Assembly: GCA_030998225.1 (NCBI GenBank)
Contig: JAPYXD010000484.1
Span: 434,001-498,000, forward strand
DNA: 64,000 bases
DNA from: Diplolepis rosae
Lineage: Eukaryota > Arthropoda > Insecta > Hymenoptera > Diplolepididae
Direction: 5' to 3'
This document shows, piece after piece, positions 1-64,000 of this stretch. Each line of letters starts with the position of its first letter. Within the stretch, counting starts at the first letter, position 1. The position numbers were made by a program, and so were the translations under genes. Under the pieces are notes generated by a model that saw only the letters and a program-made list of their open reading frames with translations, was not told the DNA's origin and searched no databases.

Positions 1-205
1 TTATCCAATCTGATACGCGACGGGTGATCCTCCGATAATGTAGGCAATGGCAAAAATTTCAAACTCAACTAATTAATTTGCAACAAATATTTTCCGAAAT
101 ATTTCTTCTTGTAATTATAAAAATGTAATAGTTGACAGACCTTCCGTAGTGCCCTTTCTCTTTAATTTCACAAATTGTTAATTGTATGTCGTATTTTACT
201 TTATT

Positions 206-943
206 ACTTCCGAAAAGGTAAAAACGCAGTGCTAGCTCGGAAAAAGTTGTATGATGTTTATGGTGAAAAATCATTAAGAGAACGCTAGTACCAGAATTGT
301 TTTGTTCGTTATCGTTTCGGAGATTTTGACCTCAAAGGTACAACACGCTCTGGACACCCAACTGAAGTTGACGACGACAAAATAAAAGCAATGATAGAAA
401 ATAACTGGCGTAGTACGACACGAGAGAAGCTTAAGACATAACACATACATGCGTTGAAAGACATTTAAAACAACTTGCTTACGTTAATATGCTCGATATT
501 TGAGTTCTTCAAAAATTGAACGAAATTCAGCTCACCAAAACAAATTTTCGTTTGCGATTCACCGATCCATTTTTGAAACGGATCATAACGGGCGATAAAG
601 AATGAGTTTTTTACGATAACTTCGTTCGAAAAATATCATGGAGCAAGCGAGATGAGCCTGCACAATCGACATTAAAAGCTGATATTCATCAAAAGAAGGT
701 TATGCTGAGTGTTTGGTGGGATTTCAAAGGTATTGTTTATTTTGAGCTGCTCCCAAGGAACCAAACTATCAATTCGAATCATAAGTGGCAATGAAACATG
801 GTTAAAATACGTGAATATCGTTTGAAAAGAATTGATCAATAGGAAGGGTGTCTTCTTTCACTACGACAAAGCTAGACCACACGCATCTTTGATAACTCGC
901 GGAAAATTATGAGAGATTGGCTGGTAAGTTTTGATGCATGGAC
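206..943 (+). pseudogene. Mariner transposase relic, 3' end lost
   Basis: Conceptual translation across several frames shows mariner landmarks in order: a helix-turn-helix stretch ending FVRYRFGDFDLKG, then RSGHPTEVDDDKIKAMIE, the segment WSKRDEPAQSTLKADIHQKK followed by VMLSVWWDFKGIVYFELLP, and FHYDKARPHASL, where the second catalytic Asp lies. In the DNA-cutting domain of mariner enzymes this Asp belongs to a DD34D triad. The frame carries many stops and indels and the third Asp region is missing. The relic ends where the poly-T of the R1-like element begins at 944, and I did not find the missing part beyond that element. It is non-functional and distinct in sequence from the mariner at 4768-6080. 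Confidence 0.8.
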
Positions 944-1058
944 TTTTTTTTTTTTGTGAGGAGGAAAAATGGCAAAATCTTTTATAGACGTTGTACAGGA
1001 CTCTCGGAGGACGGGTCTAGGCATACCTGTTAAAACCCTGTCTGCTCACCATGCCATC

Positions 1059-2849
1059 TCATCTGCCATTTCTCGACGAGTCTGCCAGGACCAGCACAAC
1101 GCTCGTCGAGATAGTTCTATATGCCGAAACTATTCTCAGCGCGACAAGTCTCTGCGCCAAGAACAGCTTCTTCTGGATAGCATGGTTTTGCAAGGCATTG
1201 GCCCAGACCGGAGCTGCATAAAGCAGCTCCGAATGGACCACGCTCGCCACCAATTTTCTTTTCGCTTCCCTGGGTCCACCAATGTTGGGCATGAGCCGGG
1301 CCAAGTTCGCTCCATATTGGATGGCGATGGCAGCTGCGATCGTTAGGAGTTCGCCAAAGCTAAGCCTTCGATCCAACTGCACCCCCAGGTACTTAATGCT
1401 TGTTTTCCACTCGACTTCATGCTCTCCGAGAACGATCCTCGGATATTGGAAGGATCTCCTGTCCGTAACGAGCAAAGCCTCGGTTTTCTCAGGGGCCATT
1501 TTAAGACCTCTGCCATCCAACCAGCGCTTTGCTCGCCACAGACTTTCATTGATCCTCAGCTCTAGGATTCTGACGTCGTCAGCGGCGCACACGACAATTG
1601 CGTCATCCGCGAAGCCGACGATGCTCGTTCCAGCAGGTAGGTCCATGCGCAGAAAGTCATCGTACATGATGTTCCAAACGAGTGGACCTACCCGCGACCC
1701 TTGAGGAGCGCCACATGTCATCTCTTCTTTGAGAGACCATTTGTCGCCCTCGTATATCACCCACCTGTCGCTCAGATAGTCATCTATCATTCGCAACAGG
1801 TAGTCTGGAACCTTTTTCCGCATCATCGTCTCGATGCAGATGTCCCATCTCGCGCGATATTGAACGCATTGCGTATGTCAATGCTAATCAACGCACAGAA
1901 TCCCTTACGCTTACCAGTTCCTTTTCTTGCATTTGTGGCGATGTTAACCACAGCTTGGATCGCGTCCACAGTGGACCTGCCTTTCCTGAATCCGAACTGG
2001 TTTTCCGAGAGCCCGTTCTCCCCGACCAAGAGAGCCTGAAGCACTTGTAGAATCAACTCCTCCAGAAGCTTTCCCATCGTATCCAATAAGCATATTGGTC
2101 TATACGACGAGGCAACCCCTAGAGGTTCGTTGCCCTTCCTCAGTAGGACCAACCTCTGCTTCTTCCAATCTGCGAAGAACCTCCCATCCCGAAGACAGGA
2201 GTTAAAGGCTTCTAGGAGGATCTCCGGGTATGCCCCGATCACCTCTTTGAGGATCTCGTTCGGCACCCCGTCGATACCCGGCGCTGTATTTGCCTTAAGC
2301 CTTCCACCCGCTCTCTTTAGTTCTTCGAGAGTGAAGAGTTCTTCGCGCCGGACCACGCTGGAACTTCGGTCCTATCTTTGGAACGGCTCCACGTGTGGAA
2401 ACAAGCTTCGCACAATGTACTTGACTCGATCGGGATTATCCAGGCCCGGGGTCTTTCTTCTAGTCACCAATCTCTTGGTGACTATTTTGAAGGCGAGACC
2501 CCATGGATCCTTCTCGACCTCACCGATCAAGTCTTTCCAGCATTGAAGTCTGCTTTTCTTCATGCCTCGCCTCAAAGCTATTTTTTCTCCTTTCCATGCG
2601 AGGCATCGAGTAGTCACAAGCCGCGACCACCTTCTGCCTCACCGAGCGCACAGCAGCTTCAAACGACCCAGCAGGGCACACCCAACCAAGCTCATCCATG
2701 AGCCTGGTTTCTTCGAGGTGTTCGCGAAGTCTTTCTCTGTTGAGTCGTCTCGTGTTCCAGGAGGGGCTCCTTCCTTCGCCGCCCCTACCCTTATCCACCG
2801 CCTGACACCGTTGTTCTAGTGTAAATTCGATGCACCGGTGACCACTCAA
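1059..2849 (-). pseudogene. Reverse transcriptase region of R1-like copy 1
   Basis: Frames 1059-1826, 1823-2356 and 2372-2849 together cover the RT. From N to C one sees NTAPGIDGVPNEIL (RT palm entry), GFRKGRSTVDAIQ, then GAPQGSRVGPLVWNIMYDD and the catalytic FADD box in GFADDAIVVCAADD. The thumb segment KYLGVQLDRRLSF and the VVHSELLYAAPVW motif follow. These are standard landmarks of non-LTR RTs. Frameshifts separate the pieces near 1825 and 2360, so no complete enzyme can be made. The segment just upstream (2520-2849) holds the end of the endonuclease, where the usual SDHR motif reads SGHRCIEF, that is, the Asp is lost. Confidence 0.8.
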
Positions 2850-2916
2850 GGTTATTACCTCGAGAACCGACCAGTTGCTTATCCTTGAAGCGAGGCGAGG
2901 TGCGGCAGTTGTGAGA

Positions 2917-3534
2917 TCAATTATTGACCCCCCCCCCCGCTCCTCGTCTGAACGTAAATTCCCCGCCCTGATTCAAGACGATCAGTTCGTTCCTAGCCAC
3001 CATCTCGCCAACCAAGATTCCCCTCCTATCTAGGCGGGCCTCACCCCACTCGGGCGACATACTGTTGAAGTCACCCCCTATGAGGGATCGCCCGATGGCC
3101 TCACGGTGGCTTTCCTCAAGGAGGAGGATCTGGGTCTCAAAGACATCGAAGGGATCGCCGGGGGAGAAGTAGCAGCTGTACACACGCACACCCGCCACCT
3201 CCACCCAAACGAACCCCGCGTCGGTCTCCAGGAAGTCCCCGACGCCCAAATCAGGGTTACAAACAAGGATGCCGGCCCTCCTTGATGCATCCTGATACCA
3301 AGCAGAGTTATCGGACCACTTGTACTGCTCACTAATGAGCAGCACATCAGCCCCCCTCTCCCTGGCAGTCTGCTTCAGGAGGTCCTGGGCATCCTTCCCC
3401 CTTCCGAGGTTGAGCTGCAGGAACTTCAATTCCTGCCTCTCACCCTCCGAAGCTCTTCCTGGAAGACTGGGCAGGAGCCGCTCCCTGACACATGGGCGAC
3501 ATCTTTGTCGCCCCTGTCTGCGCATGACAGGCAC
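2917..3534 (-). pseudogene. APE-like endonuclease region of R1-like copy 1
   Basis: The frame starts inside the end of the gag frame, as is common for ORF2 of such elements. It contains LKFLQLNLGRGKDAQDLL, a conserved first strand of EEP-fold nucleases, then SRRAGILVCNPDL, DAGFVWVEVAGVRVYSCYFSP, and GGDFNSMSPEWGE, where the catalytic D and N lie. In this family the nuclease nicks target DNA to prime reverse transcription. The frame breaks in a homopolymer (a C run at about 2930-2940 on the + strand), after which the nuclease continues in another frame. Copy 2 at 29.4 kb has the same segment, with GGDFN altered to AGHLN. Confidence 0.8.
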
Positions 3535-4030
3535 CTTGGTGGCGCCTTACAAGCCCTGGCCAAGTGTCCCGTCGCGCCGCATCTCCAACAGGCGTTTTTC
3601 CTGTCGGAGTTGCTGCAGCCCCGGGACCCGTGGCCGTACCCAAGGCACCTGAAGCAGCGGGCGACTTCCACGTGCTCGCGAATACGGCACTCCACACACC
3701 CAGTCCTCAACTTACCTAGCTGAAGCAGACGCTGAAATTTGCGCCCTTTCCCCGACCGCCAGGTCGAGCTCCTTTCGGAAGGCCGAAACGTCTCCCCCCT
3801 TTTTGAGGACCAGAAGGACTTCTTCTTTCCTGGTCCTCCGGACAGACAGGACCTCAAGTCCTGCCTTCCGGGGGTCGACCTTCGCCTTCGCTCTCCAGGA
3901 AGCACTTGTGGGTGTTGAGCATACTGCTCAACACCTCAGTTGCCTCGTTCACCGAGTCTTTAACGAAGCCAGGGTTATTCCTCAGCATACCCTGTTGTAT
4001 AACGCTGAGGGCCCTGGCTAACTTTTCCAT
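3426..4030 (-). pseudogene. gag-like ORF1 of R1-like copy 1 with zinc knuckles
   Basis: An ATG at 4030 opens a frame beginning MEKLARALSVIQQGML. After a frameshift near 3880 it continues in the frame 3426-3905, whose C-terminal part reads CFRCLGYGHGSRGC, then CWRCGATGHLARAC, then CLSCADRGDKDVAHVSGS: two CCHC knuckles plus a third CxxC-type finger. Such gag proteins coat the retrotransposon RNA. Much of the middle of ORF1 is missing compared with copy 2 (29.4-30.3 kb), so copy 1 carries an internal ORF1 deletion. The stop at 3426-3428 overlaps the endonuclease frame. Confidence 0.75.
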
Positions 4031-4767
4031 TTTTTCATTTTATTATTAAAAAATTATTAAAAAAAAGTTTTTTTATACACTTTTTAGCCACATTTAGCAG
4101 CCAAAAATGACGAAAAAAAGCACTTTTTTTTCAAGACGTGATTTCAATATTTTGAAATCAAATTTTTTGGAGTTGCTGTCATTCATGCACTCGGGGGAAG
4201 CCTGCTGAATAATAAAAAAAATTGGGTTGCATGTTTCAGATGAAAACTTTGGGCTCCGCGATGTACCGCGAAAAATCCGTCCGCCGCGACACGCCACACG
4301 CGATCATCAATAAGTCCGCCATTTTTTAATTTTAGTTCTTAAAAAAATGCTTTTTTTGTAGTTCAAACATGTCTTTAAATATATGCAAAAAATTATCCGT
4401 GTGTGTTTTTATTTTCCGAGTGAAAAAAATTCCCAAAAAATGACCACTTTTTGACAAGCTGGATAGTGCGCCCCCCTTAATATCGACGTCACGAGGTTGG
4501 TAGAACTGAAAATATAACTTCACAACGCATATTATAATTTAAAATTGTAGCCTTTGAATTGTGAATACGGCATACGTTGTATATTCAAATTCTACAGCCA
4601 GCACACACAATGAAGCGCGCCGTGTCGGTGTGTCCCCACTTCCTCGCTTCGATTTCACGCTTTCGGCTGTTGAGTCAAGATCGAAAATTATGTTTCTGTC
4701 GACTTCGTGTCAAAGTGGCGCGAAGCAGACGACAAATTTAAAATCACCAAATATATCATTTAAGATA
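4031..4767. other. Unassigned AT-rich spacer
   Basis: The stretch holds A/T homopolymers, a short CpG-rich patch at about 4255-4310, and no coding signal I could support. The short frames here have no recognisable domain. Position 4766-4767 is the TA target of the next mariner. Confidence 0.5.
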
Positions 4768-6080
4768 CAAGGTGCGTTCCAAAATAAACGAGACTTTTGT
4801 CCTAAAAATTTTTTTGGTGGTACCATCTGTGAATGAGGTAGTGCGTTGGAAAGTTATATGCCTCCCTGACTTCCAGTGACAGTTTTATGACATTCGGTTC
4901 AGTGGAAGCGAAGTTATTGCGTCTAAAGTGTCAGTGTGTTTGTGTCATCGGTACAAAAATGAGTTTCGAACAAAGAGCTAATATCAAATTTTGTTTTAAA
5001 ATCGGTAAAACGTTTACCGGAACATTTGAATTGATCAAAAAAGTTTATGGCGATGATTGTCTAACTCGTGCCAGAGTTCATGAGTGATTTACACGTTTCA
5101 GAGATGGTCGTGAGGACATAAATGACGATGAACATACGGGCCGCCCAAAATTAGTGATCACCGAAAACTCCATCGAAATTGTGCGTGAATTTATCAAAAA
5201 TGAGCCGAAATCATCTTTGAAATTCATGGAATAGGAGTTGAATATCTCCAAAACATCGATTTATCGCATTTTAACCGATCATTTGGGCTTACAAAAGGTC
5301 TGTGCACGTTTTGTTCCCCACGAGTTAACTGATGACCAAAAATTGCTCAGAATTCAACATTCGAAAGACATCATTAAAGAGGCGAGAAAAGACGAGAGCT
5401 TCCTTTACAACATTGTAACTGGTGATGAAACGCGGTGTTTCCAGTATGAACCTGAAACCAAGCGTCAAAGTGCCGAATGGAAGGCCTCAGACGAGCCACC
5501 ACCCAAAAAATCGCGTTTGGAGAAGTCAAAAATCAAGTCGATGCTCATTTGTTTTTACGATTCCAAGGAAATTGTCCACAAGGAGTTCGTGCCAACGGGC
5601 CAAACCGTCAATGCAATTTTCTATCTTGGCGTTTTGAAGCGTTTGTTGCATCGCATTCGTCGAATTCGGCCTGAATACCGCGAAGGAGGAAGCTGGCGCT
5701 TATTGCATGATAATGCACCATCTCATAGATCCACTCTTGTGACTGATTTTTTTACTAGAAATCGCATTTTAACCATCAGTCACTCACCGTATTCGCCTGA
5801 TATGGCTCCCTGTGACTTCTACCTATTCGGAAAATTGCATTTGGCCATGAAAGGAAAACGTTTTGTGTCCGTAGAGGCCACCCAAAAGGCTTTTACCGAC
5901 ATCCTGAAGGACATTCCGGTCAATGACCTGAAACACTCTTTTGAAAAGCTTTTGGATCACGCAAAACATTGTATCGAGGCCGGAGTGGACTGTTCTGAAT
6001 AAATAAACTCGAATTTATCAGAACAAAGCTCCTGTCGTTTCTATTTTAGCTCAGTCTCGTTTATTTTGGAACGCACCTTG
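4768..6080 (+). mobile_element. Mariner element, complete ends with TA target duplication
   Basis: The ends are perfect inverted repeats of at least 27 bp, beginning CAAGGTGCGTTCCAAAATAA at 4768 and mirrored at 6054-6080. Both are flanked by TA (4766-4767 and 6081-6082), the target duplication made by Tc1/mariner insertion. Total length is 1,313 bp, typical for mariner, and the single transposase frame fills the middle. Intact ends and an almost uninterrupted frame point to a fairly recent insertion compared with the other mariner relics here. Confidence 0.95.
4959..6002 (+). pseudogene. Mariner transposase (DD34D) with two nonsense codons
   Basis: From the ATG at 4959 one frame runs to TAA at 6000-6002, 347 codons, the usual mariner length. 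It is broken only by TGA at 5085-5087 (one base from the Trp codon expected there) and TAG at 5232-5234. The N-terminal half holds helix-turn-helix regions (FCFKIGKTFTGTFELIKKVYG; NISKTSIYRILTDHLGL). The catalytic residues are in VTGDET, LLHDNAPSH and SPDMAPCDFYLF, with exactly 34 residues between the second and third Asp, hence DD34D. Transposases of this type cut at the TIRs and paste into TA. The stops make this copy non-autonomous, but it keeps ends an active relative could mobilise. Confidence 0.92.
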
Positions 6081-6082
6081 TA

Positions 6083-6816
6083 TTACCTTTCTTTCATAGA
6101 TATTTTTGAAAACATTCACCTAAAATGAATATCTAAACATTTTATTTTTGATTTTAGGATGATTTAAACACTTAAAAAATCATTATCTATTGAAATTTAA
6201 AGTCAATAAAATTTCAAAGTTTAAAACAAAATATCAATTTCCATATTTCTTAGCTATACAAATCAAATAATTCAATTAGAAAATTATGTAAAGGATATTA
6301 TATATTAAGGAATGATAAAATATGATATTGGAGTTTAAAAAATAAAATATTAAAATACTTGATCAATACATTAATTATATCTAATTATACACTCGAAATT
6401 ATACAGTAGAGTTTCTTCTCTGGTATAAAGCAACATTTAAAAAAATTTCATTTAAATAAAATACTCTGAAAACTTTTTGAAATACGTAATATTATTCAGA
6501 TATGAATTTCATTATAAAACTGTGAATAAAAGGTTTCAGTATTCAAAAAACCAAAATTTCATCTAAATGTGCATACGAAATGACACTTTACGATTTCTCT
6601 TATGTAAAATACAAATACATAATATTTATTTTGAATAAAATAGTTTTTAAAAAATTTTATAGTACACTACCGTGGGAAATTGTGCGCTCGGTGCTTGTGA
6701 GCGCTATTAAAAATCACTGATAACTTTGAATCACGATATCTCGGTGAAAAAAAGAGATAGGGCATTTTTAAAAAAAACAGTAGGAAAGCTTATGAAATTT
6801 CACGTCTAGTGATACT
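6083..6816. other. AT-rich spacer, no gene seen
   Basis: Mostly A/T-rich sequence without supported coding potential. A patch at about 6668-6770 resembles weakly the sequence around 19.89-19.99 kb (both contain AAATTGTGCGC followed by a GTTATTAA-like stretch and AAAAGAGATA), perhaps an old shared repeat. Confidence 0.4.
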
Positions 6817-7116
6817 CAAAAATAGTATATTGTGTATCTAGGAGGTAAAGTAGGTCTTTTGGGGCGAGGACCAATGTATTCAGGCCGAGTCGTAGCCGAG
6901 CGCGCGCCGAAGGCGCGTGCGAGGAGGAGACGAGGACTGAATACATTGGTCGAGTCCCAAAATGACCAACCTCCGTGGTACACACGATATTTTTTGCAAA
7001 AATACGTCCTAAAGAAGTATTTCGAGTGTCTGTAGAATGGTATTGAGAGTGTCCAATTACGACTCGGTGGAATAGTAACATGCTATAACAATAATATTGA
7101 TAAATATGGCACGAAA
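6817..7116 (+). repeat. Left inverted repeat of recombinase element
   Basis: From CAAAAATAGTATATTGTGTA near 6818 to AATATTGATAAATATGG near 7109 this sequence matches, in reverse complement, 10111-10344 with few mismatches. The left arm carries about 60 bp that the right arm lacks: CCAATGTATTCAG and CTGAATACATTGG form a 13-bp inverted pair around a CG-rich core (about 6880-6945). Confidence 0.9.
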
Positions 7117-7118
7117 GG

Positions 7119-7222
7119 TTGTGGAAAGGGCTGTAGGGGGAGGGGCCCAGGGGCGGAGCCCCGGTGGGGGTGCAGGGGGCAAAGCCCCTGCCGGGGGGTT
7201 TGGGGGGCCGTGCCCCCCGAAT
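7119..7222. repeat. GC-rich iterated hairpin block
   Basis: About 100 bp with very high G content on the + strand, sharply unlike the AT-rich surroundings. It contains three successive hairpin motifs of the form GGGGC-xxx-GCCCC: GGGGCGGAGCCCC, GGGGCAAAGCCCC and GGGGGCCGTGCCCCCC, separated by G-rich linkers. Its function is unknown; the G runs could also form quadruplexes. It has no counterpart next to the right inverted repeat. Confidence 0.8.
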
Positions 7223-7872
7223 TGTATGGAACAAATTTGATTGAATTTAATAATGTATGGAAAAGTATAAACTTTGGTTAGATTAATTAAATATTTTTTA
7301 ATTTATGAATAATCGCTGAATTTCAAACTGCAGCATTTTTATGATTGTTGAAATATTCCCACTATTTTGAACTGTACAATTTCTTCTGGAAATTATTTTG
7401 CCACTGCGTTAAGCATACGAGAAAATTAATTAATTTACCAAATACCGTAATAATCGACTATTTTTCTAATAAAAAAATGTAGAAAGGTTGTTGTAAAAAA
7501 ATATTGACATTTGGTCAATCAATAAATAAAAAAAGATAATTTAGAATTACCTAAAAAGAAGTTTTTCAGTGACAAATTACTAATTATCCCAAAAATTGTA
7601 CCTAAAATTTTTTAAACTTGGAGAAACAAAATTTTACGTTCCAGAACAATACATAATTAATCTAACCAAAGTTTATACTTTTCCATACGTTATTAAATTC
7701 AATCAAATTTGTTTCTTCAAATACTGAATAACCCAAAAATTGTACCTAAAATTTTTTAAACTTGAAGAAAAAAAATTTTACATTCCAGAAAAAAAATTAT
7801 TTAATACTAGTTCAGTTACAAAAAACACTTTGAAATATGTGACCACTTTAAATAGCATATTTGTGGGAGAAA
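7223..7872. repeat. Subterminal AT-rich modules of the recombinase element
   Basis: A module containing AAAAATTGTACCTAAAATTT, a run TTACGTTCCAGAA and TAATCTAACCAAAGTTTATA occurs at about 7588-7737 and again, partly, at 7734-7815. The same module lies in the same orientation at 9949-10110, and a piece of it is inverted at 7223-7300. The stretch 7300-7587 is AT-rich without other signal. Multiple subterminal copies are what one expects of protein-binding sites near transposon ends; that role is inferred. Confidence 0.75.
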
Positions 7873-9271
7873 TTATTTATTTTGGACTATATTTACTGAA
7901 CAGTTTGTGAAGTGAAATATTTGTGTCGCTGCAGATGAAGAGGTATTGACATCTGTAGTGACTTGACTTGACGCAATTATAGTTGATGTATTAGATAGTT
8001 TTTTTTTTTTCGGCGACGGAGGCAATTCATTGTCAAGGTTCAAATTTATATTAGTTGAAATCATGGCGCTCGTTTTCTGTTTGTTTGAGACGGAGTCGTC
8101 GCAATATCCTTGTGCAGTGGAATCTGATTTCCATCCCCCAAGGTTTTTCAACCGCAACATCGAGGCTCCGGACTGGGCCAGTAATGTTGCTGCAGTGCGA
8201 CGGAATGTATGACCAGTGTACGTTTCTGGATTTTCTAGTTCGAGAAACAATGCTATTTCGTTTGGCATTTTAGAGAATTTATGCTTGCCAATAAATTGAA
8301 TGGAACATTTTCCGTTTTGATAATTAACGAAAAAGCGATCAGACACAACATTCTCAGGCCGCATGTTTATATACTTTTTTATAATGTCGTAGAATTTCTC
8401 GTCGATGGTAAAGCTTCGACTTGTTTCCGTTTTTGATGCTGGAACTTGAACATGCAGCATTAGGTCATGGAATTTGAGATGTTTCATAGCTACGTTGATC
8501 AATTCGCACCCTCGCATTGCGCCATTAATTCCGAAAATGCAAGCAATCTGTAGACAATTAATTATATTTAACGGTGTGAATAATTGAAGTTATGAATAAC
8601 AGTTTAATATCTTATTTTGTTTTATTTATTTATTTATAATTCATCCAGCAGAAATCATTATTACTAAAGAAATAAGTTCATATTTTCTTTTTATTATTAT
8701 CTTAACCTCAAAATTAATAATTCAAGATAGTTTTTCTGTTATTCGTGATGAGAAAAAGTTGTTCGCTTTATCTTGCAATGCGAAAATCAACGATTGTTGT
8801 TTGACACGTTAATATCTATCATTTAATTTATTTATTATTTATTGTGCGAAAGTTACTTACCTTTGTTGCAAGATAATTGTGGTCTGGAGCTTCGAGAAGA
8901 AATTTTTCAATTTCTTTGGCTGTAAAGGTATTTGATTTCTTCTTTACGTAGTTTTTATTTTTGGCTTTGATAAAATATTTCAACTTGAGGAAGGACTCGA
9001 TGTCTATGTTTTCATTTTGTTTTATCAGAGCCTTTAGCATTGAGTACTGGCTCCACAAAGTTGAAGGCTGATATTTTTCGGCCAAGTTGCTCATGTAGGC
9101 TAACAGCACATTCTCGGATGTTTTTGATGCATTGTTATCTTTTTTCCAGTCGGTGAAAAATTTATAGGTTTGTTCGTAGATATGTCGTGACTTTTCAGGG
9201 AGCAAATAGTTCGAGGTTTTTTCAGCTTCTCTTAGCAATTCGGGTGGAGTTGATAAAAACTCTTCTTCCAT
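7873..9271 (-). CDS. Tyrosine recombinase (Crypton-like integrase), two exons
   Basis: Minus-strand gene: exon 1 is 9271-8861, the intron 8860-8548 (GTAAGT donor, TCTACAG acceptor, phase 0), and exon 2 is 8547-7873, giving 361 residues. Residues 1-137 look like the SAM-like core-binding domain of phage-integrase proteins. The catalytic domain carries the full set: Arg in GINGAMRGCEL, Lys in PASKTETSRSF, His-x-x-Arg in TGHTFRRTAATLL, Trp in LGGWKS and the nucleophile Tyr in AQGYCDDS. Such enzymes cut and join DNA through a 3'-phosphotyrosine link. A basic stretch PSPKKKK near the C-terminus may be a nuclear signal. AATAAA overlaps the last codons. No stop or frameshift interrupts the spliced frame, unlike almost every other element here. 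Confidence 0.85.
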
Positions 9272-9332
9272 TGCGTTATACGATTTTGTTATTGTTTTTG
9301 TCAGAAGAATTAAGAATTTTCAACTAGCGGGT

Positions 9333-9944
9333 TAGCACTGAGCCCAGAACGTGCGAGATGGCTCCCTGGTGAGCAATGAAGGATTTAGCTTAATGGCTGC
9401 TGTCGCCATCTCGCGGTCCGATCAAGTACTTGCTTGGGGGGAAATAGAATCCATTTCTCGCAACTGTGCAGAGGGCGTAAGGAACAAAAGTAGGACATAA
9501 GGAACGAAAGTAGAACTTAAGGAAGAAAACAGATACAATATGAACATGCTGGTCGTAAATGGACAACTTTACAGCCGCTCTACAGGGGCTCGTAGAACTA
9601 CTTTAGTGCCTGTTTTGCAAAAATATTTTATTTTTATATTTTTATATTTTATTTTTTTGCAAAACAGGCACTAAAGTAGTTCTACGAGCCCCTGTAGAGC
9701 GGCTGTAAAGTTTTCCATTTACGACCAGCATGTTCATATTGTATCTGTTTTCTTCCTTAAGTCCTACTTTCGTTCCTTATGTTCTACTTTTGTTCCTTAC
9801 GCCCTCTGCACAGTTGCGAAAAATGGATTATATTTCCACCCAAGCAAATACTTGATCGGACCGCAAGATGGCGACAGCAGGGATTAAGCTAACTCCTTCA
9901 TTGCTCACCAGGGAGTCATCTCGCACGTTCTGGGCTCAGTGCTA
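9333..9944. mobile_element. Foldback element: near-perfect 612-bp palindrome
   Basis: The left arm starts TAGCACTGAGCCCAGAACGT at 9333 and is mirrored up to 9944, with an AT-rich loop near 9625-9655. Arms are about 290 bp with only scattered mismatches and small indels. There is no coding frame. Such structures are non-autonomous foldback transposons or very long hairpins. The arms contain several variants of AGGAACGAAAGTAG. It sits between the recombinase gene's 5' end and the right module, so it could be a nested insertion or a part of the larger element. Confidence 0.85.
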
Positions 9945-9948
9945 ATAC

Positions 9949-10345
9949 TTAATTAATCTAACCAAAGTTTATACTTTTCCATACGTTATTAAATTCAATC
10001 AAATTTGTTTCTTGAAATACTGAATACCCCAAAAATTGTACCTACAATTTTTTAAACTTGAAGAAAAAACATTTTACGTTCCAGAAAAATATTTAATTAA
10101 TCTAACCAAACTTTCGTACCATATTTATCAATATTATTGTTATAACATGTTACTATTCCACCGAGTCGTAATTGGACACTATCAATACCATTCTACAGAC
10201 ACTCGAAATACTTCTTTAGGACGTATTTTGCAAAAAATATCGTGTCTACCACGGAGGTTGGTCATTTTGGGACTCGGCCTGAATACATTGTTCCTCGCCC
10301 CAAAAGACCTACTTTACCTCCTAGATACACAATATACTATTTTGA
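9949..10345 (-). repeat. Right module and right inverted repeat of recombinase element
   Basis: 9949-10110 repeats the AT-rich module seen at 7588-7815 in the same orientation. 10111-10345 is the reverse complement of the left arm 6817-7116 minus its CG-rich insert. The outermost shared bases read TATTGTGTATCTAGGAGG in the inward direction on both sides. Confidence 0.88.
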
Positions 10346-11019
10346 TTTTCTGAGAATAATACAGCACGTGAGGAGTTAAAAAAAAAAATTCAAGATCCGT
10401 AGTGTCGATAAGCTGACACGGCTCATGCGTTTCCGCGCACGGAGCAGCCGTGCGCTTGACACGCTATGCTTTGTACAGCAGTGCCGTGTTCAGACACTGC
10501 AGAGCAGTGCCCCAATACTTTTACGCCGTGCGCACGACCATATTCATGCTCATTCCCACTCCCACATGTAATGCGATTTGCGATGGCTCAATCGATGTTC
10601 CTGCAGAGATTGGTTTTTTCAATTCGTTTTGAATAAAATATCTAATTATTGAAGGAACCGCGGTGGAGTTTAAATGGCTTGCTTCTTAAAATAGTTGGAT
10701 GTTTGCAGCTAGGTCATCGGAAAACTGAAAGGTACGTGTTTTTTTAACATCCCTGATCCATAACCTTGAAATTCGACTGTCATTTGATAATTCTATTAGC
10801 ATCTCTTTTGATATTTCGTAATATTGAGATAAAAATATATGTATATGGTGTGTTCCATGCCAAATCGGACGGGTTCAGGACTCCATGTTTCCGATTTACT
10901 TGAAATTTTAAAGATTGATAGACTAACATAGATAATGAAGAAACCCAAAATTTGAGATTTTTTCATGCATTGTTTAAAAAGTTATGGGATAAACAAAAAA
11001 CAAAAATATTGAAGAAATT
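10346..11019. other. Unassigned stretch with a CpG-rich patch
   Basis: 10400-10640 is relatively GC-rich and contains repeated GCAGTGCC and GCCGTGCGC words, for example around 10440-10530. No frame has a recognisable domain. The rest is AT-rich. Confidence 0.4.
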
Positions 11020-11024
11020 TTCTG

Positions 11025-11260
11025 TGAAAAAAGGAACGCTTCCACTCCGCTGGGTATCGAGCCCAGGTCTTTTCAATTGCCGGTCGAATGCTCTGTCATC
11101 TGAGCTACGGAGGTTCCACAACTTTCCTCACAGAAACTTGTTAACGCCAATTCGGCTACGGATGTACCATGAACTATTTAATCAATTTTTCTAAATCATT
11201 TCAGTCGATTATGTCGATCATTAGAAGAGTGTATCACTCTACGTGATAACGGAACTCTAC
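11025..11260 (-). repeat. tRNA-derived SINE-like repeat, minus copy
   Basis: Reverse complement of the unit at 11285-11645. The tRNA-like head lies at about 11045-11118 with GGGCTCGATACCC as the B-box region. The segment carrying ATCACTCTACGTGATAACGG lies to its right, at 11180-11260. The order (tail followed by head on the minus strand) suggests that units once stood head-to-tail or that the two copies derive from a rearranged dimer. Confidence 0.7.
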
Positions 11261-11284
11261 TTTCTCTAGTTTCTAGTTTCTGTG

Positions 11285-11645
11285 AGAAAAGTTGTGGAAC
11301 CTCCGTAGCTCAGATTACAGAGCATTCGACCGGGAATCGAAAGGACCTGGGTTCGATACCCAGCGGAGTGGAAGCGTTCCTTTTTTCACAGAAAATTTCT
11401 TCAATTTATTTCAAATTAATTAGTTGAGTTTGAAGCGTCATTTTTTCCACAGAAAGATTTTCAAATTCTTTAAATATTCTTCAATTTATATTGAAAAATT
11501 CCATCTAGTTTTAAATGACGTTAAATTAATTCTAAATCATAGGTTGATAAGGTCGATATAGTAGAGTACCGTTATCACGTAGAGTGATACACTCTTCTAA
11601 TGATCGACATAATCCACTGAAATGATTTAGAAAAATTGATTAAAA
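11285..11645 (+). repeat. tRNA-derived SINE-like repeat, plus copy
   Basis: 11301-11368 folds as a tRNA: CTCCG pairs with CGGAG, a D stem GCTC/GAGC encloses AGATTACA, an anticodon stem TTCGA/TCGAA encloses a 7-nt loop CCGGGAA, and the T arm is CTGGG TTCGATA CCCAG. A-box TAGCTCAGATT and B-box GGTTCGATACC are good pol III promoter matches. The loop lacks U33 and the other copies differ in the anticodon, so this is a SINE head, not a working tRNA. The tail has T-rich spacers and ends with ATCACGTAGAGTGATACACT and AATGATTTAGAAAAATTGAT. Confidence 0.75.
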
Positions 11646-11650
11646 AAAAA

Positions 11651-12599
11651 ATATGTTTTTGTTCTACTTCAATTATTTAAAACCTGAAAATAGGAAAAAT
11701 TCTGAAATAAATTACACAAACGTATCATTAGATGGCCGAAGTAGTAGCATTTTTCGGAAAAATTTTTATGCCAAATTTAATAACAAAAAAAATGTTTTTT
11801 TCAAACAAATTTATTTTTTGTAAAAAACGCCATTTTTGAAAAATCTGAAAAAATACATAATGATAGCCATAAGTATTACGCACATTTTAGGTATATAATT
11901 AAAATGCGCACTCGAAAATTGTGCGAAATATCAATTTTTTTTGTAATGTGATGCGCGTGTAATCACGATCTTTGATCGAAGGCGTCGAGCGCAACTTCCA
12001 CTATTGCTGTATTACTGTCTATTTTTTCGAGAACATTGTTATCAAAAAGTGATGGGAAGTGATTATTTATTGTTTTATGTTCCCTTTATACTTATAACAT
12101 ATGATTACTGTAATACGTTTTATGATTATATATAAATTATCATTATCAAATAACTTTTTTTATTATCATGAAAATAAATTATTAGATTCTTATAAAAAAA
12201 TTTGTATGGGTTGTCCTTGAAGTATATCCACCATTTTTCCGCAAAAAAATGTTTGAATATTTCTTTCAAACATCCTAAATGTGCAAAGAGATTGATGGTG
12301 TGAAATGCGGTAGAAAAAAATTATAATCTTGAATGTATCGCGTACAAGCGTTGATTTATTTTTTCATGTCAACTGTTTTGATGGTGATCTTCAATTTATT
12401 TTTCACTTTCTATTTTCGTTTCTTAATCTTTATGCCTTTTTGTTGGAGTTCGTGTAACGTTAATTTATTTTGGCACTTTTTTTTGTTTTGGCGAAGACCT
12501 TCGCTTTATTCCCCGCTTTGGTTTTTCGATCCTGAAACAAGTTGCGTATAGTGTTATTTTCTTTTGTAAACTGAGCTTTTCTTTCTTCCATATTTTATT
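11651..12599. other. AT-rich, low-complexity stretch
   Basis: Runs of A and T dominate; no supported gene, repeat partner or RNA seen. Confidence 0.5.
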
Positions 12600-14290
12600 G
12601 TTTTTTCATAATCCGTTTGGAAAGAAACTGCAATCTGATGCAGAATTTGCAACGGAGATTTTGGAAAAAGTTTTTTTTTTATGTTCTACGTCGTCTAAGC
12701 TTTTGCAGTACATGCATCTGGCGGTCGGCGATCGTTCACGTTTATATAAGAATTCACGGAAGCATCCATGGCCCGAAAGTACAATCCACCTCTCCATGTT
12801 GCCGATTTAACCATGCTTTGAAGTTTGGGATGAGCTTGTATGTCCATCGCCCATGGTTTTCCCTGTGCCATCTTTCCTACCTGCTGCGCACCAAATTTCC
12901 CCCGGTCTCGCTTCGTTCTCGTTTTTCATACAGTTCCAGCCTTTCCTTGGCAAGTAGGTCTATTGGTGGGATACCAGCTATGACTCCTATCCCTTCTGCT
13001 GAGATGCTTCTATGCCCACTACAGACTCGTGTACTCATAATTCTCTGCATTCGACGCATTTTTCTCAGAGTGCTATCCCTATTTAGTCCTGTTAGCCAGA
13101 CTGGGGCTGCATAAAGCTGCTGCGAGTGGACTACACTGGCTAGGATTCGTCTCTTGGAGGCTCGTGGGCCCTTTATGTGAGGCATGAGACCTGCTAGAGC
13201 CGTCATGATCCTCTCTGCTTTTTGCGTGGTCCTGTCCATGTGCTCAGAAAAGTTTAGTTTGGAGTCTAGCCACACCCCTAGAAGTTTTATTGCCTTGCTT
13301 GGTACAGTCGTGGCGTCTTGTATCTTGAAGCTTATCGGACTTAACTTCCTCCTTGTGGTTAGTAAAACTGCTTCCGTTTTGTGAGGTGCTAGTTTCAGTT
13401 TCCTCACCCTCATCTATTTAATTATCCTTAGGGTGGCCGAGTCTGCAGCATTTATTAGCATGCCTTCTGACCGCGCTGAGGCTATCATTGCCACGTCGTC
13501 TGCAAAACCTATGAGTTTCACTCCTTCCGGCAGTTCCAGTTTCAGTAGGCCGTCGTACTGTACGTTCCACAGTGTGCAGTGTGTGCAGTGTCGCTGGTCC
13601 GCGACGCGTTCCACCGATTCCATTGTCATTGTGGGGCTGTTTGGGTGGCCGAGAAGCCTTTTCTTCACTATGCCGTATTCTTTGCCCCATATGTCTTTGT
13701 CTACGTTGTCACACACCTCCTTCCATGCGCCCTTCTTTGACCTTTTGATGGCTACTTTTAATGCCTTCTTACTTTGAACGAAATCGCTCCACATAGCATT
13801 TTCCAGTCTGGGTTCGTTCTTCTTGGCTGACCTTCAGTACTTCCTTCTTTTCCGGATACAGTCTTTGCGGAGCTCTGCGATCTCTTTACTTCACCAGTAC
13901 ATAGGCTGCCGTTTGTTGTGGGCTTTCACCTTTGGCATACATTTGTCGCAGACTTTTCTCAGTGTTGCCGAAAGTTTATCTGCAGGTTGATCTGCGAGCG
14001 CTGAGTTTTGGTTGTCAGCTAGTTCCACCAGAGTCTGTCGCAGCTTTGTTTGGTCTAGCTTCCTGGTGTTCCACCCTGGTTTTTGTACGCTCTTATGGGG
14101 TGGTTTGGTTTTCTTCGTGATCAGCTTGAAGGTTATGTATTTGTGGTCACTGATAGTCTCATTTTCGAAGACCTTCCAGCGGACTATATTGGCTCTGATG
14201 CCGGGCGTTGCTATGGTCAGATCGAGTATCAAACCATACCCTCGTCATTCGAAAGTTGGGCTGCGCCCTGTATTTTGGATGACTAAATCG
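12600..14290 (-). mobile_element. R1-like non-LTR retrotransposon relic, second family member
   Basis: Minus-strand pieces in order: end of the endonuclease (13891-14232, with SDHKYITFKL), RT N-terminus joined directly to the catalytic box by a deletion (13414-13794: MTMESVERVADQ then LWNVQYDGLLKLELPEGVKL and IGFADDVAMIASARSEG), RT thumb (12877-13413: KLLGVWLDSKLNFSEHM, VVHSQQLYAAPVW), and the C-terminal CCHC-like region (12606-12797: LSGHGCFREFLYK, CMYCKSLDDVEH). It is clearly related to, but diverged from, the copies at 0.9-4 kb and 27-31 kb. The core of the RT fingers is deleted, so it is dead. No poly-A tail was identified. Confidence 0.8.
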
Positions 14291-15077
14291 TGCTGTGTGC
14301 TGTGTGCATTATTGATATAACTTCAGAAATGATTCACGGGTAGTGATTTTTCAACTGCGACTTCTAAATTCTGAGAGATACAATAGGACTTAGTTTTATA
14401 AACTTTGTCATATATTGACGCTTGCTAGTTTGAGGGTCAGAATAAAAGGGATGCACGCAAGGTAAAGTTAACTGAAGAAAGTATGGTTGAATATACCGAG
14501 TTTGTATTACACTATATTTCCGAACTCCTGAAAATATTTCAGATATTTAGAAAATTTTCAGGGGCAAGACATTCGGTACTTGATTTGATTGCCTCGTAGC
14601 TATACTTGTGGAGTACTTCTGTCCCGTGTCCCTTTGTCGTTTTTTAAATGAGTTCGAATTCGCTATCTATAAATTCGTGTTTTATTTAATTTGAGAACTT
14701 GTAATAAATTTCACAATAGCTTATACTGTTAAATAAATCTAAATGTATTCAGTCTATTTAAATAAATATATATTAAGTTGTAAAAATTACCAGATTGACA
14801 TGCCAAAAGTTCGTAGATACTGTGTAATTAGGCGAACTGGAAACGTTAGCAACTAGACGAAAATAGGGAAGCTATCGCTTGAGCGCTCAGACAGGGAAAA
14901 TATAATAGAGTCAGGAGAGTCACGTTTGCCTCTCTGATCTAATGTTATGAACTCAGGCTAGTTAGTATAAATTGTCAAATCCGTTTGCCATTCTGCAGGC
15001 GCTAAGGTGTCCGCTTAAATAAATAAATATATATATTTATACATTTTCGACTATATAGAAAATTTACTTTTTTATAG
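14291..15077. other. Spacer upstream of the dynamitin exon
   Basis: Intronic or upstream sequence of the host gene. No coding exon was found here; the first dynamitin exon, expected to be short, was not recognised. The segment ends in a T-rich tract and TTTTTTATAG, a good splice acceptor. Confidence 0.5.
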
Positions 15078-15149
15078 GCTTACGATCAAGCAGATGTCTA
15101 CGAAACTACAGACCTTCCAGAATCTGAACAATTGCCTATTTACACAAAG
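15078..15149 (+). CDS. DCTN2: Dynamitin (dynactin subunit 2), internal exon a
   Basis: A 72-bp exon between acceptor TTTTTTATAG and donor GTAATA, both phase 0. It encodes AYDQADVYETTDLPESEQLP followed by IYTK. The string Y/N-D/E-x-x-DVYET-x-DLPE is the conserved N-terminal motif of dynamitin, the p50 subunit of dynactin that links cytoplasmic dynein to cargo and helps hold the dynactin shoulder together. Here it follows directly the expected LPGI segment that should lie on an upstream exon. The next exon in frame is at 46909, after an intron of about 31.8 kb. Assigned from motif recognition; the match of two consecutive exons makes it secure. Confidence 0.9.
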
Positions 15150-15346
15150 GTAATATTATTATTATTAAACATTGCGAATAAAATACTACGGCTGTAGCAT
15201 ATGTGATTAGTCATTTTTAACTTTTACGTCATAATGTCAAAATATGCATATATGGAAAATAGTTCCATAAGTTCTTCTATTAATATATTGACCGTTCGTG
15301 ACCAAAATATTTATATAAAAGATCATTAGTAATTATTTTAATACTC

Positions 15347-15565
15347 GATGTTAGCTCGATACCCATCGGAGTGGAAGCGTTCCTTTTTTCACAGAAAATT
15401 TTTTGAAAATATATATTGAAAATTCCATCTAGTCTTAAATGACGTTAATTCTAAATCACGGGTTAATAAGGTCAATATAGTAGAGTTCCGTTATCACGAT
15501 GAGTGATACACTCTTTTAGTGATCGACATAATCGACTGAAATGATTTAGAAAAATTTAGTAAATA
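15347..15565 (+). repeat. tRNA-derived SINE-like repeat, 5'-truncated copy
   Basis: Starts within the T arm (CTCGATACCCATCGGAGTGG) and continues through TTCCTTTTTTCACAGAAAAT to the tail ATCACGATGAGTGATACACT and AATGATTTAGAAAAATTTAG. It is collinear with 11355-11645 but lacks about 95 bp in the middle. It lies in the large dynamitin intron. Confidence 0.8.
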
Positions 15566-17030
15566 TTTCTACTGTTATATTAGGAATGTAACAATTCTAT
15601 AATCAAATGAATTCCTCGTTTAAGGTAAGGTTCAGAAGAATCAGAACAGAAACTTTTGCGTTTATAAGTTTATTGTAGTTGTGTTTACAATGTTTCTTGA
15701 ATGATAGCATCATAGAGATAGGTAACAAATTACCAATTATTTGTACTTACCGCAAGTTGGTTGTAATTAGTCTTCAGCAGAGTTTAGTAGAGTTCCCTAG
15801 CCTTGGTTTTTAATATGAGTTGATTGATACTTCACTTTCTGAAGTTATTTTGTAGGTTGAATAATCTTGAATGGATTCTAATTTAATATTCTGTATTCGG
15901 GGAGATTCGGGGTTCAAACTTGTAGGATTCCTGACATTTAATTCATTCTCGAAGCTTAAATTGTCTTTCACTTCTTGCGTACTGGGAGGATACTAAGCTC
16001 GTGGTGAATAAATGGTAGAACTAAACTGATAGGTATACCTTGACAAACATAACAGGATTTTTATTTTGATTGATTGATTATTTTGATTTTGTAAACTTTT
16101 CAAAAAATCTGTAAAATAAGAATCAGACAAAAATTATAGGAGCCAAAAGTCTGTATGATTGGGCTAAAGTTAATTTTCAATCAATTGATTTTGATTATTC
16201 TGACAAAAACGAACATAAAACCCATTCTGCAAATTTAGAAAAGCGTTTCTCAAAAGCAAAAACTCTAAAAAAACATGTGGTAATACCACTGTTTTGTTCC
16301 AAAAAATAAAAATGTGATTGAATGCAGAATATTTTCGGCTCATGACAAATCTAAAATCATTCCTGTAATGTAAAATATTTCAAAAACTCATGTTCAAGAA
16401 GTAGTAAAGATTATGTGTAACGTTGTATAAACTCTTTTTATGACATAAATTATTTATCCAATCATGTATTAACGTATAGAGGTATATGACTTCTTATTCT
16501 TCTTGCACAATAAAATTTGTGATTGTTACTCTTTGCCAAAGTAATTAAAAATATTTAATAACTAAAGATCCGTATGATGATAATATTATGACACAATCTA
16601 ACAATTTAATCAAGTATCTATATATTTATTAAGGAATAAAATAAAGTTACTCGACCATGTAGCATTATTCTTTCATTCAAAGAACAATATGGACGGCTTT
16701 AGAATAAAAAGCGTGTTAAAGTGCGGTACTTGGCCGATATACGTAGCGCGTGTGCACACAAAAACGTTATAGTTGTGACTGAACCACTTCGATCTACACG
16801 CTTTTTTTCAGGAATATATGCACAAATGTTTTCAATAAACATTGAAATTGAGATTTTTGTAACGAAAAAAATTCGGATACTTGCTGAGAAAAAAAAAATA
16901 ATTCCCAAAACACTAAAAAAAACTGTGATTGTTTATAAAAATATACAATTTGGAATTTTGTAACGAAATTAAGAGGATGTATTTTTTATACATGAAACTC
17001 GGTTTAAGCCAATTATCAACGAAAAATACA
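15566..17030. other. AT-rich intronic sequence, nothing recognised
   Basis: Intronic sequence without supported coding frames or repeat partners in this window. Short frames at 16.7-17.1 kb have no domain signature. Confidence 0.5.
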
Positions 17031-17059
17031 AACCTTTGCAAAATCTGGGCCCACTTGAG

Positions 17060-17152
17060 AAAGCCTTACCCAAGTCAAAGTTTCATTTTTTCCTCTCAAA
17101 CGTTTCGACTCTGATCGGAGCCCTCATCAGTGATATTTATTTCTAAAATATC
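17060..17152 (-). ncRNA. Hammerhead-like ribozyme core (degenerate), Penelope type
   Basis: On the minus strand CTGATGA (17130-17124) is followed by a stem II candidate, GGCTC and GAGTC closing CGATCA, and then GAAAC (17106-17102). This is the catalytic core order of hammerhead ribozymes. A short hairpin GATATTT/AAATATC (17152-17132) lies just 5' as a closed stem I candidate. Stem II needs one bulged G, and I see no good stem III or GUH cleavage triplet, so activity is doubtful. Hammerheads of this kind are known in Penelope-like retroelements of animals; no Penelope RT is visible nearby, so this may be a lone end fragment. Confidence 0.5.
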
Positions 17153-17160
17153 AAAAAAAT

Positions 17161-18149
17161 TGCTTAAATATTACACATATGGGGCGAAATTCCTCAAGTG
17201 TACCCGCCAAAAAACTTTTTGTCTCCGATTTCCTTCAAAGTCCGCGAAATTATTGTCCTAGTGAACCTCTTTTAATTCCCCTAAGAGAATTTCTCTAGTA
17301 CGACGGGTTGTCAGTATACACGGGCTCGAATTTTCAACCTTTTACCAAATATCCTCAAAACTGATCTTGCTTCTCAGCTGATTTCATTTAAACAGATATG
17401 GATATATGGTTCACTTTTTTCCGCTCGCTAGTCACATGAATGATAAACTACAGCAAACTCTCCTATTTCACCCATTGATCCCAATTCCTATAAGATTACA
17501 GAATGCAGAACCCTACCTGTCGTGGGTTTGATGTTAACGCGTTAGAGGTTATGGGGTTGTAGCGTACTTGGGTCATTGCGAAACCTGCAATTTTTTTTTT
17601 CAATCGGCGATATCTCGGGTTAGAAAAATTGAAATAATACATGTAAATAGTTAATTTAATTAATTTTTATTTATATTTTGTATTTCTTTGTAAATGATTT
17701 CGTGTTCCACGCTCCTGAAACGTTTTGCTTTTGCTGTAATATTGTAAACAATTTTTTTTAATGATCTGTGATTAGCAAAATTCCCTAAAAATTGTTTTGC
17801 GTAAATGACAATTTTCTAACTACGATATATAGATAAACATACTCAAAATGTGATTATATGTGCTACATTATTGCGAGATATTTTCTCCATGAATGGGGGT
17901 GCAATACTAGTCTTATTATTCAAATGTTTCGTGACTATAGAAAAACTGTGGTTGCGTTTAACTAGGTGTAGGAATGACTCGCTGTATGTACTGAATAATC
18001 GACAATTTTATGGGGTCGCTTCGCTATTTTACTATTTTAACTCACATTTTGTGTGATTTTGTAAGGATTCACAATTTGAATTAATATTAGATACATAATG
18101 GGCAACGACAAATTTTAAGTGAATTGGTTGAGGCGTACACATACTTTAG
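17161..18149. other. Intronic stretch without recognised features
   Basis: AT-rich; no gene or repeat partner found. Confidence 0.45.
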
Positions 18150-18890
18150 GTTACGAAATTGAAGCCTGGTGTAGTAAAAGCAATCACATACGGCTTAGCG
18201 CAGTATTATGAACAGAGATTAAAATAAGATGTAAAAAAAAGCCCAGGAATTATACTTTTGTTTGATGTAACCACAAATACAGAAAGATAGAAAGAATTAA
18301 AAACTCTACCGCGTTATTTTTCAGAAAATGATCAGGAAATAGTGGATAGACACTTCCGCACGTATTTTCTAGGTTCTTTAACTTGAAATAATCGCAAGAT
18401 ATCTGAAAGATTCTGTACAAGATTTGACATAGGAGAAATTAATAATATTCGGTTTGGACGGTCCAAACGTTAACAAAGCAGTCTGGAATCTGATGAATAA
18501 TCACATGTTCAAATTTCGTAGTAAAGGATTGCTGGATATAGGAACATGTAATTTACACGTAGTTAAAAGTTCGTTTGTTCTAGCACTATCTGCATTCGGT
18601 TCAGATGTTAGTGAATTTGCAATAGAATTCTACTATTTGTTTCACATTGAGTCTATTGGATGTGAAGATTATGAAAGAATTCAATACTTAAAGAAGGTTC
18701 CAAAACATCGTTTCATAAAACACCCTAGTATTTGCTGATTGTCATTGAAGAAAAGTGTTCTGATTTTGGATGAAGAACAGCCAGCTTTGACAGAATACTT
18801 CCTGAAATTTCTACCAAATAAACTAGGAGTAAGCAAAGCAGTACTCATAAATGTACGGTGACCTTTATTTGAAAATTCTTAAGACAAAGT
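18150..18890 (+). pseudogene. hAT-like or related TE-derived protein relic
   Basis: Fragments in several frames read FDVTTNTER, then ENDQEIVDRHFRTYFLGSL, then the longest frame (18454-18738) beginning MDGPNVNKAVWNLMNNHMFK with GLLDIGTCNLHVV, and finally LTEYFLKFLPNKLG. The strings DGPNVNK, DIG-CNLHV and HRFIKHPS resemble a family of TE-derived proteins with an RNase-H-like fold found in many arthropods, of hAT-like type. A TGA replaces the Trp expected after HPSIC. Several stops and frame changes make it a pseudogene. The adjoining DD41D relic begins just downstream. Confidence 0.45.
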
Positions 18891-18892
18891 AA

Positions 18893-19735
18893 TACAGGGT
18901 TTTCCAATTAGAGGTTTCATTTTGAGTAGCCCGCTATTTTGGCAGCTGTCATAATTCGAGGTGTCATTTTTTTACCGTTGACAACTAAATATTATGCCAT
19001 TAATAAAAATGGAACGATACATGCTTCAACAACGCATTGAAATTGTTAAAATTCACTACAAAAATGGTGAAAATTTTGCTGAAACAGTTCGTAAAGTTAA
19101 CAGTTATCTCAGAAGTTTTTGGGGCTACGTTAATAAGCAGAATTGTCACATTTGGGGCTTGGAAAACCCAAAAATGATTATTGAAAAGTCTCTCTATCTG
19201 CAACGTGTAACTGTTTAGTGCGGTTTTTGGGCAGGAGGGATCATTGGGCCTTATTTTTTTGAAAATGAAGCTGATGCGGCTGTTTCAGTGAATGGATTGC
19301 GCTATCTAACCATGATTAATAAATTTTTATGGCCAGAATCGGAAGATATGGATGTGGACGATGTTTATTCCCAACAAGACGGCGCTAAGTGCGACACAAG
19401 TGGCGAAACCATCGCTCTCTTGCGTGAAAAGTTTCCAGGCTGAATGATTTCTCGAAATGGCGATTACAATTGGCTGCTGAGATCATGCGCTTTAACACCT
19501 CTAGACTTTTTTCTTTGGGGTTACGTGAAAGATAAGGTTTAATCTGATGCTCCTCAGTCAATTCAAGAACTCAAAGAGAAGATTCGTGCTGTTATCGACG
19601 AAGTAGAACCCCAAATGTGAGAAAATTTAATGGAAAATTTCATTAAAAGAGCCGAAGCAAAAACTATATTAGATAAAGCACTAAAGATGAACGACCTCAA
19701 GCAGCCGTTTGTTAATTTTAATATAGAATAGGGAT
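18893..19735 (+). pseudogene. DD41D mariner-family transposase relic
   Basis: The left end ACAGGGTTTTCCAATTAGAG resembles the TIRs of the DD41D elements at 56-58 kb. The coding part starts MPLIKMERYMLQQRIEIVKI and after a deletion continues WGYVNKQNCHIW, GFWAGGIIGPYFFE and QQDGAKCDTSG. The third acidic residue is in LTPLDFFLWGYVK, 41 residues after the second Asp, the spacing of the rosa-type DD41D group. The first Asp region and central N-terminal half are lost, and stops interrupt the frame (for example at about 19216 and 19442). No clear right TIR was found. Confidence 0.75.
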
Positions 19736-19739
19736 ACAA

Positions 19740-20514
19740 ACAAGTTAAATATTTATTTTTTCCCTTTCATGAGTTCGGACCGTTTGCTAGGGTTGTGAAC
19801 TTGGAAGAGTTTCATTTGTATAATTGCGTAAATTAATATATGATTCTACATATCCTTAAATATTTTCAGCTGGGAAATATTGTATTTAAGTTACTCTACC
19901 AGTAAAAATTGTGCGCGTGCTCTCCGTGGGTGTTATTAAACTTCACACTTTAATTTTAACAGTGAAAACTCCTATAACAAAAAGAGATACGGACGATTGG
20001 CTTTCTAGGTGTTTAGATAGACTGGCGCGGGATTCAACGTTCTCACCAGTTTCCCTATCTTTCGGGGCAGGACCGAAATCAGCCATAAGGGAGTGGTGCT
20101 TATTCGGGACATGAATTTTAAACAATTCATTTCATTAAAAAATTTGTATTTGTTTAATTTTAATGAATCAATTGGAATGTGTATGTATAGGAATTATAAA
20201 AATAAATTATTTTTAAATACAACCTAATGTTTTACAATAAATGATTGAATTATTATATTATTATGTCTATAATACGATAATTCAATAATTTATTTTAAAC
20301 AGTATGTTTTATTTAAATTGTTTTTTTAATTACCTTTCTAATAATTAATTTTAATTATTAATTTGATTATTCTAAAATAAACAAATTAACAAAAATTTTA
20401 AAAATCTCTGTAAAACTTTTCCATATTCAGATGTATAAAATGCAATAACTTACCCAGTTTACTGGTGATATCCTGTTTTAAACAATATGCAGATCAAAGG
20501 ATTTCTTGACTTTA
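19740..20514. other. AT-rich intronic spacer
   Basis: No coding or structural RNA signal. A weak resemblance to 6668-6770 is noted there. Confidence 0.4.
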
Positions 20515-20630
20515 AAATGGATATTTGTCGACTGCTAGACGAAAGACCTGGGTTTGAATCTCAGTGCAGTCGAAAGCGTCTTTTTTTTTCACAGAAAGAT
20601 TTCAAATTCCTTAAATTTTTTGAAATTCCT
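20515..20630 (+). repeat. Fragment of tRNA-derived SINE-like repeat
   Basis: CCTGGGTTTGAATCTCAG (T arm with B-box like sequence) is followed by GTCGAAAGCGTC, a T run and TTCACAGAAAGATTTCAAAT, matching the order in the 11.3-kb copy (GGAGTGGAAGCGTTCC, T run, CACAGAAAGATTTTC). It is diverged and 5'-truncated. Confidence 0.55.
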
Positions 20631-20631
20631 T

Positions 20632-21240
20632 TCATTTAAAAATAGAATGAGAAAAACGCTCGCCCATCATTCGACGAACATAAATTCTTCGTCTACCTCC
20701 AAAAAGCTCTAATTTCGACTCGTCCGTAAAAAAAATTTTCTCCCGTTGCTCAAGAGTCTGAAGGACGTATTTTTGATCCCACGCTAAACGCTTCAATTTA
20801 TTTGTTTTTCGCAAATATGGTTTCATCGCTGCAACTCTCCCAAGCAATCCTTTTTCTCTGAGTCGTTCTTTAATGGCAGTAAGACAAATGGACTTTCCAG
20901 GTCTAGTAGAATTGAATTCTCCCCGGATGTGTAAAGCAGCTCTCTTTCTATCACGTTTGGTAATAATAGCAATATTGTTATCTTGTGGAGAAGTTGTAGA
21001 TTGCTTCCTTCCGTAACCGATTGAATTAGCGATTTTTCCGGTGCGCTTGTGTTTGTCGGCAATCCCCTTTACACCACTCTTCGAAATTCCAACTTTTTAG
21101 GAACTTTCACTGAAAAAAAATCCTTCTTCACGTAAAATTAACACTTTCACTCGAGAATTCAGAGTTATTTCTCTCTATCGACGCATTATGATTTTTTTCA
21201 GACAGACACGGAAAGCTTAGAGATTTTTTATAAACTAAAA
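20632..21240 (-). pseudogene. Tc1-type transposase relic
   Basis: On the minus strand, after frame corrections, one reads GKIANSIGYGRKQ, RKAALHIRGEFNS-like text, then GLLGRVAAMKPYLRKTNKLK, RLAWDQKYVLQTLEQ and the first catalytic Asp in IFFTDESKLELFGGRRR. These belong to the Tc1 branch of the Tc1/mariner superfamily (paired-like DNA-binding domain followed by a DDE core). The copy stops after the first Asp, so the second Asp and the final acidic residue are lost. Frameshifts occur near 20840 and 21060. Confidence 0.75.
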
Positions 21241-22858
21241 GAAAAACAATCGAGATGTCCTCTTATGTAATACGTCTATCGCGATTCTATATGTGTGACA
21301 TTCTCTTTTGTTTTTATTAAGAAAGGATTGTTTTAAAAAGAAGCGATTTATTAACAGCCAGGAATTGTAACAATGAAGGCGATTAACTTCCAAAAGACCA
21401 TATTTCACTATTCTATAAAACAAGAAAATATTAACCAACGTCATTTATCATTTTACGTAATTAAAACTATTTTACTGTCATGTCCTGTGACCGCCAATAT
21501 TTATTCATAATAATAACCTGTGCAAAATTAATAAAAAGGCTTTACGAAATTATATTCATGAAGCATCAGGTTCTAAATGTATTGATCATAAAAAAATGTA
21601 GGTGTTTAGACGAAGCGAAATTGTGCGGATTAGGGGACCCCCTTTGGAATGTGTCGTATACATAAATTTCTAACACCTGCCGCCGCAGCAAAAGAGTGAA
21701 CTTGAAGGTTCACTGACCCGAGAGAAAGGAAAATCGAGGAACCAGAGAGAAGACTTGTTCTTTACATTTTTTCCCTTCTTCCTGAAAGCAATTAAATAAA
21801 TGGGAGGATATCAGGATGATATCGACCCATGAGGTGACTGGCGAGGAAGGTATATACCAGAAAAAGGTGTATATAAACACTTGTTCCTTTGGAAAATCTC
21901 AGTAACCTGCCAACTTCCATCCGCGCCGTTACTCTGACCAAGAGTAACCTGCCAGCTTTCATCCGCACCGTTACTCTGCTGGAAAGAGTAAAACCACGAA
22001 CACTCCTAAAGATTTCGAAGTCCAATTGTTTAAAAAGCTCGGATTATATCAGTGTTTCCTCCAGTCTCCATTTTTTTTTTTGAAAAAGGACTCTAGTTCA
22101 GAATTAAAAAGGCTCCAATTCGGAATAAAAAGCTTTCGGTTCGAATTTTAAAGGGCTCCAGTTTGGATATTCTGAAGGCTCTTATTCAAGATTTTTAAGC
22201 CTCCAGTTTGGGTTTCAAACCTTCAGGAGTTTGGATTTATAGGATGTTTTTCTTGTATAAATTGTCAAAATAAAAGTGGTTAATAATTGTGAATTTTCGG
22301 TAAACTTTATTGTTGGCTATCCTCGTCCCTGTTTCGGTTGAGAAATCTGATAAGAGAATTATTATCAGATCGTGGATTTGGCACTTAAATTAAAAATTTT
22401 CATAAACAATATTAAAGAATCGAGAGTGTAAGAAATAAAACTGAAACTTTGATTTGAGGACGCTTGACTTGAGAAATTCCTAGAATTTTAGGTGAAAGCA
22501 ATCGTTGATGAGGGGCTTACGGCGTTGAAGGGGGAGGGGGGGGGGGTGCTGTATTAAACAGGTAGGAGGATGATACACGTGGAACTTTCATATTATCCTG
22601 GCTAAAAGTCAGATAACACTGGTCAAAAAAATATGACCTATGTGTTAATGAAATGAGATATATAATTTCCAGAATAGTTTCCAGCTGAAACAGTTCGAAC
22701 TGTTTGAACTCTTTCTATAGAGTTGCCAGTTTGACTGCTTACAAGTACTTGAGGCGAATCATTGTTCTGTTTCTTGTATCTCATTGCATTAAAGTCTACA
22801 ATATTCGCAATATTGACAACATTCACAGAGTTTACAGTGTTTACAAAGTATAAAATAT
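21241..22858. other. Unassigned stretch, possible LTR-like segment
   Basis: 21850-22000 contains TATATAAACAC and a tandem pair of a ~40-bp unit (AGTAACCTGCCA...CCGTTACTCTG, 21900-21935 and 21945-21980). 22085-22230 has loosely repeated AAAGGCTCCAGTTTGGA-like phrases. The TATA-like motif plus direct duplications would suit an LTR promoter, but I found no second copy or primer-binding site. The rest is unremarkable, apart from a G-run near 22530-22546. Confidence 0.35.
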
Positions 22859-23100
22859 ACACGGAGAAAAATAGTTGAAGTGATTTTACTCAACTTCCGA
22901 TCAAATTTGGCACATGGACAAGTTAGAAGTTATTTAGTATTATTGTAATTATTTGTGATATATTAAATGTTCAAAAATGAATCAATGTTGAGTAAAATTC
23001 AGAAGTGTAGGGTCCATTCTACTCTACGCTTCAATCGAGAGTTGAGTAAACTGTGAATCGCAAGACTTATTCCACCAGCTATATCTATTCACACAGGATC
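22859..23100 (+). repeat. TIR-type repeat starting ACACGGAGAAAAA
   Basis: The end sequence ACACGGAGAAAAATAGTTGAA is followed by repeated GTTGAGTAAA words in both orientations. An inverted counterpart ends at 42656 (TTCAACTTTTTTTCTCCGTGT). This is typical of the ends of a non-autonomous DNA transposon with subterminal repeats. The inner boundary is unclear. Confidence 0.6.
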
Positions 23101-23337
23101 GAATAAAAGTAATCTGCGCCTTGGGCACACATAAAATATTTTTAATTTGAAAAACCTGTTGAATTTTCAGCATACTGATGTTCCAAGTTATTATACTTAA
23201 TAATCAAAATTAATTAAAAACATACAAAATACAATTACAGTTTATTTTAGTACTGTCTAAATCTAAAATAGTGGATTACACTTAGTAACACAATCTAGTT
23301 ATATAAATTCTGTAAGTTTAATAAATTCGTCATACAA

Positions 23338-23700
23338 ATGTTACGTCAGAAACGTAACACTTCTCTTCTTAAAAGATCTCCTCGTTTTATGTAAGGATCA
23401 AAAGGATCCTCTCTAAGGGATGAGGAATAGTCAGTGATTGAGAATGGTTAATGATATAAAATATATTTATTGACAATGAAATTATGTTGAGTAAGCACCA
23501 TGAAAATGGAAATTGGATTGTATTGTTGAAGTACCCTTGTAATTACCCTGAGTTGTAGCTTGCTGATGATTAAATGAGTCCAGTAGAGCGAATGTGGTAA
23601 CTTGAGTTTCCGTTTGTAATCTTTGAGATAGATTTTGTGAGATAGGAAATTTGTAGTCCAGCCTGTTGATACAGTTGAGTCTCTGATCCCAGTTTCAAAT
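23338..23700 (-). repeat. LTR fragment matching the LTR at 41193
   Basis: About 360 bp closely matches 41193-41555, same orientation, including ACTTCTCTTCTTAAAAGATC and TTATGTTGAGTAAGCACC. On the minus strand this is the 3' part of the LTR. It is cut short at about 23700, close to the poly-T of an R1-like fragment at 23772. Confidence 0.85.
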
Positions 23701-23768
23701 ACTAATCAGAACTTGAAATATCAAATAGTTATAACAGTCAAGAAAATTAATCGCAAAAGTACAAGAAA

Positions 23769-23771
<3 letters not shown>

Positions 23772-23803
<32 letters not shown>

Positions 23804-24150
23804 GTGAGGACGACAAATGGCGAAATCTTTTATAGACGTTGTACAGGACTCACCTAGGACAAGACTAGGCATACCTGTTAAAACCAAAAGCCCCCTCTCT
23901 CGAACTAATACACCGCCCGCGGAACCGCCTTTCGGCTTTAAACTTCACGGGTGGTTGGTTCCAGCTTAAAGTCGCGTACGACTCTTTCGTCATCCGTTCG
24001 CCCGGGATTTCCATCCGCGGTCGCACGCCCGTTAGGCAGACCAACTAGCCGCGCCAGTCAGTAGAGGAATAGAGCGATTCCTTTCCTGTACGACGCGGAC
24101 AGCCAAATCCGCCCAAGACGCAGTGTTACGAGCGTATCAAGGTGGCGGAA
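23772..24150 (-). mobile_element. R1-like retrotransposon, 3' end only
   Basis: A 31-nt T run (23772-23802) is the poly-A tail on the minus strand. The following ~80 bp (ATGGCGAAATCTTTTATAGA and onward to ACCTGTTAAAACC) matches the 3' end of copy 1 at 956-1037. Upstream (23887-24150) is GC-rich sequence without an intact frame, presumably more 3' UTR that copies 1 and 2 lack. A severely 5'-truncated insertion, as is usual for target-primed reverse transcription. The long unbroken T run suggests it is young. Confidence 0.8.
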
Positions 24151-26929
24151 TTTTTCCAAAAATTCGTATTAATAATTTATTAATTAGATTTGTATGCCAC
24201 TTGAAGCGCACGTAACCCGAGCACCATGACAAGACCGCTGATGCAGCTCATCAATGCTCGGGTCGAAGACTTTAAAATATGGTTGGTTCAGGAAGGAAAT
24301 TTCCAATCTTGCTACTTTGAGCCAAATAGTTATTAAATTTAAATTATTATTATATAACTTCATCGTTAAGATGTTATTGATTTTGATGTACTTACACATG
24401 CAAATGATAGATCAAAGTCAATGAAATTGTACATAATGAACAATTGGTATACATTCATATTTTAATAAGTAACTTTTCAATCAAAATATATCAAAATTAA
24501 AGTTAGCATTATTAAAATACATGCATGAAGTATATTAAAATTAAAGATTAAAAGCTGTATCCTTATTAAGATGGAAGTATTTCGAATTTAATATTCGCTA
24601 CTGAAAATCAAACTTCCATTATATGCGATGAAAATTTAATACAGACATTTTTCACAGTATTCCAAAAAATTTTATCCGAGTAATAATTTACCAAATTAAT
24701 TCGAAATTAAAACTAAAATTTGAATAAAAGCAGGATCATTATAAATATAAATGACGAAAACTAATAGGTAAATATCTGCAGCCACTTATATAATCAAATG
24801 TGTTATATTTCTATATTCTGTTTTGTATTATATTGTTTTAGAGTATTAATGTAAATGATAAAAAACTAACGCGTGAATAGCTGTATAAATTAATATAATC
24901 GTACATTTTGGTTTGTATAAATATTAAATTACACTATATTATGTTTCAAATATATATATATTTATAATGTAATATATAAATATATATATAATATTTAAAT
25001 TTTCATTCATGCTATTTCTCAATAAATATAAACTGTAGGAAAACATTATAAATTGGCACAGGATTCGGATGACTGGAAAGTAAAAGCAAGAAGGAGAACG
25101 CAAGTTTTAAAGAAATAAATTTAAGAATTGAAATATTTAAAAATAGTACGCTAGCGCACATAGTCATTTTTCAGCTCTATCTGGCTACGTTGTGAGAGAA
25201 GAATACATTAAAATCAGACTCAAAACGTGGAAAATCTCTCAAACACAAGTATCAATGATGTTTAGTTTTTCCATAGTTTCCAAATAGTTTCCACCTAGTT
25301 TTTACATACTTTTCCCTATATCCCCTTCCGAATCTGCTATTATATTTTTGTTACCCGCATAAATACTACAGTGCTTTTGCTATAAACATTATAAACTATA
25401 AATACTGTAACCAAACTTGGATATCTGCGAGTTACCATAGCCAGTGCATACGATATTTCTGAAAAGGATCTGAACCAATGTTTTTTCTGAATATGAAAAA
25501 TATTTAAGGTGTCAGAATCCAGAATTAATAATCAAAGGAATCGATTTAATTATTTTATATCGATATTTGATTTATTGGTGTCATGAAACATGATCCAAAA
25601 ATATCAACTACATCAGAAATAACCATTTCATCACAAATTTCACTTGGCAACGGGTAATGACAAGTAGGCTATCAAGTAATTAGGCAACAAGTAATAACAA
25701 GTAGGCCACCAGGTATTTAGGCAATCGGTAATTGCAAAATTACTGATCAGCATGAACTCCTTCCAAAAATCAGGCCACTCAGAAAAATCCCAAAATCATC
25801 GAAATACCCCACCTAAGCATCATCGATACGAGTCTTCGAGGCAAATCTAAATTCAATCAAATTCGCAGTCACTCGAGCAACCTGGTACTAACCAGAACTA
25901 CTCGGACAGTAGAGAATGTAGTTTTTCTACTTCGCCCGTCCGCGGTTCGGAACAAGTAAGTCCTATCACCTGGATAGTTGACCTAGATTCGTAAAAAGAC
26001 CTAGCCAGGGCCACAAATTGGGGATTGTACTTGGGCGGACGTAAATACTTCAAAATCTTCTCTCCGACGGAAGCCAAACGCAGGATAGTGACACTGAGAG
26101 TATTCAAAAATACTCTCACTGCTAAGTTCGGGTTTTTATTATACAGAAGCTAAAAATCTAGTAAGTCAAGCACTAACTAGAGAAGAAAATCTACACCTCG
26201 TCGAATCTCAAAACGGCGAGGAGTCTATTTTCTGAAACCATAAATAGGTTTACTGTGAGACAGGAGTGGCGAAGGACAGGCAATTTAAAAGTACTGCCTC
26301 CCTTCTAGTTCAAAGCTATCCATTTCTTTCTCACCTTAAAACTATAAGGTCCAAGTAAAGAAAAAGGGTGTGTGCGCGAGTGAGTCGCGTAAGGACAAGG
26401 GTGGTTCCTTTTTGGAACCACGACAATTTTAAATCGAATTTGGCCCGGATATCCGGGACTTCAGCAGCCAGAACGTATTCTCTTCTTTGCTTTTGCTCCC
26501 AGGACATCCGGTAGGATTAAGGAACAACAATAAACACAAGAAGGCGGTAATGTACCTATGTATCGTTCTAATTTACTCTTTATTATTTTAACTCATGTAA
26601 AAATGTTCACATCGGTCTGTTATTTTGCTTTTCTTAAGAATAAATTGTCTGTTATTTATATGAATTTTAGCCACTAGATTCGAAATTATTTGAAGCACCT
26701 TTTCCCATTTTCTTGCTTTAAAAATTAAAAGTGATAAGCGTAGGCGTGTAGAATACACTCTCAGTCCGAGTGTAGAAGACCAACGACCCCACATAATAAT
26801 AAACGAATTTAGCTAATATTTATATTAACTAAATTCGGCAGTTTGGACGACCTCCGCGTACTCCTACTTATTAATGAAATATATTGAAGGTAATGATATT
26901 TACTTTTGAATTTTATTTTTATTTAATTG
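24151..26929. other. AT-rich intronic block without recognised genes
   Basis: 24.17-25.0 kb is very AT-rich, with a TATATA array near 24950-24995. 25.6-25.75 kb has short repeats of CAAGTAATAACAAGTAGGC type. 26.4 kb has small hairpins (GTGGTTCC/GGAACCAC and CCCGGATATCCGGG). The sequence at 25.8-26.5 kb is less AT-rich and could be an LTR or internal part of an unidentified retroelement, but I have no motif to prove it. Confidence 0.4.
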
Positions 26930-26982
26930 GTAATAGCCGTACGTAACACGCAGGACCGCGGGTGCAGGCCCCGAAGCGATTT

Positions 26983-27399
26983 CTACTGGACCCCGTTGTT
27001 GCCTCGCTCTACACGCCCATCGAGCTCCCTCATCTTCATCACCACGGTGACGAATGACTCGATAAGTATCCATATCTGTTCAGACTGGAGCATGAGAGAG
27101 ACCATCGTGTCAGGAGTGAGTTGTGCGCCCACTGCCCGACCGACAGCCTCCCTTTCCGCGCCCCACCTTGCACAAACAAAGAGTGTGTGCTCTGCATTTT
27201 CCACAAGGGAACCGCAGTAGCGACACGAATCGTCCTCTCTTTTTTTGAAGCGCTTCAGGTACGCATTAAAGCAACCATGGCCCGAGAGCGCTTGTGCCAA
27301 GTAAAAGCAGACTTTCCCGTACTTTCTGTTCAGCCAGGTGGCGAGCTCCGGGATCAGGCGGTATGTCCATCTCCCTGTCTGCTCACCATGCCATCTCAT
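26983..27399 (-). pseudogene. C-terminal zinc-finger region of R1-like copy 2
   Basis: A 138-codon open frame containing YGKVCFYLAQALSGHGCFNAYLKRF and then CRYCGSLVENAEHTLFVCARW, a Cys-x2-Cys...His-x4-Cys finger typical of the C-terminus of R1-type ORF2 proteins, where it is thought to help bind target or template nucleic acid. The same feature appears degenerate at 12606-12797. It is separated by frameshifts from the RT thumb frame (27462-27761) upstream. Confidence 0.75.
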
Positions 27400-27461
27400 C
27401 TGCCATTTCTCGACGAGTCTGCGCCTTCCATCCTTGCGGATGGCCTCCTTCGCGCGAGCGA

Positions 27462-29077
27462 TTACCTGCGGGTTGTTAGGCAGGTGAGCTCCTTACGGAG
27501 CTGAAAGGTCTCCTTCCTTTCTTCCGCCAATAAGTCAATTGGCGGGATGCTCGCCGGGACCAGCACAGCACTCGTCGACACAGTTCGGTATGCTGAGACA
27601 ATTCTCATCACCACACTTCTCTGTGCCGAGAACAGCCTCTTCAAGATAGCATGATTGTTAAGGGCACTTGTCCAGATCGGAGCTGCATAAAGCAGCTTCG
27701 AGTTTACTATGCTCGCCACCAGCCTACTCTTAGCTTCCCTAGGTCCACCAATGTTGGGCATGACCCGAGTCAGGGCAGCTCCACATTGGATGGCTTTGGC
27801 AGTCGTGATCTACAGGTGTTCGCCGAAGCTAAGCCTTCGGTCCAACTGATGTCTGTGACCAGCAAAGCCTCGGTCTTCTCAGGGGCCATTTTCAGGCCTC
27901 TGCTATCTAACCAACGCTTTGCCCGCCACAGAGCATCATTGATCCTCAGCTCCAGAATTCCGATGTTGTCAGCAGCGCACACGACAAGTGCGTCATCCGC
28001 GAAGCTGATGATGCTCGTTCCAGCAGGCAGGTCCATGCGCAGGAAATCGTCGTACATGACGCTCCAAACGAGTGGACCCACCCGCGAGCCTTGTGCGGCG
28101 CCACATGTCATCTCTTCCTTGAGAGACCATTTGTCGCCCTCATATATCACCCACCTGTCGCTCAGATAGTCATCTATCATTCGCAACAGGTAGTCTGGAA
28201 CCTCTTTCTGCACCAACGCCTCGACGCAGATGTTCCATCTCGCGGTATTGAACGCATTGCGTATGTCAATGCTGATCAACGCGCAGAATCCCTTATGCTT
28301 ACCAGTTACTCTTCTTGCTTTAGTGGCGATGTCCACCACTGTCTGGATGGCGTCAACTGTGGACCTGCCTTTCCGAAAGCCAAACTGGTTTTCCGAGAGA
28401 CCATTCTCGCGGACCATGTGACCCTGTAGTCTTTGTAGGATCATTTCCTCTAGAATTTTCCCCATCGTATCCAATAGACATATTGGTCTATACGATAAGG
28501 CATCCCCTAGAGGCTTGTTGCCCTTCCTCAGCAGGACCAACCTCTGCTTCTTCCAGTCTGCGAAGAACCTCCCCTCCCGAAGACAGGAGTTAAAGACTTC
28601 TAGGAGGATCTCCGGGTATACCCCGATCACCTCTTTGAGGATCTCTTTCGGCAACCCGTCGATCCCCGGCGCTGTGTTTGCCTTAAGCCTTCCACCCGCT
28701 CTCTTTAGTTCTTCGAGAGTGAAGAGTTCTTCGCGCCGGACCACGCTGGAACTTCGGTCCTGTCTTTGGAATGGCTCTACATGCGGAAACAAGCTTCGCA
28801 CGATGTACTTGACTCGATCGGGATTATCCAGGTCCGGGGTATTTCTTCTAGTCACCAATCTCTTGGTGACTATTTTGAGGGCGAGGCCCCATGGGTCCTT
28901 TTCGACTTCCCCGATCAAGTCTTCCCAGCACTGAAGTCGACTTTTTTTTATGCCTTGCCTCAGATTTGATTTAGCTTTTTTCCATGCCTCGCGCAGCAGA
29001 GAATCACCCTTTGAGCGGGTAACCTCCGTCGCGCTGCGAGGCATTTTCGACGCAGGACAGACAACTGGTTGTTCCAC
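27462..29077 (-). pseudogene. Reverse transcriptase of R1-like copy 2
   Basis: A 435-codon frame (29077-27770) holds the full RT palm: NTAPGIDGLPKEILKEV, ENQFGFRKGRSTVDAIQ, GAAQGSRVGPLVWSVMYDD and the catalytic FADD in ISFADDALVVCAAD. It then changes frame near 27850, and the thumb region (SKLLYAAPIWTSALNNHA, 27761-27462) continues separately. RT of this kind copies the element RNA onto nicked target DNA. Despite the long open palm, the frame break before the thumb and the missing endonuclease function make it inactive. Confidence 0.82.
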
Positions 29078-30344
29078 CAGTACATCGAGTCCCCAGTACG
29101 CCCGTGCCCGCAGCGAAGCATGGAGTGGTCACATACTGCGACCACTTTCCGCCTCGCCGCCCGCACACTGTCCTCAAACGACCCAGCAGACCTTGCCCAA
29201 CCAAGCTCATCTATGAGCCTGGTTTCTTCAAGATATTCGCGAAGCTTGTCCTTGCTGAGTCGTTTTGTGTTCCAGGAGGAGCTCCTCACCTTACCGCCCC
29301 TTCCCACATTCACTGAGTGACTCCGTTCCTGGATGCTGAACTCAATGCACCGGTGATCACTCAAGGTTATTACCTCAAGGACACACTAGTCGTCTATCCT
29401 TGAGGCAAGACGGAGCGCGGCAATCGTGAGGTTGATAATCGACCCCCCACCGCTCCTCGTCTGAACCTAAAATCCCTGCCCAGATTCAATACAATCAGGT
29501 CATTTCTAGCGACCATCTCACCGACCAAGATTCCCCTCCTATCCAGACGAGCTTCTCCCCACTCGGGCGACTTACTATTTAAGTGGCCCGCAATAAGGGA
29601 CCGCCCACTAGCCTCTTTGAGGCTCTCCTCAAGGAGGAGGATCTGGGTCTCGAAGATCTCGAAAAGATCGTTGGGAGAAAAGTAGCAGCTGTATATACGT
29701 ACCCCCGCCACCTCCACCCAAACGAACCCCGCGTCGGTCTCCAGAAACTCCCCGATGCTCAAATCAGGGCTACAAAGAAGGATCCCAGCCCTCCGTGATG
29801 CAAGCTCTGGGCGTCCGCATCGATTAAACGAATCACCGCAGTCTGCACACCGCCGAAGCGCTTGTATAGCCTGCACTGGTCCCCGAGGTCTGGCTTGCCC
29901 AGCGCGATGCACAGCGCAGCAACAACCTCTTCCCTTGTGACGGTCTTGTCGAGGTCCCCTATTTTCTAGCGACCTCTTCGAGACCAAAGACTTAACATCG
30001 GCCTTCTGCCCGACCGCCTGATCAAGAGCTGTCTCGAAGGCCGAGACGTCACCCCCCTTTTTCAGGACCAGGAGGATCTCCTCCCTCCTTGTTCTCCGGA
30101 TAGAGAGGACCTCCGCTCCCGAATTCTGGGGGTCAACCTTGCCCTTCATGGCTTTCTGGATCGCAGCGTAGGACTTACCGTCCTTTGCCGACAGCCTGAT
30201 AGCATCGCCCGACCTGGCGGCCGGAGAGCGCCTCGGCAACTTTCCCTTCTCTTTAGGGTCCTCTGCATCCATGATTTCAACTCCGATATTGGCTCCAGAC
30301 AGTAGGATCGTGAGCGGTTTTCCCAGTTTAACATGTGGTTTCAC
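28960..30344 (-). pseudogene. gag/endonuclease region of R1-like copy 2
   Basis: The frame 29394-30344 fuses gag to endonuclease. Its N-terminal 130 residues are gag-like with a charged, Lys-rich region (VDPQNSGAEVLSIRRTRREE). A frameshift follows; the neighbouring frame shows VTREEVVAALCIALGKPD and RLYKRFGGVQTAVIRL. The zinc-knuckle part is deleted, joining straight to nuclease text SRRAGILLCSPDL, DAGFVWVEVAGVRIYSCYFS. The nuclease motif that reads GGDFN in copy 1 reads AGHLN here, losing the catalytic D/N. The frame 28960-29364 carries the nuclease end with an intact SDHRCIEF. It cannot function as it stands. Confidence 0.78.
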
Positions 30345-31019
30345 AGGATCTTTGCCCTTAACGGCTGAATACCGGAGGGACTTCTGTTTCCCATATTACT
30401 CCCACAGAGGTGAGGTACTGACATCGCGACCTACCCTGGTCGAGAAGCTACTACTCTTCCCTTGGCTAGTCTATCGGGAATATTCACCAGGCGCCGGCCG
30501 CAGCCCCATTCACTCAGCATTCCATTCATTCTGATGAGTGTAGGTGTCGGTGTCGTGGATGTGATTGTGGTGTGACCGCAAGAGCGCACGCGGGAAGTTC
30601 AGCGTCATCGCCGTATGCGGATTTGGGGCGATACCACAATTAAGGGGCCCCCCCACATTCGCTCCGTATTTGTTCATTCGGCATCAGGAAACCTGTTAAA
30701 GGTCCCCTGATGCTTTCGTTCCACACCGCGTCCTCACGCACTTAAAGATCGCGGAGCAACCGTCGTGGCGCGAGCGTCCGGCAGGCCCATCACTAGGGAA
30801 AAGCCTGTTTATAGGGCTCCCTCGGCGACCATCCTGACGGCGACAGCCCTGCTGCTGGCAAAGTCCTTGCGGCTACTACCGTTGGTGGGCTGCAGGACGC
30901 GTCTGCTCCGTGCTTGGACTCATGCATTCATCTCGGCGAGACCCTGCCCGCCCGCAAAACACTCTCTTGGGTGTTGGGTGTGTTTTTTCCAGTGTTACTG
31001 TGAATGTGTCGTGTCATGT

Positions 31020-32455
31020 TGGTGTTTTCCTTTTATGTTGATTTTTACATTTCCTTTTCCTAGTACATCCAAAACTTCGTGAGGTCGTGTGTATTAATTA
31101 TCCAGCTTTTTAACTTTTCCTCCTTTTAATAAAAATACATTATCTCCAATTTCTATTTCCAAGGGATTTATTTTTCTATTGTTGTACATTTTTTATTTTT
31201 CTTTTACCTTTATGAGGTTTTCTCTTGCTTGTGTTCGCATTTCATGCAGTTGTGTGACAAAGTTGATCAAATAATCATCATAGGTTTGCAATTTTTCATT
31301 TTGTGATAGAGGTTTACTAGAGGGTTCACGGGCTAATTTGCCAAAAACTAATTCATAAGGCGTTTATTTTGTGGCTTCGTGTACACTCGTGTTATATGAA
31401 AACATTGCTAATTCTAGCCAATCGTCCCATTCTGAGTTTTTTGCTACAAATTTTTTGAGATATTCACCTAGGACATGATGTGGTCGTTCAAGTGATCCAT
31501 TGGATTGACGGTGAAAAGCTGTGGTACGAAATTGTTTGATTCTAAAGCGTTTTGCTAATCTTTTTAATAAATTGCTTAAAAAATCTCTGCCTTAATCCGT
31601 CAGTACTCCTTTTGGCGATCCAAATTTGCAAATAAATTTTTTCACGAACGCATCTGCTATTGTACCAGCTTGATGATTAGGAAGAGGTATTGCTAGAGAG
31701 TATTTTGTAAAATTATCTTGTATGGTAAGAATAAACAAATTTCCAGATTTTGTTTCTGGTAGTGGACCAACAATATCCATTGATATTTTTTCGAAGGCAG
31801 TAGTGGGTGTATCAGTAATAACCATAGGATTTTTAGTTTTAACTCGAACTAATTTTTTTATTTGGCATTGTAAACAGCCTTGAATATAGTTTTAAAAATC
31901 GACTTTCATATTTTCCCAAAAAAATTTTTGGTAAATTCGATTGTAGGTCTTTGTGACACCTTTATGGCCTCCTAATGCTGAGGAGTGAGCTTCTTCAATT
32001 AATTGTGATCTTTGTTGTTTTGTCGGATATTGTGTTATGCCGTTACAGACTATTATTTTCGTAAGTGAATTTGCAAAAACTAAATCAAATATTAATTTTT
32101 TTTCTTCCCAAGTTATATGGTTGATTTTCGAAGTCTTTGAAATACTAATTGATCGTAAATTCAATTTTTGAGATAATTCGTGTAATGAATAAATTGACAA
32201 TTTTATATTATTTAAGGTTTCAGATAAATTGTCTTGAATTTCTCCTTCAATCGGAAGAGCAAAATGATAATAGTTTCCTTTTTTAATTTCATTCGCTGTT
32301 CCCTTCTGTAAGTTTTTAAATTTTGGTAAAGTGCCACGTGTTTCTAAACTTTTTGATCTATTATCTCGAGGATTTCCATTTGTTGTAACAAAATATACAT
32401 AATTATATTTTCGCATTATAAATTGATCGCGACATTCAACGATATTTTTATTCAT
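31020..32455 (-). pseudogene. gypsy integrase
   Basis: The N-terminal zinc-binding part shows EEAHSSALGGHKGVTKTYNR (His pair) and, after an in-frame stop, GCLQCQ (Cys pair). The catalytic core (31592-31825) has the first Asp in ISMDIVGPLPETKSG and the second in GVLTD, followed by a stop where Gln is usual. Beyond the stop come NGSLERPHH with the Glu of the DDE triad, then PYELVFGKLAREPSS and, near 31080, RPHEVLDVLGKGNVKI of the C-terminal domain. Integrase inserts the cDNA into the host genome. Several stops show that it is dead. Confidence 0.8.
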
Positions 32456-32923
32456 TAAAATTTACCTGGTAGATTTTGAGTTGGGTGGAGGGGGCTCTGG
32501 GGTGGACGGTTTTCTTCGAATTCTGAATTATTATCATTTTAGAGATTTTCCCTGGTTTCTATTTGTCGTTTTTTGTTTATTTCAGAATTTCGTTCATTAA
32601 AAGTGTCTTTGATATTTTCATTTTCAATAATTTCTTCAATACAAGAGCTTTCAGAGTTTTCTTCATCTTCAGGTTCTATATCAATTACTTCATCTTCAGA
32701 AGTAGAAAAATAATTTTCGCTTTCTTCCCCTTGAGGTATAATGAATTGTTAAGGCTTTTTGCCATTTTTATTTCTTTTATTTTTTGCTTGGATTTCTTTT
32801 AAATTGTCCCAATATTCAGGATCAGAATCGGGATCAGAGTCGGTATCTGATTCTACTTTTGTTCGGCTTCCTTATTGCATATTTATTTCTGGTAATTCAT
32901 TTTCATATATTTGTTTCCTTGGT

Positions 32924-34050
32924 CTACCTCTCTTTCTTTTTGTTTGAGAGGGAATACTCTATAAAATTTGTAAGTAGATTTTTTCTTGGCCTACCTCGAG
33001 GTTTTTTCACAAGAGGTTTAGAAGAAAAATTTTTGTCTAATTTTTCTTGTTTTTCGTTTTGATTTAAATTTTCTAGATTTTTATGCTGATTTGAATTTAT
33101 CATTTGTTCTTGTTTTTTCTTTTTACACCTAGTAGTCATGGTTTTCCATGGCGAATTTTCATAATTTTTAATAGGAAGTTTTGAAGATAGTATTTTAAAT
33201 AGATTTTTATATTTGACTACATCTTTATTAATTTCGTTAAGTAATTCCTCATTTAAGATTCCATTGAAAATTTTCGGTAACCTCAAATTAACATTAGATA
33301 TTGGTCCTTCTGAAGTTCCACTAAAGCCATTCGCATCATCTCCGGCGAATACTGAATTAAAATATTTATTTTTCGAAGTATTTCCTTTTTTTATATTATT
33401 TTCTTGATTAATTTTTATAAAAGCATTCTCAAGATTTATTTTTTCCTGAGATGTAATGAAGGTATCGTCATCATCTTCGTGTAAATTTCTTGATTTTTCT
33501 TCATTAACAATAGGGTTTCTTGAGAGAGCGTCTGCATTGACATTCATTTTTCCTGCTTTGTATGCTACATCAAAATCATATTCAGCGAGTTTTAACCTCC
33601 AGCGCGAAACTCGTGAGCAAGGATCCTTAGAGTTTTGAAACCAAAATAGTGGTTTATGATCAGTTACTAGGGTAAATTTTCTCCCATATAAATAAGGACG
33701 GAAATGAGTGACACAAAATATTATTGTAAGTGCTTCTTTTTGATATGTGTCATATTTTTTCTCAGCGTCACTTAAACTACGTGAAGCATATGCTTATCTT
33801 TGCATATTTTGCCTTGTTATAATATACGACCTATTGCGTATCCTGAGGCATCTGTTGTGAGAATAAAGGGTTGAGAAAAATCGGGTCGTTGTAAAAGTGG
33901 CTCTTCACATAAATTTGATTTAAAAATATCAAAAGCAATTTGCTGTTTATCGGTCAATATGAAAGGAGTATCCTTTTTCAGAAGTTGATTAAGAGGATTG
34001 GCAATTTTTGAAAATCCTTCGATAAATTTACGATAATATCCTGCCAATCC
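32924..34050 (-). pseudogene. gypsy RNase H and linker
   Basis: The frame 33817-34047 begins right after the insertion in pol: AGYYRKFIEGFSKIANPLNQ and PFILTTDASGYAIG, with the first RNase H Asp. After a frameshift the text continues KFTLVTDHKPLFWFQNS and NVNADALSRNP, hallmarks of Ty3/gypsy RNase H. From 33500 down to 32924 a Lys/Asn-rich linker follows with KPRGRPRK, an AT-hook-like motif, before the integrase. RNase H removes the RNA strand during cDNA synthesis. Confidence 0.8.
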
Positions 34051-34061
34051 TAAAAATTGTT

Positions 34062-34612
34062 TTATGTGCCATCGGCGCGCAAACTCGTTTTTTCGCTACG
34101 GTTAACAGTACCGCAATGTAGTACATTTCGCCAGAAAGGAATGAAATGTAAAAACTGAACTGCGCATGCGCCCATAGCCATGAAACGAAGCTCAATCCTT
34201 ATTCTTCTTCTTCTTCGTCGTACAGCGTTAGCATCTTACTGGCAAAGCCTTGTACATTTGAACTGCGCATGCGTCTACTAAAATCCATTACTACTACACA
34301 AGATCGATAAAATCAAAATGGCCGGAACTAGTCGTGACATATCAAGTGTAATGACTAGCGCCGCAAACAACTACAATACTAGTTTAGATTCCAGTGTACG
34401 CATAAAAACTCGTATACGCACCGAAGTCACATAAAATAGAATACGTGCCAATGCACACAATTCGGGTAATTCCGAGACTCGCGACAATGCTCGCAGGACT
34501 GATCGCGCTTCGGCTTCGTCTCGGCTTTGCCTCGACTACGCCTTAGCTTCGATCTCCTGCGGGCATTGTCGCTCGTCCCGCAATGACCCTCATTCTGCGC
34601 CTGGGCACGTAA
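34062..34612 (-). mobile_element. Non-autonomous TIR repeat inserted in gypsy pol
   Basis: The insert separates RT text PVPKTQKN (to the right) from LGLAGYYRKF (to the left), which are contiguous in gypsy elements. Its ends are related: TTATGTGCCATCGGCGC on the left and, inverted, TTACGTGCCCAGGCGC on the right. Inside is a CG-rich hairpin (GACAATGCTCGCAGGA paired with TCCTGCGGGCATTGTC) around CTTCGGCTTCG-like repeats, and GCGCATGCG motifs. A partial copy lies at 59254-59630 in inverted orientation. There is no coding frame. The superfamily is uncertain because the target duplication is not clear. Confidence 0.75.
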
Positions 34613-35466
34613 TGTACTATTACATTCTTTTGTGTTTTTGGAACTGGAAATTCTTTTACGGCTATTATTTTTTTGGGGTCCGGTCGAACTCCATTTTTAT
34701 CAATTATATGACCTAAGTATCCAATCTCAGGTCGTAGAAACTTACATTTGTCTGGTTGAAAATGAAGGTTTGCTTTTCGAAGACGTTGTATTAAATTATT
34801 AAATTTTTTCTCATGTTCTTCTAGTGTATCAGCAAATATGACTATGTCGTCAAGATATACAAAGAATTCTGTTCCTATTAATCCAGTTAAAGTAATATCC
34901 ATTAACCTCTGAAATGTTGCAGGAGCGGTTTTTAAACTAAAGGGCATTCTATCAAATTCATAATGGCCACGAGGTGTAGAAAATGCAGCTTTATAAAAGT
35001 CTTTAGGGTCCATTTTTATATGGTGAAAACCAGTAGCTAAATCGAATACCGAAAATGATCTGGCAGATCCGAGTGAATCGAGTATATCGTTTATGTTCGG
35101 TAGTGGGTAAGAATCTCCGATTGTTTTTTCATCAAGTTTTCTGAAGTCAAGAACCATTCGCCATTTTATTTTACCTTTAGAGTCTGGTTTTTTAGGAACA
35201 ATCCAAACTGGAGTGTTATACGGTGATTGAGACGGTTTTATTATTTTATTTTTTAATAATTCGTCAACTTGTTTTGTAATTTCTTCTTTATGAACAGGGG
35301 TAAATCTATATTGTCTTGAAAAAATTGAAGAATCATCTGCAGTTGGAATCGAATGTTGCAAAACGTTAGTAGCTTCAAGTGGTTCTCCTGGGATTTGAAA
35401 TCTATCTGCACTGTTAATAATTAATCTCTCTACATGTTCGTATGCGTCTTGACTCAAATGATCCAA
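34613..35466 (-). pseudogene. gypsy reverse transcriptase
   Basis: An open frame of about 285 codons before the insertion. It shows QYRFTPVHKEEITKQVDELL, IKPSQSPYNTPVWIVPKKPD, WRMVLDFRKLDEKTI, the palm SYPLPNINDILDSLGSA, FDLATGFHHIKMDP, and the catalytic YLDD in FFVYLDDIVIF, then GYLGHIIDKNGVRPDP. These are the standard RT boxes of Ty3/gypsy elements. The part up to RNase H is cut by the 34062-34612 insert. Upstream (35467-35725) the pol frame is interrupted before the protease. Confidence 0.88.
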
Positions 35467-35725
35467 ACGAAGAAGTTTTTTGATGCATTCTATTCTTTCT
35501 TCACCTGTTATGTTAGAAAATTTGCATGGATTGTCGAAAAAATTGTCGGTTTTTAAGAAAGTATTCAGAATTTTGTTAGATAATTCGTCATCACTTAAGT
35601 TTTTTAAATTTCTTGATTGACTTGTTACATTTTGAAAATCTCTTTCTTCAAAGTCTTCTAAAGTAATAGTCGGTATTGATATTGTTACTGAAATTTCGTT
35701 TGTATTTGCAAATTTTATATAAGCT

Positions 35726-36301
35726 TTACCGTTGCAATTTTTTTACAATTGCGTCTCCGGCATAAATTCCTTCGCCAATATGTAGTCGAGGTACGTAACC
35801 TTCGCTTTTTTCAGTATTTTCAATTGGAACATAAAATGTTGTTACTGTTCTAGCTGGAATTGTTAATATCTGTGTCGATTCAAATGGATACAGTTTATTT
35901 TGTATTTCTAGACATTTTGATACATAATTTATATTGACTTTATTTTCTCGAAAAAATTCTGAACCTAGAACTCCGTCTTCAGCTATTGGAACTTCATTAG
36001 CAATTATATTCAATATTTTTGGATATCCTAGAATAATTATTTGTATTTGTCCCATTGTAAAAAGTGGTAAATTATTTATTCCTGTAAACTTTAACACTAT
36101 TTTTTCATCTATTGGCAAATTAGGATTTACGGAATTTTGTTTAATCAAATTTCGACCAGCACCGGTATCTATCATCATGCGATCAGGGCTTTGAAGGCCT
36201 TCTGCGCATATCATTATCGATGGAATTGTACTTGGTTTGGAAACGCTTATCTTTATAGCCGGTTGATCGTTAGAAGTGGATGCTTCTGGTTCTTGCTTCA
36301 T
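35726..36301 (-). pseudogene. gypsy aspartic protease, start of pol
   Basis: The frame starts MKQEPEASTSNDQPAIKISV and contains the protease active site in MMIDTGAGRNLIKQ (DTGA), followed by a second conserved glycine region, DGVLGSEFFRE. This protease cleaves the gag and pol precursors. It is open to 35726, where the frame ends in the protease-RT linker. The ATG lies at 36299-36301, 20 bp from the left TIR of the 1.35-kb insertion; see the finding on gag/pol overlap. Confidence 0.82.
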
Positions 36302-36322
36302 GCTTTCCTCAGTGCATCCGTA

Positions 36323-37671
36323 GGGGAGAAGCGGCGAAATTGGCGCGTCGTCTAAATTGGCGCACCCTATTTTTCAGAAAATGATAACATAACAAAAAAT
36401 AAAAATAGTTCCATCGCGTGCATTCTTGTATGATATGAATTTGATAGAAAACATTATAAAAATATAATTGCTTAATACAGTTTTATTGCGAATTATCGTT
36501 TTTTGGCATAATGGTTATGTTCGAAGCCATTGAGTTAAATCGTTAAATAATAGTAATTCAAGGTGAATTAGATTAATGCAACGATTTTATAATCTTTGAT
36601 ATTTAATTTTACAATTATGATAGAATATTTGTATGAAAAAATAAGCATTTTACGTAAAAAGTATTTAATTAATGAACGATACACTTGCGGCAAAATTGGC
36701 GCATACGAGATTCAAATCAGAGGCGAAGTTGGCACACGTGTTGTGTTTCTGGAAACCGGTGACTGAAGTCAAGTGCTCGGATGTTTATGTTTGAAAATAT
36801 AAAGAAGATAGTAAGTACACAATTATTAATATATAGATATATACATTTGAATGTTGCTGGACTTTTCTGCTAATCTTTTTCTTAAGATTTTTTGTGACAT
36901 GGGAGGTAATGTGGTTCGCAAAACTGATGTAACGACTTAGTAAGGTTATATTCATTTGAACAATCAGTGGTTAAATTTGTTTTTTCAAGTTTGAGGTATT
37001 AAGGCATTTTAAAAGCGATTTTTAATAATTAATTTGCAGTCTGACAGTGTTTTGAAAGTTTTCTCGATTTTAAGATGTGAAAGCAATGTAAGTAAAAAAT
37101 TTGTATTTTTGATTGATTGTTTCTATTATTTATAAGTCTTCTAAAGTTAATAATTGTATATACTTCTGATTACAAATTCAAATAATTCTCTATAAAAATG
37201 ATTTCAATTTGAATATTCACTTAAATATCCACAATTGCCAGTATTTTATTGTACAAATATAAAATATATTTTAACTTTGGCTGGTTTATGTGAATAAAGG
37301 TATAAAAAACTTCATATATCTTGATATACTATCTCAAATTTAGTTTCAAATTATAACTACCTCTTTTCATCAACCTTTGCTACTGAAATGTAATTCTAAA
37401 TCTATGAAAATATAACTAATACATGGCAAGAAAAGATTATAATATTAGTGCGTCAATTTACCCGACATGGCGGGTAAATTGACGCAGGTGCAGTCCTTCG
37501 GAAATCTGAATAAAAACCTGCTTTAATAATTTTCAATGCAATCTTTATCCATTGGAAAGTATAGAAAAGATATCCAGCTATTAAATAAATATTTTTTCAT
37601 AATTTTTAGTCATATACTTTCTTTTTAAACTCGCACTTTCTATTAGGTGCGCCAATTTCGCCGCTTCTCCC
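36323..37671. mobile_element. 1.35-kb non-autonomous TIR element at gypsy gag/pol junction
   Basis: Inverted ends GGGGAGAAGCGGCGAAATTG and its mirror image (37646-37671) are nearly perfect over about 26 bp and flanked by TA on both sides (36321-36322, 37672-37673), as for Tc1/mariner-type insertions. The interior is AT-rich with no coding frame but has dispersed internal words like the ends (AAATTGGCGCA near 36690 and 36725; TGACGCAGGTGC near 37480), plus a small hairpin ACCCGACATGGCGGGT. It splits gag from pol of the gypsy element, so it is younger than that element. Confidence 0.88.
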
Positions 37672-37673
37672 CT

Positions 37674-39101
37674 ACTGGGGAGAGCGTTTGAGTTTTCCGA
37701 ATTTTGCGATTGTTGTTTATTTAATTTAACATTACAACTTGTTATAATATGTCCGTGTTTTTTACAATAGTTGCATATAACTTCTGATTTTTGTGGATAA
37801 TTTTGATTTGGTCTACTTAATTGCTGATTACGCATCTCGGGTTGTCTATTTTGATTTGAAAATTGTCTGTGATTTGCATACCTGTTGTGATCTAGATTTT
37901 CTTGTCTATTATCATTATTTTTGTTTCTCGAAAAATTATTATTATTGTAATTATGGAATCTATTGCAGTTAGGATAATTATTTCTGTTACTCGAAAAGTT
38001 ATTGTAATTGTTGTTCCTGTTCCTTAAAAAATTGTTGTTCGGATAATTGTTTTGTGAAAAGTTATTATTATCATAATTGTTATTTCTGTTTCCTAAAAAA
38101 TGGTTATTCCGGTAATTATTTCTTGCAGAATTATTGTAAATATTTTCTCGTTGTTGGTGATTATTACTAAGCTGTTGAGTTTGCATAAAAAAATTAAGGT
38201 TTTGTTTTTTAGAAACTGCTTCTTGTGCTTTAGTTAAATGATAACAATTTTCAGCAACACGACCCGGTTTTTTGCATATTATACAATTTATATTGTTATC
38301 TTGTGCAACATTGAATCGAGTTGTTTTATTTCTGTTATTTATAGAATCATCCATTTTTAAATAATCTGAATCTTTATTTCTCCGTAGTGCGGAAGATGCT
38401 GCCAAATCTCTTTCTACGTTGATTGTGTCATTGAAAACTTCTTTAAATGTTTCCTTTGTTTTTACTCGAATTTCTAATTCAGGACGCGGACCGCGAATAA
38501 AGCATTGAATAACGTCTCCTTGAAGGTTCCGTTTGAAGGTATTATCTACTTGTCCATTATTGTTGAGTCTATGAGCGTCTTCGATTCTGTCGGCAATCTC
38601 CTTGATTCTAGCTGCATAGGAAAGTACGTTCTCTTTTTTCCACATATAGGTATTCCCTGATTCTCCTTGTAACTGATACACACTTTTTGCTGGGGCGTAT
38701 ACTTTTTTGAGTTTTTCAATTAATTCCTCGATATTATTGATCTTGATCAATTGATCCACAAATAATACTTGAATTAGTTTTTGAATTTGAATTATGCCAA
38801 TTATTCGAGTCAGATAAATTGCTTTATCCGGCAGTTTCGAATTGTTCAAACGTTAACGTTTTCTCCAAAGAAATATTATTTAATTGAAAACTGATATTTG
38901 TTTTATCTTTTTTAGAAATATTTTCAAACTTATCTTTAGTTACCTTTTCCTTCACAGTAACTGTTCTTTTTGGTTTAAGGGGACCAGTTTGATTTTGTGC
39001 AACAAATTTTGCAAGTTCAGTATTTTTCTCACTTAACTGCGCGTAATAGGATTTTCTTGAATTTGGGATTTCCCTAATTCACTAGAATTGGGGCCCGACA
39101 T
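37674..39101 (-). pseudogene. gypsy gag with zinc knuckles
   Basis: ATG at 39101 (MSGPNSSELGKSQIQENPIT) opens a frame that breaks near 38850 and continues in the frame 38849-37674. The capsid-like part has EELIEKLKKVYAPAKSVYQL and SYAARIKEIADRIEDAHRL. Two zinc knuckles follow, CIICKKPGRVAENC (its His replaced by Glu/Asn-type residues) and the good CNYCKKHGHIITSC near the end. Between them is a long Asn/Arg-rich low-complexity region. Gag packages the retrotransposon RNA. The C-terminal codons run into the 1.35-kb TIR insertion. Confidence 0.82.
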
Positions 39102-39945
39102 AGGTCATTATAATATAGAATTTACTGATGCACACATGGAGACACTATTTAAATTGCAATATACGTAAATATTCACTTGGATCAACCGAAAAAAACATTA
39201 AAATATCTTTTGTTTAAAAATTTATATTTTTGATAATCAATAAATGAGATTGACAATTGTTATTAAAAAAAAAACAAGGATTTGTCTCAATGTTCCGTGT
39301 CAGGTAAATTTATAGTTATCAAACAAAATTCTTTATGTAATATGCCTTAATTCTACCAATTTCCATATGCTTACAGAAAAATATTCATTTAGAATTTTTG
39401 TTTCAAAACTATTCTTATTGAAACTAATTTTGGTCTTTGTCTTACCTGGGATACTTGATATGTTTTTTACCTTGCTTTTTTTTATATAATTGTCGAATGG
39501 TATGGGTCATAAATGATTTTTAAATAATTGTTACAATCACAGAAATTTTTTTTTTTATATTTATTATATTTTTTATTATACACACATAAACAAAATTGTA
39601 AAATATACAGAATTTTAGTAATGCAAGATTGGACAAGCCTGACTCAAACATAATATCTTGGTCAATCTTTTGCAATTAAAAATATTCTTTTTAGTCAACA
39701 GAGTTCAAATAGAAGTTTCAAACGATACTGCATGAGCACTTGAATTTTGCCTTACCCAATTGATCGTAATCAAATGGTGACCGTTCAACGAATGTAAAAA
39801 GGACATATAGTCTCGTGTGCTGTTTTTTCTCGTTTTAACTCGAATTAGAACTTAGTTAGCAGTTGAGAATTAAAGAAGTACGAGATTAGACAGGCATGAC
39901 TCAAGCACAAAATCCTATATAATCCTTGTACTTTCAGAAAATCAG
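39102..39945. other. Probable leader of the gypsy element, AT-rich
   Basis: Untranslated AT-rich sequence upstream (on the minus strand) of gag. No coding frame seen. Confidence 0.4.
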
Positions 39946-41075
39946 ATAATAAAATTTCAAATAAAATAAGTCGTATGATAACTTAGGTTAGCCTCAAGGT
40001 CAAATCCCTGCGTGACTCAACAGAATTTATTTTATTTTAACACAGTTTGTACAAAATAACAAGAAATAAGGAAATTAAACAATTTTTCAAATAAAATAAT
40101 TATTTAATCACTTAGGTTAGCCTCAAGGTCAGATCCCTTTGTGATTTGATGAAATTATTTTATTTTAACAAGATATGTGTGTGAAATTTCAAATAAAATA
40201 AGATGATTATTTAATCACTCAAGTTAGCCTCAAGGTCAAAACCTTTCGTGATTTTATCTAATTTATTTTATTTTGACCAATATGTGTGTAAAATTCCAAA
40301 CAAAACAAAATGATTATTTAATTACTCAAGTCAGCCGCAAGGTCAAATCCTTTCCTGATTTTATCAAATTTATTTTATTTTGAGGGGGCCGTCTACCTTC
40401 GCGGTTTAAAAAAATCGAATTTTCTTTTTTGCTTATTTCGAATCTAGACACTATAAGGAACATGCCTTATGAAGGATTCATTCGAAAGCAGGCTGGTTCA
40501 AATACTACCGAACTCATCATTAATCATTAAACGCGTTTTCTCGAAAGTAGTGTTTTTTAAAATTGTAGTGTTTTTAAGCTAGAAAAACAGGGTAGAAAAT
40601 AGAACTTTTTTTCAAATCGCTGCCATTTTGTTAAATTTTAAAATCTTTCAAAAAGCTTGTGTCTTATCGTATTCGGATTAGTAAAAAGTAAAAAAATATG
40701 ATTGTTTTCATGTTTCAAGGTTCTGAAGGTGAGAAATCGTGCCACAAAGTCTACTATGTCGCGCCGTCAGAGATCGATTCAAGGACGCGTCAAGGCCAAG
40801 AGAACGAAAAAAAATATATATATATTTTTTTTTAATTTTAATGTACTAATTGAATAAAAAAAACTTTGTGTCAATATCATGTGTAGTTTTTTCGCAATCC
40901 ATCGTCAAAAATACGCCCGAAATTCAGGCGCGAAGGTAGACGACCCCCTTAACCAAAATGTGTGTAAAATTTCAAATAAAATAAAATTATTATTTAATCT
41001 CTCAGGTTAGCCTCAACGTTAAATCCCTTTGTGATTTTATCAAATTTATTTTATTTTAAAATATGTGTGAAATCA
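39946..41075. repeat. Tandem array of ~103-bp units
   Basis: Five units (starting about 39950, 40084, 40186, 40290 and 40960) share TTTCAAATAAAATAA, then AGGTTAGCCTCAAGGTCAAA, then TTTATTTTATTTT. Each unit is bounded by AAATAAAATAA and its complement TTATTTTATTT, so every unit can fold back. The array is interrupted by a MITE between the fourth and fifth units. A lone diverged unit is at 44095-44190. Confidence 0.88.
40384..40948. mobile_element. MITE-like element with 20-bp TIRs in the tandem array
   Basis: Ends GGGGGCCGTCTACCTTCGCG and the inverted CGCGAAGGTAGACGACCCCC differ at one position. Flanks are TTGA (40380-40383) and TTAA (40949-40952), suggesting a TTAA target as used by piggyBac-type elements, with one flank mutated. 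There is no coding frame; the interior has A/T runs. It splits the tandem array cleanly. Confidence 0.85.
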
Positions 41076-41192
41076 GTTGAATTATAATTGTGATTTATTA
41101 ATTTTTGATTCCTAATAATTATAAAATTTCGATATCCCATTCACTGACTTTAAGTTTTCCCGGGCTGATTCACCAAAAAAAGAGATTGGTTA

Positions 41193-41931
41193 TGTTACTT
41201 CAGAAACGTAACACTTCTCTTCTTAAAAGATCTCCTCGTTTTATGTAACGATCGAAAGGATGCTCTCTAAGGGATGAGGAATAGTCAGTGATTGAGAATG
41301 GTTAATGATATAAAATATATTTATTGACGATGAAATTATGTTGAGTAAGCACCATGAAAATGGAGATTGGATTGTATTGTTGAAGTACCCTTGTAATTAC
41401 CTCGAGTTGTAGCTTGCTTGATGATTAAATGAGTCCAGTAAAGCGAATGTGGTAACTTGAGTCTTCGATTTTAATCTTTGAGATAGATGTTGTCAAATAG
41501 GAAATTCGTAGTCCAGCCGGTTGATACAGTTGATTCTCTGATCCCAGTTTCAAAGAGAATTTGGAAGGCGATTCCCCTTCACTTTTTACAGCCGTTGAAC
41601 TCAGCGTCGAATTAGAATTGGTTTGAGTAGCGGTGAAATCTGATGAGGCTGGACTAGACTGGACTGAACTCGCTGTGTAGAGATGATGGCACTGGACTGG
41701 ACTCGCGTTGGTTACATTGTAGAAATCAGATGTCGACTAACTGACTGAACTGAACTTTATTGGAACTTTCACTTTTTATAGGCCTCTGAAAGGTCACCTA
41801 CGGTGGGAGTAAAAAACAAGGTGTACCACCTTTTCTATATTTGGTATTGAAGCTCAAGGTCGGATGAGTTGCCTTCGCCGATGACTCACGCTCCGATGAA
41901 ATTTATTACCTGGCAATAATGTCACAGCCAA
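41193..41931 (-). repeat. 739-bp LTR (solo or 5' LTR)
   Basis: On the minus strand it begins TGTGACATTATTGCCAGG and ends in GTAACA, the TG...CA form of LTRs. It has a promoter-like CCTATAAAAAGTGAAAG (about 41770-41785) followed by AGTTCAGTCAGTTAG, and CAATAAATATATTTTAT as polyadenylation signal. A fragment of the same LTR lies at 23338-23700. It stands on the right side of the gypsy internal region in the orientation expected of that element's 5' LTR, but a 2-kb leader would then be needed, and I see no convincing primer-binding site or target duplication. Confidence 0.7.
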
Positions 41932-42359
41932 ATATATCAATTTTAATATACATTTCAAACTTTATTTTCATTAAACTTCATACCTAGTTATAATAGAAAT
42001 GTACACTAAATATTAATTAATAAATATATTATATATATCAACAATCATAATTATAATAATTTATCAATTAATTATATTAATTTTAAAAAATATTTCAGGA
42101 ATAATTTATTTATACCTACTCTCACAAGCTTTGAATAACTCTTGCAGTCACTATATAAGAAAGTTCCAAGTTTTATGTCTGAGGATATGTAAGGTTATAT
42201 GTTTAAGTGTATTTGTGATTAAAGATATGATTGGCTGCGACTGAATGGTGTGAATGTATTTGTATGCTGTTTATGCATGTATGTATCGGATAACTAATGG
42301 CAGGCTCGAGATAAGGATTTTTTTTTATTTAAGAGAACCATACCATTGCCAGTTCAAAT

Positions 42360-42656
42360 AATACGCCCGATGCTCATTTTACTCAACTACGGTTTGAAGC
42401 ACCTCAAGCGTCGGTGATATACTTATACATTTCATGTTAACCCACTGACACGTGTTGGTGCCCTGTCGTCGATAACGTTTTACTCAACTCCTTACTATTC
42501 CCTATGTAACGCTTATTGTTATTCACTTTGGGTGAATTAGGTATTTATGAAATTCTTTTTACCCGACTAGGATTTAATAGATGTTCAAATGTCCTTATGT
42601 CCCAAGTTTAATCGACGGAGTTTAGTAAAATTATTTCAACTTTTTTTCTCCGTGTA
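42360..42656 (-). repeat. TIR-type repeat ending in CTCCGTGT, inverted relative to 22859
   Basis: Ends AATTATTTCAACTTTTTTTC then TCCGTGT at 42656, the mirror of the start at 22859. The body holds TTTTACTCAACT words at about 42376 and 42478. The two copies are 19.5 kb apart in inverted orientation and are taken as separate insertions of one family. Confidence 0.6.
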
Positions 42657-42665
42657 CCTTCTTTA

Positions 42666-42971
42666 TTATTGGTTTTTAGCTCCTGTCGAAAAATGATTAT
42701 AAGCTGTTATTACTGACAAGAAACTTTTTCTCTTGCATACATCAGTCATGAAACTCCAGCAGTAGTCTGCTAAAGCGTTCACACTCCACTTACTTTGGTA
42801 CCTCTTTGCGATTTCAGCGATGTCTTGATGAAATATTGCCCCGTGTTCATCACTAACTGCTCTCAAATTTTCTGGGAAAAAGTCCAAGTAAGGATGCAAT
42901 GAGATACAAGAAACAGTACAATGATTTGCCTTAAGTATTTGTAAGCCGTATATTGTACATATATTGTACAT
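42666..42971 (-). pseudogene. Fragment of an uncharacterised arthropod repeat-associated gene
   Basis: A 101-codon frame with LHPYLDFFPENLRAVSDEHG, FHQDIAEIAKRYQSKWSV and NALADYCWSFMTDVCKRKS. I recognise the pattern FPEN...SDEHGE.FHQDI...RYQ.KW....LADYCW as that of a widespread arthropod protein of unknown function, usually found in repetitive sequence. Only its C-terminal part is present, and nothing upstream continues it. It lies directly next to the TIR end at 42656, so it might once have been carried by that family. Confidence 0.55.
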
Positions 42972-44094
42972 ATATTGCTTTCCATTTAAAAAATTGTTTG
43001 CACTCTTTTATCATACGATTTTTGATTTTCAAAAAAAAATGTCAACTAAAAAAATCACAAAAACCTGTCGTGCCAGGGAAAAAATAACACCAAGATAATT
43101 TAAATGGTTCACGACAAGGATAAATAGATAAAATTTGTAGATATGGTGTTATCGGTATTATAATTTTGAGAGTAAAATCGATGGCCTTTCCGGTTAACGG
43201 AAATCGTTTAACCGGAAAAGCCATCGATTTTACTCTAAAAAAAATGAATAAATAAAAGTTTGAATTTCATAATATTTCTCTCGCATTTGCCAGGTGCTAA
43301 GTATCAGCGTTTAGAGTATGATACCAAGGTGAACTCTCGCTAGTGACAATGACCGCGTGACTTACCAGCGGATGAGAAAGACACAAGGTGGCGTAAAATA
43401 TAACAATATCATCGCGATTTTTTTTCAAAAGTAAAGCAAGTAAATGTGGCTTACATTTTTAGATTTAATAATTTTTGTAGATAGGTAAAATAAGACTCAA
43501 ACTTGGGTTCGTGGCTGACTTAAAAAATTCTAATTTATTAAATATAGAGCAAAAAGATAATGAAATGTACTGAGAATTAGTTCACGGAGACAGGAGGTGT
43601 TGTCGGGTATCAGGAACGACAGAGTATGCATACACGCTCAAATATAAATTCTATCTGTAAAGAGTTGAAATTGGATGAAAGGAATTTCTCAAGCGCTATG
43701 AAATTAATAAAATTGGTAAAATACAAGAACTTTTAATTGATCAATGTTATTATCATTGCCAATATTATTAATTTTAATCTTATTAAATATTTTGTGAATT
43801 TAATTCGAGTATCGAATATTCAAAAAATGGTATCATACACCTAAACCTGAAATGAGGTTCCGAATTAGGCTTAGGCTCATTTGTCTTGGTAATCCTAAAA
43901 GTTGGTTTTTCATCTAGATTTTAGCCAAATACATGGATGTGAGGATAGAGGAAGGTAGAGTAATTTGCTAAGCTTCAATTCTTTCGGCGGAGCATTGCGA
44001 AAATAGAATTCAAGTTATTAAAAAAGGCACCTTCTGCGGCATGTCGTAGTGGTTATTTTATTTTGTACAAAGTGGGAATGATAAAAGTTGAGGA
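42972..44094. other. Intronic stretch with one strong hairpin
   Basis: 43169-43236 is a palindrome: two 29-bp arms (AGAGTAAAATCGATGGC... and its mirror) with one mismatch around a 10-nt loop. Nothing else recognisable; the rest is AT-rich. Confidence 0.7.
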
Positions 44095-44190
44095 AATTGA
44101 AATTGCAAATAAAATAAAGTCGAGTATTTAATCACTCACGTTAGCCTCAAGGTCAACTCCCTGTATGACTTAACAACTTTATTTTGTTAT
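44095..44190 (+). repeat. Orphan unit of the 103-bp tandem family
   Basis: TTGCAAATAAAATAAAGTCG, then ATCACTCACGTTAGCCTCAAGG and CAACTTTATTTTG match the units at 39.95-41.07 kb. This shows the unit is dispersed outside the array. Confidence 0.85.
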
Positions 44191-45611
44191 TTTTGTTTCC
44201 AAACATGAGTTTAGAAATATTCCCGGAATTGTAAATATTCTTGTGGATTATCAAAGCAACTAGTTAGCAAGATTAACAGCCTGCTAGTTAAAATGTTGAT
44301 TCGATCCCTTTAGCATGATTTATAGCTGGATTTGGCTAACATGAATATTCAAAAGAAAATAAATTATCGTAGCATGAGAAATTGAGGACTTATAAACTGA
44401 TCCCCTTATTGTGATTCATAGCTGCCCGAATTACTTGCAGAATTTAAATTTGTGTCAAGAATCAAATTATGTACAATTAAATCTTTTTAGATTAACTGAG
44501 CCAAACTCAAGCACAGAATCTTTTGGTTACTAGTAAATGTAGTTGTTTGTAATTAGATTTTTTTATCAAAATTTTTTTCATTGATTGTCCGAAAACGTTG
44601 TTCCTTTTTACTTATTTATACCATTCTCGGGCGTAAAGAGTACCATCGACATGAATTTATACTCATATTTTGGAACGATAATTGCTTTCCAAATCTGAGC
44701 GGACTATACGCTAGCTACTTTTTGTCACAGTATCCGGAAGTAAAACTCAGTTCTACTAAATTTACCTAACTCAGATCAGCTTATTGCTTTTAGCGGGAAG
44801 CAGCGGCACTGACAGTGTGTGTTTTCACTTACCACGAAAAGTAAAACTTATGCTGAATGAAGTACACATAAAGAACTTAACTGCAAATAATGAAATAACT
44901 CTTGATAATTCCACAGATTTTATAAACGCAATAATATGCCCTCAACGTACGAATCCTGTCACCTTGGGGATTGCGAATCTTCCCCTGGTACGTCACCTAT
45001 CAAAAAAATTTTAATAAAAGTTTTTGATGAACTCAAAATTGAGGAGATGTGGTTTGAAGTTTTGTCACATACATCGATCGATTTGTAGGAAATCTTTATG
45101 AGCATTTATCGAAACTAAAAATCCACGATTTCATTGGAAGAGAATAGGCTTCTTTCTTCACAAACCTTGAAGAAAAATCAAAAGCATACGAGATTATTGT
45201 TTTATTTAGTTTTGTTGAAAATTATGCGTTTTTTATTCGAAATACTGCTCAATCATTTCACTGGAATAATGATCAGGCAACTATTCTTAAAATATTTATT
45301 TATTATTGTGAGACTATTCAATTAAAGCATAAAATAATGGTCATTATTTCAGATGAGTTGACTCATGATACGGACAGTGCAGGGTACAATTTTGAAAACA
45401 AATATACAATAGTTTCAGCAATCTTCAAACTCACAAAATAGATTTTTGTATCTAAGCAGAATGGCATTTTCATGCCGGGGCTCATAGAAAAGGAGCTTGC
45501 GATGGCATAGTTGCGAACGTGAAAGGAGAAGCTGCTCCGTCTAGTCTCCAGGTTTCCGAAAAAAATCATATTCTTACTATAAAAGCTCTAGTAGAGTGAA
45601 CACGCCTGTGT
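44191..45611. other. Intronic stretch, nothing recognised
   Basis: The short frames at 44.58-45.33 kb have no recognisable domain, and the surrounding sequence shows no repeat partner in the window. Confidence 0.4.
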
Positions 45612-46390
45612 CATCCACGCGTCATTGAGTGATCACATACTGCGATCACTTTCCGCCTTGCCGCCTGCGCTATGCCCTCCATCGGCTTAGCAGACTTCAC
45701 TTAACTAATCCCATCAATAAGTTTGGTTTCCTTGAAATACTCAATGCACTAAAGAACTCAGCAGTCGCTGAACTTCCTGGCCCAGGATTTAGCACAATTA
45801 AATCATTTTTGTCGATCATCTCGTTCGCCAAGATTCCCTTCCTGTCTAGTCGGTTACTCCCTTTCTGGCAACCTACTAGTTGAATTGCCCGCAATAAAGA
45901 CCTGCTTGGCAGAGGGAGAAGTATCATCTGTATACACGCACACTTTCTGCCTCTTTCCAAATAAATTCTGTCTCGTTCTTCCAGAAATTTCCGAAGCGAA
46001 ATTAGGGCTGCTGACGTGGATTCCGGCTCTCCGTGATGCGACCTGATACTGATACTGATTTTGGGCTTTTTGTGCTGCTCGCTTATTGGCAGGACATTAA
46101 CCTTTTCTCTTGCATTGAGAGGTTTCTTCCAGAACACCGGTCAAAAACCGCTTCCGGCAGCATGGGCGATATTTTTCTCGCCTCTATCTTCGCATGTTAG
46201 GCAACTTGGGGTACCTCTGCATTCCTTGGCCCGGCGTGTCGCCGTGCCGCACCTCCAGCAGACATCTATCCTGATGGAATTGCCACTAGACACATGGCCA
46301 TACTCGATGCATCGGAAACACCGGACAACCTTGGAATGCTCCCGGATGTGGCTTCTTACTCATCCGACCCTCGCCTAACCAAACCGAAGG
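45612..46390 (-). pseudogene. R1-like retrotransposon relic (gag end and endonuclease)
   Basis: Minus strand from about 46390: CFRCIEYGHVSSG, CWRCGTATRRAKEC and CLTCEDRGEKNIAHAAGS are the knuckles of the same gag family as 3.4-4.0 kb. Then PISEQHKKPKISISIR and RLDRKGILANEMIDKNDLIV come from the endonuclease. 45630-45760 matches the endonuclease/RT junction seen at 29.13-29.25 kb (GTGATCACATACTGCGATCA). Large internal deletions and frameshifts. It is diverged from both large copies, hence older or a separate subfamily. Confidence 0.75.
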
Positions 46391-46502
46391 AGACGCATAA
46401 AAAACAATTATGCTAATGTTAGATTTTCCTGTTTTATAAAAAACTTCACATCCGACTTGAAAGGCACTAAGGAAATAGAAAAATGTGTCAAAGTTCGTTT
46501 TC

Positions 46503-46764
46503 GGGTCGCAGATAATGAATCCGTTATTAGATCTTCATAATTCAAATGGCAAATTCAAGATGACGGCCGAAAAAACGATAAAAGCGCGATGATATTATTT
46601 TCAGTTGTGAAAATTTGTTAACGAATTCATTATCAGCAACCCAAAATCCCCTGAGTACATATTTTTACCAATACTATTCTACTCTTTTTGTTTTTATGCC
46701 TGCCATATTGAATACGCGATTTTGAATTATGAAAATCTGATAACGGATTTGTAAATGGCGACCC
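46503..46764. repeat. MITE-like inverted repeat upstream of dynamitin exon b
   Basis: GGGTCGCAGATAATGAATCC (46503) is mirrored at 46740-46764 (GGATTTGTAAATGGCGACCC), and a third partial copy in the middle reads GAATTCATTATCAGCAACCC (about 46625-46644). No coding frame. It ends about 145 bp before the exon's acceptor. Confidence 0.65.
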
Positions 46765-46908
46765 TAAAAACCCCTAAAGTCTATAGATTGAACAAAAACT
46801 GAAAAACTTTTTTCGGAGCCATTATAATGGCTTTCCGGTACTCTAAAGGTTAAGAAAATTTTAAAAATTTCTTTCTCCAGTTAACTGACTTCGACTCTCA
46901 TATTCTAG

Positions 46909-47048
46909 GATGAAAACGATTCTGTTGAGTTGTTACACTATAATGCCAGGGAGATTTTCAATAAGTTTAGAGGCAAAAATGTAATGAGCAAAGGTGTCGA
47001 TTTTTCGGATAGAATATCATATAAGTCAAGAACTGGCTATAACGTGGG
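46909..47048 (+). CDS. DCTN2: Dynamitin (dynactin subunit 2), internal exon b
   Basis: A 140-bp exon between acceptor CATATTCTAG and donor GTAAGT, entering in phase 0 and leaving with two bases of a Gly codon. It encodes DENDSVELLHYNAREIFNKF, then RGKNVMSKGVDFSDRISYKS and RTGYNV. The order A-x-x-x-F-x-K-F-x-x-K followed by KG-x-DFSDRI-x-x-x-x-RTGY is the conserved region after the dynamitin N-terminus. Phase and sequence join directly to the exon at 15078-15149. An alternative acceptor at 46880 would bring in a stop, which supports 46909. A branch-like TTAACTGAC lies 20-30 bp upstream. Downstream exons were not found before 64000. Confidence 0.93.
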
Positions 47049-47695
47049 GTAAGTAAATGTTGTTTTTTCTACTTCTTAAACCACCATAGATGCAGAAAAA
47101 AAAGAAAATTTTATATTACATTTCCGCGAAAAGGTCAATGTTTCATGGCTGCATAGAGGCACAAAAAGTGGCAAATTTCAGATTGGTAGGCAAATAGTGA
47201 AAAAAAGTAGGAGAATCTACCTTTAATTCACTGCCTTAAAGTTGTATGAAGTGGATTTAGGTTGCCTATTGTGAATTTTTAAGTTAGCTGTAGTGAATTA
47301 GCCTCAAAGCACTATCTAGCGGAAGTAACAAATAGTGCCAAGAAATGGCAGTTCCTGTTATTCATATCCTATGATTTTTGTGTTGCTCAGTGTGTTGATG
47401 TTCAATCGCACTGAAATTTTCAACTTTTTCTGCTTGTATACGGCCACGAAACACCCAAACCTTTTTACGATGACAATGTGATAAAAATTAAAAAATAATG
47501 TATCTTTTTTCTTACTATAAATAACATTTTATTTTCGGTTAGTAAATTTGTCTTGATTTTATTGCGAATTTATTCTTATTTTTAGTGTCGTCCCGTTGGT
47601 AAGTCGTAAAAATTTGAGCTATTTTGTTTGACAAAATCGATTGAAAAATCGATATAATTTTCTGACCGATTTTATCTGCTAACATAACCCATTAA
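47049..47695. other. Start of the next dynamitin intron
   Basis: Follows the GTAAGT donor. AT-rich, no features recognised. Confidence 0.5.
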
Positions 47696-47850
47696 ATAAA
47701 TAAATAATATTTTTTTGCAAAATACGTCCTAAATAAATGTTTCGAATTTCTGTAGAGTGGTATTGAGGGTGTCCATTTACGACTCGGGTACTGCCAAAAT
47801 GTTATATCAATAATATGTATAAATATTGTACTTATTCGGTGGCAAATTTG
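47696..47850 (+). repeat. Orphan fragment of the recombinase element's inverted repeat
   Basis: TTTTTTTGCAAAATACGTCC, then TGTAGAGTGGTATTGAGGGT and TTTACGACTCGG match 6990-7115 in order with substitutions and small indels. No recombinase gene or second repeat is near, so it is a remnant of another copy. Confidence 0.8.
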
Positions 47851-48539
47851 TAATTGTGTACATGAATACTAGCCATGTCAAAAACATAGGCTGCACTTTG
47901 GAAAAATATAACCCATATTTTCACGGTGGTGTAATCGAAGTAATTAGCTAGTCAATGGTAGTATGTGTAAACACAAAGCCATTTCTCAGCTTTTTAAAAA
48001 GTGAGTGTTTCATTCCATGAATGTTCCAGAATAATAAAAATGCATATTTGACGTATTTCGCACCTATGAACCTTATTCAGCTGTCAACGTGGGCGACGTT
48101 GCCACAGGTAATGAAATTAAGTAAGTGCAATCGAAACTAGATGGTTAATTGGTTTGAGATTTATCCTACATAATCTTTGGAGCACGAATTGATTTTACAC
48201 AACGCCTTATAGGGTTCTCGAGGCTTTTAATTTTGGTAATAAGTGCCTTAACACTAAAGACAAATTCGAAACGAAATACGTGATCTGGTAAATTAAAGAT
48301 TTTATCGTGGAATTTGTAGTTAAAAAGAAATGCAGGAAGAAAATCCAGCGAAGTTGATTTTCGAGAATCTCCAGTAACAGATAACAATCGTTCGACGCAC
48401 GATACGCGCACGGCGTGCCAGGGAGTTCTGATTATTTGTTATGGTTTTTGATACTTGAACCTTTCTTCATTGTTAGAAGATTAATGGTTCAGATCCCTTT
48501 ATAGGAATTGTACGTCCACTGGCTGTGGTAACTTTATCG
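47851..48539. other. Unassigned intronic sequence
   Basis: No supported feature. Confidence 0.4.
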
Positions 48540-49290
48540 CCATCTGACCCTGCTTAAAAAACCGTTAGAACTCGATAGAACCGTGTTAGAACATGGGTTT
48601 CTACCTGGGTGTAAACGGAGTTGTCCACGGTTTTTGCAAATGGGTCCTGCCCCGGGTTTCATCTGGTCTTAAGAAAGGTTCTAAAGGGTTCTAAATAGAT
48701 AAAAAATTGTGCGTCAATCAGGTTCTATATAGGTGTCAAGCAGGTTCTTAGAAAGACTTTAAAGGGTCTTATCCGGAATCTGAAATTGTTCAGCGTATAT
48801 GGTCTTAAACGGGTGTTAAGCAGGTCGTATCCGGCCCTAAGAAGGGTTCTATACGGAACCAAACATTGTTACGCTAGGCCCTTTTAGACACGCATGCATG
48901 GTCAAGTGTGCTCTATAGAGCGCACTTGACCAAATTTGTCAATCTATGTCCCCGCTATGACCCGTTCAGACCCTGTTAGACGCAAATACTTTCGATTCAA
49001 GAGATCCATGATAGATCCGTTTAGACACCCAGAGCGCACTTGGACAAATTGGTGAATCTATGTATCCGCTAGGAACCATTTAGACCCTAATAGACCCAAA
49101 GTGCACTTTGGAAGAATAATTTTCATATACTAATCCCAGACGGTAGCCAAGTATACCCTGTTAGGTCCCGTTTTCCAATTAAAATAATATAATTTGAGTA
49201 CCAATTGCCTATGTAGAACTCGCTTACACCCGGATGGTATTTCACAATTATGTTTTAATTTTCCGGTAGAACCCAGGTAGGTGTGGATAA
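48540..49290. repeat. Degenerate short-word repeat region
   Basis: Phrases of the type GGTTCTA, GGGTCTTA, AGACCC and TAGAACCC recur dozens of times in an irregular array. At 48900-48931 there is a 32-bp palindrome GGTCAAGTGTGCTCTATAGA... with one mismatched pair, and GAGCGCACTTG recurs at 49030. It may be a degenerate non-autonomous element with many internal sites; no coding frame. Confidence 0.6.
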
Positions 49291-50544
49291 AGTGCATTCA
49301 TTATCTATATTAAATTTAGAACAATTTTACTAGTTGATGAGTGGTACTTTAATCAATCATTAACATTTGTTGATGAATCGAACACATATACGCATACAAA
49401 CAGATGTGGAAATATGCATATATCTATATGATAATATCCAAATTTACGTACTGAATATCGATATATATTTTTTCAATCAATGATAACCATAATTTCTTTC
49501 GATGTTGAAATTTTGCTCCAGTTTTTAATTTTTATTAACAGTTGCGTATATCTTAAATTCAACATTTTTTTCCTGAACCAACCATCTTTCAAAAGTCTCT
49601 GACGCGAGCACTGATAAGCTGTATTAGCGATCTTGTCTTGATCTCGAAAGGAAAATGAAAATTAATCTCCTGGGCACAGTTTTAACAATTGGATAATAAT
49701 TAATTAATTTTTGAATTAATGAATTTATTAAGTTAATGAAATGGCTATTTGTCATGTTTATTGAACTTATTATTATTTAATTATGTTATTATAGGCATTT
49801 TATTTTAGAACATATTTTTAATATATATTATATATAAATATAACGTATTTATTATGTATTTTATAAAGAAATATCAGTTGACGCAGGATTAGGCCGACTG
49901 TCAGTTCGGGACTTGAGTCCTAATTTTGAACTAATCTTTTCTGAGAATATGACATTTCTGGAAAATTAAATTGCTGACATTTTTTCAAAATTTGGTCAGA
50001 GATGGACCAATAATAGGAAGGCAACTGGATTCATAGGTATAATGAGTTTTTGAAACTTTGGGGCATTTATATCATTAGTTATAGTTGAGCTTTTGTAGGC
50101 TACAGTCTTGTCTTTATTCTACTGTTAAAATGAAAAACAATAATAGTTTGTAAACAATAATTAGTTGTAAAGAAGTTATTTTCTTCAGTTCGTTTAAGTG
50201 AACATAATTCCACGGAAATATTATTGTAATCCGTTTAATTTGAGTAACCACAGTTGCGTTTCGAAGAATGTTTTGGTAGCTACAACATAAATGAAACGTA
50301 AATGTCCTCATGTTGGAGAATACTAGTGCATTATGTGCAAATTTGCCGTCTCCATGGACACCACACATTCTAAGTGTTGAAAATGATAGTAATAGTAACG
50401 ATAATGATCAAATTTCTGCAATGTCTTTTTTTCAGAACCCTTTATACGAGTTGCATAAATATTATCGTGCTGGAACATTTTCCAGTTGCCTTCACAATCT
50501 TAGACAGGTACCTTGCATGGTCCAGATAGTATACTATAGCTGCA
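49291..50544. other. Unassigned AT-rich sequence
   Basis: No supported gene or repeat. Short frames at 50.1-50.5 kb show no domain. Confidence 0.4.
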
Positions 50545-51165
50545 ATATGTGAGCAGCAGCCAGCAGTCCTACGTCCGTTGGCAGAATCACATGCATACTC
50601 TTGTCATGCTGTAGAATCACTTTTTCGTGCCTCTGCTCGTATTGTGGCTGTTTTTCGCGCAGTGCTCGGCTCAAACGCATCAATTGCGCTCGATAACCTT
50701 CCCCAGTGATGGTTCCGTTCGGTTTTAACAGCTCATATTGAATAACACCGACCTGGTCCCACCAAATACACAGCATAACATTCGCAGCGTGAATATTCGG
50801 CCGAGCCGACGACGTAGAAGCATGACTGGGCAGTCCCCATGACTTTCTTCTCTTTGGGTTGCTGTAATGAATCCATTTTTCATCACCCGTCACGATGCGA
50901 TGAAGAAATCCCTTCCTTTTTGCCGCTGAAGCAGTTGTTCACAGGCGACAACATCGAAATCACCGTCTTTGAAGCGACGGAACCAATCACAGCACGTTGT
51001 TTCACTTGGAGCAGCATTTCCGTAAACTTTTCGGAGCTCTAGATGTGCTTCAGCCGCCGTTTTCTTCGAATGAAAGAAGAAAATCAACACTTCCCGCAAA
51101 TGACGATTATTTGGCACAAAATTAGATATTTTTACACAACCAAAAGTTTATGACGCCAAAACAAA
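50545..51165 (-). pseudogene. Mariner transposase relic (mori/mellifera-like)
   Basis: The N-terminal helix-turn-helix part (51117-50890) reads NRHLREVLIFFFHSKKTAAE and CCDWFRRFKDGDFDV. It is joined by a deletion to the catalytic domain (50893-50534) with the first Asp in MTGDEKWIHYSNPKRRKSW, then ANVMLCIWWDQVGVIQYELL and the second Asp region VILQHDKSMHV. The third Asp is lost. It is a different mariner lineage from those at 0.2, 4.8 and 62.1 kb. The element is non-functional; its TIRs were not identified. Confidence 0.82.
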
Positions 51166-51299
51166 ATCACTAATGTGTCAAAACGGTTTGTTTACCATAT
51201 GTCTAACCTTTTTCATGACGTTATGGATAAGTCAAAGTCGACCAGCACATACTGCTGGAGCTATCTATTGACAAACCGCGGGAACTTAGTCGCGCACCT

Positions 51300-52150
51300 A
51301 ATACAAGCGTTATTTTCTACAGTTTGCAACGAATTGATTCCGCAAACCTTGCAAAGAGTGCAATTGCACCTTCTCCTTCCAAAACGCATCCCATTTTTTT
51401 AAACAGCAACGTTCTACCGAGTAGCCCCACCTCCAAAATAACATCGGAAACTCTCAGCAAGAAATCTTACGCAACAGCAACCTCTGAAATCTTCCATATA
51501 AAAGAACAAGCTCTTGACACCATTATCGAAGGAGAAAATATTAGATTCGTATTCAAACTAAAGAACAGTTTATGAAAGCTAGAAAAGTTGAACTAGAATT
51601 AATTTCAATGCATTTTGGTAAAGGCATTAATACATTCGTTAGAGAAAATTAGTTTAGGCCAAGTTTATATTTACAATAATAGTTATTTAAAAATGTTGTG
51701 GTTTTTCTTTGATCTTACTAAACGACATGCTCTATTTGTAAACAACCTGAACACCTTGTCAAACATTGCGAGTCTAATAAAAATATCTCCAAACAAGCCC
51801 TTAAAATGGAAACTAACCAAAACAGAAAAGAACCTGAATAACTTTCAATACCCAAAAGTCACAAAAAACTAAGAAGCCCAAAAACAACAAGAATCTTGCA
51901 AAAGCGAAAAAACCAGTTGGCATTTATAGACTTATACTGCCTGCTAAAGAAATTTTATACAGCAAGCCCAAACAATACACCTTAGATTTCGACCAACTCA
52001 AACTACCTTCAGAGAATTCCAAATGTGCCAAAAATATAACCCCAATTGTGCCTGGTTCCACTAAAGACTCCTTCAGCAGCCTTCAAACAATTTGAAAGGA
52101 ACACTTGCAAGATATGAAAATCTAGCAAATGCAAAGAATGTACACACAAT
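51300..52150 (+). pseudogene. Possible gag relic with one zinc knuckle
   Basis: 51324-51575 has a Ser/Thr/Lys-rich frame (SPTSKITSETLSKKSYATAT). 51728-51769, in another frame, encodes CSICKQPEHLVKHC, a good Cys-x2-Cys-x4-His-x4-Cys knuckle, followed by Lys/Gln/Asn-rich text to about 51840. This order, basic tail included, resembles the gag end of a non-LTR or LTR element. No RT or endonuclease follows. The frames are short and broken, so the call rests mainly on the knuckle. Confidence 0.4.
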
Positions 52151-53076
52151 GTACCTGAATTTATAAAATCATCCCCGCTATATGGATTCTCTTCCACCAA
52201 GATTGGGTCCCATGAAGGGAGGAAAATTTCGTGTGATTAATCCCTCTATTTTAACGAACGACGATATAAAAAAAAACTTACGTCGTAGTATTTTCAAAAA
52301 GTGGATCTCACGTGTGGTAAATTTCCGAAGTTCGAATATTCTGCTATCTGCAAATAAAACATGCGTTATTACATTACGTGTGTACCCATTCTAATTTTGG
52401 GAAAAAGTTCCCTACACCTGGTAATAAAATCATTTTAACCTTTTGGATTTAATTGTTTGGCCACATTGGGCCAGAAAGTCACTATATTCAACCTGTGAAC
52501 GCGTCACCCACCGGTCCTACGTAATTGTTTCAAGGTGGGTAAAGTTAGCAGCGCCATGACGTCATTTCACAATATTGTTTCACCTATAATTAAGGGCATA
52601 TGTAGGGCTAATTTAATGCCCCAAAAGTAAATTTCCGGCTCTGCATTTTTTTTTAAATGGTGGCACTGCCAGCTTTACTCAAACTCAGCAGCACCACAAT
52701 GAAAAACGGTCAACAAATAAAGATTTTGACTTCTAGTCTTCAACAGAATTTCCAGCTAATTTAGGGCTCTTCATATCCCCTAGGTCTGACCTTTGCCCCT
52801 TTAAAACATAAAAGGGTTCAAGAGGTCACAGCATTCAAACATCAATTTACTTCGTATTCTATGCTAATAGAATTTAGAATTTGTTTAATTCTCGCTGCTC
52901 GAGCAAATATTGAACGGATAGCATTTCTGCTAAAAGCATTTATACTATTTATTCTTAAAAATATACTACAGGAACCTATAAATATGCTATTAATTCTGTA
53001 GAATATTGATTTGAATCAATTATATACATGCTTTTGGCAGATATGCTAATGATTCAATAGCTTTTTTTTCTCACAT
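52151..53076. other. Unassigned sequence
   Basis: No supported feature; short frames only. Confidence 0.4.
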
Positions 53077-55258
53077 GGAATGTTTTTTAGGTGTCCGCCT
53101 CCCATTTTTTTCTCCTTTGAATATGTGACAACGCATAAAAAACTACGAGACACGTGTTTTTTCTTATCTGCCCAAAATGAGTTTTAAGGGGTGAAATGAG
53201 CCCCTGAAGTTTCGCTTAAAAATGATATTTTTATTATTTTAAGCACTTATAGCGTACCGATGTGGAATGAAACTTGGGAGTAATTATGTGTACGTCAAAA
53301 CATATTTGACAGTTAGTGCAACTATTATTTTTCGCCCTTATAATGGGTAAAACTACCCTTAGTCGTATATACCCCTAATAAAAAATCTTGCTTAAATTTG
53401 AAAATAGATTATTTTTAATAAAGAAATAATTTTATTTTTGTTTAATAATACAATAGAAAGAAGTTTTGGAAACAAATTATATGAATATACCCTTATTTGG
53501 GGGTAAACAACCCTTAAATGAATAAATTCTTAAATTAACACGAATTGAACTATAATTTCCGCAATTTGAAGCACAAATCTGTCAATTTAATTAAAGGTAG
53601 TATTATACTATATGAGATTACTGATATTATTACATCCTTATTAAAGAGCTAATCACCCTTCGCATTCATAAGTTGCTAATTAAATATAATAATTTAAACT
53701 ACCCTCCTAGAAACTTCACAGAAGAATTAAGGAATTTATGAAAGTAAAGCTGTGTTTATTATTCTCAAATTATTCACTGTTGAGTTAACATTATCTTATA
53801 ATGCTGCCTAAACTTTTAGCAATTTATTTGCTAATCTAGAAGTAGATGGTAACATAAATGAATTCAGCAAATTCCCAATGATGTCATCCGTGTATTTTTA
53901 GTGTTTCAAAATGTTGTTGATACGATTTCTATTTTTGTAAACGCTGTGTGACGCAGGCTAGCTGCATTGCGAAAATTTAACCAGTATCCATCAGTATACT
54001 TGTGACAGTGATTGTAGAACGTACAAGTTTATGGTTCAGTAAGAAATCAATATGATTATAAATCCATTAAATGTCATAAATCTTTTATTAGCAACATTTC
54101 AAAGTATGTATTTGGGAGACACGCTTGTCATCAGAGAAGAAGTAGAAATAAAGGAAGTAATGGAAAAAATATTATTGGACTGCATTTTCCAATATCATAC
54201 AGTGGGAACTTTGGAGCATTCTTCATTAAATTTTGAGGAATCTTTTAACGATTATCAAGCTGAAGCAATAGAAGATGATGTTGATGGCAGATGGACAGAT
54301 GACGAACCTATAGAGGTATAACGTTAATTTTTAATCACGACAATTAAAGTTATAGACATTTAAACAATAACCAAATAAGCAATAGTTAATATTTACATAA
54401 TAGTTATACTTACATCATTGCTAATATTTACGTTGAAATAACTTATATCAAGTATTAAATTTAATCTTACCATACTACTCATAGTAATTAATGACATTTT
54501 TTTATGGAAATGTTGTTTAATAAATATTTTTCATTCTTCTTTAATGTAGATCTCTTTAATACATGGCTGCGAGAAATCTTTTATCCCAGTACTAAAGAAA
54601 AGATTGTGGTCATGTTGGATTCATGGACTGGACACTGTGAGAGAAGCGTACATGAACAAAAACCTGAAGGCAAAGATATTGTACTTAAGTCAATACCAAA
54701 AGGCACAACTTCAAAAATACAACCACTAGATGTTTATGGATTTCGAGTTAGCCCTTTAATAATGATGTAATAATATCATATTATAGTCCAATACGTGTTA
54801 ATTTAAGAATTTATACATTTAAGGGTTGTTTACCCTCAAATAAAGGTATATTCATATAATATGTTTCCAAAACTTCTTTCTATTGTATTATTTAACAAAA
54901 GTGAAATTATTACTTCATTAAAAATAATCTATTTTCAAATTTAAGCAAGATTTTTTATCAGGGGTATATACGACTAAGGGTATTTTTACCCATTATAAGG
55001 GCGAAAAATAATAGTTGCATTATCTGTCAAATATGTTTTGACGTACACATACTTACTGCCAAGTTTTATTCAAATCGGTCTGCTATAAGTGCTTAAAATA
55101 ATAAAAATATCATTTTTAAGCGAAACTTCAGGGGCTCATTTCACCCTTTAAAACTCATTTTGGGCAGATAAGAAAAAAGGCGTGTCTCTTAGTTTTTGAT
55201 GCTCTATCACATATTTAAAGGAGAAAAAAATTGGAGGCGGACACCTAAAAAACATTCC
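53077..55258 (+). mobile_element. DDE transposon with ~465-bp terminal inverted repeats
   Basis: Left arm 53077-53542 starts GGAATGTTTTTTAGGTGTCC and is mirrored by the right arm 54794-55258 with scattered substitutions and small indels. The interior carries transposase fragments. Inverted repeats this long are rare for cut-and-paste elements of this size. The target duplication was not resolved. Several CCCTTATxxGGG-type words inside the arms (for example GCCCTTATAATGGG, near 53340) could be binding sites. Confidence 0.85.
54052..54770 (+). pseudogene. DDE transposase fragments of the long-TIR element
   Basis: The frame 54504-54770 includes LFNTWLREIFYPSTKEK, the catalytic Asp in VVMLDSWTGHCERSVH, and SIPKGTTSKIQPLDVYGFR. 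The pattern hydrophobic-LD-xxxGH ... P-x-GTTS-x-IQPLDV is that of the pogo/Tc1-like DDE family (second Asp and the conserved LQP-D block). An acidic frame, 54052-54321 (FNDYQAEAIEDDVDGRWTDD), lies upstream and may be an N-terminal or other exon: a GT follows at 54316 and TTTAATGTAG precedes the DDE text. The first Asp and the DNA-binding domain are not seen, so this is an internally deleted copy. Confidence 0.65.
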
Positions 55259-56180
55259 TTGTCAGTGTAAAGTTCTGAACATTCATTGAACGATTAAAAT
55301 ATTTTATTTTCGAAACCAAACTAATTATTATTATCCAAAACTAATTATTTAGTTTAAAAAAAATATATTTTCCACCGTTCAATAGACGTTCAGAATTGTA
55401 AGTACATCTTAAATCTGTTGATTTTACTGATTTTCTTGTAAAACCTACTAAAAACTCATGTCATCCAAATAAGTACCAAACTTTTTGTTACAGATTCCAA
55501 AATTAAATTTTAGGACCTTTATTCAAGATACATGCAAAAAAATTAACTGCTGAATTTACTTGAATACTGGTAAATTTTACCAGTTTGGCCAGTACTTATA
55601 TGGGTAATATGTCTGTCCAGTAAATTTTACTTGGGGAACCAAGTAAACGAGATTGATATTCGTGACAAGTCTATCTGAATAGTATCAACTTAAAGACTAG
55701 TTAATTTTGCTGGTTCAGTCGCTATTCTCAACTATCTTGAAATATAAACATCACATTTTATTTCGTAAATATCACAAAGATACCATGTAACAGAAACTTA
55801 TTCAGACTGTATAATTTACTGATCGTAATTTTTTTCTATACAGTTTTTAAAAGTTACAATCATTTATAAATTAGAAACTCCAACCAACGTTTAGTACGTA
55901 CGTTTATCCAGTATGATGATTCTTTAAATGAAAACTAGATCTTGGATATATGAAAACAGGGCGTTTTTTGAACTTTAAAATAAACTGTACTTGTTAGAAA
56001 ACATGTCTATTTTCTGAGCTAATCAGCTTTACACTCGCATAATTTGTTTATACATTATTGTCTATACTTTTTATTAAACAAATAAAATTTCTAACGCTAA
56101 GAAGATTTGAACCTAAATCTATCTACTTAAATCCATCGATTCGTAGTCGGTAATGCTCTCAAACCTGAAACTGGTAGTAG
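55259..56180. other. Unassigned AT-rich spacer
   Basis: No gene or repeat partner found. Confidence 0.4.
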
Positions 56181-56182
56181 TA

Positions 56183-56939
56183 AAGGGTTTCCCAATAGGG
56201 GTGATATGATTTTGAATGTCCCTATCGGGCTCATTTGAACTGAAATTTTTGACGTCTGCTGTCAGTTGTCATCAGTAAGGTTTGCCATTTAATCATGAGT
56301 AGTTTCACGCTTCCACAACGTTTGGAAATTGTCCAATTATTTTATCAAAATTCGAGAAGTTTTGTCGGTGTTCAAAGAGCATATCGTGCAAAATATGGTC
56401 GTCATTCTGCTCCATCCGCGCTCTCAATTCGTCGAATAATCGATAAGTTGGAGAGTGAATTTACTCTATTGGATACTAAGCCTAAAAATCGTATGCGTAC
56501 CGCACGTTCTACACAGAATATAGCCGCCGTACAGGCCAGTATCGAGGAAAACCGTGAATTGTCTGTGCCACGCCGATCTCAGGAATTGGGCCTGTCCAGG
56601 ATGACTACCTGGCGTATTTTACGATTGGATCTTGGCCTGCATCCCTATAAGATGATTCTGGCCCAAGAACTGAAGCCTAATGACCATCGTTTGCGTCGGG
56701 AGTTCGCGGATTGGGCTCTGGATTCAATTGAAAATGATCCCAATTTTCATCAAAAAATCATCTTTTCTGATGAGGCGCATTTTTGGCTCAAGTCTCGGGG
56801 GACATTTGGCCGATATATTGTTTAAATCATAAATGGCATAGAATATCCAATATAATAAAAAAGATTTCGATCAATTCCGAATGAATATTCAGTGTTTTTT
56901 TTCAATTTCAAAACATATCACCCTTATTGGGAAACCCTT
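56183..56939 (+). mobile_element. Internally deleted DD41D mariner element with intact ends
   Basis: TIRs AAGGGTTTCCCAATAGGGGT and the inverted CCCTTATTGGGAAACCCTT (one mismatch) are flanked by TA at 56181-56182 and 56940-56941. It is 757 bp, too short for a full element; the transposase is cut after its first catalytic Asp. It is a non-autonomous but end-complete derivative. Confidence 0.9.
56295..56825 (+). pseudogene. DD41D transposase, N-terminal part, open frame
   Basis: 176 codons without interruption, beginning MSSFTLPQRLEIVQLFYQNS. There are two helix-turn-helix regions (SFVGVQRAYRAKYGRHSAPS; VPRRSQELGLSRMTTWRILR) and the first catalytic Asp in KIIFSDEAHFWLKS. After SRGTF the frame leaves the family and stops, marking the deletion point. 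If expressed it would be a DNA-binding fragment without catalytic activity, the type of product that can repress its full-length relatives; that is speculation. Confidence 0.85.
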
Positions 56940-57392
56940 TAGTTATGAGGTTTCTTGACTGCGTATGTGTAAGTCCTATGCTAAGCCCTATTCTCAATCT
57001 AAGAGGAAAATACAAAAGTCGTCCACATGGTATATTTCCTATAAACTAAAATAAAGAAAAGTTTTCTCGGTGCTAGGTTTATCAAACCAAGTACTTCTGT
57101 TCGTGAAATTCTAATCTAGTTCATGGAAAAAGCTTTTTTTTTCAAGCTTCTGTCCGAGCATTTAAAAGTACGACAAGTGGCGTGCTTCTATTACACGTCG
57201 TCCGTACTGTAGCAGCACCAAGTTCGAATTATAAAAGATCCTGAATGGTGTTTTTTCCCCTTGAATACATTCCGTAATAAAAAAGCACAATTTCGTGAAA
57301 ATATCTCTTTCCGTGCAGTAAATCGTACTATCAGCACTGTAAGAAATACTTACGATATATATCAATTTTACTACTGAGCAATGTTCATATAA

Positions 57393-58152
57393 ATGAATTG
57401 AAGAAAATGAAGAATTTCATCGAAAAATCATCTTCAGCGATGAAGCTCATTTCTGGCTCAATGGCTTTGTTAATAAGCAAAATATGCGTTATTGGTCAGC
57501 GACAAACCCAAATGTGCTTCTTGAGACACCGTTGAATCCGCAAAAAGTGACTGTTTGGTGCGGTTTTCATGCCGGCGGTGTGATTGGGCCGTATCTTTTT
57601 GTGGATGAAAAAGACCGTCATGTTACCGTCAATGGAGAGCGCTATCGTGCTATGTTGGAAGATTATTTGTGCCCAGAATTGGATGAACTTGAGATCAACG
57701 ATATGTGGTTTTAACAAGACGGTGCCACTAGCCACACAACACGCGTCACAATCGATTTATTGGAAGGCAAATTCGGTGAACGTGTTATCTCGAGAAATGG
57801 TCCGGTCGAATGGCCGCCTCGTTCATGCGATCTAACGCCATTGGATTTCTTTTTATGGGGCCATATCAAAGCACTGGTCTATGCCAACAAGTCAGCAACT
57901 TTATGCGACCTCAAAGACAACATCCAACGCGAAATTGCCAACGTTCCGGTCGAAATATGTGCCAGAGTGGTGGAAAATTGGATCCAAAGAATCGACCGCT
58001 GTAAACGGGCTAATAAAATATGACCGATATCGAATTTCATTCATAAAATGTAATGCTTGCACTACACCCACAATAAATTTGAACTCAATGTCTCAAATAT
58101 TTCTATGTTTTATGCATAGATAAAATTGTTATGTACCTATTGGAAAACCCTT
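57393..58152 (+). pseudogene. DD41D mariner element, 3' half
   Basis: One frame runs from about 57393 to 58023 with a single nonsense codon: TAA at 57712-57714 where the family has Gln (WFxQDGATSH). It contains the first Asp in KIIFSDEAHFWLNG, VNKQNMRYWSATNP, VTVWCGFHAGGVIGPYLF, the second Asp in QDGATSHTTR and the third in LTPLDFFLWGHIK, with 41 residues between the latter two. It ends in a right TIR TTGGAAAACCCTT before TA (58153-58154). The N-terminal half and left TIR are absent. It is related to but not identical with the 56.2-kb element. Confidence 0.88.
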
Positions 58153-58202
58153 TAGTAACTAATTGGTCCCAACTACATCAAAATATTGTTACTTTAACTT
58201 AA

Positions 58203-58457
58203 GGGCATGTGATACTTGAGAAAAGTAGCAATCTCAGGTGAACAATTTGGTCCAGTTTCTACACGTGTGTGTCCAAAGTATATTAAATTTTTTTTCCAAA
58301 ATTTGGGACTTAATAGAGAAGATAAAAGTAGTAGTAGTAGTCTATTTACTTTCGTTTTTATCCAAATTTTGAAAATAAAATTTTATTTACTTTAGACACA
58401 AACATGTAGAAACTTAAAATCAATAGAATATGCTAATCTCCTAAGTATCACATGTCC
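58203..58457. mobile_element. 255-bp palindromic MITE with TTAA target sites
   Basis: TTAA (58199-58202), then GGGCATGTGATACTTGAG; mirrored by CTAAGTATCACATGTCC, then TTAA (58458-58461). The inverted similarity extends inward (TTTCTACACGTGTGTGTCC against GACACAAACATGTAGAAAC), so nearly the whole element folds back. The exact TTAA duplication suggests piggyBac-type (or other TTAA-specific) mobilisation. Confidence 0.88.
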
Positions 58458-59253
58458 TTAAGTATATGATTCGCTAGCTGTTCGTTATGGTTGCTAAAAC
58501 AATAGTATTTTTAGTATCAACAGGAATATGGTTATGGCAATCATATGGGTTATTCTCCAGGTACAGGGCACTTAAAAAAAAATTCGTTGAAAACCAGAAC
58601 ATCCAAAAGTGTTCACGCTAAAAAGTTATTTCAAGGGTTTTCAGAGGCTTTTGATTGCTTGCATTGTTCGAGTATTCCTGTAATTAAGACATATTCCTCA
58701 ACGGAGTAAGAAAATAATAAAGAAAAATTGGATGTAAGATGAAAAACTTTTTTTCTTTATTGGTGATAAAAATTTTTTTTTTAAATTAGAAAAATATTAA
58801 TTTTTTAAGATGAACGGATCTATAATGAATATTTAAAGATCGAATGAAAGGTAAAAATAGGATTAAGTTGTCTTATAAGTAAGCAATATAATCTATTGAA
58901 ATCAATACCAATTTAATAATAACAAATAATAATTATTTTAATTAGTTATTTTAATTAGCCAAATGTAAGGTTACTTCGATGGATGTTACGTCGATGGAAA
59001 GCAACCCAAAATTCTTTCTACATGGAAAAAAATTTGTCTAGGCGACCGAGTGAATCAAGAATTTATTTAACTTACAGAATCTATATAACTAGATTATGTC
59101 AAATTATTAGTTACATTATATAAACTATTCGACTAGAACAGGACTTTTCATGAAATTTCTGAATAAGAAAAATTACTTTTATCACTAAATTAATCAAAGT
59201 TTTTATACAATAAAATTAACGAAGGATTCAGATAAAACGGGAATAATAGTATA
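58458..59253. other. Unassigned AT-rich spacer
   Basis: No feature recognised. Confidence 0.4.
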
Positions 59254-59630
59254 TTATGTGCCTAGGCGCATAATGAGGGTTATTACGCGACGAGCAACAA
59301 TGCTCGCAGGAGATCGAAGCCGAGACAAAGTCGAAACGAAGCCGAGGCGCGATCAGTCCTGCGAGCTTTTAAGCGAGTCTCGTAATTAACCGAATTGTGT
59401 GCATTGGTCAATATTCTATTTTATGTGACTTCGGCGCGTAAACGAGTTTTTATGCGAACACTCGAATCCAATCTGAAAAGGTCGAAATTGCCGTGATTAT
59501 GGCCCATCCATTTGACATTTCGCGAATACTTCTGGCCATTTTAATTTTCTCTATCGTGTAGTAGCAGCGTATTGTAATAGACGCATGCGCAGTTCAAATG
59601 TACAAGGCTTTGTCAGATTTGTTGCTTTTC
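59254..59630 (+). mobile_element. Partial copy of the TIR repeat seen in gypsy pol
   Basis: TTATGTGCCTAGGCGCATAA, the hairpin GCAACAATGCTCGCAGGAGA ... TCCTGCGAGC, and ATGCGCAGTTCAAATGTACA match 34062-34612 in reverse complement. It appears to end within the element near 59630, so one TIR is missing. Confidence 0.82.
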
Positions 59631-60129
59631 TCGTATTTCTTATTATTTAAATTAAGATATATCTTTGCACGAAATAACTTTCAATTAAATATAGTGAATA
59701 GATTTCACCCAAATAAGAATATTAATCTTACAAATACCGTTTGAGCTGTATTTGAAGTTTACTGAACACTAATATTGAAATATTGTGTTATCTATTTCCT
59801 ACGTGATTTTAAAATGTGCTCAAAAGTAATTTTTCGTGTTTATAATTTTATTTTATTCTCATTTATAATACTATAATTTAATTATTTGCTATGAAATATG
59901 TTATCGGGCATTAAAATGAAGAATTTCAAAAAGCTTTATGACGATGCTATCGATAGTTTCAATAATACATCTCGTTGAGATAAAAGTGCCCTGTCTGTGG
60001 AGAATTTGCCATATAAGACTAGATGTGACTAGGTATTCATCCATTTCTTTAATTGTCACACCATATCTTTTTTCCGCGTAACATTTATACTATACGTATT
60101 ATAAATTATCAATTAATCTTATTTTTGAC
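59631..60129. other. Unassigned AT-rich spacer
   Basis: No feature recognised, except TTTTTGACAG at 60123-60132, a possible splice acceptor just before the transposase-like reading frame. Confidence 0.4.
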
Positions 60130-61692
60130 AGGGTATTGTGACTGCGGCAGCACTTTAAAGTGTGAAATTGACAACCTAAGTTTCAAAAATTGCGTACGCT
60201 TCAAATACATCATAAGAAAGGGTTCTAAAAAATGTGGCAAGACTTATTTACGACAACCAATGCGTGAAGCGGTTACAAAACTGTTATGCTCCAAACCTGC
60301 AGAAATATATCGTGTTGATGAAGCTGTAAAACTAATGTCAGAGGGCGATCCAGAACATCCTAAATTCAAAATCTTAAACATGTTAAAGGGTGAAAAGTGT
60401 GAGTACAAGCGGAATAATTATCTTGACCCTGATGTAAGAATAGCTTTAGAAAAACTAAAACGCAGCACTTTAGCGAATATTATTCGTTATATCGGACTTA
60501 GTCCTTTGCAGTGCACTTTTGGACTCATCAACTTTCTGTCTATTTGCAATATGCAAAAAAAGGATGGACTACCATAACTCTTGATGCTTCTGGAAGGATG
60601 GTAAAGAAAATTACTATTATGGATGGAGTGAAATCTAAAGTGATTTATTTATATAACATTGTAATACATACTGAAGCTGGACAGATCTTAGTAGCTCAAA
60701 TGATAACGGAAAGCCACGATACGAACTCGATACTGTTCTTCCTATTGCAGTGGACACAATCAGGTGCCCCTTTTCCGAACGTGGTAGTATGCGATGGAAC
60801 AATCGCTCTTTTAACGGCAGTTATAAAAGCTAAAGAAATCCTCAAAGCAATTCTACCCGTTGCGTACTGTCAAACAGACGAAAACGTTCAAGGGAGAAAC
60901 CAATTCACAAAATGTGAAAAGCAAAAACGTATCCTGCCTAGACTTTTATAACCTGAAGAATTAATTTCAGAAGAAGAATCGCAAGAGGACTCGGAAAACT
61001 CACCATTTTCACGACCAGAAGTGAAAAATTTATTTGACTACGAAGAGAATGAATTTTCAAGCGAGCCACATAACACTTGGTTGCAAATTGCTAACAATAT
61101 AGACGATCAACCACAGGAGCTAGCTAAAGAAGAATATGGAGAACATGAGAGTGCATACTATCTCCCGAAGTTGGCTGAAAAACTGAAGCGTGACATGAAA
61201 ACGTTTGTAATATAGGGCTGTGTGGGTAGAGATAAATTAAAAAATGGAAGAATCCCCGCATCAAGTGCCGTAGTTAAATGCGAATTTAAAAATATCAAGA
61301 CCAAATTTCTTGATCATAAAACACTCCCTATGCGACCAGACGAATTTGTTGAATTAATTACTCTGCGGTACATTAAAGGAAGCACAATTCTTTACATTGC
61401 TAAAGATAACAAAATCTAAAAAGAAAAAATGATTAAAAATGCTGAAGGTCTTGATGAAAATATTTTGGCGTGGGTAAATTCAGATGACTTAAAATTCGAT
61501 AGTAATATCGATGAAGTTACGACTCTTCAACCTGAAGGCATCTTAAAAAATAGAACATTGGATGAAGATTTCTCACTATCTACTAAATATCTCAAAACTC
61601 AACTATTTTCTAGTCAAGGCCGTGAATCACCCACAGACTCCCGCCTTATTTCACTCCCTGTAACTCCATTTCGAGACAAAATGAAATATTGA
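60130..61692 (+). pseudogene. MULE-like transposase pseudogene
   Basis: The N-terminal frame (60130-60577) has GYCDCGSTLKCEIDNLSF (possible zinc finger). After a frameshift near 60510-60570 a second frame runs to 61692, broken by three in-frame stops (60949, 61213, 61417). It shows VYLQYAKKGWTTITLDASGR with the likely first Asp, VAQMITESHDTNSILFFLLQ, VVVCDGTIALLTAVIKA with the second, and a C-terminal NGRIPASSAVVKCEFKNIKT ... LPMRPDEFVELI region. This order resembles MULE-type DDE transposases common in insect genomes. TIRs were not found. Superfamily assignment is tentative; the loss of function is clear. Confidence 0.6.
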
Positions 61693-62095
61693 GTTAAGAA
61701 TGTATGCGATTAAATAAAATGCACTAAGATAGGTCTGTTGCTCAGACCTATATTTGTACATTTTACATTAATTCATAAATTTTCAACTCGTTATCTCACT
61801 TTGCATGGAATTGGGGTTACAGGAATTTAAATAACGGATAGGTAAGTATCTTTGAGTTATCCTTAAATGGAGTTTATAAATTTGGTTTCTTAACGAACAT
61901 TTTAATAGATCATTTCTGTCTTTATATTAATGATAATATTCAAAAAATAAAATAGAATCCTTGAAAGGTTACAAATATTGTTTATAATTTTTTATATATA
62001 GACGTATTTCAGCGGAAATAGATATAAAATTAAGTTCTTCGTTAAAGAAAAAATGTTTTAGATCTTAGTCAGATTGCTTTTTGCTAATTTACAAG
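61693..62095. other. Unassigned AT-rich spacer
   Basis: No feature recognised between the MULE-like relic and the next mariner. Confidence 0.4.
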
Positions 62096-62097
62096 TA

Positions 62098-63028
62098 TAC
62101 GAGGTGTGTCTAAAAAGTATCCGACCTGCGCTCATATCTCCGCGTTGGTGCTATTCTTCGCCATCCGGACCGTGAAATCCTTCGAAGTAGTCCCCATTTG
62201 ATTGAACCACACGCTCCCAGCCGTACTTCCACATCTTAAAGCAATCCTCGAACGCAGATTTTGGAATGGCCTTCAGCTCGCGCGTCGCATTACTCTGAAT
62301 CGTCTCGATGTCGTCGAACCGCTTTCCTTTGAGCGCCATTTTCAATTTTGGGAACATCCAAAAGTTGCAGGGAGCTATGTCGGAACTGTACGGAGGCTGG
62401 CGAAGCTGTACAATCTTGTGTTTCGCCAAAAATTGCTGCACAAGGTTCGATGAATGCGCTGGCGCATTATCGTGGTGAAGAAGCCAGTCACCGCTTGATC
62501 AGAAACGCGGTCGTTTTCTTCTTACGGCATCACGCAATCTTTTCAGAACATCAACGTAATATTCTTTGTTGATAGTCTGACCTCTTGGAGCAAATTCGTA
62601 GTGCACAACACCCTCACAATAAAAAAAAAAATCAGCATTGACTTGACATGGCTCCGGCTTTGACGTGCCATTTTTGAACCGCCTGTACCACTCCTTTATC
62701 TGTGTTATGCCCATACTTTCGTCCACAAAAGCCTTCTATATCATTTCAATCGTCTCCGTACAATTCTTGCCGAGATTGAAGCAAAATTTGATGCAAATTC
62801 GTTAATTTGTTCTTTCTGTCATTTTCAACTGTAAACAAATGCGACGAACGGAAAAAGCACGCTGGACATAAACACACGCTGCGCGCGACCCAAGGCGTAC
62901 GGCCGGTAACCGGCATTTAGGGAGTTCGTGAGGGACTACTGATTACGCTCATACCCCGCAGAGGCCAATCGAGCGCTTTGGCACGAAGATATAAACGCAA
63001 GTCGGATACTTTTCGGACAGAACTCGTA
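62098..63028 (-). mobile_element. Mariner element with TIRs, internally deleted
   Basis: Inverted ends ACGAGGTGTGTCTAAAAAGT on the left and, mirrored, ACGAGTTCTGTCCGAAAAGT on the right both continue ATCCGAC and lie next to TA. At about 930 bp it is shorter than a full 1.3-kb element. The region 62780-63000 is relatively CpG-rich 5' untranslated sequence of the element. Confidence 0.88.
62151..62790 (-). pseudogene. Mariner transposase relic, third Asp mutated
   Basis: The N-terminal part is short (GITQIKEWYRRFKNGTSKPE), then a deletion leads to FFFYCEGVVHYEFAPRGQTI and VDVLKRLRDAVRRKRP. A frame change near 62500 precedes WLLHHDNAPAHSSNL, with the second Asp, and PPYSSDIAPCNFWMFPKLK, where the third catalytic Asp is replaced by Asn, 34 residues after the second. 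The remainder, GKRFDDIETIQSNATRELKA and FEDCFKMWKYGWERVVQSNG, is the normal C-terminus of this lineage. Deletions, the frameshift and the D-to-N change make it inactive. Confidence 0.85.
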
Positions 63029-63029
63029 T

Positions 63030-63733
63030 TTGCATTAGCAACATTAGTGAACTGGCTCGCTAGCTTGGTCACGCTGAGGAGTTACAAAGTAAAACGGGAG
63101 ACAGGAGATCGATACAAATGGCCGAATAGTTTTGTTGATCGGCGTTCGAGTGTATTTAATTAAACAACAATTAGGACTATCAGCCTCGTAAATGAGAATA
63201 ACCTTATCTGGAATTTTAATAATTCACATCTTACATTTCCTAACTTGAAATAAAACTCATAAAGGCCTTTCTTTTAGATTAGGTTTATAAACATTAATTA
63301 TGTATATCCTGTTACAAAATTAATGTCAATGAATATCATTGGAAATGGAAGAATTTACGTCTTATTTTAAGAATACGTAAAAATGACTTACACAAGCTGC
63401 AGATGCCACTAAACTGAAACCTCGTTTAATCAGGATATTCTTGTGTGTGTCCAATGCAGCGAGGTAAATTATTTAAACGTGAAATTGTAACCGAAGTGAC
63501 CCAGGCCTCGATATGCTTGCTCCTTCTCTACTCCGTACCGCCCCATCACCACTAAACTAGTGAGACAGTCTAACATATTGAGGTCTGATTGAACGAGGTT
63601 CCAGTGTATTCCTATTCGCAGAGAATCTATGCAAATGACATTTAGGTAAAGATGTGCTAGAACTTGACACTAGCGAACATAAAAAGAGTATGACTCAAGA
63701 GCCAACTTTAAAGGAATTTTAACACATTGTTAT
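63030..63733. other. Unassigned sequence
   Basis: No supported feature seen after the mariner. Confidence 0.4.
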
Positions 63734-63734
63734 T

Positions 63735-63989
63735 TATAATTTTATAAAAAATACTGAAGAATATGCAGGGAATAAGAGAATAATTATTTCGTGCTTTACA
63801 GAAGAAAATTGTGAATTCGTGAATAAAAAGAATACCTGCCAGTTGTGTTCTAACTTAGTAAATCCTCTAGAGCAACTTTGCAAAGAGTGTAAGAAAAATG
63901 GAAGTGTTTCTGCAATACTGGCTTCTAGAGAAATAGAGGACTGGGGTGGCTTAGTCAATAAAAATGAGAAAAAGAACGGAAATACGTGA
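63735..63989 (+). other. Possible coding fragment with two CxxC motifs
   Basis: A plus-strand frame reads IIISCFTEENCEFVNKKNTC, QLCSNLVNPLEQLCKECKK and ILASREIEDWGGLVNK before stopping. CQLC ... CKEC would suit a small zinc-binding fold. I cannot assign a family; it could be part of a repeat-encoded protein or an unrelated exon near the window edge. Confidence 0.25.
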
Positions 63990-64000
63990 AAAAAAAAGAT

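Follow-up and report, generated by a model that had tools for sequence, protein, structure and literature searches.

A probable insect Crypton and its tail-to-tail gene-less derivative in Diplolepis rosae, with a possibly unusual mode of integration

Cryptons of the insect type (CryptonI) are described as elements of insect genomes carrying one tyrosine recombinase (YR) gene without an extra C-terminal domain (Kojima and Jurka 2011, PMC3212892). According to the available part of that article, 50 copies from one insect family showed no terminal repeats, autonomous copies are greatly outnumbered by non-autonomous derivatives with the same two ends, and short direct repeats at the termini are described for fungal and not for animal Cryptons. 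Short direct repeats at the termini are all that a curation guide gives for Cryptons (PMC8969392). No description of the ends, targets or circles of animal Cryptons was found in the open-access papers searched.

In the window, i.e. the whole stretch of 64,000 nucleotides of Diplolepis rosae DNA that was analysed, we describe a unit which by its protein and architecture fits the published description of CryptonI; by present evidence it does not form the distinct class proposed by the first-pass annotation, which was made from the sequence alone. The likeness consists of a YR with its catalytic residues, no reverse transcriptase or large gene, no terminal inverted repeats, and gene-less derivatives with both ends that far outnumber the autonomous copies. 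As direct repeats the unit termini have just a variable A-run common to both. The difference is that the two ends (A and B), the target dyad, a clean insertion, a fixed overlap, B-A junctions and a hairpin are defined here, and the available part of PMC3212892 holds no such description of an animal Crypton.

DIRS, PAT and Ngaro elements also have a YR, and the internal inverted copy found here is reminiscent of the DIRS region that is complementary to the joined outer ends (accessible part of PMC6681497). They differ from the unit studied here, which has neither reverse transcriptase nor inverted terminal repeats and whose internal copy is only 68% identical; no ORF of the size of a DIRS-type RT/RNase H was found in 6823-9622. 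The difference from ciliate Tec-type elements is that the gene does not lie between terminal inverted repeats of one unit. Fungal Starships are YR-driven DNA transposons with short spaced targets and an N7-spacer motif, and they are giant cargo elements with a DUF3435 captain. The recombinase and the short spaced target are thus shared with Starships, whereas the giant cargo and the DUF3435 captain set them apart. The coordinates of all features are collected in Table 1.

Table 1. Features of the two neighbouring copies, in positions of the window
Feature	Position	Strand	Basis
Copy 1: probable complete autonomous element, from end A (6823) to end B (9622)	6823-9622	-	Alignment to L010
TAGTATA, 7-bp overlap carried with end A	6823-6829	+	Genome-wide A-end patterns
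End A hairpin (X), long imperfect palindrome	6823-6997	+	Single-strand fold; structure counts on 11 copies
Internal inverted copy of the joined B-A junction	6900-7063	-	blastn 115/170, 68%
GC-rich, partly palindromic tract	7122-7229	.	Similar tract after the gene in L065
Subterminal module, several direct and inverted copies (7230-7298, 7504-7661, 7648-7805)	7230-7805	.	Self-repeats
Recombinase exon 2 (R, K, HxxR, W, Y)	7873-8547	-	ORF, Pfam, residue check
Intron, GT..AG	8548-8860	-	Splice reconstruction; match to P0001 starts at the same point
Recombinase exon 1	8861-9271	-	ORF and splice reconstruction
End B region, terminating ...GTTTTGCAAAA at 9622	9332-9622	+	Pattern AGTGCCTGTTTTGCAAAA genome-wide
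AT-rich host spacer of 32 bp, including the target-derived 7-mer by each end B	9623-9654	.	Coordinate check
Copy 2: gene-less, non-autonomous, 685 bp, inverted; end A at 10339	9655-10339	-	Same build as the short family of L024-L050

The spliced gene on the minus strand of 7873-9271 gives a tyrosine recombinase of 361 aa, which is read free of stops and without altering a single base. Residues 116-288 match Phage_integrase (Pfam, E=2.8e-16), and a recheck of positions found R149, K176, H250-x-x-R253, W276 and Y285, which we take to be the catalytic set, all in place; the first four of these fall in conserved alignment columns. The intact recombinase reported in the first-pass annotation is therefore confirmed. 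Apart from the two exons, no ORF longer than 142 aa was found inside 6823-9622.

A protein search with the recombinase gave 38 relatives. All species-labelled matches are from insects, including Leptopilina, Choristoneura, Tribolium and Planococcus, and the nearest relative, P0001, shows 76% identity over 62% of the query. In the source assembly of 757.7 Mb, a DNA search with the gene gave 23 matched stretches, and related YR proteins have at least 137, the latter with 113 of 358 candidates scored. No relatives were found in prokaryote genome contigs, the PDB sequence search returned no match, and against viral contigs one search gave none and another a single weak match (L072).

The alignment of copy 1 with a second copy on another contig (L010) spans 2,796 positions, 15 of them mismatched, and has 4 gap columns; the exons of L010 likewise read without a stop. 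L010 ends at the same two boundaries, and its match stops there on both sides; the left 500 bp of the window have no match in the flanks of L010, the left flanks being unrelated. A continuous match that stops on both sides places copy 1 at 6823-9622. The mobile unit, as delimited by alignment, is this segment of 2,800 bp, which bears no TIRs and whose gene points from end B towards end A. That the recombinase belongs to a real mobile unit, with the repeats of the left end travelling with the gene, had been proposed before and agrees with the L010 copy; the near-identity of the two copies and their stop-free exons mean that the element may, as was also suggested, be recent or active.

Copies 1 and 2 stand tail-to-tail on either side of the spacer. 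Self-comparison of the region gave the inverted repeats 6819-6891/10271-10343 (99%) and 6948-7121/10107-10279 (96%) and the direct repeat 7648-7805/9944-10101 (94%), so that the inverted repeats and the directly repeated subterminal module noted earlier are real, at 94-99% identity. Since copy 2 is a separate, inverted, gene-less copy, the apparent "TIRs" are the A ends of two neighbours, and long TIRs on a single unit are not supported. The apparent direct repeat across the pair is a subterminal module common to both copies; the order of this module is inverted in L012, L013 and in the short copies. The region also holds an inverted repeat of 295 nt (9332-9626/9651-9945, 96% complementary) with an AT-rich centre, and this centre is the boundary between the two copies. 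An inserted foldback element was considered for the palindrome 9332-9945 and rejected, the centre being the meeting of two end-B regions.

Eight other gene-bearing loci (L010-L017) were fetched. End-B sequence is present at all eight and end A, at least in part, lies on the expected side at five; every end-A match in these loci shares the orientation of the gene, except for a hairpin back-match in L010. None of the 27 loci L024-L050 has the gene, and 25 of them carry end-B plus end-A sequence. They form a gene-less family with a length of approximately 0.7-1.0 kb, of which copy 2 is an inverted member. The end-A query gave 659 first-look candidates, 40 of which were scored. Among 21 aligned gene-less copies, 20 lie 1.1-3.6% from the consensus and one (L059) 14.4%.

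Genome-wide patterns were used for defining the termini: end A begins TAGTATATTGTG and end B finishes GTTTTGCAAAA. With the overlap left unconstrained, the A-end pattern was found at 141 places and the reversed-pattern control at 0, and the B-end pattern AGTGCCTGTTTTGCAAAA at 273 places with 0 in the control. Among the 100 A ends listed of the 141, TTGTG is preceded by exactly TAGTATA in 88 and by a 7-mer within one mismatch of it in 98, the other two being TTTGATA and TACTGTA; in a smaller set of 39 loci TAGTATA is exact in 26 of 31 A ends. The 7-mer after end B is variable, with 62 distinct sequences in 97 of the 100 flanks listed, and the mean pairwise identity of the 7-mers is 0.55 at end B versus 0.96 at end A. 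TAGTATA follows end B in two of the 97, one being a tandem junction (C21) and the other L017 (C239). Judged by these counts, the 7-bp overlap is fixed at end A and target-derived at end B.

In the flank before end A, the last base is an A in 96 of the 100 ends listed and the two earlier bases in 86 and 70, while end B is followed by the pattern A A N N N N T T T. Combining the A and B flanks gives a target that is a dyad, roughly AAA-N7-TTT, and its dyad score is highest at position +4.0, in the middle of the 7-bp overlap. About this centre the B-A junction carries two arms, CAAAATA and TATTGTG, which by eye agree at 6 of 7 positions.

Empty sites were taken from paralogous repeats in the same genome. 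The joined flanks of L025, aligned with L064, L038, L060 and L058, gave six alignments, all gap-free through the junction; the joined flanks of L026 compared with window positions 11997-12181 leave a 2-bp gap near the junction, and those of L027 compared with L063 a 2-bp gap beside it. In one of the three target repeats the insertion is, on these alignments, clean and without target duplication, and at the paralogous empty sites of the other two an ambiguity of 0-2 bp remains. Other copies suggest insertion without duplication of target DNA. The lack of a target duplication speaks against a DDE transposase. The junction pattern GTTTTGCAAAATAGTATATTGTG, allowing at most one mismatch, occurs at 14 places and at 0 in the control. 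L051, L054, L055 and L059 join copies of the copy-1 family head-to-tail (three in a row in L059), and L056, L063 and L064 join end B of this family to A-type ends of other families. The 14 head-to-tail B-A junctions fit a circular intermediate; the tandem arrangement would arise equally if elements integrated beside ends already present or if circles formed dimers.

The single strand of 6823-7000 folds with z=-9.3 into one hairpin that starts in the overlap. The corresponding values for end A are -10.0 (L066), -4.7 (L069) and -3.7 (L038), and the controls gave -0.8 for end B (9483-9630) and -1.6 for 7000-7140. On 11 related copies 96.1% of the hairpin cells are paired. Changes on both sides occur in 6 cells and the covariation score is 0.063, neither of which was reached by any of 500 shuffles; the 3 pairs with a two-sided change were reached by 75 of 500 and the further pair types by 248 of 500. 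These pair counts lean towards a hairpin structure that is kept, but they are mixed. A crude comparison of outer and inner 17-mers placed none of 15 A-type ends above the shuffled maximum, and among four short A-end stretches (L068-L071) only L069 has the complete hairpin to the inner core. The internal inverted copy of the B-A junction runs over 170 columns straight through the junction; its alignment score is 49, compared with a shuffled mean of 6.1 and maximum of 17 in 200 shuffles.

A-type ends are also found in other families. WWWATAGTATATTNTGNNNCTAGG occurs at 1,026 places genome-wide (100 of them listed) and 0 in the control, and a second family, TTGTGCAACTAGGGAAAAAA, has 1,205 A ends with 0 in the control. 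Of its 72 A ends listed with letters, 59 have exactly TAGTATA or TAGTACA and a further 9 are a single base away; more than one family therefore carries the fixed overlap. For many A-type ends no enzyme is known. Among 18 diverged YR loci on contigs numbered below C195, one has a strict A-type end no more than 5 kb away on the expected side, and one has such an end on the other side. The former is L066 (C190), whose YR gene is 43-44% identical and whose A-type end has its own hairpin. No end of their own was found for L065 and L067, which were fetched as diverged autonomous copies; the A-type end that L067 does contain points away from its gene. One end in 18 loci, and none for L065 and L067, means that A-type ends are not general for YR genes here.

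In our judgement copy 1 is quite probably an intact autonomous insect Crypton and copy 2 its gene-less derivative, with a circle that integrates at the dyad and derivatives that are moved in trans. The proposal that the whole of 6819-10343 moves as one TIR-bearing YR transposon of a distinct class draws on the strong inverted repeats around the intact gene in the window, and it has become highly improbable: a second, oppositely oriented end A was found at none of the eight other gene-bearing loci, which was the comparison of gene copies that the first-pass annotation had itself named as decisive against it, the right-hand part is a gene-less copy in its own right, from a large family, and the boundary of copy 1 at 9622 also holds in L010. 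A rolling-circle (Helitron-like) family with the recombinase as a passenger gene is unlikely as well. Fixed termini, the lack of a target duplication, a hairpin near one end and tandem copies are rolling-circle traits too, and the genome has 24 matched stretches of Helitron-type genes. However, the unit contains no Rep/helicase ORF (none >142 aa beyond the exons), Helitron ends are defined as TC...CTRR and those of the element are not, and a dyad target suits a recombinase better.

The joining reaction itself leaves more room. If both strands were exchanged symmetrically across a non-homologous overlap, approximately half of the insertions would be expected to have the target 7-mer at end A and TAGTATA at end B. 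This swapped arrangement is hardly seen, which means that either crossing-over takes place only within the short A-run or a single strand determines the outcome. An ordinary Crypton crossover on both strands, with nothing polarised, in a short A-run common to end B (GCAAAA) and the target (AAAA) is a real possibility, to which we give somewhat less than even weight. It agrees with the frequent A at the last three flank bases of the A ends listed (96/100, 86/100 and 70/100), and short direct repeats of 4-6 bp are the mark of fungal Cryptons in the available part of PMC3212892. Against it, the common run is often shorter than 4 bp (e.g. L014, L025, L044, L050), and it is the middle of the 7-bp overlap that forms the dyad centre, the dyad score at the A-run being negative. 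That animal Cryptons of this group use a strand-polarised exchange of one strand, guided by the one-sided hairpin of end A, we propose only tentatively, as an analogy that we consider rather doubtful. The constancy of TAGTATA is what the use of one and the same strand in both steps would predict; L017, where TAGTATA followed by a T-run stands at end B, could be an opposite-strand product and counts against such polarity.

On the reading preferred here, of copy 1 as a Crypton, the recombinase would join end B to end A into a circle with the junction GTTTTGCAAAA-TAGTATA-TTGTG, and would recombine this circle with AT-rich dyad targets, roughly AAA-N7-TTT. Entry would be between the last A and the N7 and would duplicate no target DNA, the element's own 7-bp overlap remaining at end A and the 7 bp of the target at end B. 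Derivatives keeping both ends would presumably be mobilised in trans by the encoded enzyme, existing ends would themselves serve as targets and give tandem arrays, and copy 2 would have been inserted beside copy 1 in the opposite direction. If the exchange were polar, the hairpin could act as a cruciform or single strand, replication or repair would complete the move, and the palindrome itself would be kept rather than its sequence. The inverted junction copy inside the left end may be a relic, or it may belong to the same machinery.

A fixed overlap together with a one-sided hairpin permits a folded-strand, integron-like reading. Integron attC sites are similar in being used by a YR, in being palindromic with poor sequence conservation and in having a single fixed exchange point, and only their bottom strand recombines, as stated in the accessible part of PMC2727003. 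The present element differs in being eukaryotic and self-contained with its own recombinase, and for it a folded-strand reaction is conjectural. Strand-biased circularizing integrative elements (SEs) resemble it in a 6-7 bp non-homologous overlap from one side (available parts of PMC5991714, PMC10214605, PMC9345347), the 6-bp spacer being inherited from one side (PMC10214605). According to the same sources, SEs differ in that their spacer is renewed from the old flank in each move, whereas TAGTATA is fixed here, and in being bacterial with several genes.

What is new is possibly an insect Crypton with a defined and perhaps unusual integration mode. The pair is also a caution that two tail-to-tail copies can mimic a TIR transposon. 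Target choice and DNA joining in animal Cryptons are apparently undescribed in the literature examined, and the exact ends, the dyad, the empty sites, the predicted circle junction and two intact, very young copies (copy 1 and L010) make the reaction directly testable. If a strand-polarised, hairpin-guided exchange were true, animals would possess a mechanism familiar from bacterial integrons.

The segment 7282-7805 of the window copy, an autonomous Crypton with a tyrosine recombinase (YR) gene, has the opposite orientation in two other gene-bearing loci of the family, L012 and L013, where it is flanked by inverted module copies. The same inverted order was found in the gene-less copies, i.e. 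short derivatives carrying both ends. GC-rich palindromic tracts downstream of the YR genes look alike in the window (7122-7229) and in the diverged YR locus L065 (about 3170-3270); the two YR genes are only 44% identical.

A fragment at window 47711-47831, approximately 83% identical to 6990-7122, begins at the inner TTTTGCAAAA core and is probably the relic of a relative whose end was the inner site. A short copy in the gene-bearing locus L017 (3378-3721), directly adjoining the gene-bearing copy, has end B on one side and the inner B-like site on the other.

Further features of the window are listed below.

Additional features of the window
Feature	Position	Remarks
Inverted pair of tRNA-like sequences	11002-11138 and 11275-11411	94% match between members
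tRNA-Pro	11299-11371	ARAGORN call, within second member of the pair
254-aa ORF	5238-6002	Partial DDE transposase match (Transposase_1, 8.6e-13)

A-type ends, i.e. termini resembling end A, also occur elsewhere. One from a different family, TAGTATATTATGTGCCTAGGCGCATAATGAGGG, lies at window 59247-about 59440 and is followed by sequence predicted to fold strongly. On contig C138 of the genome assembly (1462995-1463769), A-type ends repeat every 31 bp or multiples of 31 bp, possibly a satellite grown from an end. Face-to-face pairs were found at C58:4199445-4199679 and C73:2766993-2768045. These look as though certain derivatives carried an A end on each side, which would give them real TIRs.
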